NCBI RefSeq assembly: GCF_000264905.1
Contig: NW_006763145.1
Coordinates: 1,347,347-1,411,346 of the forward strand
Length of the DNA stretch: 64,000 nucleotides
Origin: Stereum hirsutum FP-91666 SS1
Lineage: Eukaryota > Basidiomycota > Agaricomycetes > Russulales > Stereaceae
Reading direction: 5' to 3'
Shown: one piece after another, positions 1 to 64,000 of the stretch
Layout: each line of letters opens with the position of its first letter
How positions within the stretch are numbered: position 1 is the first letter of the stretch
Notes under the pieces: generated by a model
Databases searched by the model: none
Told to the model about the DNA's origin: nothing
The model's input: the letters and a program-made list of their open reading frames with translations, nothing else
Made by a program: the position numbers and the translations under genes

Positions 1-182
1 TGACGGAGACAGGCAGGTAGAGAGATGAGGAGAAGATGTGCAGGTGGAGGAGCTGTGAAAGGAGACAACGGTCGACGGTGATCATGGTAGTGGTTAGGAG
101 GTGGAGATGAAGGTGTCGTGCGAGACGGGAAAGCTCATAGGAGGCCTGGTCGGTAAGAAGACGTAGAGTACGTGGGAGTCCT

Positions 183-1764
183 TCACTGTCTGTTCCAAGA
201 CAGGAGGCTCATGTCTCCGAGACGTCTGAAGATGCAAGACATACGTGGTCAATGGTGTGCACCATGAGGATGAAAAAAACTATAACTAACCTTGGTTTCA
301 GGAGATGGCGGATGGTACCAAGGATAGCGAGCAAGACGAAGAGGGATGCAGCGGCGACGTATGCCCAACCCAAGAACGGGTTCTTCCCGCCAATCCACGA
401 AACCGTAGAGATGACAATGGATTTCGTACCCGAATACGGCTTAACAGGGAAGTCTATAACGGCCGTAAAAGTAGCGCCACACGCAAGTGCGCCATCAGTA
501 CACTGCCATGTCCGAGAGCACCGGGGAAGGAAGGAGCCACGTACTCATATAGGCCACGATCTGGTACGTCCCCGACTGGAGGGTGTCAGCATCGTTCCGC
601 GCCCAGAGCTTCGTGAACGTTGGTAGACCGGCCGTGCGCATCCAATTTTGGAAGTGTTCGTCGGATTTCAAGTCAGGAATGTTGGAATCGTTGTAGCCGT
701 CGGGGAACCTGAGAGCCCAGTTCGGTGGGGGTGCGAGGTTGGAAATATCTCCCGAGGGCTTTGTGACGTATTTCTTTGACTCTCCTGGCCATGCGATACC
801 GTTCTCGGAGAGGGTGTAGTTGGTAGTCGTGGTGGAGCTATCGGCGGGGTTGACGTTGGTGAGGTTGCTGAAAGTGTCTAGAGGCGTAGATTGCTTAGTT
901 TGCAAATTGCAAAGAAGATAAAAGTAGAAGGCGTACCATTGAATACTGAGTTAGCGATCAATCCGCAAGGATAGATGGCCTTCGTGGACGTCCCATCGTT
1001 GATCTCAGCCACGGGCTTACAATTCCCACTCTGCAAATCCGACGCGCTCCTCTCATCGCCCTTCAACTGGTCTGCATCATAACTCTGTACGTATCGCCTG
1101 TGGTTCTGGTAGAAGTTCGTGAGCTTGTAGTACAGGAGCACGGTCGGCTTGATGTCGTATGGGACGTCGAACTGGATGATGCACTGCTGTTGCTTGCTGA
1201 CGTCCGTCTGGGTCGTGTCATTGAAGAAGGCATATCTTGGTGCGGAGCTAGGCTGCTGATCGGATTCCGAGGCACTGAGGCGATAGTTGTATTTAGGGAC
1301 GGTGACGGCGTGGTTCGTGATGGCGTCCTGGAGATCTGTGGGACTTCCGCCAACGGTATCACACTGTGTGTAGTCGATAGTAATTTCTGTAACCTGAAAG
1401 CGTTGTACAACGTCAAGGATAAAGTCTGAGGTAGCAAGAGAATGCCAAGCGCACCAGACCACTGCCCCAGATGAGAAGGCCTCCTATAGGCGCGAAGAGG
1501 ATACCAATGATGAAGAACGTCGGAAGGACAGTTCGTGGTGTGAGAATAGGCTGCCAGGCCTTCAGTCTCTGCTGCTTAAATGCAGTATCTATACGAGAAA
1601 GTCCGACCGTTCAGTAGGCGGACGAGCGGGAAGTTACGGGCCACAGAGACTAGAATGGTAAGGGACGCACTTGCTGGTCTCCTCCAGCTACCCTTCTCCT
1701 TCTTAGGTTCAGAATCTGAACTTTGCTCAGACTTATTACTCTTCTTCCTGCCAAAAAGCGCCAT
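183..1764 (-). CDS. CDC50: CDC50/LEM3 family P4-ATPase (lipid flippase) beta subunit
   Basis: This is the non-catalytic subunit of type IV P-type ATPases, needed for exit of the flippase from the ER and for phospholipid translocation. The ATG is at 1764 and exon 1 (1671-1764) encodes a charged Lys/Ser-rich cytosolic tail. After an intron the hallmark [15 protein letters not shown] leads into a first membrane segment with [11 protein letters not shown]. The ectodomain carries [27 protein letters not shown] and [11 protein letters not shown], with several N-glycosylation sequons. A second membrane segment follows [21 protein letters not shown] last short exon, after an intron in KPR-RLGD, ends in [11 protein letters not shown], a typical family C-terminus. 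All family landmarks are present in order, so the gene looks intact. It is transcribed in the same direction as the acyltransferase behind it, 209 bases away. Confidence 0.93.
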
Positions 1765-1973
1765 GGTTCGTCTGAGTGAACTGAAAGGATGAAGGGAAGG
1801 TGAGGGTACGAGAGCAGGTGAGAGTTGAGGAGTGGGTGAGAGCTGTTGCCAGAGTTCGCCGAGCAGTGCCGCTCTTACACAGAATCTCCTTTACGTAACC
1901 GGCACAGGTCACCCTTTGCGCCACACCGTCTCTCCCGCGTTCACGCCACACATAAACGAACGGTCAGTCATCA

Positions 1974-3770
1974 TCAAGAAAACAAGCGCTCCGTATCTAA
2001 CAGGTCATCGTACAGTACATTCTCAATCTTCTCCTTCAGATGCTCTTGAATCCCAAAGCAGACGTCCACGTCCTCGCTTTCCCCTGAGCTTGCCGCACTC
2101 GAAATGGTGGGATTGGAAAGGTAAACTCTCAAATACCTATCTGTGACCCCCATGGTATAAAAGCACGCCGACTCTGGAACTCCAAAGCTCACATCTCTTC
2201 TGTTAATCCTGGTCGACACAGCGAGATTGCCATCAAAAGCTTTTGGCCAACGATAGGAGCTTAAAGACGAGACTTACGAAAGTTGCGAATTAACCGTCAT
2301 CATTCCAGGGACCACTTCGAAAAACATCGAGTGGTCTGTATTGGAAGCCTCGAGCATGGCATGGCTGGCCACTGACATCCATCTTCTCAGATTCTCGGCT
2401 TTACGGCTTTCGGATATGGAGTTGTGAATGGTGAGGGCCAGACCGCAGAGGTTATTCGAGAGTTGGGCAGGCCACGGAGGACATTTGGCCTAAGGGTCGA
2501 AAATGAGATCTTAGAAGGAGAAGTTCCGAGGTAAAGGAGAAGCTCACGATGTATATCTCGTTTCCGGCAAGGTTTGCGTCCGCAAAGGGAACATTAAGGT
2601 TGCGATACTTTAGTCAAAGTGAAGTCATCGCGAGTGAGCTCGAGCACGATACTCGAGAGAGGGAGGCTCACACTAGCAGCATTCGTCAGCGTCTCTATCG
2701 GACTCTCTAATACCTTATTCAGCGCCATCACAATCCACGCCGTCAACACATCCTGCCTCGACAGTTTCACCCTGTCATCCGTACTGCCGCCCTTAGAATT
2801 GCCTTCCGGCGCCCGATTCCCCACAAGAAGTTCATTCGCCTTCCTCTGCATTTGCCTCAGCTTGTAGCCCGGAACACAAACGTCGACGCGGACCACGCCT
2901 CTGTTCATCTCGGCGTATCGTGAGCCTAGCTCTGCGACAGGGTATGTCCGCTTGAGATGTGGCATTTGGTCTAGATACTCCTTCATGTCTTCATCAGTCG
3001 GGGGAGGAAATTGAGGTTTGCTGAATAATGGTAGTGGGTAAGGAGCATCGAGACGGAGGTAAAAGTTGGAGATGGTGTGCATGAAACGGTGAAGGACAGC
3101 TGCGTCGCCTACAATCGAGCATTCCTTCAGCGTAGCCCATACATTGGAGGCAAAGGTGAGCAAACCGAGGGTATGATGCCAAGATACTCCAATTGCCGTC
3201 CGTCTCTCCGTCAACGTTAGTTTAAACCTCAATAGAGATGTGTCTCCGTTCACAACAGGAATACCTTGGGGTGTAGCGCTCAGGAAAGGAGACAGATCGT
3301 CTTGGACTACGGGCGTAGGATTGGGCATCAGTTCATTGAACTCTTTCTCTCCGAGTGTGACGACTTTGAAAGGGACAGGCTGATTTGTGAGCTCAATCTA
3401 AAAGTGCAAGATATAAAAGGAGTGTACGGGGTGTTCAAATCAGAATCAGCTAGAGCCCCTAGTATAATGCAGAATGTGGCCCACCGACCAGATGTCTTCA
3501 TCTCGTCGTAGGCGTCCAGCGGCGTGCGGGTACAGCTGTAGAGATCTAGACACGGAGCGGGAGAAGTTCTCTGCATCGAGAATACGTTCGACGGTGTAAA
3601 CATTCTTGATCTAAAGAAACGAAAGAACAGATCGAGTCAGTGTCTCATTCGATCCAACAGAACGTCACGGACCTAGCACTCACAAAAGTCAACCACAGAT
3701 CATAACCTGGTAAAGGAACTGATATTTGGCTTTGAAGTATGGTCGGTAAGTATGGGTACAGGTATTTCAT
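1974..3770 (-). CDS. BAHD-like (transferase family) acyltransferase
   Basis: This is a CoA-dependent O/N-acyltransferase-like protein of the fungal transferase family that includes trichothecene 3-O-acetyltransferase. Several exons join in frame. An N-terminal part with LQLYPHAAGRL (the usual L..yP..AGRL) is followed by ELTNQPVPFKVV, then the active-site region GVSWHHTLGLLTF, then NLNVPFADANLAGNEIYI and a C-terminal half with WPAQLSNNLCGLALTIHNSI. The gene stops after LLDTERLFS. The catalytic His is present, but the Asp of HxxxD is replaced (H-T-L-G-L), so activity is uncertain. The start is uncertain: ATG at 3770 is the first clear one in frame and an upstream exon is possible. The acyl donor and acceptor cannot be read from the sequence. 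Confidence 0.8.
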
Positions 3771-4240
3771 GGTGGACACTTTCTCATCGAGTAGCCATAC
3801 GTACTGTATGTGTTGAATGTAGAGACTAGAGCGAAAGGACACTGATCAGTCCAAGATCGTCCATGCTTTGTCCATGCTCAGGAGATGTGGCCCTCGGTCA
3901 TTCTACCACGCCACGCGAATGGGCCACACCCCCTCCTCCTCATTAATGCATCCCCTCTTGAGAGACAGGCAGTCGAATCTTAACCACTCAAACACCTCCT
4001 GGGATTCCACCCAAAAAAAAATCTCAGACTCGTAGGTTGTCAAGCCAAACTACATCTGTTCGTAGTGGATCTCTCACTCTTCCCTCAGTACTAAACCCCG
4101 ACTCCACAAATCATGTTCCGCCTCAAAGGTTTCGACAGTTCTGACAAGAATGAAGTATCAATAACGTTAAAATCTGTATCTGAACGCATTACTAAGTAGT
4201 TAGCTACTAATATGCGTACCTTTGTCGCCGAGCCTCGAGA
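3771..4240. other. intergenic, no gene seen
   Basis: This stretch lies upstream of the acyltransferase and behind the unknown single-exon gene. It may hold a missed first exon of the acyltransferase, because reading frame stays open upstream of the chosen start to about 3840. Nothing else is recognisable. Confidence 0.5.
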
Positions 4241-4810
4241 TCAAGCAGAGTCCAAGAAAGTCCCCTTGTTGAAAGCCCTGTGCTGACTAACCGTCCCCAC
4301 GGGGCTGGGCCAGTAATGCTGCAGATCGTGTCTAGCCGCGTTGGCATCATCCTGCGAGATAATCTTGGCCTCCGAAAGATCTTGTGCGAGCGTGTATAGC
4401 CAGAACCTGCATCCCTCTCCTACTGGAGAAAATACATAGTTGTGTCTCCTCTTGGCGATGATGAGATTGAGTATCTCCGCTACGGTCGTTCTCGTAGTCG
4501 TGGTGGCGGCCACGACATGAACAACATCATCGGTCATGGCACATATCAAGGTGTCGACGATGATCATCGCCGGCTCGCCTGGGGAATTTGGAACCGCGTC
4601 GATACGAACAGACTGATTCTCCTCGATCTTGAGGAAAATGGACCAGTGGTTGGTGGGCGTAAGACCTTCTTCACCAGCGTTTTCTTCGTTAAGATAGGAA
4701 GCGAAGGAGATCGTCAATACTGCAGCGTCCAGACTGGTTTTCTTGAGGCCCATGGTACCCCAGTTGTCAGAGTGGGTGATAGTAGAGTAGACGGTGTCGG
4801 AGAGAGACAT
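4241..4810 (-). CDS. conserved-looking fungal protein, single exon, unknown function
   Basis: An uninterrupted frame of about 189 residues starts at MSLSDTVYS. I do not recognise a characterised family with certainty. The segment TNHWSIFLKI followed by SVRIDAVPN and MIIVDTL resembles a fungal domain of unknown function (possibly the one catalogued as DUF7770), often found as small soluble proteins. No signal peptide or membrane segment is seen. The gene is divergent from the FunK1 kinase, 239 bases apart. An in-frame upstream ATG at 4831 would add seven residues. Confidence 0.55.
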   Translation of the reverse strand: MSLSDTVYSTITHSDNWGTMGLKKTSLDAAVLTISFASYLNEENAGEEGLTPTNHWSIFLKIEENQSVRIDAVPNSPGEPAMIIVDTLICAMTDDVVHVVAATTTTRTTVAEILNLIIAKRRHNYVFSPVGEGCRFWLYTLAQDLSEAKIISQDDANAARHDLQHYWPSPVGTVSQHRAFNKGTFLDSA

Positions 4811-5049
4811 GATGACTAGGAGGGTGCACAAAGGTCGAACATAGAGACTCGGAAGGTAAGCGATATCACGGGGCCGTGGTCATCAAGATTGACAGATCTC
4901 GACTGACCGATCTTTTATTTGGTCTTGTTGAATTCAGAGGCTATCGCCTTCCGACGCAATATCAAATCCACACGAAGTGACTGCAACAGTTCTACACTGT
5001 GCCACACTTCAGGTGCGTCTGTAATATTTATTCGAAGACTCATACGAGT

Positions 5050-7143
5050 ATGTCTTTGGCCACCAGATTATCGAGGCTGATTTTCTACAAAGTCAATAGC
5101 CGGTCTACTGCGCACAGCAATGCTGCCCATGACTCGTTGCCTGCACACGGCGGGATGCCGAATGTGGAACACGGGGATTTTGACTGGTCGACAGGGAAAG
5201 AAAGTACTTTGTATAATCCATTTGTGTGTACTTCATCTTTATTCTGTGTCTACGACGTTCTGATTGTCTTGCAGATCGAGCACATGACTCCCTACCTCAA
5301 GAGCGGCTGGGTCTTTGTCAACACATCTAATCATGCAGATGCGGACGCTCGCAGTATTTTTGGGCCCCACGAAGTGAAACCCGATATCTCTCTCTATAGC
5401 CCCGATGCCATGCACGATCCAGGTCATCCTTACCAGGCAGCGAAGATGGAATCTTTCGGCGAATTCAAGGTGAACCCGAAAGATGAGCCTTTCTCCAAAG
5501 CTCCAGAATCGGATCAGATCGAGCACGACTCAGCTCAGGCTCGGCTCACACGCGGTCAACTCACGGTATATCACAACGCCATACAAGCCACTCAGCAGCG
5601 CACTCGCGTTTTCGCATTCTACATCCGCAGAGGATTATGTCGGCTGCTTTGCCACTCGCGCAGTGGTACCCAAGTCACGCCCTTATTCGACTGGACGACG
5701 ACCGACGACCTTTACACTTTCTTTTGGCGCCTCAGCCATGCTGATCGCGCCCTTCGCGGATTCGATACCACCTTCGAGCTTGTGTCAGACTCGGACGTCG
5801 AGGCACCTCGTGCACGCAAGTTTCTCGGTCTTCGGAACAACGTCCCTCTCTTCAAAGTCCGCGTCACCGACAGCGACTACTTCTACGTCTCCCAGCCTTT
5901 CACTCGCACTCATACGTACCCCGTCGGCCGCGGTACGCGCTGCTTCGTCGCGTACGATCCCGTCAACAAACGTCGGGTCATATTGAAGGATACTTGGCGG
6001 TACGGAGAGTACCTTCCTGAGCACGAGGTCTACAAAGTGCTTCGAGAGAGGGAAGTTCCAAATATCCTCGATGTCGTCGCGTCGGGAGATGGTGGAGGTC
6101 ATTTTCAGCGCTGTGGAGAGACTGAGACCCTCCGCACGCTTGTACACTATCGACTTGTTTTGAGTGAGGTTGGGAAAGCCCTGGTCAACTTTGGATCGAC
6201 TCATGAGTACGTGACCGCGGTCCGGGACGCGTTGATATGTTTGTCTCTTTCTTTCATTCGCTTTGCATATGACGCTGATGCCATAGAGCTGCCTCAGCCC
6301 ATCAGACAGCGTTTGAGAAGGGTGTACTCCACCGCGACATCTCGACTGGCAACATTATCATCGTCAACGGAGAAGGTCGTCTTATCGACTGGGAGTTCGC
6401 GAAAATATATGATTCGCCGCAACGAGCTAAGGAGCGCACGGTAAGTCGTGTTGATTGTTCTCTCTACTATCCGTTGTCTCAACATCGTGCAGGGTACACT
6501 GCAGTTCCTGTCGCTTGCCCTTCTCAGAGATCCGAACAAAGCTCATCACGTCACTGACGACATTGAATCCTTCCTATGGGTTCTTTTGTGGGTGGCAATC
6601 CGTCATGCGAGCAACTCCCTTACACCCGCAGAGCGTAGAGGCTGCCTGGCGCAATTCAACGTCTCTTCATCTCACTGGCGATTCAAACTGAGCTTGGTCC
6701 AAGGGGGTAGAGTCGCGATTGGAAGTAGGGTCGCTGGAATTCAGCTCGCCTCTGAACCATTAAAACATTGTCTAGGAACATTGGTAGATGAGCTTCATCA
6801 CGCGATCATAAGGAGAGAGAACGGTGCGAAAGACCACTGGTCAACACACGATTGGGTCCTGGGTGTTTTGGACGAGGCTTTGAAAAATGAGGAGTGGAAG
6901 AGGGCTATCGACCCTCAGCTGGATAATGAGGTGGCGGGGGACCCTAACGGCAAACCCTACGCACAGAGGAGCTTAAGCGAGTTGCGTTCCAGCGAGGTTA
7001 AGAGTAGAAAAAGACGCAGGGGAAGCGAAATGGTCAAGGAGGATGAGCTGGGCCCGGGCGACGAAGGGAATGAGGATGTCGGAGAGGGTGAAGATATTGA
7101 GTCATGTAAGAGGTTGAAGGTGATGAAGCATGCGGGTCACTAA
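5050..7143 (+). CDS. FunK1-type fungal protein kinase
   Basis: This is a kinase-like protein of the expanded fungal FunK1 family. ATG at 5050 is the first in frame. Four exons can be followed, with an intron ending at about 5274 before IEHMTPYLKSGWV, one at about 6235-6288, and one in KERT-GTLQFLS. The N-terminal half has the family's variable fold with a late YEVYKVLRE-like helix (EHEVYKVLRERE). The catalytic loop reads GVLHRDISTGNIII, followed by the metal-binding LIDWEFAK (D-W in place of DFG) and GTLQFLSLALLRD. The C-terminus is basic and acidic with SRKRRRGSE, a possible nuclear signal. Substrates of this family are poorly known. The exact donor of the second intron is uncertain. Confidence 0.88.
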
Positions 7144-7930
7144 TATGCAGAAGGTCAGACTGCTGTTGAGGATAATTGTATTATACCCTGTTGCTCGACC
7201 CAAAAGTCGTTCTGGAAGAGGGAGAGTCACTGTTTTGCAGGACGCCGAGAGAAGTAAACTTCAATTGACAGACTGTTTCGACTTATAAATGAAATGTTGG
7301 AGATAATGAGACAGGAAACAGGGACTGGGTCAACCCACCGTTCCCAGGACCAAGCTCTATGTTAACCGCCAGTTTATTTTCAGTCTGGCACTTCTTCTGC
7401 CTTCATCATGCTCAGCGGTCCATCGACTTCGTGAACGCCATCACAAATAGGCCACAGAGGTATTGCCTCTCCTCCCACTCACTCGTATCATAACTCCATC
7501 TCTCGGACGAACAGCCAGTTTAAAGGATTCAAGATTCACAAGTTCTCAGATCATTGTATGTCAAGTATCTAAAAGCAGACCAAGAAGAAAAAGACACGAG
7601 TATCAACGCGGGAGCACAGGAGACAACATCCAAACAAAGCTGGTAAACATCATGCATCATTGCCATGTACATCACGCAACCTCCGTTACATATCCCATAC
7701 ACTCATATGCATCCAAGACGCATAAGCTACCCATAAACCATCCTATGCGACTGTCGAAGGTACGCGCGTCGAATAAGTAGCACCCACACCGAATGTGCTT
7801 GGTCCGACATGAGCGTACGGCGCAAGACAAAAAATTCGCCGCATATGGCATACCATATAATCATGTATCATGACATACCCCTTCTGTCCCGAAAATTGTG
7901 AACCGGAAAACTATCGCTCTTCTGTCATTG
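7144..7930. other. convergent 3' region, no gene seen
   Basis: This stretch lies between the stop codons of the FunK1 kinase (+) and the RCO1-like gene (-). It is AT-richer than the flanking genes, with only short open frames that lack family similarity. It probably consists of two 3' untranslated regions. Confidence 0.6.
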
Positions 7931-10900
7931 CTATTGCATATCCCCATCCACTCTCGAGAGCGAAGTCGAAGTCGAAGCCGGCGTCGAATCTTGTCTCCTC
8001 AACGACCTCCTCGGTCTCGCCGCCACACCAGCACCATTAACTTTGCTCGCAGCAGCACCCGTGCTGGACGAACCAGCACCTGACGTAGACTTGAAGTTCG
8101 AGTTCGAATTCGCATGAGTCGCATGAGCACCGAAATTGATGTCCGCGAGACGAGGCAGACGTATCTTGAGGGATGTAGAGGACGACGAGGGAACGGCTGA
8201 TATTGATGGAGTAGGTTTCGAGGGTGAGGAAATCGATGCAGATGTGTTCGTAGGAGCAGGTACAGGGGCCGAGGCGGATGTCGAAGCCGCAGCGGCAGCG
8301 CGTGCTGCTCTACCTTTAGATCCTGAGGCTGCCGCTTTCTTGGGGGTCAGAGGGGAAGTAGGTATAAGAGGCTCTTTCTCCTCCTTTTTCGTACGAGTTC
8401 TTGTAGGCTTCTTGACTGCTGAAGCCGGGGGAGGTGTATCGACGTCCATTGGCACGGGTTGTTGTGAGGTAGACGCCACAGGAGCGGTCTCGTCAGCCGA
8501 GTCATTGAGGTCCAGTGCGATGACCTTGAATAAAGGAGTATTTCGTCAGAGACACGATAGTGAGTATTACGGCGAACAAGTCTTACATATTTGACATCAC
8601 GCTTTGAGGCTCGAGCGGGCTGCTTACGTTCCGGTGCAGCAGGCGCACTGGCAGACTCCTGTCCTTCTGCCTGAGCCTGAGCCACCGACTGGCGTTTAGT
8701 CTGGCGTTTCGCTCTCTGGTTGCGCATAGGCGGTATCACGACGGTGCACGGTTCGGACTTTACCACGATGGATGAGCCTGCAATTGGTGGGGCTGAAGCG
8801 GGCTCAGGATTGCTTGGTTCCGTGGCCTTGCGTGCTTGAGGCTTGGTGAGATTGACAGTGATACGTGAGCTATTTGAGTTGGTACGACGATTGATGATGG
8901 TGGGTCGTTGGGTACTGGTTTGAGGGCTGGTATTGGTAGCGTGGTTGAGCCCGTTCTGCGTGGGCTGAGTTGTGCTAGTGGAAGGTTGAGCAGGTCCGGG
9001 TTGTGACTCTGACGTGATTTTGGTCGCAGACATGTCCACCAACAGCTAGAATGAAGGATGAGTAAGTGTGAGAGATTGCATGTGTATGAGGGCGTACCAA
9101 AGCTAGACGCAAATCTTCGGTGTCCAAGGTGCTCACAGACGGGCGTGGGTGTGGTGTTTGAGAAGGCGCAGGGGTTTCGTCTTCGAGAGCACTGAGGGAC
9201 GTCAAGGGAGAAGACGTGATGCTATCGAGGCCAGAGCGGCTAGAAACACATCTTCAGTCCCATTATCCTCGTGATGACTCTGAATGAAACTTACTATGCC
9301 ATAGGGTTACGATCCTTATTGATCTTATGCCAGAAGTCCAGTACGACTGTACGTTCCGGAATGCGATAACGTCGACCATTGATGAATACCTCGTCAACAG
9401 GAACTTTGTCGTGTGTCGAAGTTGGTTCAATCGGCTCGCTGATCTCGATGTTCCCATTGTTGAGTTGTCCAGGTTTCGCGATATCGATCGGCGCAGCATT
9501 CTGTTTTGGTATTCGCGGCTTGTGTCGCTATAAATGGCGTCAATCAAAAGCGGAGACACAGAGATGTGGGCAAGAAAGACCCACGAAGGCGTGTTCTGCG
9601 TGATTGGGGCACATCCATTTCGTATCCAACGGAGGCATGGTCAACAACGGAGGGTCGACACAATCGAGATGCCAATGAAGAGAGCAGTAGTCGCAGGAGA
9701 CGATGCTCTTCCACTGCTCGGAGACCGAAGGCTGAGTGGAAGCCCGTCGAGGACGCTTGGATACGGGAGCGGTAACAGCCATTCCATCTGGAAGTGCAGA
9801 AAATCCACAACGGAAGCAGAGAACGGGGGCACCATTGCGGTCCTTTGTACGATAGGGATCACGATCTTCCAGCTGACCATGTCGACTAGAAGAAGACAAG
9901 GAACAGAGCGTTATCAACGCGCAATACTATGGATTGTGGTGATAGAGTTGCTTACTTGAGACGTGGAGGCTTGATGAGCGTCGTGTCCACGTAACCGCCC
10001 CGTGTGCTCGCAGCGACTGATTTGGGAGATTCTGAGCCTCTCGGCGAGGAAAAAAGCTATGGACAATAACTCACCTCCTTTGAAGAACGTGCGGATATCA
10101 TCGGGGAGTTGGAACTCTGTCGGGGTGCTATTTAGAACGTGTTGGACCAAAGGAGCCATGAAGGAATTCAGCGGCGGTTTTGGTGGCGGATGCTGCGACG
10201 AGAGCAGTCAGGACAGACGAAATCGACGGTATCAAGCTGTCGTTCTCACCTGGCGAAGCTTGCAAGAAGGACAGTACCATCGATTTTCACCCTCTGGGAC
10301 ATCGGACACATCCATTGGTGGGTCGAGGCAGATGAGGTGATAAGCGCGAGGGCAGCCATCGCAGTAGACCAAAGAGCCCAGAGACCGACATGCAGAGCAG
10401 TGGTCCTCGTTACGCTTCAAGGCCAACCCATTATCACAACCTGAGCACTCTTGAAGCTGGGAGAATACTCACATGCGAAAAGGAAGGCTCCGACAACTGT
10501 TGCAACGTCACCGTCATCGGCTCCTCCTTGATCCTCACGGCCGCCTTTTCCTTCCCCTTCCCCTTGTCCTTCCTTTGAGGTCGTGCGCTTGAAGACGGAG
10601 GCATAGATATCTCCTCGACGAGGTTTGGGGAAGAGTTTGATCTTGAGAGAACGGGGCCGTCAGAGTCCTGCGCGAGGACGTGATCACCATCGGGAAGCTC
10701 CAAAGCAGCCACTCCGTCACCGCTGGCGACGGCAGTATCCGCACCATGGCCGACGGCGTTGAGACTGCGTGCAGACGCCCGCTGAGGACGTTGACCAGCT
10801 AGCCTGCTCATCGAGAAGCACGTCATGAGTCACGCAAGACGGATTTGAACGCACCGACAAGGGTTCCCCATGGAAAATTGTCGAAGATGACACAAACAGG

Positions 10901-11322
10901 CCCCAAAGAATGATGAGAGTCGCAAAGGCGTCGTCAGCGGTTGCACGACAGACAAAGCTCATGAAGGACAGAACGAGCATAACGCACCCTTTGTCTACCC
11001 TCGCACGCTTGCGTCTAGGGCCATCCACCTCCAAGTTAGCTTCGAGTATACCCGTACCAGTGACCGGTGCAGCCGCCATCCCAGCGTACGAAGTTCCTGG
11101 ATCGTGCTGAGGAAGAAAAGACACGAGTGGAGCGTATTTCTTAGAGTCTCTTCTGGCAGCCGTTTGCTTCACAGAGGCCACTTGGGGTGGACCAGGCAAG
11201 ATCTCTGTCGCCAGGCTCGGGTCGCCCGAATCCTGGCCAGCTCGTGGCTGCTGCAGAACTGGAGCACCTGCCAGCAGGTAAACGGGTACGGTACGAGAGC
11301 CGCCAGTCGCCAGAGATGTCAT
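7931..11322 (-). CDS. RCO1: Rco1-like double PHD-finger protein, Rpd3S histone deacetylase complex subunit
   Basis: This is a chromatin protein of the small Rpd3 complex, which binds methylated nucleosomes in transcribed genes and restrains cryptic initiation. The ATG is at 11322. The order of elements matches Rco1: a Lys/Arg-rich N-terminus (GPRRKRARVDK); PHD1 with CSACRSLGSLVYCDGCPRAY and WYCPSCK; a linker FMAPLVQHVLNSTPTEFQLP leading to DDIRTFFKG; PHD2 with CFRCGF, SCDYCSLHWHLDCVDPP and WMCPNH; then VFINGRRYRIPERTVVLDFW. The C-terminal third is low-complexity Ser/Ala/Pro and Lys-rich, with SLKIRLPRL. About ten exons are spliced together here, and the small introns were placed only approximately. 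An in-frame ATG 66 bases upstream is an alternative start. Confidence 0.85.
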
Positions 11323-12090
11323 CGATCTGAGCAGACTTGATAAGTGCGAGTGTGAGAGCGCGTTTTGAGGAAAGCAAAGAGAACGCAAGAGGCGCTGCGC
11401 GGGCGCTGTGAAGGGGGTAAGGAGAGAACAGTGCCAAATCTAACTATGCGATTGGACGACAGTGGCTACCCCCGCCAGCCTTGCTCATCGTACTGCACAT
11501 CATAGACTATTTCATATAGCTACACCGGACAACGCCCATGAATACGTATATACAATTATTTATACATTTTCCGTTCTAACTCTCGCTCTGCCTGAGGAAA
11601 ACTGCCTGTTCGATGTCCGTTGCTCGCAACTCGCGTCTGCGAGCCGACATCCCAACCAGAGACACAGCCCTATATCCACATGCGTAGTATCAGCGTATTT
11701 CATACAGTGAAAGAAGGATGATACTCACTGAGTTTGATCAGCACTGCCGACCGAAGACAACCAGCGTCGTGCGGGAACCGGCTGAAGCTGAGACTCAAGA
11801 ACGTGGGCTTTCCGCTGGAAGTAAGGTTACAGCGTGGAGCTCTGGCATAGAATAACCAGCATCATGGGTTCCCAAGGTGGATGACCTTTGTCGTCGGACG
11901 AACAAGGATTCTATATCCTGAAATTCAAGGAGACAGATGGGCACACAATGGACGCACGATGCCATTCTTGATAGTCAAACAGGATACACACAGGGTGTCG
12001 ACAACTAGAACAAAGATGATACTGTCCCTGTCTTCAGCTTGTTCCGCCCTGACACGCACAGGCTATCTGCACTCACAGAAGTATCACGTC
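11323..12090. other. intergenic, RCO1 promoter and GPAT 3' region
   Basis: Both flanking genes point left, so this stretch holds the promoter of the RCO1-like gene and the 3' end of the acyltransferase. No coding potential with family similarity was seen, and no clear TATA element was found. Confidence 0.5.
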
Positions 12091-14391
12091 TCATCGTCTC
12101 CGCCACTCCACTACCACCTCCTTGGCCAACTCCTTGCCTCTGGCCATTACCTCCCCTAACGCCTTCACAGACCCATCTGGTCCAGCATTCATCTCTTCCA
12201 CCTCTTTCAGATACTCGACCAGACTCAAAATTGCCTTCCGTCTCGTAATCAACAAATGTGGCATGAGTTTCCAGAACCCAACCGGAGCAGCGGGTTTAGG
12301 GCGGCTGTGCACGTTCGAGTCCTGAGGATAGGTCACGTATGGGTTGAGCGGCGGATATGGCGGTCGGAAGTAGGCTTCAAAGGTCGGGTCCGTGGACGAA
12401 AGAGGAGAGGATGGTAGGACGTTCGAGACTAGGATTCTGAAGGAGGCCCGAAGGCGTTTATATCTGGCGAAAGTGTTCGTCGGCCGACTGATTAATCCCG
12501 CAGAGCTTTGAGATAGAAGGAAAGCACTCACTGCCTGTAGTTACCTGCGCCATACGAGACGTTTGAGTATGATGGAAGAGGAATCAAAACACGAAGTACG
12601 AACTCAAAATCATTGCGTTGTGCCACTTCACACTGACCCAAGCTACCCCATAAGCGATTGCCCCAATCGCCAAAAGACTCTTCGACCATCCAAACCAGTC
12701 TTCTCCTGCCTCTGTTACCCTTCCGAGCTCGCCGACGACATCAAGCACCTTATTGACCCACTCCCATCTACAGATGCCCACTCGATCGTCACCCACCCGA
12801 CGCATCCACCTCACTACTATACTCGTCAACCCAGCATATGAAAGGCCCATCCCGAGGCCGCCAAAAATAATCTTGTACTGTGAGATAGCTTCATCAAGTC
12901 GTGGATCTGCCAGGTAGCGTCCAGCAAAACGAGCGAAGGTATAAGCAGGGAGGTGCAAGAAGAACACAGGGCACGACAGGAGGAACCGAGGGTGCAGTAA
13001 AGTGATGCATAGTTGGCTGAGGAAGGTCGTAACACTCCGTATGAGAGAAGGAGACGTCGAAGTCCGCTGGGGGGAGATCCTCGGGAGAGATGAAGCCAGG
13101 GCAGAATGAGAGATATCAGTGTAATGGAGCAAGCCAGCGTACTGAAGGAGGGTCGACTTGGCCTCTATGGCTCGAGGCGTTGGCATTGTCATAGAGAAGA
13201 TATTGACGAGTCTGAGGAATCCCATATTAGAGATACAGTTCGCTGGTCAGAGTCGTCAGGAATACATACGTCTGCGATATGTCGCGAGTGCGAACGAGGG
13301 GCAATTTCTGATTAGGCCATAAAATCTCTTCGGCGATCCGTGACATATGCAATGTATCCCTGATGCTGCAAATGAGTCAACTCAAACCAGCCGGCGAGAT
13401 ATAACGCGTACCAATCTGGTGCATTCACCGTCAGGCCAAATAATCGTCGCTCTAGTTCACTGTTCAGTCTTGCCACCGCTGCTCGAGAAACGTCTCTGAC
13501 AGGAGAGCAGTATTCCTGGATGTATTCCTCTAAATTGATCGGTGCGCCGTACCTGACTCCACGCCTGAGTATGTCAAACGTACAGGCAAGTTGCAACACT
13601 CACTGCACAAGCATCTGTGGCCGAGGTTCGATTGTTCAATGAACTATCCGATGCGACGAATGCAACTTGACGTTCAAGCATGAGTTACTCACACGGCTCT
13701 GATAATGTGATTTGTCGGTATGCGTGATACCCACAGGTATAAAGGTCAACTGGGGCATGACCTTCCCATCCATTGAACCTTCTCGTTCCCGCAAAGCACA
13801 ATATTCCAACGCGACTCTCGCAGCACCTTCCTTAACTTGCATGATCCTATGTTCAGTGTAGCTCGTCCCCTCAGGAAAGACTCCAATGACGCGTGATCCT
13901 GTGAGAGCGCTGAGTGATGAAGAGAAGACAGAAGTGTTGCCAGACACAGAGGCCGAAGATGAAGACCCGCTTGCTTCGGCACCAGTGTTGACATTGTTGG
14001 GATTGCGTTGGACGGGTATGGTTCCAGAAGAGGTCATGATGAAGCGAGAAACGACATTCTTGAACATCGAAGACTTGGCCCAGAAGGAGACCTGACGCCT
14101 ATAGGGAATAGTCGCGGCTGGAATAAAGCTGATTAACCTTCGTAGAATACGCAATAGAAAGCAAGCATACCTAACGTAGCGACATCTATGATTTCGTTGG
14201 CATGATTCGAGCATCTGGTTGACGAAAGATGAGTGCATTCCGAATTGGCATGAGACCAGCGGCCAATTGGGTACTCACATGATCAAAGGGCCTCGTTGCG
14301 GTACATTGCTTTCTCCAAGTACACACACATCTGAGTAAAAGCTCAGAAGAGCCCAGTCTGATATTTGACGAAGACCATCATAAACCAGCAT
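12091..14391 (-). CDS. PlsC-family glycerol-3-phosphate/DHAP acyltransferase (Sct1/Gpt2-like)
   Basis: This is an integral ER membrane enzyme that probably acylates glycerol-3-phosphate or dihydroxyacetone phosphate, the first step of glycerolipid synthesis. The ATG is at 14391 (MLVYDGLRQISDWALL). Motif I is SNHANEIIDVATL (H-x4-D with the family's NHxNxxxD pattern), created by a phase-2 intron in PLI-ICSNHA. Motif III is FPEGTSYTEHRIM, followed by KEGAARVALEY, and FIPVGITHTDKSHYQSR matches the conserved strand after it. The C-terminal half has hydrophobic segments around FLSQLCITLLHPRFLL and IIFGGLGMGLSYAGL, typical of fungal Sct1/Gpt2. It ends in VEWRRR. The specific paralogue cannot be decided by eye. 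Confidence 0.86.
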
Positions 14392-14632
14392 AGGTGGCCT
14401 CAAAGAACAAGTGCTGGTGTGAAGGAGAGGAACGAGAACGAGAGCAACCGCCGAGCGTATCAGGATATGTTGTCGAAGATCTTATCTTATCTGATAGAAG
14501 ACAGGTTGCGTAGGTCCTCGTAGGTCGCTTCAAATTCTATTCTATTCTGTTACCCGGATTGCGGCCCTATCCTCCTCACAAACTGTTCACCTCTTATCTT
14601 CTCGCAACTGTTTCGTTTCTTGCTCTCCGGTC
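14392..14632. promoter_or_regulatory. shared divergent promoter, GPAT / F-box gene
   Basis: 241 bases separate the start codons of the GPAT (-) and F-box (+) genes. Control elements for both must lie here or in their leaders. No clear TATA box is seen. The call rests on gene orientation only. Confidence 0.4.
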
Positions 14633-16675
14633 ATGGGCTCACTCATATCAAGTACTTCATGTTGTGTCCCTCTGCCTTCCCTGAGATATTGACAACTTAT
14701 TCGAATGCACTATATCCAGGGGTTACAGCGGCGGAACAACCCCCTGCGGAGACCATGTCAATTGAGACCGTGCGTTCAGCGTTATATGGAGTGCTTGCTC
14801 AAGTAGAGGATGTGTGCGAAACTTTGTCTTTATTTTAGGTGCTGCTTCTGTGTATTGACATCCGTTTTGTGCAGTGTTGGTCTTCGGGATCCAGAGTACT
14901 GGCAAAATGTAGCGCTGGCTAGTCTGGCTCGCTGCGACCGTGCAAACATCGCCGTACAACAAGACCCCAGAGCTCTCCTACACGCCCGTAGGAGCATTCG
15001 TACGGAAATATCTGCACTTCAAGATGTGGTGCGCACCTTTGAGATGAAGCTGAACGCCCTCGCGACACCTACATCCGTTCTTCCTCCGGAGTTGCTCGGA
15101 TTATGCTTTTCCTTCCTCGCAGAGATGGAGCCACCCGGACTGCGTTGTACACCGCATCACACTCTCTGCCCTCTTGGACATCCGGCGCGTCTCGGATGGA
15201 TTCGCGTTACACATGTCTGCCGCCACTGGCGGTACGTGGCGCTGAATCAATCATCTTTATGGCAAAAACCAGTCTTCGACCTCGGGTTAGAATGCGCTTC
15301 CCTTATGCTCGAACGAGCAAAACGTACTCCTTTGCGCATTGATCATTTCTTTGCGGGTCGGGAAGATCTGGACGACTCCTACGAAGAAAGGATATATGAT
15401 GCGGACATCATTGAGGACGCAATTTCCCAACATATTACCCACATCAAGACGTTCAGCCTACGCAACGTGACGCACAGCGAACATGCGGTGATATCATCCC
15501 TAATACAAGCTGCCCCCATCTTAAAGTCCATACAAATCAGTACGGGCTCTGGAGACGATCACTCTAGTTTCTCCTTCCCAGACAATCTCCTCAACTACGA
15601 TGCGCCTTGTCTACAGCAGATCAACCTGACAGGAGTCGGGGGCAACTGGGGCTGCACACTCTCCCGCTTCCAGAGTCTCGTCAGCCTCGACATCATCCAA
15701 AGTCTTCGTGGGCTTACTCAATACGAAGGTCTACTCGACTGCCTCGAAGCAAACCCTGGGCTACGCACCGTCTCATTGCGAAACGTATTCCGAACCCCTG
15801 TCGGCCTACTAGGTTCATCCGTATCATCGACCCGGTCACGCATTCAGTTGCACAATCTCCAGAGCCTTACGATCCATCACTTCCACGAGAGCTTTTCGCA
15901 GTTTTTCCGTGTGCTCGACATGGCGGATACCACTGAAATAGACTTCATCGACGTATCTCCCTCTTCACCAACCAGCAATTGCCTCCCATTGTTTTCCGCC
16001 CTGTGCTCTCACTTTACACGCCGCCTCCCTTTTCGTCAGCTGGAACTCGACGTGGACAACAATGGCATTACCTTTTGTTCCGGAGGCGCACGACGAGAAC
16101 TGGGAGAGATTGATGAACAGATTGTTTATTACGTCGCCCTTCCAGCATATCTATCCATCAATATAATTTGCGATACGACCGACCTACGTGTCCTCAAAGC
16201 TGCTCTTCACACACTTCCGTTCACCGATACACTCGAAACCCTTGTCGTCACCCACGAAGGGCCAACATCCGGGCTCTGGGCGTCAGATTTCTACTCACGC
16301 TACCACCACATACAATACTTTCGTTTCGAGGACGAAGAGGGACTCGTGGAGCTTGCACGAACCTCAGTCGTTGACGGAACAGAAGTTGGTGTGGAATTCT
16401 TTCCTCGCTTGACGCACCTAGAAGTGCGTTTGATGGACTTGACGAAGCCCTCTCCCAACCTTGAAAGGGGTACAATGACGCGTTTCGCCCTCTTGGTAAA
16501 GATGGTACATAGACGGAAGGAGTTAGGGTCACCCATTAAAACACTTCGTCTCAAGGGATGTAGGGTGCCGGATTCTGGAATTCAGGAGCTTGATGAAGTC
16601 GTCGAGTGGGCATACCCCGAGTCGGACGAAGATGAGCCTGACTGGGAGGAATTGGATGATCAGGGACTTACGTAG
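14633..16675 (+). CDS. F-box protein of the expanded basidiomycete family
   Basis: This is a probable substrate-recognition subunit of an SCF ubiquitin ligase. The model starts at ATG 14633 (MGSLIS) and removes an intron of about 68 bases to VTAAEQPPAETMSIETV. It removes a second intron after AQVEDV to reach VGLRDPEYWQNVALASL. A coiled segment (RRSIRTEISALQDVVRTFEM) precedes the F-box: LPPELLGLCFSFLAEM, VTHVCRHWRYVALNQSSLW. The remaining 430 residues are leucine-rich and end in an acidic tail (SDEDEPDWEELDDQGLT). Basidiomycete genomes carry many such genes, usually with this exact SALxxV..CRxW layout. The target is unknown. Confidence 0.85.
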
Positions 16676-16742
16676 GCAAACCCGCACTTCTTTTCTTTAT
16701 CCTTCAAATATTTTAGTGGCTTAAGCGACGTGTGCGATGCTA

Positions 16743-16768
16743 TACAGTGTAGGCCCACTCCTTGATCC
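16743..16768 (+). repeat. left terminal inverted repeat of the MITE
   Basis: This 26-base arm is identical to the reverse complement of the right arm, including the flanking TA. Confidence 0.88.
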
Positions 16769-17113
16769 GCCACTTTGAATCAATTTGTTTTCTCGCTCCC
16801 CTTCCCATATTCGTTCAAATGGCTAACCCTGAGGTTGATATCATCCATAAAGGATTTCAGAATAAAATACACACGGTGCCCAAGGTGAGTGTGCATTCTT
16901 GGGAGACCAAAAGGTGGTGTGGCACCCGAGCGCCACAAAATATGGGTCCTTGATCCAACGCCGCACTGCACGGTTCCCCCTCATAACAATAATGCATGCT
17001 CATTCATGTATTCAATATAGCCTTAAGTGTCCTGTATCTACAAGTTTAAAGAGTGTTCTTCAAGCTGGGGGAGCTGTAGGCGGCAGTTATGCAGTGGATC
17101 AAGGACCGGGGTT

Positions 17114-17139
17114 GGATCAAGGAGTGGGCCTACACTGTA
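17114..17139 (-). repeat. right terminal inverted repeat of the MITE
   Basis: This 26-base arm is identical to the reverse complement of the left arm. A 13-base internal match (TCCTTGATCCAAC) also occurs at 16947-16959. Confidence 0.88.
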
Positions 17140-17411
17140 GCGACTAGCGCTCTGTTTGTTAGATGTACCTTATGATGCCGACATGAAAGGTGTTTTTTTT
17201 GGATGGCGCGCGAGCCATCGCAATGTAACTTGCACGCAGAGTCATGTGCTAAGTTGCTGCCATGAGGACGCGTATACTACTTGCCCCCTTGGTGGTAAGA
17301 AGACAGTGTGTCACAAAGTAATATTCAAAAGACCCATATAGGGCAGGATTATGTGTAGTATAATAATGAAAACATCAAAATCGTCAAGTCATCACAATCA
17401 GCACCTCCCAC

Positions 17412-19000
17412 CTAATCGAGCTCGTTCAGAGCCCTCGCAGCAAGCCGGAACAAGGCCTCCTCGAGGTCTCTAGCACTAAAAAAGCTCATCAGTCAGCGAC
17501 ACTCGTACCTGGCCCGTGGCTGGCAAAACGACGTACTCGATTGATTCGTCGCGCTTCGTGGTGGGGTTGGAGCTCGTAGTGTCGCTAGAACCGCTGCTTC
17601 CACCGAAAAGCCCACCGATGATATGTTCGCCATCCTGGATAATATCACCACCATCCGTCAGTCCCTTGAGGAGAGTGCTGATTGCAGAGCGTTCTTCCAA
17701 GTCCCGGGACCTAAAGGACGAAATAAAAGACGAGATGAGTACTTGGAGAATAACAAAGGCAACGAAGCCCGAACGACGTACGCCAGATAAGCCAGGGCAT
17801 CAACCATATCACGTTTAGTGGCCGCGGCGCTGGTAGGAGCAGCGGAAGCAGAAGCCGTCACTGTCCCCGGAGTTGGAGGGTCGAAGAAGTTCTTGATCCT
17901 GTTAGCGATGCTGATACCTGTGTCTACGCCTCCAGCAACAGTGGCCGCAGTACCGAGGTGCTTGCTGGCGGAACGTGCTTCATAATCGTTCAAGTCTTGT
18001 TCGCGACGTTGGCTATCCGGATAAGCAATAAATAAAAGTAATACTGTGAAAAGGAAGGGATATTGCTTACGCGGTCGTCGCAGAGCTGGTTGCAGCTGAA
18101 GCAGCAGGAGCCGTCACTGTCGCAGGGGCCGGAGGGTCAAATAAGCTCTTGACGCCGTTGATAATGCCGATGCCTGAGTCCAAGGCTGCAGCACCATTGC
18201 CTACATTCCCCAGCAGGCCACTGAAAGAGCTCCCTCCACTACTGGAACCGGTCTTGGGAGTACTTGTCTTGGGCTTAGTAACAGCACGAGCGTTGTGATA
18301 GTTGAGTGGTCGTTCTCGACGTTGACTGTTTAAATGAGCAATCATGAGATGATATCTGAAACAGAGAAATACTACATACGCAGTTGTAGCAGAGCTGGTA
18401 GCGGCTGGAGCAGCAGATACGGTCTCTGTCGCAGAGTCTGATCCGCCGAAGAGGTTCTCGAATCCGTTGATGATGCCAGCGCCGGAGCCGAAGATTCCAG
18501 CGATATTACCAGCATTCTTAAACGCTTGACTCGCAGAGCTACCTCCACCACTGGAACTGGTCTTCGGTTTGGTCGCAGCACGGGCGTCGTTGTGGTTGAG
18601 TCCTTGTTCACGGCGTTGACTATTCGTATGAGCAATCAATGGGGGCCGATGCTGTCAAAGATAGAGAATTAACCCACGCGGTCGCAGTGTCCGTAGTAGA
18701 GTTCGAGGACGCGTCGGTAGCGGTGGTAGCAGAGGCGGCTGCAGAGGAGGCAGTTACGGTAACGGGAGCAGGGGAAGAGCCTGAGCCACATAGGATTCCG
18801 AGGTCGCAAGCTATGTTGCCAATTTGGCCAATATGACCGATGACTGATCCAACCTTATTTAAAGCGCTGCTACCGGAGCTGCTGGACTCGGAGCCACCAG
18901 TGCTTGGCTTCGTCGCAGGCTTAGATTTTGAGCCATTGATCGGGGCGGCAGAGGTGCTGGAGGCAACGAGAAGGAGGAGAAGTGCAGCAGAGCCGTGCAT
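17412..19000 (-). CDS. secreted modular repeat protein with basic-residue cleavage motifs
   Basis: No named family was recognised. Six exons (19000-18678, 18619-18380, 18325-18071, 18012-17782, 17710-17537, 17475-17412) total 1287 bases, giving a 428-residue protein in one frame. The N-terminus is a signal peptide (MHGSAALLLLLVASSTSAAP). Exons 2, 3 and 4 are diverged copies of one cassette: QRRE..LN..AR.., a Ser/Gly-rich linker, a GxGIINGxxxLF segment, and a Thr/Ala/Val tail ending SATTA. Exon 5 opens SRDLEER and contains a related DGEHIIGGLFGG segment. Exon 6 is ARDLEEALFRLAARALNELD. All five introns are phase 2, and all internal exons are multiples of three. The RR and KR sites (QRR-E, TKR-D twice) suit Kex2 processing, so it may be a repeat precursor. 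It resembles the gene at 28396 in design. Confidence 0.8.
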
Positions 19001-19238
19001 GATGTCTATGGAGGATTGGCGAAGGACGTGGAGGAAGGTGTTGAAGATAGACTAGAGTATTGAAGTTGAAGAGCGAAAGGAGAGTGTATCGTGAATGAAC
19101 AAATATTAATGGCTAGAGAACGCAATGGATGAGCATGATCGTCGAAAAGATGAGTCTGGTAGAAGGGAGGGCTCACTATCCAGTACCAGAAGAAAATCGA
19201 ATGAGCAGGTGCTGGGGATTCAAGGGCGTGTTGCACGA

Positions 19239-19250
19239 CCTTTTATATCG
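19239..19250 (-). promoter_or_regulatory. TATA box candidate of the secreted repeat gene
   Basis: On the minus strand the sequence reads GATATAAAAGG, about 240 bases before the ATG at 19000. The second secreted-protein gene has a TATAAAAT at nearly the same distance (28141). A leader of about 200 bases would follow. Confidence 0.45.
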
Positions 19251-20884
19251 GACGAACCAACCGCTAATTCGCTAGTAGACTGAAAAAAGGTCGTGCCATT
19301 CGTTTCGTCTTTTCTCGGTTCTGTATCCTTGATCCTGCACCACTCGTGCCGAGATGCGGGTATCTGCCGCCACACCCGAGCGTGATGGTGATACAAGCGA
19401 AACAACGGACTGGACATGTATTTCGGGTGGACTGGACATGTGTGTTGTGCCTTGTAACGAGAGCTAATGCCGTCGCGTACTTCACCAGTTATGATTTATT
19501 AGAGACCCTAGATATCCGTAAGAATGAACTGATTGATGATGATGCAAAAGGAAAGAAGAAGACCCGCGCACTAGTCAATATAGCCGTCTAACTTTTGGCC
19601 TCTCGGGATTCATGGCGACATACCCGTTTGTCCGTTCTCCTAGTTTTTGTGCATCTGTCATTCGAGGCGAAGCGATATCAAACGTTGGACCCGGAGAGCA
19701 ACCATCCATGAAAACCCTCCTCCTGGAATTGGGATGTCAGCGTCAGCCGATATAAGCCGATCCAAATAGAGAAAAATGACGATACCAGGAGCCTACGAAG
19801 GCATTCTCTTGTCCCGTGATGTGAGGCTGAATCCCGAAACTGCATCACTCGACCGTTGGAAGATTTTCAATAAAGTTTAGAAGCAACGAAGTGATTGGTG
19901 ACGAACAGGCATCCGAAACAGGGAGACCAATCACCAGTTACGCGGTCGACAATCTTTCGTTCGGGCTACATGAAAGACAACGTGAAATGCGCGTACCTGA
20001 CCGCGAAGAGTATGAAGTGACATAAAGAATGGGTTCAAGATAGACTGTCGCAGGCATCGTCCGTACAATTCGATACAGTTCGGTGAGCCTTGGATGATGG
20101 TTCTATTTCGGACCTCAACAAGTCGAGGATCAGGCCGAATCAAGGTAGAACATCGCATTGATTTCTAGCAGAGGCATGCGGCATCTTGGAATATTTAGAC
20201 CTTGACAGCAACAGCGGAGGGTGGCGTACTGGTACAGGAAGGATGAGGGCGATCCTAAGTTATTGATACCCATGACTGCGTAATCTGTCGCAGTGGCTTG
20301 AAACGATCCGCGTTTTGTGTTTATGATGCGAGCGGATGAGGATTGCTTACGAGCCCGTTTTTGAGGCTTCAAAAAATGGCCCCATAGCAAGTCGTCGAGG
20401 CAGAGCAGTGCTCCTTTCGATATCTGAAGTCGATGGTAAATTCTCGAGAAGAGCGAAAATAGAACACGAATTAGGTGCTAGTTCACCGGAGAGAAAGATA
20501 CGACAGGAAACAGCGAGTCAGTTGAGTGCGAGTGCAAAGGAATACAAAGAAGGAAACTTTACCGATCAACCACCACCAATTGTGACGACAAACACCGAAT
20601 GGTATCCAGACCTTGGTCCTCACTTTCGACGTTACACGTTTACAACGGCCATTCTTCAACAGTGCCCGATCGGGCCATTCCACGAAACCCACACGAGAAG
20701 ATGCAAGGAACAGTAATCTTCATGATACGATAGTCCAAATCCTCGTGAACGACATTAGCCGGGGCCGCTAAGCTACATGATGCACGACAGGCCACGGGTA
20801 AAAAGCGTGAAAATACTTCTCTCATCCTTCCTCCTGGATCCGTCCTCCGCGAGTTTAAAACCCATCCAGAGCATCGCTCAGGTT
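19251..20884. other. long stretch without a confident gene
   Basis: Upstream of the secreted repeat gene and behind VMA1 I see only short frames without recognisable similarity on either strand. The longest is 126 codons at 20336-20716 (+). A short direct repeat, GGACTGGACATGT, occurs twice at about 19408 and 19430. Regulatory DNA or a decayed gene are both possible. Confidence 0.5.
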
Positions 20885-23275
20885 CTACTCAGCGAGTTGT
20901 CTGAACTTGTCCTGGATCTCGGCATGGAGCGCATCGAGGTTCTTCTTTATAGACTCTTGGCCTTGTGATGGGGACTGCACGACACTGCATCAGCACAAGA
21001 CACCACAATGACAACATTCGGATGAAAAAAAGGTAAAAACGAGACGCACCTCAAACTTCATCTGCGACAACTTGAACATCACATCGCTCGCCGACTCCTT
21101 AATCTTCGCAAACGTTATATCCCCCTGGGACACCGCCTTCTGTGCCGCCTCATGGAACCCGACGAAGTTCCTCAACATCGCGCTCGTCTTGTAGAACGGA
21201 CAGTAACGATCATACTCGCTCATCCCGTTCTGCTGCAAAAAGTCGTCCTTCAGCATCCTCGCCACCTCCAGCGTGATCTTGTCGTTCTCGCCCAACGCGC
21301 TCTTCCCGACCAGCTGCACGATTTCGGCAAGATCGTCCTCCTTTTGCAGGATCTCCTTCGTCTTCGTGCGCAGGTCGACGAAGCCGGGTTCGGTGGCCTC
21401 GTAGTACGGTTCAAGGACTTTGGTGTACTTGGAGTAGGAGACGTTCCAGTTGACGGAGGGGAAATGTTTCCGTTGGGCGAGCTTCTTGTCGAGACCCCAG
21501 AAGACTTGCACGATACCGAGCGTGGAGGACGTGACAGGGTCGGAGAAGTCACCACCTGGAGGCGACACGCTATATATTGCTTTTCAATTAGTGATATGTG
21601 TGAATGAGACCAAGGTCAACTGTACGCACGCGCCGACGATGGAGACGGTACCCTGACGAACGGGATTACCCAGAGCGGTGACCTTACCCGCACGCTCGTA
21701 GAAACTGGCGAGCTTCGTACCCAAGTAGGCGGGGTAACCGGAATCAGCAGGCATCTCAGCCAGGCGACCGGAAATTTCACGAAGAGCCTCAGCCCAACGG
21801 GAGGTCGAGTCGGCCATCATGGAGACGTTGGAGCCTTGGTCACGGAAGTATTCGGCGAGGGTGATACCGGTGTAGATGGAGGCTTCACGAGCGGCGACGG
21901 GCATGTTGGAGGTGTTGGCGACGAGGGTGGTGCGTTTCATGATTGGCTCTTGACGGTCGCCGACTTCCATGGTGAGTTCGGGGAACTATCAAAGTGTTGT
22001 TGGTGAGTGTGGCCCAGGGGGTAGGAGGACAAAGGACGTTACCTCCATCAAGACTTCAGCCATCTCGTTTCCTCGCTCACCACATCCGACGTAGATAATG
22101 ATGTCGCTGTTTGAGAACTTCGAAAGAGCTTGCGAGATGACGGTCTTTCCACAACCGAAAGCGCCAGGAATAGCAGTCGTTCCACCTTGGACACATCTGG
22201 CGAGCGTGTAAGACTCGTATAAGTGGTAGAAGTGTACGATGAGCTCACGGGAAGAGAGCATCGAGAATACGTTGGCCGGTGGTCAGGGGGTGATCTGCTG
22301 TGTGCTTTTCGGCCACAGGACGAGGTGCACGGACAGGCCAAAGCTGCATCATGGTGTGTTTCGTCGTCTTGCCTTCAAACTCGGTTTCCAAAACGATATC
22401 CTACAAGTACCATGATCCATAAGTAGGATTCCATACACTTCGTGTGGGGAAAAGGTGCCTACATCGACGTGGTAGCTGCCCTTCTCTGCGATATGTGTAA
22501 TGGTGCCCATGGCGCGTGGTGACATCATGATCTTGTGAGCATCGACAAGGGAGTTCTCATATACGCGACCGAAGATATCTCCACCAGAGAGGTGGTCTCC
22601 GATCTTTAAATATGTAAGTAACAGTAAGTGGGGGGATGGAGGAGAAGTAGCGCACCTTCACGTCGGTAGGGGTGAAATCCCACTCGAGGGAGCGGTCAAG
22701 AGCTTCGGTGTTGATACCGCGGGGAATGTAGATAGACTTGGAAAGTTCTTGGATACCCTGTCAAGTCCACAGATAAGTGTAAGAATAACCACTTGTCTAC
22801 AATATACGCTCCACATACACGAAGCGGTCTTTGAATACCATCGACAATGTTGCCCATCAAACCTGGTCGGAGGTTCAGCCTCAATAATTATGGTACAGAG
22901 TTACCTTTACTCACCAGGACCGAGCTCAACACTGAGAGGCTTTCCTGTCCTCAAGACAGGGTCGCCTACAGTAACGCCCGAAGTCTCCTCGTATACCTGG
23001 ATAGTCGCCTTGTCCGCATCGATTCGAATGACCTCTGTCCACAGGGGTAACGCGTAAGCCAACCGATTTTACGCAGTGAGAGCTCTATTTGTGCACTCAC
23101 CACCCACAAGCTCGTCGTGTCCCACCCGGACAAGCTCGTACATGGCCGAACCGGTCATGTTCTCTGCAATCACGACAGGACCCGATACACCAAAGACCTG
23201 ACCGAACCTGCTCTCGCGGTCCTCATCAGCAATCTTTGGCAAGTTCCTCTTCGCATTTGGTAGAGCACCGGCCAT
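20885..23275 (-). CDS. VMA1: V-type proton ATPase catalytic subunit A
   Basis: This is the ATP-hydrolysing subunit of the peripheral V1 sector of the vacuolar/endosomal proton pump. The ATG is at 23275 ([20 protein letters not shown]). Landmarks in order: [20 protein letters not shown]; the non-homologous region around [18 protein letters not shown]; Walker [32 protein letters not shown]; Walker B area [40 protein letters not shown]; and [20 protein letters not shown]. The C-terminal helical domain ends in [11 protein letters not shown]. No intein is inserted at the Walker A site, unlike the yeast homologue. About seven introns interrupt the gene. It is divergent from RPT1 with 235 bases between the starts. 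Confidence 0.97.
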
Positions 23276-23510
23276 CGTCCGTCGTCTGTTTTTGTGGTAT
23301 TTAGAGGAAAAGCGGTGTGGATAGGTCGAGGTAATGAAGGACGAGGCAGGGATCCGAATGCGGACAGTACGTCAGCCAGGCCACCGGAGTGGGAATCTTG
23401 ACATGGTTGGTGAGACGCGCAATTGAAGGTGACGCGTCCTTGTCGCGACTCGCATCCTTCTCGCTCTCCTCCACACACCTTACTCACACACAGCTTACCA
23501 CTGAGAAATA
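23276..23510. promoter_or_regulatory. shared divergent promoter, VMA1 / RPT1
   Basis: 235 bases separate two housekeeping start codons on opposite strands. No TATA box was noticed. The call is inferred from orientation. Confidence 0.4.
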
Positions 23511-25466
<1,956 letters not shown>

Positions 25467-25882
25467 ACCATCGATTTGTAGTATTTGCATGTTGTTCATT
25501 TATTTTGATACCGCTTCACGGACTCTTCGTGTGACTGTGAGCACCTGCGACACGCATATGAATGCTATGGCTCCTGTGAATCCTCCATGGTCGAGGCTTG
25601 GTGAGCCACTTGGGGGGCTAGTGTCCGGCGGGTTGTAGTGGCGACATGTTACAAGACTGTGCGGAGGACATTAGTTGCCACGCTGTTCCAACAGGAATAT
25701 CTGTAAGCTCGGTGGCGCTCAAGTGATTCTGAGGTATTTGGAGAAGTCTATGGTTTCTTGTCTCGTCTTGAATTTCTCGCGTTGGACCTTGGAAGTGACT
25801 CGGAGGATGAAACCACGTTGTGGCGTGGCGTGTGGCGCCGGAGCAAGGAAGGGGATGAACCGTCCTGCGACAAGTCGTCGAC
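25467..25882. other. intergenic, RPT1 3' end and kinase promoter
   Basis: This is the same-strand gap between RPT1 and the mitochondrial kinase. Short open frames are present but none extends the kinase presequence convincingly. Confidence 0.5.
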
Positions 25883-27582
25883 ATGCTCTCCGCCCACCGT
25901 CGACAATGCCCCATCTCTCTTCCTCGTAAGCTATCACAATCAACGCAGAGACATGTTAGAGCTCGCCATGGATTCATCCATAAACGCACCCCCGAACCCG
26001 CATCACCTGAGCTCGCCTCTCTCCTTGCGATCTATGCCCAACAACCACCCCGCCCTCTGACCCTCGGCACCCTTCTCTCCTTGGGCGATCCGCTCACTGA
26101 AGACTCTGTGCTCAAATCTGCGTCGTATGCACAGAGTGAGATTCCGAGAAGGTTGGCGACACGAATTAGGTCGTTGGAGGGGCTGCCGTTCATTGTGGGT
26201 ACGAATCCGTATGTGGCGAGGATTATGGAGGGTTTCAGGAAGAGTTTTGAGGGCGTCGCTAGGTTCGGTGACCAAGGTGAGGACAAGGATGCGGAAGAGA
26301 AGGGTGAGATTGAGATTGAGGACGTTCGAAAGGCGAGGATGTTGGAGGAGAATGAGAGGTTCGCGGGTATGTTAGAGGGGCTTGTGAGGAATCACGCCAA
26401 TGATATTCCGACAATTGCCAAAGGGTACGTTTATTCTCTTTACCTGATTCATGATGTACGCGGTGTTCTGATATATGTTACACGACTATGAAGCTTTCAG
26501 GAAAGTCAGAGGTACATGTCACCGGAGCGTATTTCCAGTTTCCTCGACGCTGCTATACGGAACCGTGTCGCCGTTCGACTTATAGCAGAGCAGCACATTG
26601 CCCTAACGCATGCGCTCAAGGCTCAATCACAAGGAGACAGCGAGTTCGCGGAGCATTATAGGAACCATATTGGGATTGTGAATATGAAGTGCTCGCCCGT
26701 CGAGATGATACGTATGGTGGGCTCGTTTGTGAGCGAGTTAAGCGAGGCAACGCTTGGTGCCAGTCCCTCTCTTGTCATTGACGGGCATACTGATGCCACC
26801 TTTGCGTGAGTGATTTTCTTCTGAGCGTCCTCTGTTGGTCGTGTTGTGTGGCACTAGCTCATGCAATATTGTACTACTGTGGCCCACAGCTACGTCCCCG
26901 TCCATCTCGAATACATCCTCACCGAGATCCTCAAAAACGCCTTCCGTGCCACCGTCGAACACCACATCAAGTCTAAGAGCCAATCTTCCCTCCCTCCAGT
27001 CCACATAACGATCTCTCCTCCACCACCACATCTCCCACCCTCTGTCCCCTCCTTCCTCTCCCTCCGTGTCCGGGACCAAGGCGGTGGCGTCCACCCATCC
27101 CATCTCCCACGCATATTCAGCTACTCATTCACGACGGCAAGCTCGGAAGGTGCGGCTCACGATGAGGATTTGGAAGGCGGGCCGTATGCAGCACAACATG
27201 TCGGTGGGAGCGCGGCTGTGGGTGGCCCAGGGAGTGGAGGACCGGGAGAGGTCAATTTGTTTGGAGAGATGACGAAGCAGGGGGTGCAGACGGGGTTGGG
27301 AACCATTGCGGGGCTTGGGTTTGGGTTGCCGATGAGTCGGTTGTACGCTAGGTTTGTGGATCTCTGCTCCTTCCCTTGCGCCTAGCCTAACTTGATCGGT
27401 CTACGACGGTAGGTATTTCGGAGGATCATTGGACTTGTATTCTATGCATGGATGGGGTGAGTGCCATTCTCCGCTTTCAGTTTTAACCGAGCATCTTTAC
27501 TGACATCCTGTAATGATCTTCAGGTAGCGATGTGATCCTTAAACTTCGGTGTCTGGACACAGCACCATCTATGGAAATATAA
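25883..27582 (+). CDS. mitochondrial PDK/BCKDK-type protein kinase
   Basis: This is a GHKL-fold kinase that phosphorylates and inactivates a mitochondrial 2-oxo-acid dehydrogenase E1 (pyruvate or branched-chain). The ATG is at 25883. The first 36 residues are Arg/His/Ser-rich without acids, a plausible matrix presequence. The N-domain has QSEIPRRLATRIRSLEGLPF and, after an intron in AKG-FQESQRYM, FLDAAIRNRVAVRLIAEQHI. The kinase part has the N-box EILKNAFRATVEHH, the G1 box RDQGGGVHPSHLPRIFSYS and the G2 region GLGFGLPMSRLYARYFGG. The ATP lid carries an unusually long Gly-rich insertion of about 50 residues between SYSFTT and GLGFGLP. The protein ends ILKLRCLDTAPSMEI. PDK and BCKDK cannot be separated by eye. 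Confidence 0.9.
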
Positions 27583-28140
27583 ATTTATATCATGCGTAAT
27601 CCTCGCAGGAGTTTCGTCGAGCAAAAACCGCAGGTGCATAGTGCTGTTACTAGCTCCACGTGGATAGCCTTGGTAGTTCGCCATACAGTTTACAGCCAGC
27701 GCCAATGCGCGTACCTTGGGCTCTCCATCGCATGCTATCGCCGGTCAACAATATTCTGGGTCTGATCAGACCTCGAATCCCGAGCAGGAAGTCCCCCAGG
27801 ATTGACGCTTCAGACTCATGGTAAACAGTTTGGACCTGGTTGCCTCCATCGCCTCCGCCTCAGGCCCTTGTTTCATGAACATGTCGTCTATTCTCACCAG
27901 GCGGGGACTACATACCATCTCAACTACGAGCACGATCTTACGGTTGCCCGTTGACTATGTGGCGTGGGCTATCTGGCGAACAGACCCCAATGTTTGCCGT
28001 TCTCGTTTCATGACCTCCTCTATGGCCTGGACTTACACTACGTCACATTGTGCACTCGACCATCATTGCAATGACACAGGTACTGGGTTGAAGCATAGTG
28101 TAATTCATCTCGGGCCGACGAGCGTCTTTGCGTTCCACTG
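27583..28140. other. intergenic, upstream of the second secreted gene
   Basis: A 189-codon open frame runs from 27818 to 28387. It lacks similarity, has poor composition and runs through the TATA box and leader of the next gene, so it was not called. No other feature is seen. Confidence 0.5.
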
Positions 28141-28148
28141 TATAAAAT
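28141..28148 (+). promoter_or_regulatory. TATA box candidate of the second secreted gene
   Basis: TATAAAAT lies 255 bases before the ATG at 28396. The leader between them contains the direct repeat ATTCACGACTT twice. Confidence 0.45.
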
Positions 28149-28395
28149 GTTGCGAAGGTTGGGTCTCCTATCCCCAGCACTTGCTCACTTTCGACCTTCA
28201 CCTGGTACTGGATAGTGAGTGCCCTCTTTCACCACAGATCTCTACGCCGTGCTCATATCTATCGACATTAGCCATCCGTATTTTGTTCATTCACGACTTG
28301 ACGTCTTCGCACATTCACGACTTTGACTTCCACCAACACTATTGCCAGCCTATTTTTCACACCCTCGCCACCTCCATCTTTTCCTGAAAGTCACC

Positions 28396-29562
28396 ATGAT
28401 CCACGCATCCTCCATTTTGCTCGCTCTCCTGGTCGTTTCGTCTGCTTCTGCTGCTCCTCTACTGTAAGTTCTCCCTTCAGACCATTAAAGTCGAGTTTGG
28501 TTGTCTGAAAAAAATGTATCGTCCTATGTTCTTACAGGGCACGGGCGGAAGAGATCCTTGACAGTGCCTTTCAGTCATCTTTGGCTGCAGAAATTATGAA
28601 CAGCTTCCCTACGAGCACCAGTGTCGATCCAAGCTCTGCGGCACCTTCGGAGCCAACATCTATCTCTGCGTTCTTCCCCCTGAGATCACCCATACCACAT
28701 CATTCTCTCCTTCCTGAGCCAATCGTTGGTCGTGATTATGAACTTGACACTTTGACCGAGCTTAGGTATGTTTACAGCGTAATATCACTTCTCCCTGTTG
28801 CGCAGAAATACTGATTCCTGACATTGACAAGCAGTGCTAGGGTAGATGCTGAAGGCGCTGCCAGACGTGAATTGTTGGAGGCCCGTCGCCACCCGTATGT
28901 TTCACGGCCCTGTCGCTGTGAGATCATTTTTTTTTGACTTTATATTTCTCTGCAGCGCGCGGGACCTCGAGGCGAGGACTCCGAAAATCCCCATCTTCGA
29001 AGGACCTGGACCGGTGCTGTCTCCTACTTCGCTTTTACCCTTGTCGCTGGTCGAGCCAAGTGCGACCGTGACGGCCACTGCGTCCACAACCGATGATGAT
29101 ACAAGTAGCGCATTACCTACTTCTGTGCCTTTAGAGGACCCGTTGATTCTCGCTCCGACACCTTCGCCTTCAGTGCAGGCGGGATCTAGTCCGCTATCTC
29201 AGGCTCTGGCTTCTGCCAGAGTATTAGAGGGACGTGATGTGCTGGAGGTCCTACGTCACTAGTATGTCGTGGTCTTCTAACCCTCAAAGAATATCATATT
29301 CTAAACACACTTGTTCGTTTACAGCATCAGAGATCCCAAGAATCTATTGGGGACACCTTTTTCACCACAGGGTATCCCTCACTTGGGACCATTTCCCGCG
29401 ACGATCGATGCATTTCCCACCAGCAGTATCGCTTCTCCCACTGCGACTTCGTCAGAGAAAACGGGGTTTGGAATCCGTCCACAGGCGACTACTAACAGCA
29501 TCCCACCGAATCTTCCCGTAGATGATCTTCCCATAAATAAGATTCCCGTACTAGATGATTGA
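28396..29562 (+). CDS. secreted protein with phase-2 cassette exons, unknown function
   Basis: No known family was recognised. Five exons (28396-28463, 28538-28765, 28835-28894, 28956-29261, 29325-29562) total 900 bases and give 299 residues. The N-terminus is a signal peptide (MIHASSILLALLVVSSASAAP), close in style to that of the gene at 19000. All four introns are phase 2. Exons 2-4 are multiples of three, and one is only 60 bases. After each junction comes a short Arg motif: ARAEEILDS, ARVDAEGAARRELLEARRHP, ARDLEART, IRDPKNLLG. The rest is Pro/Ser/Thr-rich and probably disordered. Three exons therefore open with A-R followed by acidic residues, as in the repeat gene. It could be a processed precursor or a cell-wall/secreted disordered protein. 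Confidence 0.72.
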
Positions 29563-30445
29563 AAGAGGACAAACACGGATTTTGAGGTATGTGCTTTTCC
29601 ATTGACTGGCATGGTCCTTGCCTGACGCTGGTCCCCTTGCCTCTTAGATTACAGGGAAGTCAGGGAGCTCTCGGTGCGCTCTGATTTGGTCTGAGTTTCT
29701 CAGGGTTTTGGGATGGAGACAATAGGGGTACTTGGGCGAGGCTCAAGGACATGCCTAGAATAGGTGGATTCTTTGGCGCTAGTGTGTGCAGTAGCGTTGG
29801 CAATTGAAAATTCATCCTTTCATTCCGAAAATCCGGTGAATCGACCGGCCAATGCGTCGGCTAGACCTGTTGCTTGTTCCATAAATATTTTTCTGAAAGT
29901 CTCAGAAAAGTGAACATTGGGCATCCATATGCAGACACCGCTGTGACACAGGTCGGCATCTGCCGACGTTCTTGACTTACCAGTTCGAACTGTTTTGGAA
30001 CTACTTACTCTGTCCTTTGTCCCTCTTGGAAGATAAGACTCGTAGACCATCTAAGCGGCTGGCTCCAACCCACAATTTATAAGGCCAGACACTTTCGCTC
30101 CATACCCGTTTTCATTCGCCCTGGAGTACTACTGCGCCGCATAGCACTGCCGTCCTCAGGCCACCAAGTCAATGCTATGGGAGGTGATGAGTCTTTCTTT
30201 CTCCGTTTGAATGGCGTAGTGGACCCCCCGGCATATTTTCTGACCGAATCTCAAACGAAGCCACGCATAATTGCGCACTTCGTGATCTCTCATGGTGCGG
30301 AGACGCCCCTCACATATGCGTACCAAACCGAGCAGTTATAAAATATGACGCGAAAGCTTCGCAAATAACAGCGGATGCTGGGTATATTCTGTAGGGTGAC
30401 GATGAAACCAAGAAAGCAGAAGACCTGAACAGAGACTGAGGACTT
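29563..30445. other. convergent 3' region, no gene seen
   Basis: This stretch lies between the second secreted gene (+) and the ING-family gene (-). A possible intron in the 3' untranslated region starts near 29586. There are no recognisable frames. Confidence 0.5.
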
Positions 30446-32230
30446 TCATCGTTTACGTTTCCGTGGGGCGCCAAGGCCCATTGCCTCTCTACAGTCTTTG
30501 CAGTACCACTTTGTCGATTTTGGGACCTCGGTGAGACCAACGCAGGCGAGATGAAACTACAAGAAAATCGACGGCGGGTAAGCTCTTTGCAAATAAAAGA
30601 AAGGAAAGAGGCCTACCCATTCGTATGGACATTCGTCGTTGTCGCAGCCGACCATCTGTAGGCACGCAATCCCGAACGTTTGAACATGAGCTTGTGGGCA
30701 TAAATAAAAGTTCACACTTACGTCTCCATACGAAACCTGATTGCAATAACAATACGTCGGCTCGTTAGGGTCGACTGGGACAATGGCAGCGTTGTTCGCT
30801 TGCACGACGGCGGCTAGTGGTGGAACCTTCAACTTCAAGCGCGGAGCTGTGGTCCCAGCTGTGGGCAATGGCGTGACAGCTTTTTCTGGTTGTTCTACGC
30901 CTTTTTTCCTTCCCCTCCTTCTTTTGGAGACTGGGCGACTTCCTGGGGCAGGAATAGCGTCTTCTGTGACGCCGATTATGGTTCCGCCACCTTCGAGTTC
31001 GACTTGGGCAAGGGCAGCTCCAGAGAAAGGAAGAGGATTGTCGCTTTCGTCGCCCGGGAGGGGAGAGTACATAGTCTGGGCATTACGTTGCCAGCGAGGA
31101 ACAGAGATTTCGGGGAGCAGGGCAGGATGGGTTCCAGGTCTAATACCGATTGAGAGAGAGGTTTCCTGTTCGAGGATTGCTTGGTCTAGGAGTCGGATAT
31201 GTCGATCTGCCTATGGAACAGAGCTAAGATCAGTTAATCAACTTAGGAGGCGTACAGACGAGAGACCCACGGAATCATATGCTGCCTGCGCTAGGTTGAC
31301 CTTCTCCTGCGAGGAGTGCATGGCTTCCTCAAGCAGGACACCCACGCTCGAGAGAATACTACGTGCAGAAGGTGGAGTTTTAGGACGTGGTGGTGCAGGA
31401 TTTGGCGAATCCGAGATTGCCTTCAGCGAAGAAGCAGTTCGACCGAGTCGTGAGCGTTTGGTTGGTGATCGACTCCGAGAGCTGACGCGGCGAAGTTGGC
31501 GAGGTGGTGTCTTCGGTGTAGATGGCTCCTCTCTACTGTCCTCGTTAGCGTCAGCTTTGGTTTCGGTTTGGCCAGCTTCACTGGTTGTACCTGCACCCGT
31601 GGCGGTAGACGGTTCAGATGCAGGTTCTGGCAAGGGCTGCGGCGTCTCTATCATAATGGTTCTGAGTTTGATATATTCCTCCAGTCGAGGGATTATATCC
31701 GCAAGATATCCTGTCATTGTTAAGGAGCGATACATGATGTCTGTAGACATAAGGGTTACGAAGGATGAAAAGCGTACTAGCGCCTTGGCCGTCCAGCTCG
31801 CGCATGAGCGTGAATGTTCTATGCAAGGACAGAGGTAGTTGTTCGAGGACTTGCACGTTACAAATATAAGCTTTCTTGCACATAAATATAGTAGTCAAGA
31901 ACTCGCACCTGGGTGAAATTCATCTCGCATACCCTCCCATATTTCCTGTTCCTTCGTCAGCTTCTCTTCCTCTTCCACATTCGGCTCTTGCGGTTGACCA
32001 ACGTCCAGGGCGTTATCGGCCTTGGAGTGCTGCTCAAGATCTCCGGTGTATACGTCGCCTTCTTGTTCTGTTTTGTCAAGGTTCATTGGGCCCGCCTCTA
32101 CAGCTTCCTCGATATCTGCCGGTGCCTCTTCTTGCTCGATGTCGGGTTCAGGCTCGGTCACCGGATCCATCTCGTCTTGGTCTGGAAATGAGCGAATAGC
32201 TGCCTGAGAACGTCGACGTCTACGACCCAT
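30446..32230 (-). CDS. ING-family PHD-finger protein (NuA4/Rpd3-type chromatin subunit)
   Basis: This is a chromatin reader of the ING family, which anchors acetyltransferase or deacetylase complexes to H3K4me3. The ATG is at 32230 (MGRRRRRSQAAIRSF), followed by an acidic N-terminal extension of about 105 residues. The ING domain starts at VLEQLPLSLHRTFTLMREL, continues YLADIIPRLEEYIKLRTIM, is interrupted by about 100 Ser/Thr/Pro-rich residues, and resumes EKVNLAQAAYDSV then DRHIRLLDQAI. A long linker has KRRRGRKK. The C-terminal PHD is YCYCNQVSYGDMVGCDNDEC, PYEWFHLACVGL, KWYCKDCRE, split by introns, and the protein ends RKRKR. It is larger than most ING proteins because of the N-terminal and mid-domain insertions. 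Confidence 0.88.
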
Positions 32231-32807
32231 AGTCTGGACGGTTTATGAGAGTGAAGGTTGAAAGAGACGCTGTCCAGTTAAAAAGGGGCCTCCAATTCGC
32301 AGTACATAAATCATTGTTACCCGTGGCTCAGCGCTTCTTTGTAAGTTGATTGAGCACGGCAAATGCCGACGCTAACAAAAGTATACCGTCATCGTTTCAA
32401 GTTGAAGTGCTACCTTTTCGACGTTGACTTTCTCAACATTTATCTCATCGTTCATCTTGTGATATACAGCCCCTTCAAATCCCCGCTCAGCGGCGTTCAT
32501 GCACCGTGCACATCCATCTTTTACTTCAACTGCTCTGAGATGTAGTGCTCGATACCGTTAGACTCAGCCTGAGTTCACTTCGGTCCAGTGTACGAAACAA
32601 ACTTGATGGTGATCACAATATGGTGCGCTTCCAATCACCATCATCCTCACTATCAGACAGTGGCGGTCTCTTTTCACCGCCTTCCCCTTGCCAATGAATC
32701 TGTCAGGGTCAATCACTAACACAGCCCTTGAATGACCTCTATATACTTGGAAACTCGTAGGTCAAGCAACCTACAGTCCTATTTCTCTTGATCACATCGC
32801 TCCTACC
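32231..32807. other. divergent promoter region, ING / MDR reductase
   Basis: 577 bases lie between two opposed start codons. No reading frame of note was found. Both promoters are inferred to lie here. Confidence 0.45.
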
Positions 32808-34236
32808 ATGGCTTCAACCGATATCCCCGCAACGCAACGCTCATACCGTGCGACTGGCAAGGGAGAGCCTCGTAAAGCTATACAGCTAGTCAAGGACTTT
32901 CCTGTGACCACAGCACTAAAGGAGGGCGAGGTCCTCGTCAAGGTTCAGGCAGCTGCACTTAATCCCCTGTATGTTTGCCAGAGTCGTCTATAGTTCTCCA
33001 CAATCTGACTCTCTCGTGAAACATAGCTTCTACAAGCTCCTGGATCTTCTTCCGAACTTCGTCCATAAGAGGCCATTGACGGCAGAGTATGACTTTGCTG
33101 GAGTCGTGGCCAATGCTAATGGTTCTACATGGTCCTGCGGTGATCAAATATTTGGTTGGATCACTCCTGGTATGTCGAAACTGACCCCTCCCCCCTTCCA
33201 TGCCCAAATCAAACTTATGAACTACTTACCACAGGTCAGAACTCAAAGACGAAAGAGGGTGCTCTTTGCGAATACATCGTCGTACCCGCAGAGAATATCA
33301 CCCTCCGCCCATCGAATATCACACCGACGCAGGCTTCTGGAATCTCGCTGACTGGCATGACAGCTTATCAAGCCATCTTCCAAGACGGCAAACTGAAGGG
33401 TATGAGCCATCTCACTCTAGCAGACCGATTCACGCATAGGTAACCTCACCATCTTACAGCCGGGCAAACTCTGTTTGTCAATGGTGGAAGTACCTCTGTC
33501 GGCGCTTTTGCCATCATATTCGCAAAATCCAGGGGAATCAAAGTGGTCGCTTCAGCATCTGGAAAGAACGAAGCTTTCGTCCGTAGGATGGGTGCGGATG
33601 AAGTGAGTTCCTGCCGTTTAATTCCTCGAATATTCGCTACAACCAGGCTTTTCTTTTTTTCTTTCCAGTTTATCGACTATACGAAACAACCGCTAGCAAC
33701 ATACCTCGGTGAGAACCCTCCGACCACACCCTACGACGTCATCCTCGAAGCTGTTGGCATGGCCGATAACTCCTTATATACCCACTGCGAGAAATACCTT
33801 GCACCAGAAGGCATCTATCTCTCCGTGAAGCCACAGCCTAACAAGTGGAGCGACGCATCGAAGTTGGGGAGGTTAGCCTTTGATGTCATTGTACCGGGTT
33901 GTTATGGAGGTGTCAATCGCAAGTTTGCGTACGTTTGCACAATTTTTTGAACCTGAGTGTGAGGTAGTAATTGATGTCATGTTGCAGTATGGTCGAGGTC
34001 AAGCACAAGAAAGAAGACCTGGACGAGATGGCCGCTATGTTGGAGAAGTGTATGCTCTCTCTTCGTCCGTCGTGGCGAGCAAAACTAATGTCATAACTTT
34101 GTTTTGTCAGCCGGAGTGAAACCACCTGTCGATTCCGTGTTTGCGTTCGAAGATGTGTTCGATGCATATGATCGGTTGATGACCGGTCGTGCCACGGGGA
34201 AAGTGGTCGTGAAGGTTGACTCGTCTGTGGAGTAGC
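32808..34236 (+). CDS. zinc-independent medium-chain reductase (quinone/enoyl reductase-like)
   Basis: This is a probable NADPH-dependent oxidoreductase of the MDR superfamily, like quinone oxidoreductases and ToxD-type enoyl reductases. The ATG is at 32808. The N-terminal GroES-like half has KEGEVLVKVQAAALNP, TAEYDFAGVV and WSCGDQIFGW. Catalytic-domain landmarks are SGISLTGMTAYQAIF, the nucleotide-binding LFVNGGSTSVGAFAIIFAKS, RRMGADEFIDY, and a C-terminal FEDVFDAYDRLMTGRATGKV. The Cys/His ligands of zinc alcohol dehydrogenases are absent. About six short introns are present, one after ALNP and one in GADE-FIDY. The substrate is not deducible. Confidence 0.9.
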
Positions 34237-34772
34237 AAGTAGCTTTCCTATATGTTGGCTGTGTTCGGTAGGTATCGACATCAGAATGATTCACAATGTC
34301 ACAATAGACACGAATCTCTCAGAGATGTGTATATAAGTAATTGACTGATGCTCTGATCAGATCGATGTTGGTGGGGCGGACTGGAGCACGATTGAATCGG
34401 CTGCTCAGGACACGGCTAGTGTTGGATCACCATTCCACTTCTCTGCCTCTTTGGCGTTGTGAATATGGCTGCCGTCCTCGGTGCAGACACGATCCTCAAT
34501 ACACTGACATAACTGTACTCGGAACTCCCCTTTTCGTCTCCTCCTTTAGCTCTGTAGGGTGTGGTGTGTCGGTAATATGATCGTGTTATCTATTCCACTG
34601 ACAATACCCATAACCTTCGGCGAGAAACGGCGGACAAGATACCGTTCAATAGAATGAAGAGAACATATTTCGAAACAAGGGATAGTCATCACTCACAGCC
34701 GCCTCGTATTCGCTGTTTGCATTCGCTGCCCAAAAAGCAATGTAAAGTAGATTCAACAACACATCGGGTCTA
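34237..34772. other. convergent 3' region, no gene seen
   Basis: This stretch lies between the reductase stop (+) and the MYND protein stop (-). No recognisable frames or RNA genes were found. Confidence 0.55.
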
Positions 34773-36579
34773 TTAGGGCCTAGTTGAGGGAGTAGGAAGA
34801 CTTGGCCGCATCATCTCGTATAAGAAGTTGGTTTCTTCCATGAACTTCGCAAATACCGCGCGCATAGCTGGAGTCAGGCTTGCTATATGACCACCCTCTC
34901 GAAAATAACGTGCGATGGCCTCCTGAGATGGCAGCCTCTGCTCTATTGCATCAGAGCATTGGGTTTTGTGTTGATGCTTCCAGGCGGACTGCTGACAGTC
35001 GGTGCTGCAATAAACGGCCTGAGGGTTTCACTGGTCAGAAGTTATTCGGATCACAAGCCGACGAAATACCCACAATCTTGCAACGAGTACATCTCTTCAG
35101 TGTCAAGGAATCGTCCTCAATCACCGTGCAACCAGGTCCTTCGCAGGACCTCCAAAGTGCACCGTTCCACGGGCCAATCTTGGCAGCGCGTTCAATTTCG
35201 CGTCCTGTACGAGAATCTTGCCCTGAAGCAATGTACTCATCGACGATGTCATTCCATCGCTTTTGTTGATCCTCGCAAATGACCTTGCTGAATTTCCGCG
35301 CGACTGGTCTGCAATATATGCTGTCAATGCTGGGCTTGTCCAACAATACTTGAAAGAAGAGACGTACTGGGGACAGAAGCCTGCCTTTCGCCAAACATAT
35401 GCAAACGCTGGGTCCAGCACACCTCGAGAGCTCAATTCCTCTAGGACAGTTCGATTAGCCTCAGCTCTTCGTTGTATGTCGAGCTCTGCCGTGAGAGGTA
35501 GCACGACAGATGCATGATCCGCATCCACGCCCTCAGACTTCGCTAACATTTGCTGTACCATAAGGGCGGTCGCATCCATACGTTCCCGGGCCTGTCGATG
35601 AGGATTGTTGAGCTGAGCTTCGTAGTCGTGTTTGACGCGGTTCCGAATCGGGTCCCATTGTTCGAGAACAACCGCGTTTTTTGAGTGGCAGCACCGCTCG
35701 TACGTCTTGCCAGAACCGCAAACACAAAGGTACTTGAGCGGATAGGGCAGTAAGGTGGCGTGACAATCCCCTATGGTCTTGCCGGACCAACACGGGCAGA
35801 TTCGAGGAGGGCGAGGGGAGTTACGGTTAATCTCGACGAGGGAGGAAATTCGACGTTCATCTGCTGAAGAGGCGAAATGGAAGTCGCGAGATGGTCGGGC
35901 GCCATGTTTTATGAGCAGTACGATATGATCCCAGCGCTGTGCGTTATAGGCTAATTGCAGGATGGACAGGTCATTGGCCGTTTTGTGGACGTCTGCATGT
36001 TGCTCGACGAGCATACGAACTATCCACCCCAGCCGTCTTAGCACGTTTTCTTTGGTCATTCGGACAGGTGTAAGCTCAGTCAACGATTTGACGATATCGA
36101 TGAAAGGACCATTTTGATGCTCAGTGATATTTGCGATCTCTTTAGAGACAACCCACAGAGGAGTGGCGCCGTCTGTGGGATCTTCAAGATCAGGGGTGGC
36201 CCCGAAGTAAAGGAATTCTGCGACGGCTATGACATCGCCACTCGACACCATGTAATGCCACATATTCCCACCTACAAGCATAAAAGGTATATTGTAGCCA
36301 TTTATGCAGTGATACCGCAGCAGAGAGCGAGAGGAGAGGAATGTAGTTCATACCTCCCAGGAAATGTGGTGGGTCATCGAGTTCTACGGCATCTGGAGAC
36401 CAGGGACGTTGCCAGTTACGCATCTTCATGCGTACTTCGTGCCCTTCAGGAGTATAAGAAAATGATCCTTTTTGTGTGACGCTTATCGCCGTGCTGGTAT
36501 CAGCCTTCAGCTTTTGGAGAAAACTCTGTGGCAGCAAAGGTTTACTGAGTTTGCTAGATTTGGCAGAGTTGGACGACAT
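34773..36579 (-). CDS. ankyrin-like / SEC-C / MYND zinc-finger protein
   Basis: The ATG is at 36579. After an N-terminal segment (MSSNSAKSSKLSKPLLPQSF) and a phase-1 intron come ankyrin-like repeats: AVAEFLYFGATPDLEDPTDG, MLVEQHADVHKT, and VLLIKHGARPSRD. Two SEC-C-like zinc motifs follow in tandem: CPCWSGKTIGDCH and CVCGSGKTYERCCH. The C-terminus is a MYND finger, split by introns: C-x4-C (CEGPGC), KRCTRCK, then VYCSTDCQQSAWKHHK-like residues (VYCSTDCQQSAWKHQHKTQC). SEC-C motifs bind metal and often protein partners, and MYND fingers bind proline-rich peptides. It is probably a scaffold protein of unknown role. It ends in LPTPSTRP. Confidence 0.82.
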
Positions 36580-36925
36580 GGTAGCGAAGGGAGTGATGGC
36601 CGTATTGGAAAGAGTTCTCGTCGTTACATAATGCGAAAGTGCAGGACTGAGGAAGCGGCGATGGTCATGTTTCACACGCTCCGCACTCAACGACTACTCT
36701 GTGTAGGACAGTTAAGTGTACTAAAGCCAGTCTTCGAAAGAAGGAAACCGTAGCTCTGCGATGGTCTCTCAGTCAATCGGTCGTCAATGTATGTACACTG
36801 TTTCGAATACGAGCTGCGTTCTGTGGTATGGTCTCAGGTCTCGTCAACTCGGCTCTGCAGAAAAGGTCTTATGGATACGCAGGAGTGGAAGGTCAAAATG
36901 GGCCAAAGAACGGATCGTATATTGC
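36580..36925. other. intergenic, MYND-gene promoter and GAR1 3' end
   Basis: This is a same-strand gap of 346 bases with no feature recognised. Confidence 0.5.
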
Positions 36926-37809
36926 TCATGATCCTCTGTAGCCTCGGTCGCCACGACCACCACGGAATCCGCCACCTCCTCTACCACGACCGCGATCACC
37001 TCCACCAAAACCTCTACCGCCCCCTCCAAAACCTCTACCACCACCACGATCACCACCTCTGCCTCCTCCGAACCCTCCGCGACCTCTTGGTGCACCCCGG
37101 CCACCACCAAATCCACCACGCGCGCCCCTTCCGCCTGGACCACCCCTACCAGCACCCCGCCCTCGTTCTAAAGTTCAGAAGAAAAGGAGTCAGTTGACAC
37201 AGAGATAAGGAGAGCGGAATAAAGGTAATCGTACTCGCGACGCCTGTGAGAATGCGAGTGAGCAAGCACAAAACAAGAGAGTAAGATGGAATACACACCT
37301 CCCGCCACTTTCGGTTTGGGCAGAAACCGGTCTATTGGCAGTAGCTTATCCCCACCAATGTAGACCTTGTCGCCTTTTTTGAAGCTGTTGGCGACCATAC
37401 CCTCGCCCATCTTCACGGAGAAGTAAACTTCATTTATTGGTCCTAGAATTTCATCGACCTTGCCAATGACAGATTTGTTTTGAAGATAGATGGGTGCATT
37501 GAAGTAGGGAACTTTGTCGGGCATGAGGGAGGAGCAGAGCATCTCGTCTTCTACGGCATGCATGAATGTACCCATTTCTATATAAGATCTCAAAGGTCAG
37601 CAAGAATGTTAGGATGAGAGATATGTATGCTGAAATTTACCAAGAACTGTATCTGGAGGGCCGAAGTCTCGAGGAGCACCCCCACGGCCTCCACGACCTG
37701 TGCAGAAAATTATATTCGAGTAGTCGCCACAATACTGAAGGCGAAAATACGCACCACCACCAAAGCCACCACCAAAGCCACCGCGTCCACCGCGTCCTCC
37801 TCGGCTCAT
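36926..37809 (-). CDS. GAR1: H/ACA snoRNP subunit Gar1
   Basis: This is a component of box H/ACA ribonucleoproteins that guide rRNA pseudouridylation in the nucleolus. The ATG is at 37809. The protein has the classic three-part layout: an N-terminal RGG tract ([19 protein letters not shown]), a core starting GPPDTV and running [40 protein letters not shown] and [20 protein letters not shown], then a long C-terminal GAR domain of RGG/FGGG repeats ending RGYRGS. The core residues [20 protein letters not shown] are typical. At least three introns are present. It is divergent from PEX6, 285 bases apart. Confidence 0.95.
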
Positions 37810-38094
37810 TTTGTTTTGTGTGAGAAGGGAAAGGAAAGGAAGGAAGGAGAAGAGATAATTGCTACAGCAACTTAGATGAAGTCGTGGGTGTAATGAAGGT
37901 CGACGAATAGTGGACGAAAGCAAGCCCGATCCAAAGTTTGCGGTCGACGCACGTGACAAGGCGCGTCGCGCTGCATCCGGCTCCTTTTCACGCGCTTTCT
38001 GTTTCTTGTCTCAAAGTATGTCGAACTGTACGGCTTCCACATATCTCAACCACCACAATCTGACTGAATAGTCTCGACTTACTCTTGGTAGCGA
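37810..38094. promoter_or_regulatory. shared divergent promoter, GAR1 / PEX6
   Basis: 285 bases separate the opposed start codons. The call is inferred from orientation. No specific element is claimed. Confidence 0.35.
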
Positions 38095-42140
<4,046 letters not shown>

Positions 42141-42431
42141 GTAAATATTGGATTCAGCCTGAGCACCCCCACCATTGCACTGCTTGTGACTCGAACAATC
42201 TCAATCCATTTTAAGCAAATAATCAGTCCGGTATCCGTACGTAGAGCAAAGGTTTCGGTAGTGCCCTCTAAAGCAAGTTGGGATCGATATCGTCGGTGTA
42301 CAAGTATCGCATTAGAAGCGAAGTCACTCTCGCATCCAGAATGTAGATGAGTATCGTACATGTGCACATGGTACACAGTAGTTGAACCGAGCGTCGGCGG
42401 GTTTCAGTCAGGGGGCATGAAGCACGCTTGA

Positions 42432-44975
42432 TCAGAACCATCGGCTGGGGGCGAAACCGACTGTGTCGAGTAGGAAGTTCTTGATGCCGTCTGGCACGAA
42501 GGCACCGATGGCAGTCGTGGACTTCAGCTTGACGGGCTTGCCAACGACAGTGAGCCTGTAGAAACGTGGAGAGTTAGAAGGGAAGTTTGTAAGTAACAGG
42601 AGGAACACAGAAATACTTACAAGTAGGCGGTCTTTCCGTCAATAGTGACTTCGAGATTGAGCGTAGGCTTTTCAGAGTCGGTTGTGTCGATTTCGATTGC
42701 GGACCTAGAGAGAAGAGAATATGGTACGTGAGCAAAAGTCATAATGGATCAGGTTACGCCGACTGAAGACTGACCATTTGTAGTTCCCGCGCGGCAAGTA
42801 CTTCAAAGTCCTCTCTTGGGGGATCTCAGTGACAACCTCTACAACGTCTGTCCCTTCCTCCGTCTCTTTGACCTCGATCCTCTTTCTCTGTACCGTCGCC
42901 TCCGTCTGGTTCATCAATGTCCTGAAAATCGGCACGTCGAACATGCTCAACGGGCTCGTTGAGAACTCCAACACATTGTGTCCGTCCTGCTTCGGACTGT
43001 TGAACTCAATCGCGGCAAACTCGTGCCTATCGCCCGAGAGCACAATGACATTCGGCACAGAATGGAACGCATCGAGAAGAGCGGCCTTCTCAGACGCAAA
43101 AGCGACCCAGCAGTCGACGAGGGCTTCGTGTGTCCAGAGATCGGTGAAGGGGACAGAGCTGACGACGAATTTGAATGTTGCGGTGCTGTTGACACGGCCG
43201 AGCCAGTCGTATAGAGCGGTGAGCTGTTTGTCGCCGAGCATGGTGCGCGAGGAGATGGGTTCTGTTGCAACGTCGGAGCGGTAGCGACGGGTGTCCATGA
43301 CGAAGAAGGCGGCGTCACCGTAGCGGAAGTCGTAGTAGTATTGACCCTCTTCGATGGGCTCAAAGTTGGGCTCGGCGTTGTAGATTTCGAAAGCATTTGA
43401 GGCCCCGGGGAAGGGAGGGTTCGAGTCGTTGGCTTGACCAGCGTAGTTGTTATATATCTAGAGAAGGTATTAGTCTGTGTAGTCCCTTGAGAGAAAACTG
43501 AGGGTATACCTCATGATCATCGTAAGTGTGGAAGATTGCTGGAAGGTAGAACGTCAGCGCTGGTTACAGAGTGGTGAGAAGAGATCGAGTGGACTTACGT
43601 AGCCTCTCATAGACTTTCCTGAATCCAGTGCTCTGATAATTCCTCCTATACAGCCTGCGATATGATTCCGAATCGTCACCAAAATACATTGGCACGTCCG
43701 CATAGATGAAGTCTCCCAAGAACAGACCAAACTCAACACGCGACTTCCCTACTGCATCGGTCTCTGATACAGTTGCAGGCTCAGAAGCGACCGCTACATG
43801 TGGTGCCGCCTCTGTGTCATTTACGGATGGCGTCTCGGCAGCTTCGACTGACTCGGTCTCCGTAGCCTCTTCGGTCGTAGTCTCGGGTTCCGGAATGGGA
43901 ACTGGATCAGCGGCCTCGGATTTTGAGGCGGGAGGTGGAGACAGAGACTTGTCTTGTTCAGCGAGGTAGTCGGCCATGAGTTCCCAGCCCTTGATACGGC
44001 GACCGCCGAAGGGAGTGTAAGGGAAGTTGGGCGTAGTGCAAGATGAGACGACGAAACGGAAACGAGAGCCACCCGGAAGACGGGGGTCGGGGAAGGTACG
44101 GAATCGGAGAGGGGTGGCGGGATAATCGAGCGTGGTCTTGTTTAAGTCTGTGAGAACATCTGTGAAGCAAGTATGACAGTTAGATCGCTGTTCAATCAAA
44201 TGGAACGACGAAGGGGCCTCGTACATTCATATTCAGTATTGGGCCAAAGACCAGCAAGCTTCGTCGTGTTGGCCCAGTCGTGTGATGGGTTCAGTTCCAG
44301 GATGGGACCGTCTATCCAGGCCTCGGCAGCAGATGTGGCGTCGGTTCCAGTTGGTGCTTTACGCCACAGAAGTTGAACGGCGTTTTCTGTAGCGTTTGCG
44401 GCGGGGTAACGAACTATGATCTTGGCAGCATCCGGGTAGACAGCACCAACACGAGAGAACACAACGTCGGTAGCAGCATCGAAATAGGGGAAGAGGGTGA
44501 ATTCGAGGGAGGCAAGCGCTATGAGAGTGTTGATGACAAAAGTCTTGACCTTCAAAGAAGTGCTTGAAGGAAGAGAGAACAGCAAAGCCAAATTGGAGTC
44601 GCCCTGTGCGGCCTGAGAATAAACAAATGATAATGTCAGGACAATGCGAACGACAGGGCATAGTAAACGCCCACTACTTCAGGTTGTGATTCCTGAGCAC
44701 TTTCGCCATTCTCTGTCTTCTCTTTGATCTCGTTTTTCTCTGGCACCCTCGGTGGTGGAGTCGAGACGAAGAAGAGTGATGTGATATATGCGATGTATAG
44801 AGAGGGGATGACAAGCTTCAGAGGTCGTATAGGAGCCTATCATGGAGTAGAGATTAGACATTGACTGAACGATCCTAGAATAACCAGGGAAAATACGAAC
44901 GACACGAAGATAGCAGTACGCAAGAAGCCTGTAAAGTGTAGAAATTGCGGCAGAGGAGTACTCTATCGTACCCAT
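42432..44975 (-). CDS. membrane-anchored PhoD-like metallophosphatase
   Basis: This is an alkaline phosphatase D-type enzyme, presumably a phosphodi-/monoesterase facing a lumen or the outside. The ATG is at 44975. Three hydrophobic segments come first: AISTLYRLLAYCYLRVV, PLKLVIPSLYIAYITSLFFV and TFVINTLIALASLEFTLFPY. A fibronectin-like domain follows (VVFSRVGAVYPDAAKIIVRY). The phosphatase core has FRFVVSSCTTPNFPYTPFGG, FGLFLGDFIYADVPMYFG and VIVLSGDRHEFAAIEF. An acidic Glu/Thr/Pro-rich insert sits within the core (EPETTTEEATETES). It ends LLDTVGFAPSRWF. About seven introns are present. The substrate is unknown; fungal members are often annotated only as PhoD-like. Confidence 0.9.
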
Positions 44976-45145
44976 GGCTGTCGTCTGCTTGTCGTCGCCG
45001 TCGTCGTCGTCAGCGTTGTGGAGAGTGATGCAGGAACGCAGTGCCGGCGCGTTGTCTTGACGCGAACTACGTCAGCTTCGAAATATCCGGCGACTCGCCA
45101 CAACTCGATGGCGGCGCCACACTCACGACTTGTTCTTCATCCACC
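44976..45145. promoter_or_regulatory. short divergent promoter, PhoD-like / MIC19
   Basis: 170 bases lie between opposed start codons, with a (GTC)n-like microsatellite at about 44994-45015. The promoter call is inferred from orientation. Confidence 0.4.
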
Positions 45146-45878
45146 ATGGGCGCGTCGCAGTCAAAGTCCGACGACGGCTCGCATGTCTTCCACAGCGAGA
45201 CCCCCATCCAGGTGCGTCCACATTTGGTCTATTAACCTGCTCTCACATTCTAGAACTCACTAATGACTGTCCCGAATAGTTTTCACAGGACCTCGTCAAT
45301 CACCTCTCGGACCAGTCCTCCGCTCCCGGGACTTCTGCCCCACGACAAGAGACTATAGATGGTCTCATCCGCCAGCGGATTGAGGTAGAGATTGAACGTC
45401 TTCGTGAGGAGGAGAAGCAGGTTCGGGATGAGATCGAGAGGGAGCTAGAGAAGGAAAACCTCGACCGTGAGCGGAGTATGGCCGGCGACGCGAGTTCGCC
45501 CGAACACGCAGAGGACGAGTCGACCGTCGGCGACATCAAGAGCAGCGCCGTGCTGATGGGCGATTTGGAGGAGGTTAGGAGTAAGGTTGAGAGGTTCCAG
45601 CATCGGCGAGAATTAACGGAGTTACCGACGTTGAAAGCCAAGGGAGAGGCTGTCGTCGAGTGCTACAGGTAAGTGTTGCTTTGCTGGCATCTATTCCTGG
45701 ATACTTATGGTGGCATACATGGCAGGTCAAATCCTACCACCTCACTGAACTGCTGGCGAGAGGTTGCCGAGTTCAAGTCTGCAGTGTCTCAGGTTGAGCA
45801 GGTAAATTCTCGAGTATACCTATCGTTTCCATGCATTAACCTCGTTTTTCTTAGGACTACGTTACCTCATTACGTTGA
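45146..45878 (+). CDS. MIC19: MICOS complex subunit Mic19
   Basis: This is a mitochondrial inner-membrane organising system protein that links Mic60 to cristae junctions. ATG 45146 begins MGASQSKSDDG, a Gly-2 myristoylation-type start as in the family. The middle is a long charged coiled coil (QRIEVEIERLREEEKQVRDE). The C-terminal DUF1690/CHCH-like part has AKGEAVVECYR, NPTTSLNCWREVAEFKSAV and ends DYVTSLR in a tiny last exon. Four exons were joined by frame. The protein is small (about 180 residues), which is normal for the family. Confidence 0.88.
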
Positions 45879-46556
45879 CGAAAACCGTGTTGCACTGTTG
45901 CAATCGTATCCTCTATCCTGTCGGCTCCGATTCTCTACCTGCAACCTATTTTCCTTCGTGACTATGAGGTTGATGCGCTGGCCATATAATCACTCTTACA
46001 GGCTCCGGGTCCGAAAGTCATAGTTCGACAGAACGGCTGTCAACAGGAGAATCATACGTATAGCCTGGCCAAACACCATAATCTCATTGTCTGATGCGGG
46101 ACTGCGTCAAAAATCCACTCGTCAACCTATCGCCTCGTCGAGCAACTGTACGTCCGAAACATACATAATAACGGGACCAAAATCATAAAAGTAAGTAATA
46201 ACTGGTCCGAGAGGTAGGTGCAAGATCGTACAGATAAACAAGGGAGCGATCGTGCCAGGAAATGTCCTCGCCAGATGCCAAGACTAAGTACGGTAAAAAC
46301 AAGTTCAATTATTTACTTCTCTTATGTGTCTGTCAATGTCCTCGCTGGTAACTCATACAGTCCAGATACAAACCCGCCTACTCTGCGGAAACCACGTCAA
46401 AGCGCGAAAGCCAGATATAGAAAGCAAGATGTCCGAGCCCGGTCTAAGAGTTTATTATACGCACCACATCGACAGTCTTCCCTCCTCGCCGTCCTCGTCC
46501 TTTTCGCCATCTCTCCCACCCTACGCCTATCCAGCCTTCAGCCGAAAGGAACTCGA
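45879..46556. other. convergent 3' region, no gene seen
   Basis: This stretch lies between MIC19 (+) and the Ser/Pro-rich membrane protein (-). Open frames here are antisense to, or run into, the neighbouring gene and lack similarity. Confidence 0.55.
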
Positions 46557-47768
46557 TCAATCCAACGTCGAATAAACCGAACCTCCGGAATTCCTCGACA
46601 ACGTCGACAGTCTATTCCCGTCAAACTTCGGCATAATCCCATCGAACAACCGCCTCGCCGGTCCGACCTTTCGCCGCTCTTCACCACTCTGCGTCGAGTA
46701 CCACGAATCGGAACTCACAGCGGAGGGCTTATGCACGAGCGATCCGGGCGCGCGGACGGATTGTTGTTGGCTCCGACCGGGGATTTCGCGCAGGAAGGAG
46801 TATTGGGGTTGGGAGGACTGGGAGTAATTGGAGGTGGAGGGTTGGGATGCGGAGGCGGCGAGGGGAGGGGGGAGAAGAGGGGATGGCGAGAAGGAGTCAG
46901 TGTCGGCGTGGGAGTCGTGGAAGGGCGAAGAGGTGAAGGCGACTGTGGAAGGGCTTGGGGTCGTTAAAGGTGTTGAAGCGGGAGAGTTGAGAGCCGTGGT
47001 GGAGGTGATAGCGCTCGTCGATGGTGATCTTGGTGGTACAACAGTCGACCAAGAGAGTTTTGAAGGCGCTTTTGGCTTTCGGGTGAGCATGTATCGGGAA
47101 GAGGGCGTGCTTCGGGTGGGCGGCGGGGATGGTCTGCGGGGTGGTGTGCTGCTCGGGCTGAAGTTTGGGTCGTCGATGTCGTTGTCATTATAGGCAAGTA
47201 TGGAGTCATCGTCGGGAGGGGTGGGTAAGGGCTTTGTCAGCGTGGGTGAGGATGTGTTCTTTTCGTTCGTGAGGGCTTGGTCATTAGTAGGCGTCGACGT
47301 CGGCGCGGCATGGGCGGCTGCAAACTTGACCTTTCGGCCTGCAGAGCTTAATTTCGAGGAAGGCTGGTATTGTGAGATGGGTGCGCTGAAGGTAGAGGCG
47401 TTGCGCCTGGTGTTGGCTCGTACGGCCAGGCGATCCATCTACAGAATAATGATGGCCGTTAGGATTATTCAGATCAGGTCCTGAACGGGAAATGTACTAA
47501 CATCTTCCTTTCGCTTTTCTTCCTCTTTGCGTTGGATGCATGATCCCCACCAACTCCATCCTAGCACGACAATCAACGCTAGACAGACGCCACCTAGTAC
47601 GCCACCGATGATGGGTGCAAGGGGAACCGAAGGCTGCGAAGAGGAACTGCTCGATTCGGTGGTCAAACTCGGAGTGGGAGAGGCACCTCCCGAATATATC
47701 GTCGTAGTGACGATATTGAGCTCTTCGGGAGAGGCTTCACGGCGGATTACGATGGGGGTAGCTGGCAT
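46557..47768 (-). CDS. single-pass Ser/Thr/Pro-rich membrane protein
   Basis: No named family was recognised. There are two exons: 47768 to about 47500, and 47438-46557 starting MDRLAVRANTRRNAS after an intron directly behind KRKED. The N-terminal 48 residues are Ser/Thr-rich (ESSSSSSQPSVP) and could be an O-glycosylated ectodomain. One membrane segment follows (PIIGGVLGGVCLALIVVLGW), then a basic stop-transfer WWGSCIQRKEEEKRKEDV. The cytosolic tail of about 290 residues is Pro/Ser/Thr-rich with RKVGPARRLFDGIMPKF near the end. No obvious signal peptide precedes the membrane segment. The layout (extracellular SerThr stretch, TM, disordered tail) is common among basidiomycete sensor-like or plasma-membrane proteins, but no function can be given. 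Confidence 0.7.
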
Positions 47769-48951
47769 TACGGTGACTCTGTCGTTATACTTGGTCGCAA
47801 GGGCAAGTTCAGAAAAGAGAGCAGATGCGGGGCTCCTCCGATGCTACTCTCGCCCTGAGCTCGAGGCGGGGGCGTTTATGAAGCGGAATGAGGACGAGAG
47901 AAGCACAAAGGACAGCCAGGAAGAGTGGAGCTCGAGGACTGCTGGAAAAGATACAGGGGGTGGCCCTTATCAGCGAGGCGCGCTCGCGAGCAGTTTGCGG
48001 GTCAAGACTGTCGAGTGCGCCCTCACCGCCAGGACTTGAATAAATACGGCAACGTCGACTGATTGAAAACTTTCGAGAGAAAGGAACGGACAGGGCACGC
48101 TGCACCATGCATGCCTAGAATAACATTCGCGAACGCCTGCAGGTTGATGTTACGCCGAGTTTTGCACGCCTCGTGGCGAGCCTCGTCGTTCCGTCCTGGT
48201 CCGCCGAACGCTTGCCGATACCCTTTTTGCACTCGTCCTCTGCTTTCTGCAGTCATCGAGCTATCGCTGCTCTGATCTGTGGGAGGTTTCAAGCCGTCTT
48301 ATGAGGCTCGGGAGCAGAAAAGTATAGGCCGAGACCTCCAATGTGATGGGCGGGTGCGTTGTGCATATTCGATAGTGCAGACGCATGTTTTTCCGTATGT
48401 TTTATTTAGTTTCCTACTCACACAACCACCCCATGACATCTTTACCATCTTTCTGTCACTAGCGCCAGATTCATCCAGACTGGGCCCAAGGTCCTAACGT
48501 GCCTTCATCTTGTCTTCATTCGAGATTAAAAGTGACATTCGACCAGTACTAGTGTGGCACCTTTTCAATGCTGTGGCACTTGAATATCTTGACGATGTCG
48601 CTTTGCATCATGAATCTACATTCTGCTCCCATTCTGTGGTCATAACCTATCAGCCAAATTGTCGTGGATCTTCACAAAGTCAAGAGGGGATAATGCAAGG
48701 AGTCCAGGATTCAGACAATGCCTGCTCTCCTGCCGATTCTGAGATTGATCACTTCTCTGGAGTATATTTTATTTTACTTGCTCATTTCTCTAGTCGTCTG
48801 ACCTCATAAGCAGTAAGCCTTCATTTCCCCAGACTCGTACTCATGCTCGCTTTCTCTTTCTGTATAGGAATAATCTTCGCTGTGAATCTGCGGCGTTTCG
48901 TCGCCGTTCCCACTTCCACCTTCAGGCTACCAATAGGTCTCGTTCCTTCAA
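47769..48951. other. intergenic, no confident gene
   Basis: Frames of 70-100 codons occur on both strands but overlap each other and match nothing recognised. The stretch lies upstream of the membrane-protein gene. Confidence 0.45.
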
Positions 48952-50219
48952 TGGCATCATACCAGCGGTCCGACCGCGCAGGGGCCAGAGCGCCCGACAT
49001 CCTTCGAAGGCTCTCACCCCAGCGAGTGAATGACCTCCGCGCGGTCAGTGACTAACCTCCTTCTTTCGCTCTGCCTTCGGGTCTTGTCATGACTCGGAGC
49101 GGGATGATTCATGCCGGAGGGTACTGTACTCTCACTCTGCATGAAGGTTAGCTGTTTCACGGATAATATCATAGGTCTTCGAAGCGTATGTCACCGAACT
49201 GTATCCTTCAATCCAAGCATGGTGTCCGTGGGCAGCGTTCTTCGCACACACTAGGTCGATGACATCCCGTGTCTTCTCATGATGAGAAGGACCTCGAGAT
49301 CATGCACGACGGACGGCTACTTTGCTAGCTCTCCCGCTTACGTTGTTGAATGTTGAACTCTAAGTGAGATGAGTTCTGAGGCCAGAAGGGACGGGTTATT
49401 GTGGCACCTTGGTTCGATGGGACCGTCTTCCGCAAGTCTCCCCTCAATTTATCGCCCCGGACGCCCTGCGTCGTAGAGCTGGTTTGTCTCATCATATCCC
49501 TCAGTATTATGCTCTATAATCCATCGTTGAGTCTTCTCTTCTTTAGGCCATCGGTCTATATGTCAATGACAGCGTGAAGCGATTCGGTTTCTTCTCCGGA
49601 CTGAACGTACGGTTAGGCATGGAGTTCAGAGTCTTGCGCCATGCAAGCTTCAAGCTTCAAGATCTATGTCTCAGTACGGCACCGCAATGACGCCTTGGCT
49701 CCCGAACGTGCTAAGTGCATACCCTGCTCGGTTTCTTGTTACGATTCACCATAACATGCTCGGCTCGTCGTGGAGACAAACTAAGAGCGAGGTCCTCTCA
49801 AGACCAAGACCACCGTACCGCACGCACAGCCATCTCATGGTCCGCACGATATCATGATATGCCGAGCCCAAGACACCGAACCGCACCGTGGCCTTATTGT
49901 TCTGCACAACGGAAGCATTCTCTCAGTCTCCTCTCCCGGCTTTCATAGACATATACTAGACACAGCCAGTGAAACAAGGGTTACCGCGGCCGCTCTTGTT
50001 ACCGTCAACTTGAATCAGTTACAGGACGAGTCCGGTGATCATGATTTGTTTTCCTGCCTGAGTCGTCAGACGACTCGACGTAAGAATTGCCTATACATCC
50101 CGCACTGTAGAAGTGTCATCTCCCCTGCTCGTCCATCCTGTCAATGGAACTTGACTTACTTATATTCCGACGACTCTCGTGGACTGTATTGTTTTCGGGT
50201 TCCGAGTCTGCTATAAGTA
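48952..50219 (+). pseudogene. possible unrecognised or decayed multi-exon gene
   Basis: Several short pieces look exon-like. MASYQRSDRAGARAPDILRR with LSPQRVNDLRA ends at a plausible donor near 49044. VFEAYVTELYPSIQAWCPWA follows an acceptor near 49172. AIGLYVNDSVKRFGFFSGLN follows an acceptor near 49548. A 3' frame contains LIVLHNGSILSVSSPGFHRH. I could not join them into one uninterrupted protein, and I recognise no family. The stretch may be a rapidly evolving gene, a remnant, or chance. The assignment to pseudogene is tentative. Confidence 0.2.
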
Positions 50220-50543
50220 ATAGTTGCACGAGCTTTTCTGACTGAAATCATTATATCACATCCCATTATAATCTTGCATCTTATATCTTCCCTGTAGAGG
50301 CATGCAGACATGAATGAAACTCGCACCGCGTTTCAGCGAGGTGCATTCAAGGATGAAGTGGGTGACGGGCGAATATGTACTTACCACCGTCGTAGTCTCC
50401 TTCACCGCTTCAAATCGCATATTGATATGAGCAAATAAGACGCCAAAAGGAATATATTCGGCTCATACGACTCCAACCGCTGACCAATCATAATTGTATA
50501 CACTCTCCACCAACAAAGAAAACACAAAAAAAAAAAAAAAACG

Positions 50544-50625
50544 GTGAAGCGCGAAGCGAAGGGTAATCGACGTGAAGCGCGAAGCGAAGGGCGATCGACG
50601 TGAAGTGAAGCGGACTCAATCGAAA
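50544..50625. repeat. 28-base tandem repeat, about 2.8 units
   Basis: Two near-identical 28-base units start at 50544 and 50572 (GTGAAGCGCGAAGCGAAGGG plus TAATCGAC or CGATCGAC), followed by a third, diverged, partial unit. A run of 19 A bases precedes them. They lie about 510 bases beyond the stop of the Zn2Cys6 factor, probably outside its transcript. Confidence 0.8.
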
Positions 50626-51136
50626 GGGGTAAAAAAAAACCATAAACATACGACAAAAAAAGCTGATGGGATATAAAACTTGGGCTGTTATGTTATGTAT
50701 GCATGAGTTACATATTAAAACTCGGGAGGGAGCGAGTGTTCGTGGGCAGTTTATCGTAGGCGAGGTAAGGCAGGGCGGGAAACATCGACAGCGAAGGGGT
50801 GTGGGTGGACAAGGAACGGGAGCGAGCGGGTGGTCGAGGGGAGACGGGAGAGAGAGGGAGAGACGAGAATACGGTGAGGTATTTATTGATGGATGGGGAA
50901 GGTGAGGCGAAGCGAAGCGAGGCACAGCAAGGATGGATAGCAATGAGCAGAGAGACGGAGCGCAGGAGACGTAGTTGACGAGAAAGAGATATGCGACGGA
51001 TTCATGGTACAGAGGAAGAGTTGACAGACAGTCTGCTCGGCTTTCAAGAACTGAATGGGAATAATATCGGAACAACGAGAAGTAGCAAGTCCAAACAAAA
51101 GGCAAGGCAGTACGAGCAGAACGAAGAAAGCTATCA

Positions 51137-54100
51137 TCACATCGGATACCCATTACTCTCCGCTACAGAATGATAAGGCGGATATTGCGTCTGCAACGCA
51201 AAGTTCGTAGCGCCCCTCCCATTAACATGATGTCCAACCCCATACGCCGAAGCCGGACTCGACGTCGATGACGAGCCGCCCATCGACATCCCCTGACCAT
51301 GGGAAGTTGACATGGGCATAGCAGTCATGGGCATTGGACCGGCTCCAGAAGCGATAGAAGAACTCATGCTGTACTGAGGCCCAAGGATCGGACCTGTCGT
51401 ATCCATGCTGTCGAAGCCCAATCCGAGCTCCCTGAACATGTGGTTCCAATACTTCATGTCTTCCGACGACTGAGGTCCTGGCGCAGCGGGGGTCGACGTT
51501 GACGAATTCGTGCCGGGGGCAGGGGAGGGATAGTAGCCGCCATTGCCGCCACCACCATTCGACATTGTGTTACGCGTGGACCAGTCGTTATAGGCGGGGG
51601 ACGTTGGAGAGGGACCGGAAACGTGTGGTGAGGCGGGGTAGGGATACATGACGTCCCTATGTAACGGTGACGTCTGATGGTGGTCGTGCTCGCGCGACGT
51701 TGTTTGCGAAAATGCGGAAGACACACTATGTGGCGAAGCAGTCGGAAGCCCTACACTGTGGCGTTGATTGCCTTTATCGAAGTTAATAAAGGTGCCAAAA
51801 ATATATTGAGAATGAACTTACTAAAGCCTCGGTCCTCGAGCTCTCGCCGCATGGTGTCACCTTGACGGGCTTTGAAGATATCTTGAGCGACGAGACCACG
51901 GAGGAAGCGTGCATGGTACGACGCTGAAGTCGAAGCCGGAGAGAGACCAGAAGCTTCCTCGTAGGCGGCGGCTGCATTGGAGATGACGGTGTGAATCTCG
52001 TTCGTCGCGCCCTCGTGCAACTCTGCGAGGGTGTTAGAACTGCGAAGTAACTGGCGCCGATGTGAGTAATCGAACATTTATGGACGAAACGACATGAGAC
52101 GTACCTTGAGCAAGAACACCGCAGCGTAGGCAGTCATGACAGTGACTGTGTCCTGTCCATATCGCTATGAGCAAGCAAGTCATCAATAAGGATTCTTGGA
52201 CGAAAGTGGTAGTGTAGACTGACCAGCATGCTCATAGACGCAAATTCTCTGGTGACGATCTTCAGATGGTCCATTGCGCTGCTGTAGCAAGCCGACAGCG
52301 CCTGCAAGCTCGGAGTCGCTCGGCATTGCTGTGACCAACTGAGTTAGTCGTGCAACCTAAAGCCTTAGATCAAACGAGGAAACATACCGGAGATAGCGAG
52401 GCCTGTATACCAGCGCTGTTGAGGAACAGCCGGACGTAGAGCCTGAAAAAGTCGAGGAAGGCGTAGTGAAACTTCTCGGCATCCGGCGCTCGACGCATCT
52501 CGGCCTCCCACGTAGCCGCCCACTGTGTGAGCTTGCTATTACAGGTGCGCAAGAGAACGTCGCCGTCGAAGTCGGCATGCCTGATGTTGGGGTTCCCCTT
52601 GTTGATGAACAGGATATCCGTCGTCTCAGCCTGTGCGAAGCCAGGGCCGGTGAGAACGAAACTGACAAAGAGGGCAATGCGCGACCTACGGCAATCCGGC
52701 GCAACTGCACAAACGCTGCCAAAATAACGTCTTCTGGCCTGATATGGGGACCGCCTTCCTCATGCCAGTTGGCAGAGTTCCGCACGAGATTGCACTGGGG
52801 AAGAGGGATCAGAACCCCGAAACTCAAAACGCTGACTTGGCGGACTTACTTCGGGCAGCATCCACTGCCGGCCGGTCTGCATGCTGAGGCTGCGATCGTG
52901 GACGAACAGAACGAGATACGTTCGCTCACGGTTCCGGCGTTCGCGGAACACAAGCTCCGTCTCGTTTCTGGCGGGGGTGGCTACCCATCTGTTGAGCCCG
53001 AGCTCGACTGCCATTCGGCATGCCTGAGCGATATGTGTGTGAGTGTGAGTCCATGGGCAGGTCAGAAGAACATACGCACATAGCCGATGTATGTCCATGT
53101 ACGCTAAAACAAAAGAAGAACGGTCAGGCGAATGATTGAGAGAAAGATAGCCGGGCGGATGTACCGTATCATCGGGCTCCTTCCAATAGGTAAGGCACGC
53201 GAAGGCCTGCACGACTTCAACACTCTTCCACCCCTCCGCGAACGCGCGAACAGCAAACTCGTACGCGAGCTTCTGACAGTCCTTGTAGCATTCTGGCTTG
53301 AAGAACTTGCATCCAGCCATGATAAGGACGGTAAACAAGAAGGGTGATCTCTTGCGGACGTATTCCGGGGTGTGGAGGATAGCGTCGAAGAGGTTAATGA
53401 ACGGGTTTAGTCGCAAGAAGACGAGGTCGAAGATGACTTTGGCGTTCGATTCTTCGATTATGCCGGCTGCCACAGGGTCGTTGAGGCCGCCGGAGACAGG
53501 GGTGGCGGAGGCATAAGATGAAGAAGCGGTAGAGCTACCCCGGTCGGAGTTGAGGGAAGTAAGAGGCGCTTCGTGTTGGGGATTCAGGATAGTCTTCAAA
53601 AAAGGCTGCCTCTGATTTTCCTTCCGGATGAGTCTGGCGGGGTAAATGTTCTCCTCCGGCCGATCAGCGTCGTCTTCATCCTGATCAGGGTCCATGTCAT
53701 GTGAGCTACGCCTGGCATCCGAGTAGCCTCCTTGATAGTCTGGTGGAATGTTGAGGGGAGGAAGTTCATAATCGGAGGTTGAATGCCGGAGTGGCGGCTG
53801 AGAAGAGGAACCTGCTTGAGGCTCGGTAGACTGATGGGCGGTGGAGGAGGACTCGAGGGCCTGTGCCTTGGACTTTGCACTGCTGAGGCCTTTCTCGAGA
53901 CGACGAAGCATCTTGGAGGCTTCCGAGAGCCTGAGGTGGAGGGTGAGAAATGAGATAAGACGTGAGAAGATCAGGCATACTTGGAACCGGGCTTGCGACC
54001 ACGACGGTGCTTTTCAAAGATGCATCTAGAGACGTGTAAGGAGGAGGCGGTCAGAATAGGAAAGGGGAGGGACAAACTCCGAATTTGAGCGCTTGCAGCG

Positions 54101-54353
54101 CTGGCAAGGCTGGGTACCGTCCTCTGCGCCGACGCATTTCATCTGGAGAGGGTCAGATAGGTCGTTACTCGCACAGAATGCACGTACCTTGGCGGCTCTG
54201 CAGACGGTGCAGGCTCTGGCTCCTCGGACGACCGGTGCTTTGGAGCTATGGGTGGTGTTCGGTATGAGAAGAAGAGTCAACACGAACAGAGAAATAAAAG
54301 ACATACGAGGACTGGCCGGCCAACATGTCATCCTGCGGAAGATTTGATTCCAT
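51137..54353 (-). CDS. Zn2Cys6 fungal transcription factor, prtT-like
   Basis: This is a DNA-binding regulator with an N-terminal binuclear zinc cluster: ARACTVCRAAK joined by an intron to MKCVGAEDGTQPCQRCKR and then C-IFEKHRRGRKPG. SKLSEASKMLRRLEKGLSSA follows, a basic/coiled linker typical of the prtT group (regulators of secreted proteases in ascomycetes). The middle homology region contains NPFINLFDAILHTPEYVRKR, ACLTYWKEPDDT and YACRMAVELGLNRW. The C-terminus is Gly/Ser/Pro/Met-rich and ends AESNGYPM. ATG 54353 (MESNLPQDD) is used. A Pro/Ser-rich open frame further upstream (from 54615) could be an additional 5' exon, but I could not join it in frame. The role in protease control is inferred from the family only. 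Confidence 0.87.
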
Positions 54354-57300
54354 GACAGTCGAGAAAAAAGAAGCCGGTCGTGAAGAGGCAGGTATGAACA
54401 CCGGAAAGAGCGGGATACGAGTTGGTGTCTAGCGAGTGCAGCGAGCACGATGCGTTCGAGAGCGCCGACAACGGTGACGAAGAGGTGGGGAGGACGTCGG
54501 TGGGGATGAGGGGAGGGTCGGCTAGCGTCGCGGGTTGGGGGAGAGGAAGGGGGAGCGAAGAGGGGGACGGTAAATCTGACGGGGTTATGAACTGCTTGCC
54601 GTGGACGGTCTCCATTCCAAGAGGCCGGCATCCACCGCCCGGTATTCTCACGCTCCCATCGCGCACCGGCAGCCGCTTGGACGCCGGCAGCTGAGGATGG
54701 CAATCAACCCTCCTCCACACCACCCTTTGCCGCCCGCGGCAGGCGCCTTCCTCGTCCGGCGTTCAAATCGTCGCTGTGCGTCTGCAGCTGACGTGGTCCC
54801 GACGAGACGAGGATGCGGGTCTGATCCTTCCGGCGAGTACAATAGCCCTTGAAGACCACATACCACCAGATGCCTCTGCACCAGCCAGCCGAGCAGCGGC
54901 GTCCTTCAAGCATACGATCCAGTCCTCCCGCACGCTCTCCGTGATCTCGGGACAACAGTAAGTTGCCGACTCCCAAGGTTCAATCGATCACCCCAACCCA
55001 AAATCCAAATCCAATGCCACGATCGTCCGACCCCGCTCATGACCGTCCTTCAGGCCATTTTCTTGCTTATTCTCCTCGAGTGCATGCCTCTACTGCTGGA
55101 TGCGATATATCCTTATCGTCGCTCTTTGCTTCCCTCTCACACGCACTTTGTCCCGCGTCATGATCAGCACGGGCGTTCCTCGAATAGACACCCGCCAGTT
55201 CGAACCCTCCGTCCCATCAGTTCGACTCTTCTCCGACTCGGATTCCACCGCCTCTTCGTTTGATTATTACTCTCCATCCGTGTCACCGTGCGGAGCTCCA
55301 ATTCTTCGCGGTATTTCTTTCTTTCCTTCATTCGCCACATCCTTCTACTCTCGCCTCTCGATCTGAAACCTACCCGCTATTCTTCTGTGCTCGGGCTACA
55401 CTCGGTCTCTCTCCGACCCCTATGCGGCTCGGGCTTCTTTCCTACGATCGCGTCCAGCCGGATGCCGCAACTGGAAATGTCATTGCTGAAGCTGCTCTTG
55501 TTCGCCGAGCCGTGAATCCGTCAGGGGTTCCGATCAACGAGAGCACGAACACGCTCAGCTCGAACCCGAGGGCTGCACGGTCCTCTGAGTAGCCGACCGT
55601 CATCCACAGGCGCCCTTCCCCGAGCTAGAGATCGTCCTTCCAACTCAAACTGGCAATTTCATCTTCGTCGCCGGGCTACCGTCGGGCTGCAGGGTAACTA
55701 CTTTCCAAGGCGAACGTCTTGCCGCTCGGGTTTTTCTTTACTGGAATTTGCGAACGCACACGAGGCGGCTGTGCGAAAGTGTTTCAATTCACTTGACTTG
55801 ACTTGCCGCAAGTTGCAATTGGACGCCTTCTGTATTGCCGATGATGACAGCTATTGGATATGCCCATGGACTCAAATTTGATCGATATCTGAGACAGAAA
55901 CGTTGACATCTTGCTGACGGCGGGCCACACACAATTATCGCACTCGGACACTCGAGTGGCGCTGATCATGACATTGATCAGTTCGGTTTTGCAGCGCTCC
56001 TGCTGGAAGTCTCTATGGTCGACCGGTCTGCCAGCGCGAGTTTTAGGTATCATTGGCCACCATTGCATAGCGCTATCACCATCGGAGAATCCTCTTGAAC
56101 GCCGACTCAGACTCACTTCCGGCCTCCCATGGTGCTGAGTGCTCGGCTGGAGGGTGCTCCGGATCTGTGATATCTGATGTGCAAGGAGATACTAGTACTG
56201 TCATGTCTGCACGTTTTTGCCTTAAGCGAGACTTTGAAATGTCCTCAGGCTCCATGCCAATTGGCAGGAATTGATATTGATGCCCGGCGTTCAAAATCGC
56301 GTTCCGTGACCCGACCCGCTCTCCATGTGAATCCGAGCCCATGAGGACTTTGCATGAGCATGAGAGTGGGCCCAGGTTGATGATGAGTGTGTGAGTGCAG
56401 GGCCGTAAGTAAGTGCGTTGTTGCTGTTCGCAGATGTTCTGACTGGAATCTGATCTCGGGACTCGGTCGTTTTTGCGTTGCTGTTGCCATGTGCGTCGGA
56501 GATTGAGACGGGGGGATCAAATTGCGGAGCGGGTCGATTGGACGGGAACTCGATTGGACGCGGACGTCACGGTGGATGTGCAAATGGACGACGACGACGT
56601 CAGTGGGGTTGGTTTTGTACGATTTTCGCGATGACGGCGAGGAGAAAGTGAGGAAGGAGGGATACCTCGATAGGAGGGTAAGTACTGTATACCTATCCGG
56701 ACGTTCTGGGCTTCACGCACACGCACTCGGCGGGATCAGAGCTTACACTCGCTCGCGGTCCCGGGGGGCAATGCACACCTATACATACGCCGTTGAACAA
56801 TGAATACGACAACGGTCAGATTCATACCTCCTGCGCTCGAACAGTGGAAACTGCATCACAGTCGCTATATGGGTTCGCTTAATCACAAAGGTGCGGTGCC
56901 GCTCGTTCTGTTCGTTCCATTAGAGGAAGTTCGCCAGTTTATATAGCACCGGCTTCATCGCTTTACGAAATCCAGGACCGGCTGTTCTTCAAGTGGCAGT
57001 CAGGGCGTTCGTTGAATTGATGTTCTGGACCACATAGCCAGAGCCGTCGTTCAGAAAACAGCAATTCCAGTCTCGTTCTGATAATGTTGGCGTTGGCAAT
57101 CTGTACTGCCGTGCCCATCCCGGTTGGTGGCGATCCGACCGTACTAAGAACCCAATTGGCCACCCTAGTCTAAATGCGACTTTGGGACCTCTTTGTACGC
57201 CGCTCGGCGACAAGTTGCTTATGTCGTTCAGTTGAGCCCAGCGGCCCTGATCATTCTAGCAATAGACATGTGAGTATGTATCAGTAGTGGCGCCGTGGGC

Positions 57301-58335
57301 GTTCAGACGTTCATCTCCACCTCGCAGACCCCATTAAGCACCTGCTCATCATCAACGTTATTATAACTCGGAAACACTGCACCCGGCCACTAGAGCGCTG
57401 GCGCCCAATCACGGCGCACTCTAAGTACATATTTACGGTCACTTTCCATTTTCTATGTAGTTGGAAACACTCGCGAGAGAGAGCCCGGCTGATCGGGAAC
57501 TTGAAAGAGCTGAGATTAAATGGCGTTGGCCATGGATGGAAGGGGGCTTGGCTGGAAGGCTGGAAGGGAAGATCCCGGATAGGCTTAGGATTGGTGTCGG
57601 AGCGATGGACGCCCGGGGTCATTCATTGTATGTAATATTGTCCCTCGCCCTCTCAGGCAGGTCTTACTGTTTCTGGGTTTGCATGATATCTGTTCTGTTC
57701 TGTTCTGTTAGAACTCAGTTCCTGCGGCGGGTGATAGTTTTGTGGGCTTGAGAATAGATGTGCGTTCCTACGGCTGTCGTCCATCAAGCTCGAGTTCGGG
57801 ATGTCTGGAGGGCCGTGGCCAACTCATCATGTTCTATTGAGGGAAGCTAGTGTTAGTAGTATAGTTGGACCTGCTACTGACCAGACCATCGCCTAACCTC
57901 GACTCGAGGGCGTTACAGTGGTGCTCGACTTCCGTCAGATTCTGTTCTGTTTGCTCTTGACCATCATCGCACATTACACGGAACACTGCCCCACCCCTGA
58001 GCACTCAATGAGGCATCGCAGCCAAGCAAAGGTGCGATCTCCGTTCTAAGAACTGACTGGCCGGTGGGAGGCCGGGCTCCAGCCACCCTATCACAAGGGC
58101 TCATGAGCAAAGGAGCAAGGTTTAGAACATTGATAGCTGATACCAAGAATATAGCCGCTGATCGCCAGCAAGCAAGCACTGTGTCTGCAACAGCCATACA
58201 GACCGTACTGTATATAGTACCACCGTGTAAATCAGCCCACCCTTCCTTCTCTTAAGATAATTCCCCGAAACTCAGACGACTGCATCACATCAATCCACAC
58301 TCGAGACGTCGCGATTGGTGGGATGTGGATCATCA
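54354..58335. other. 4 kb without a recognisable gene
   Basis: This long stretch lies upstream of the Zn2Cys6 factor and behind NUP37. Frames up to about 130 codons exist, but none has recognisable similarity or a believable exon chain. It may be a long promoter and leader of the regulator, with possible upstream frames at 54328-54723. A four-copy TGTTC microsatellite lies at 57691-57710. Confidence 0.5.
57691..57710. repeat. TGTTC microsatellite, four copies
   Basis: Three perfect units of TGTTC and a fourth ending in TGTTA are seen within the large intergenic region. Confidence 0.75.
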
Positions 58336-60475
58336 TCATTCGACGCCGATGAGGAAGACGATCAACTCTCTGCCGACGGCGGCAGCTATCCGGGGGATCC
58401 CCCGCATCGCGAGAAAGTCAAAGTCTTGCACGCGGAGAGGACGAGGGCCAAAGGTGAAGACGGTGGGCTGGGCGGTGCTGTGTGCGCCTGCGTAGGAAGA
58501 GTTGTAGATGTTCAGGAGAGCGCCTTTGGAGGGTGACCGGGTGGAGATGGCGAAGTATTCTGGGTAGGTTTGACACCATCTGTTGGATGGATGGAGGGAG
58601 ATAGAGGTGTAGGAAGATGCGGCAAGATGCGGTGAATTAGTATTAGTAGATGAAGTGGACGAGGTGAGTAAGGAACGGGAGATGGAGTTGAACATGAGAC
58701 GTGGTGAATGGCGATGGATCGGGGGGAGGGTGTGAGTGATCGATGGGGGATGGGAAGATGCGAGGCTTGAGAGGGACAAAGTGACGGCAGGTGATTGGGG
58801 ACTGACCGAAAGCGATGGGAACCTTCGGGGAAAGAGAAGCCTGTGGCGGTAGGTTTGCCTCCTGAGAGCTTGGAAAGATCCCAGATGGTGAATCGGGATC
58901 CGTATGCTGCTCCTACACTAGAAACACACGAGTGTTAGTGGTGTTCTGAATTAGATGCGTGAAAGGAAGAAAGAAACGAAATGAAAGTTGCCGGACTGCA
59001 GTTAAAATACTGGTAAAAGCAAGAGAAAAAAAGGCGAGGTATAGGCATGGAAAAGGGAGCCTGGTCCAAAAACATGGAACGGAGACCGGTGCGATAAAAC
59101 ATGAATGTGATCCCCATGTGCATGCTGAGGAGCTTAACTGAAGCAGGAGGGGGTAAGGCAAATATCGTATGTTGATCGAAAGGAGTCGATTGGTCCTTCG
59201 AACGTAAACATAGTTGTGGAATAGCGCAGTACATGTAGACACAAAGCGCCGGCCTTCATGTCAAACGAGAAGAGGATTGTGCCCGATAAGCCCACAGACG
59301 CCGCAACGAATGGACTAGAAGCGAGCAAGAACAAAACTTAAGAGCTGGAATACTCACATGTCAGGAGAGTCGCGTCTCCACGAGACGGAGCCAGACCAGT
59401 GCGCGGACGTCCCTACGGTCGCATCCGCTAGAGCTCTTGGCTCAACAAGCTCGACGACAGACTGGTGACGCCAAGACTCGGTGGAGGATGAATCGGGAGG
59501 TTCGCTCCGCCAGTCGATGAGAAAGATAGATCCGTGACTGTCTGATACTAGAAGCTCTTTTGCGGTGGATGGGTGGGAGTTGACAGAGGTCAGAGCACGG
59601 GGGAAAGGGACTGGGTAGGCGGTGGGTTGGGCGCGTTTACTCGAGCTTCCCGGAGGACTGAGGTTTCGGGTAGGGCTAGGAGATCCCATAACGGATGGGA
59701 TGTCAAGGTTTGGATGGAGGTCCCAGACCATGAGCATCTTGTCATCTGTCAGGTTCGTTAATTGGTGCGTGAAGTCGGGACTATGGGTGCAGGCCACATA
59801 CCGGACACTGTGGCGACATAACGAGCACTATCTTCCGTTCTTCCTCCACAAAACGTCATGTCATTTATACAACCGTGGTGGCCTGATAGGCCACCTCCGA
59901 ATGGGAATATGTCTTCATTCTCGTTATGGGATTTCGTGAGGAGGTGGAGACCAAAGTCGGCAGAGGCAGCAGTTAGTCTGTTAACAGAGGTGAGACACGT
60001 CCAGAAAGAGAACACAAATGGTGCGTACTCAAGCAGCCAGTCGTCTGAAGACGACGGAGAGATGGTTCTCGATGACCATGCAAGTGCAGTTATCCGTGTA
60101 CCGACATGGAAGGACGCGATAGTTGTTGCGGCCGTTTCGCTCTACAATACACAAACAACGAAAACACGGTCAGTGGACGCGTTTCGACGCGTTTTCAGGA
60201 GCACTCACAATCTGGATGACATTGACAAAGTTGTCGCCACCGATGGCAACGAGGTCGGGCGCGTCGTCCGCATAGCAGGCTTTGACGACGTGGATGGGGC
60301 TGTTTTCACTGACACGGAGATCCATGAGGTGACACGGGAGAGAGGCGTGCCCAAATCCGGACCAGTTCTGCCATGCAAACGCGCGCTTTTGACACAAAAG
60401 CGGATCCGGATTTGGCACGAGGCGAGGTGCGAAGGCATGGAATTGGAAATTGCGGGCTAGAAGAGAGCACTCCAT
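58336..60475 (-). CDS. NUP37: nucleoporin Nup37-like WD40 protein
   Basis: This is a beta-propeller subunit of the Nup107-160 (Y) complex of the nuclear pore. Spliced exons align in order with vertebrate Nup37 landmarks: PIHVVKACYA followed by VAIGGDNFVNVIQ, ASFHVGTRITALAWSSRT, ASADFGLHLL, GHHGCINDMTFCGG, DDKMLMVWDLHP, LLVSDSHGSIFLIDWRS, GTSAHWSGSVSWRRDSPDMV, GAAYGSRFTIWDLSKLSGGK, and RWCQTYPEYFAIST. The protein ends RELIVFLIGVE. ATG 60475 gives a 50-residue N-terminal extension; an in-frame ATG at 60325 (MDLRVSENS) fits the family's length better. At least eight exons are present. Only the order of motifs supports the symbol. Confidence 0.82.
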
Positions 60476-60710
60476 GTTCGGTCGCTTCCAGTCTTCAGCC
60501 CCTTCGTCGTCTCGCCCACCGACTCACAAAGCCCCCCATCCGGCCCTCTTCGCTGCAGTCACTCTTCTAGCTTTTGGCACTTTCGCTGTTCTTGTCAGAC
60601 ACCGCGCCGAAACTGCACCAGCATCTGCTAGACCACGCCTGAACGATCACGTCGGTTATCATCCAAACAGGAAGGAAGAACTAGAGCGTTATTTGGACAA
60701 GCAGAAGTGA
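60474..60710 (+). CDS. small single-pass membrane protein
   Basis: A 78-codon intronless frame starts at MFGRFQSSAPSSSRPPTHK. The residues ALFAAVTLLAFGTFAVLV form one membrane segment. The tail is charged, with RLNDHVGYHPNRKEELERYL and DKQK at the end. The Arg/Ser-rich N-terminus without acids followed by a TM suggests mitochondrial inner membrane or ER anchoring. I do not recognise a named family. Its stop lies only 19 bases before the UMP-CMP kinase ATG on the same strand, in a different frame. Its ATG overlaps the outermost NUP37 ATG (shared CATG). Confidence 0.68.
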   Translation: MFGRFQSSAPSSSRPPTHKAPHPALFAAVTLLAFGTFAVLVRHRAETAPASARPRLNDHVGYHPNRKEELERYLDKQK

Positions 60711-60729
60711 TTATACACGACGAATAGAC

Positions 60730-61870
<1,141 letters not shown>

Positions 61871-62346
61871 TCGCCGTCACGAAACCCTTGAACTTTTTCT
61901 TCATCGTTGTCTACATCTGATCTGGTTGCTGAATGTCATGGACAATACCTAGAGAGTGGGATACGCGGGCTGCCCATTGGTACATTGGATCCATCTAATA
62001 ACTATTTGTTCAGATACAGAAAGAAATATACAATACAATATACCAAGACACATGCGTGCCGAACGAAGCGAAGACTCGTATCACGTCCGGGAGACGACCG
62101 CCATCTCCAATGTAAGTATACCAGGGTAATTTGGGCGAACGAGCAAGTTGTTCACCGGGTACCTCGAGTTTCTAACAAATATAATACAACATGCGGCAAG
62201 AATAGCAAAGTTCAAGAGCAAGAGTAAAAGTGTAGAACAAGTTGTTCGTTTCGAATCTGTGGTTGCGTTCCCCCCTTTGGTTCCTACTGGACAAATTAAG
62301 CTCGTGGTCGTCCTCGGTGAGATAAGGGAGGGAGAACGTGGGCTGG
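61871..62346. other. convergent 3' region, no gene seen
   Basis: This stretch lies between the UMP-CMP kinase (+) and the lipid kinase (-). Short overlapping frames only, without similarity. Confidence 0.55.
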
Positions 62347-63733
62347 TTATGCGTGTACGGCGAGGTCGAGGGTTCCTACAGGGAGGACGGAACAGGATGC
62401 TTTGCCTCCGTGAGGTATCTCGAGTATTGTGCCATCCGCACAGAGAGTGTGGGCTTTCGCGTCGCGTTCGTTCTGGAGGACGAAGATATCAGATACTAGA
62501 ATCTGGTTGCGAGTAGAAACAACTTACGGGTATCCAATCCCATCCGCTCACTCTGAAATACTCCACCACGAGCGGCCCCTTCCCTTCCTCACTCACGGGA
62601 CCTCCTGGCCCGGTCTCAGACGCAGACGGGTACTTGAAGTTGATGTGCCTCCCATCGGCATAAGCACCGCCCATAACCTTCCACAGCTTCTCTACGAACT
62701 GTAATCGCGGACCCTCGCCCCTGGTGGTGTCCGTTGCCATCTGGGCCTTGATAACAGGATCACGCAGTGGACGGACAATAACGACGTCGATGCTGGGTTG
62801 TGTAGGAGGTGGCGGGTGTGAACGTGCGAGGGGAGTGATGCGGAAATTGGGCTCGAGACGGTCGACGTTGACGGTGGTGAGGAAGTAACTGAAGGGACCC
62901 TCGAGCTCATACACGTCCTCCGTCACACGGATGAAACTGTCGTGTGTCGGGTCATATGACATGACGGCACCTCCGTGGCTTTGCTGGTGTGTGATATTCG
63001 TGAGGAATGGCATGGGGTAGAGACGGACGCGGGCGTGATACCAATGGGTGGCGTTTTGTTGGGCGGCGACTTTGAAGCGTTCGATGCCGGGCATTGTGGC
63101 GCGGAGGGCTTCGGAGTCTTTGAGGATGGAGGCGTGTAAGGCGGTAGAGGTGACGACGGCGCTGATAATGGTTTTGGCATGTGCTGGGGCGGATGGGAGG
63201 GGACATGTATCTACGGATTGGGGGTAGATGATGGTTTGGGCGAGCGTGAGCGGTTTGAGGGTGGATGTGGCGGCCCGTTGGGTATAAGAACGAAGGGAGG
63301 CAAGGACGGGAGGAGGACTGTGCTCGGGGGGCGGAGATGGGGTGGAAGTCTTTGGAGGTGGGGGAGGGAACATGGAGGAGTAGAGAGCATTAGCAGTTCC
63401 TGCGGGGACTATCACAAAGTTGAGCTTATGTCCGGGCCACGGTACGGAGCTGTGGAGGGACCGTTTCTGCTGCGTGTCGTAGAGAGCGTTCACGATCTCA
63501 TGCAGAGTACCGTCGCCTGAGACAACGACAACCGTCACATCCTCCTTGCTGTCTGCTGGCTGAGCATCGAGAAAGTCGACCAAGATTGTGCCTGCGTGGC
63601 CCGGATGAGTGGTGGCGTAGGATGCATCTACAGGATAGCCGTCGCGGTCGAGGTGCGGCAGGACGTAGAGCGCGGTGGTGATCGTCCCAGACAGATTCCC
63701 GCAAGCAGGATTTGTGATGACCACCGAGGGCAT
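62347..63733 (-). CDS. DAGK-domain lipid kinase (sphingoid base / diacylglycerol kinase-like)
   Basis: The ATG is at 63733 (MPSVVITNPACGNLSG, the family's opening NP.sG motif). The nucleotide-binding signature is VVVVSGDGTLHEIVNAL, and FVIVPAGTANALYSSMF is the next conserved strand. FKVAAQQNATHWYHARVRLY and EGPFSYFLTTVNVDRLEP belong to the C-terminal domain, followed by VEYFRVSGWDWIP. The open frame then ends at 62489, but in another frame sequence typical of the family's end follows (DIFVLQNERDAKAHTLCADG and TILEIPHGG) to a stop at 62347. Reaching it needs either a 25-base removal or a 49-base phase-0 intron starting at GTGAGC. It lacks the long N-terminus of many sphingosine kinases. The substrate is undetermined. 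Confidence 0.85.
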
Positions 63734-63928
63734 TGTTTGCGACGACTGCTCCTTTCGTTTCGTCTCTAAGTTATGTGTGCTCGCAGGACGAGTCAGATCT
63801 GGGAATCATCTCGGATGCGAAACGATCATTCAACGAGTCGGAGTTTGCCGTGTCTAATCTCTATGTTGTTCTCACCTATCTTTCGCAATCTCCGTTCCAG
63901 CTTTCGCCACATTCCTACTGCAAGAGCA
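63734..63928. promoter_or_regulatory. shared divergent promoter, lipid kinase / nitrilase
   Basis: 195 bases lie between opposed start codons. The call is inferred from orientation alone. Confidence 0.35.
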
Positions 63929-64000
63929 ATGTCCACCGCACCGACCCTCAAGCCTTTCAACCTTGCCCTCATTCAACTTGGTGGAGTCACACCCGATAAG
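63929..64000 (+). CDS. carbon-nitrogen hydrolase (Nit2/omega-amidase-like), 5' end only
   Basis: The first 24 codons of a gene run off the window. From the ATG at 63929 the protein begins MSTAPTLKPFNLALIQLGGV and continues TPDK. The strand LALIQL followed by a turn is the usual N-terminus of nitrilase-superfamily enzymes such as omega-amidase Nit2, where Gln/Asn side-chain deamidation products are handled. Too little is present to name the member with certainty. Confidence 0.6.
   Translation, partial: MSTAPTLKPFNLALIQLGGVTPDK

What the first reader, a model, noticed from the sequence alone, without database searches (positions are those of the whole stretch)
17412..19000. Secreted repeat protein built from symmetric phase-2 exon cassettes with basic cleavage motifs at each junction
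Six exons join into a 428-residue frame (1287 bases). All internal exons are multiples of three (240, 255, 231, 174), and every intron is phase 2. Exons 2-4 repeat the same plan: QRRE..LN..AR, Ser/Gly linker, G-I-NG..LF segment, SATTA tail. Sites such as QRR-E and TKR-D are Kex2-like, and a signal peptide is present. This fits a secreted precursor cut into similar peptides (compare Kex2-processed repeat proteins and dikaritin-type precursors). Here the repeat boundary is the exon boundary, so units can be gained or lost by exon duplication or skipping. I know of no named family with this cassette.
Basis: partly seen in the sequence, partly recalled or inferred. Interest (0 to 1): 0.8.

Follow-up and report, generated by a model that had tools for sequence, protein, structure and literature searches.

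The report
Mushroom peptide precursor with cassette exons
A wood-decay mushroom gene encodes a secreted protein made of similar units, each on its own exchangeable exon and bounded by likely cutting sites, so it probably releases several peptides; three more genes in the same genome share its start region and intron phasing.

Summary
The minus-strand gene at 19000-17412 has six exons, five introns all in phase 2, and a 428-residue product identical to STEHIDRAFT_161113 of Stereum hirsutum FP-91666 SS1. Exons 1-4 carry related units. Its five RR/KR sites exceed chance, lie near exon joins, and are all followed by Asp/Glu.

Its 5' leader, with an 18-base word shared exactly, was found upstream of three other genes: a paralogue (154317), a long repeat precursor on contig C3 with units up to 90% identical, and a second secreted-protein gene here (28396-29562). 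All 19 coding introns of the four genes are phase 2 (two models are mine). The leaders align; the coding parts hardly do.

Best reading: a KEX2-processed repeat protein (KEP) with diverged units, giving linear Gly-rich peptides. KEPs are a published class; six literature searches found no exon-per-repeat KEP. Dikaritin-type cyclisation is not supported: no listed UstYa match lies on either contig. Cleavage, expression, exon skipping and function are inferred.

The parts
18678..19000 (-). Exon 1 (323 bases): signal peptide, Ser-rich linker, first Gly-rich hydrophobic segment (LNKVGSVIGHIGQIGNIACDLGIL), S/T/A tail
18380..18619 (-). Exon 2 (240 bases): cassette QRREQGLNHNDAR, Ser/Gly linker, AGIFGSGAGIINGFENLF, S/A/T tail
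18071..18325 (-). Exon 3 (255 bases): cassette QRRERPLNYHNAR, linker, ALDSGIGIINGVKSLFDPP, S/A/T tail
17782..18012 (-). Exon 4 (231 bases): cassette QRREQDLNDYEAR, no linker, GGVDTGISIANRIKNFFDPP, tail ending TKRDMVDALAYLA
17537..17710 (-). Exon 5 (174 bases): SRDLEER, LLKGLTDGGDIIQDGEHIIGGLFGG, tail ending TKRDESID; diverged or separate unit
17412..17475 (-). Exon 6 (64 bases): C-terminal amphipathic helix ARDLEEALFRLAARALNELD and stop; similar last exon in 154317 and in the C3 precursor
19172..19189 (-). Leader word CTGGTACTGGATAGTGAG, shared exactly with the three other family genes
19113..19176 (-). Putative 5'-UTR intron (64 bases, GTGAGC..CTAG, CTCAT branch-like site); equivalents of 57, 57 and 61 bases in the other three genes
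   Evidence: found by motif, not shown by RNA
19089..19247 (-). TATA box (at -247) and 5' leader; 72% identical over 134 aligned positions to the leader of the gene at 28396
28141..28296 (+). Leader of the second family gene in the window (TATA at 28141, leader word 28202-28219, putative UTR intron 28215-28271)
28396..29562 (+). Second secreted-protein gene with the same leader: my model, exons 28396-28463, 28538-28765, 28835-28894, 28956-29261, 29325-29562; 299 aa, 4 of 4 introns phase 2; RRELLEAR and ARDLEAR at one junction, but no clear repeats and no excess of dibasic sites

Best explanation
The gene encodes a KEP-type precursor. Shown from sequence: a signal-peptide-like start; related units bounded by RR/KR-[DE]; every intron in phase 2 and near a unit boundary; and membership of a four-gene set in this genome with a shared leader. 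Inferred: the protein enters the secretory pathway, Kex2 cuts after RR/KR and Kex1 trims the ends, giving an N-terminal piece of about 90 residues, four fragments of about 60-85 residues and a 25-residue C-terminal helix. The short acidic spacer after most dibasic sites, often ending in AR, may be removed by a second cut. The released linear peptides, with a Gly/Ala/Ile-rich segment and an S/T/A-rich tail probably O-glycosylated, most likely act at surfaces or membranes, in biotic encounters or on the hyphal surface. Symmetric 2-2 exons let units be duplicated, lost or swapped without breaking the frame behind a constant leader.
For: Exact match to the annotated protein. Related units with significant scores, an excess of dibasic sites and acid after 5 of 5; sites close to junctions. 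The C3 gene, with the same leader and C-terminal exon type, has 10 KR/RR sites (2.46 expected; 0 of 2000 shuffles reach 10), acid after 8 of 10, and fragment pairs up to 90% identical over their full length. A distant relative of the C3 gene in Punctularia (PUNSTDRAFT_124410, E 2e-17, 20% of the query covered) has KR-E repeats of the same kind (KR/RR 5 against 1.85, P 0.032, acid after 3 of 5). Phase 2 in 19 of 19 coding introns over four genes. NG86 dN 0.29 and dS 0.80 between exons 2 and 3, and dN below dS for exons 3/4 and 2/4 too, so the repeats are constrained coding sequence. A Kex2-type P-domain is encoded at C3:2886405. KEP-derived peptides were detected in four other agaricomycetes (PMC9769878: abstract, sections 3, 5, 10, 14 and passages read).
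Against: No expression, splicing or peptide data were available. Identity between units of this gene (32-55%) is low and fails the 70% screen used for Coprinopsis. Exon 5 barely fits the series. Predicted fragments (60-85 aa) are longer than the agaricomycete KEP peptides whose sequences I saw (up to 20 aa). The sister gene at 28396 has the leader and exon phases but no clear repeats and only 2 dibasic sites against 0.94 expected (P 0.24). Similarity between units of this gene and three C3 units is weak: 14 of 15 pairs have z between -0.8 and 3.4, one has 5.0 (e2 with unit 2). One repeat per exon holds only in part in the C3 gene: its 762-base exon 5 carries four units. Paralogue 154317 has an acid after only 1 of 3 dibasic sites. 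Only one P-domain match was seen, whereas PMC9769878 section 10 speaks of three kex2 genes in Coprinopsis and other agaricomycetes; the exon-by-exon search may have missed some.
Confidence: 0.6

Rival explanations
1. An uncut secreted or wall-associated S/T/A-rich glycoprotein whose repeats are structural; the dibasic sites are used rarely or not at all.
For: S, T and A make up 41% of residues (15.0, 9.8, 16.1%). AlphaFold gives a low-confidence, mostly unstructured model (mean pLDDT 42.8, single sequence). Unit identity is low. The sister at 28396 lacks a dibasic excess.
Against: Dibasic sites exceed chance, lie within 12 residues of each of the five junctions and are followed by acid in 5 of 5. 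The C3 relative is a clear KEP by repeat identity and site number. The C-terminus is a charged helix, not a GPI signal (by eye).
Confidence: 0.25
2. A dikaritin-type RiPP precursor whose cores are cyclised by UstYa/DUF3328 oxidases.
For: Signal peptide plus repeats plus Kex2-type sites. The genome has UstYa-family genes: 30 listed matches, some of them pieces of one gene.
Against: None of the 30 listed matches is on C15 or C3 (the list may be capped, its weakest entry is at the family cut-off). Of 17 nearby ORFs scanned, 8 match Pfam above cut-off and none is a modifying enzyme of that kind: V/A-type ATPase, branched-chain dehydrogenase kinase-like, acyltransferase, F-box, fungal kinase. The units are long; the protein has 3 Tyr and no Trp (read).
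Confidence: 0.04
3. The four genes share a leader only because a promoter/UTR fragment was copied, and the exon-phase likeness is a separate coincidence; the coding parts are unrelated.
For: Only the leader DNA aligns between the genes. The coding units of this gene and of the C3 gene align weakly.
Against: Phase 2 in 19 of 19 introns; similar signal peptides; the 154317 unit aligns with this gene's exon 3 (z 12.6) and exon 2 (z 5.8); a similar last exon (..RALNELD / ..RVLDELD) in three genes; leader at the same distance from ATG (TATA-like box -247 to -259, word -189 to -200).
Confidence: 0.1

Closest known systems
KEX2-processed repeat proteins (KEPs), as defined in PMC6339444 and PMC7329392
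   Same: Secreted, internal repeats bounded by KR/RR, widespread in fungi including Agaricomycetes, mostly of unknown function.
   Different: Units here are long (60-85 aa), only 32-55% identical, and lie one to an exon in one intron phase. The words intron and exon do not occur in the main text of either survey; their supplementary lists could not be read, so this protein may be listed there.
Ustilago maydis Rep1 (repellents)
   Same: KEP giving linear peptides; PMC9769878 section 3 says they form amyloid-like fibrils.
   Different: No sequence comparison was made; surface activity of the Stereum peptides is inferred only.
Ascomycete alpha-factor-type precursors
   Same: Acidic residues follow the dibasic site, as in a spacer removed after Kex2 cleavage.
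   Different: The spacers here are not XA/XP dipeptide runs (Ste13 type); three of five end in AR within ten residues, and the cores are long.
Dikaritin precursors (ustiloxin type)
   Same: Signal peptide, repeats, Kex2-type sites.
   Different: No UstYa match listed on the contig; cores long and poor in aromatic residues.
PUNSTDRAFT_124410 (Punctularia strigosozonata)
   Same: KR-E boundaries, (L)EAR spacers, Gly/Ala-rich units; matches the C3 gene at E 2e-17.
   Different: It did not come up for the finding's own protein; exon structure not available here.

Membership tests
KEP | N-terminal signal peptide | tested here: inconclusive
   MHGSAALLLLLVASSTSAAP looks like one and the other three genes start alike, but no predictor was run
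KEP | At least four fragments on cutting at KR/RR (PMC6339444, section 24) | tested here: met
   Six fragments of 92, 80, 85, 64, 63 and 25 residues, with 19 residues taken off as signal peptide
KEP | At least three similar fragments that cover 15% or more of the protein (PMC6339444) | tested here: met
   Fragments 80/85/64: blastp-short E 6e-10, 1e-7, 0.08; gapless identities of the 64-residue fragment 20 and 26 of 64 in the other two, 0 of 5000 shuffles each; 3 x 64 of 428 residues = 45%. This approximates the published test; FIMO itself was not run. The 63- and 92-residue fragments do not join clearly
KEP | Fragments at least 70% identical, one similar to two others (PMC9769878, section 14) | tested here: not met
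   Best pair 55% in this gene. The C3 relative meets it (one fragment 86-94% identical to three others over 18-37 residues)
KEP | Three or more tandem repeats of 8 to 100 aa between Kex2 sites by the 0.6 score (PMC7329392, section 13) | tested here: inconclusive
   Repeat lengths 80, 85 and 64 fit; the repeat score was not recomputed
KEP | Peptides actually released | not testable with these tools
   No peptidomics
Dikaritin RiPP | UstYa/DUF3328 gene near the precursor | tested here: not met
   30 matches listed in the genome, none on C15 or C3 (list possibly capped at 30, weakest entry at the cut-off)
Alpha-factor-like (Ste13) KEP | XA/XP dipeptide run after the Kex2 site | tested here: not met
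   EQGLN, ERPLN, EQDLN, DMVD, DESI follow the five sites

The most novel reading that the evidence does not exclude
A fungal peptide-diversification system made of a constant leader (TATA box, non-coding exon, 5'-UTR intron, signal peptide) and interchangeable phase 2-2 cassette exons, most carrying one Kex2-released peptide, so that duplication, loss or skipping of exons changes the secreted peptide mixture without frame damage.
Probability: 0.25. Interest if true: 0.7.

Novelty: new variant of a known kind. Interest (0 to 1): 0.5.

Why it matters
KEPs are common in mushrooms but most have no known function. A family where the unit of processing is also a symmetric exon would give a concrete genetic route for gaining and losing peptides, and would be a fungal case of exon-cassette evolution. 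The conserved leader gives a sequence tag for finding hypervariable members that protein searches miss: the C3 gene, a clear KEP by its repeats, brought up no annotated S. hirsutum protein and was found here through the leader.

Tried and rejected
Protein search with the finding's protein found only itself (best-sharing 7993 candidates scored, and shorter proteins such as the 222-aa paralogue fall outside its length limits). Pfam gave HTH_64 and DUF2076 below their cut-offs, and the PDB gave nothing. Weak own-genome hits at window 798-923 and C18:871906 showed no cassette gene on inspection. Near-matches to the leader word at C2:1084346 and C1:3637847 showed no leader around them; the backwards control pattern also gave 6 hits at up to 2 mismatches, so only the four exact matches and the BLAST matches are used. 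A rough splice-finder of my own read through in-frame introns and gave a wrong model even for the known gene; it was dropped, and the models of the genes at 28396 and on C3 were set by hand from splice motifs and frame. Their phase counts are therefore less independent than those of 161113 and 154317, which agree with annotated proteins. The Umemura type G-1/P-2, which lists both Stereum and Punctularia, was considered and judged different: tyrosine-rich, about one per strain. AlphaFold models were too uncertain for a fold search (pLDDT 62.1 and 42.8), so none was made. Intron similarity: of 171 intron pairs, A1/A3 and A1/A2 rank second and fourth and are in register, but their P values (0.003, 0.009) are unremarkable for 171 pairs. 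Literature searches on exon/intron structure of KEPs or fungal exon shuffling of secreted repeats gave no paper in five and one off-topic plant paper; none was found naming Stereum hirsutum with KEX2 or Stereum with this gene number. The library holds open-licence papers only.

Full report
Observation. The window lies in a 46.0 Mb genome. The spliced protein matches Stereum hirsutum FP-91666 SS1 at 100% over 428 residues, the public entry STEHIDRAFT_161113. S. hirsutum is an agaricomycete of the order Russulales. The public annotation agrees; whether it rests on transcripts is unknown to me.

Repeat anatomy. Exons 2, 3 and 4 begin QRRE..LN...AR, run through a linker (absent in exon 4) into a Gly/Ile-rich segment ending NGFENLF / NGVKSLFDPP / NRIKNFFDPP, and end in an S/A/T tail. 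Smith-Waterman scores of e2/e3, e3/e4 and e2/e4 lie 26, 22 and 15 standard deviations above shuffles; exon 1 aligns with e2 and e3 (z 10.5, 11.3); 0 of 500 shuffles reach these. Exon 1 with e4 has z 3.8 (1 of 500). Exon 5 aligns with e2 only (z 5.1; 0.1-1.3 with e1, e3, e4). Shuffles do not keep local low complexity, so the z values are somewhat generous. NG86 gives dN 0.29 and dS 0.80 for exons 2/3, 0.32 and 0.77 for 3/4, 0.41 and 1.46 for 2/4: constrained coding repeats of considerable age.

Cleavage sites. There are five KR/RR sites against 1.46 expected from shuffles (P 0.0085), all followed by D or E, at 1.3 to 11.7 residues (mean 4.5) from an exon junction (P 0.0004 for random placement). 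Cutting there gives fragments of 92, 80, 85, 64, 63 and 25 residues. After three of the five sites comes a short stretch that ends in AR (EQGLNHNDAR, ERPLNYHNAR, EQDLNDYEAR); in the C3 relative the matching stretches include EFEAR, DFDAR, DIDIR and EIDER, and in the Punctularia relative FLEAR and LEAR. I read this as a spacer, by analogy with alpha-factor; that reading is inference. Acid after the site elsewhere: 154317 1 of 3, gene at 28396 1 of 2, C3 gene 8 of 10, Punctularia 3 of 5.

A family found through its leader. The 330 bases upstream of the ATG match three other places in the genome, and the leader of the C3 gene finds the same set; the tool scores only the best candidates, so more distant members may exist. 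The four upstream regions share the exact word CTGGTACTGGATAGTGAG; the longest common word in 300 sets of shuffles was 8. In each gene a TATA-like box (CATAAA in 154317) lies at -247 to -259 and the word at -189 to -200. The word ends in GTGAG, followed 57-64 bases from there by YAG, with a CTNAY branch-like site 19-22 bases before the end in all four, so it is probably the end of a non-coding exon and the donor of a 5'-UTR intron. At DNA level only this leader aligns between the genes (46-134 bases, 72-94%; six of six pairs).

The other members. (a) 154317 on C3 (222 aa), one cassette related to exon 3 here (z 12.6); exons 65, 303, 45, 18, 177, 61; 5 of 5 introns phase 2. (b) A gene at C3:3348852-3346761 for which no annotated S. 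hirsutum protein came up: 590 aa, six exons, 5 of 5 phase 2, 10 KR/RR sites (two overlapping) against 2.46 expected, fragment pairs 81-90% identical over their full length, and a C-terminus (..LASRALNELD) like that of this gene (..LAARALNELD). Two of its exons (144 and 171 bases) carry one unit each, but exon 5 (762 bases) carries four, so one repeat per exon holds there only in part. (c) The gene at window 28396-29562, 299 aa, 4 of 4 phase 2, with RRELLEAR and ARDLEAR around a junction but no repeats and no dibasic excess (2 against 0.94, P 0.24). Together 19 of 19 coding introns are phase 2 and 15 of 15 internal exons are multiples of three; these are related genes, so the counts are not independent, and (b) and (c) are my own hand-set models.

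Outside this genome. The last protein search, with the C3 protein, found P0003 (368 aa, 73% identical over 48% of the query), a database protein that appears to read through two introns at the places of C3 introns 3 and 4, with the flanking coding sequence conserved and the stretch between different; and PUNSTDRAFT_124410 of Punctularia (Corticiales), E 2e-17, 43% identical over 20%. The finding's own protein had no match beyond itself, and the preliminary 154317 model none beyond the annotated 154317. These searches need shared five-residue words, and only the best-sharing ~8000 candidates were scored, so absence is weak evidence.

Processing machinery and neighbourhood. One Kex2-type P-domain match lies at C3:2886405. 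UstYa/DUF3328 has 30 listed matches, none on C15 or C3. Of 17 window ORFs scanned (of the 113 of at least 120 aa listed), 8 match Pfam above cut-off: V/A-type ATPase (two ORFs), branched-chain dehydrogenase kinase-like (two), acyltransferase, F-box, fungal protein kinase (two); 9 have no match above cut-off. This does not look like a biosynthetic cluster, but most ORFs were not scanned. Rfam found nothing in 15000-32000.

Known kind and novelty. By architecture this is a KEP (definitions read in PMC6339444 section 24, PMC7329392 section 13, PMC9769878 sections 5 and 14). It meets the fragment-number test and, by an approximation, the similar-fragment test of the first; it fails the 70% identity screen of the third; the second was not recomputed. 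KEP peptides have been detected in other agaricomycetes, and knockouts of six kep genes gave no phenotype in axenic culture, which led those authors to propose roles in biotic interactions (PMC9769878, abstract and section 10). What I did not find described is a KEP with one repeat per symmetric phase-2 exon behind a constant leader. I therefore call it a new variant of a known kind.

Mechanism. Most likely: secretion, Kex2/Kex1 cutting, and release of linear Gly-rich peptides with S/T/A-rich tails. AlphaFold, without an alignment, gives helices at residues 35-38 and 44-61 of the exon-3 cassette (mean pLDDT 62.1, about 80 over residues 51-60) and a low-confidence whole-protein model (42.8). 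I put about 0.6 on processing into peptides and about 0.3 on a membrane- or surface-active role.

Noticed in passing
window 16743-17139: A perfect 26-base inverted repeat with 345 bases between its arms, just downstream of the gene: looks like a small non-autonomous DNA transposon. Copies elsewhere in the genome were not searched.
   Followed up: partly
window 28396-29562 (+): A second secreted-protein gene with the same leader and all-phase-2 exons; the two leaders face each other across about 9 kb that holds at least a V/A-type ATPase gene and a kinase gene.
   Followed up: yes
G000:C3:3346761-3348852 (locus L027, minus strand): A clear long KEP gene; no annotated S. hirsutum protein came up for it.
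   Followed up: yes
four gene leaders (window 19113-19247 and 28141-28296; C3 loci): The putative 5'-UTR intron donor and the adjoining non-coding exon are more alike between the genes than the coding exons, which suggests a regulatory role for the leader.
   Followed up: partly
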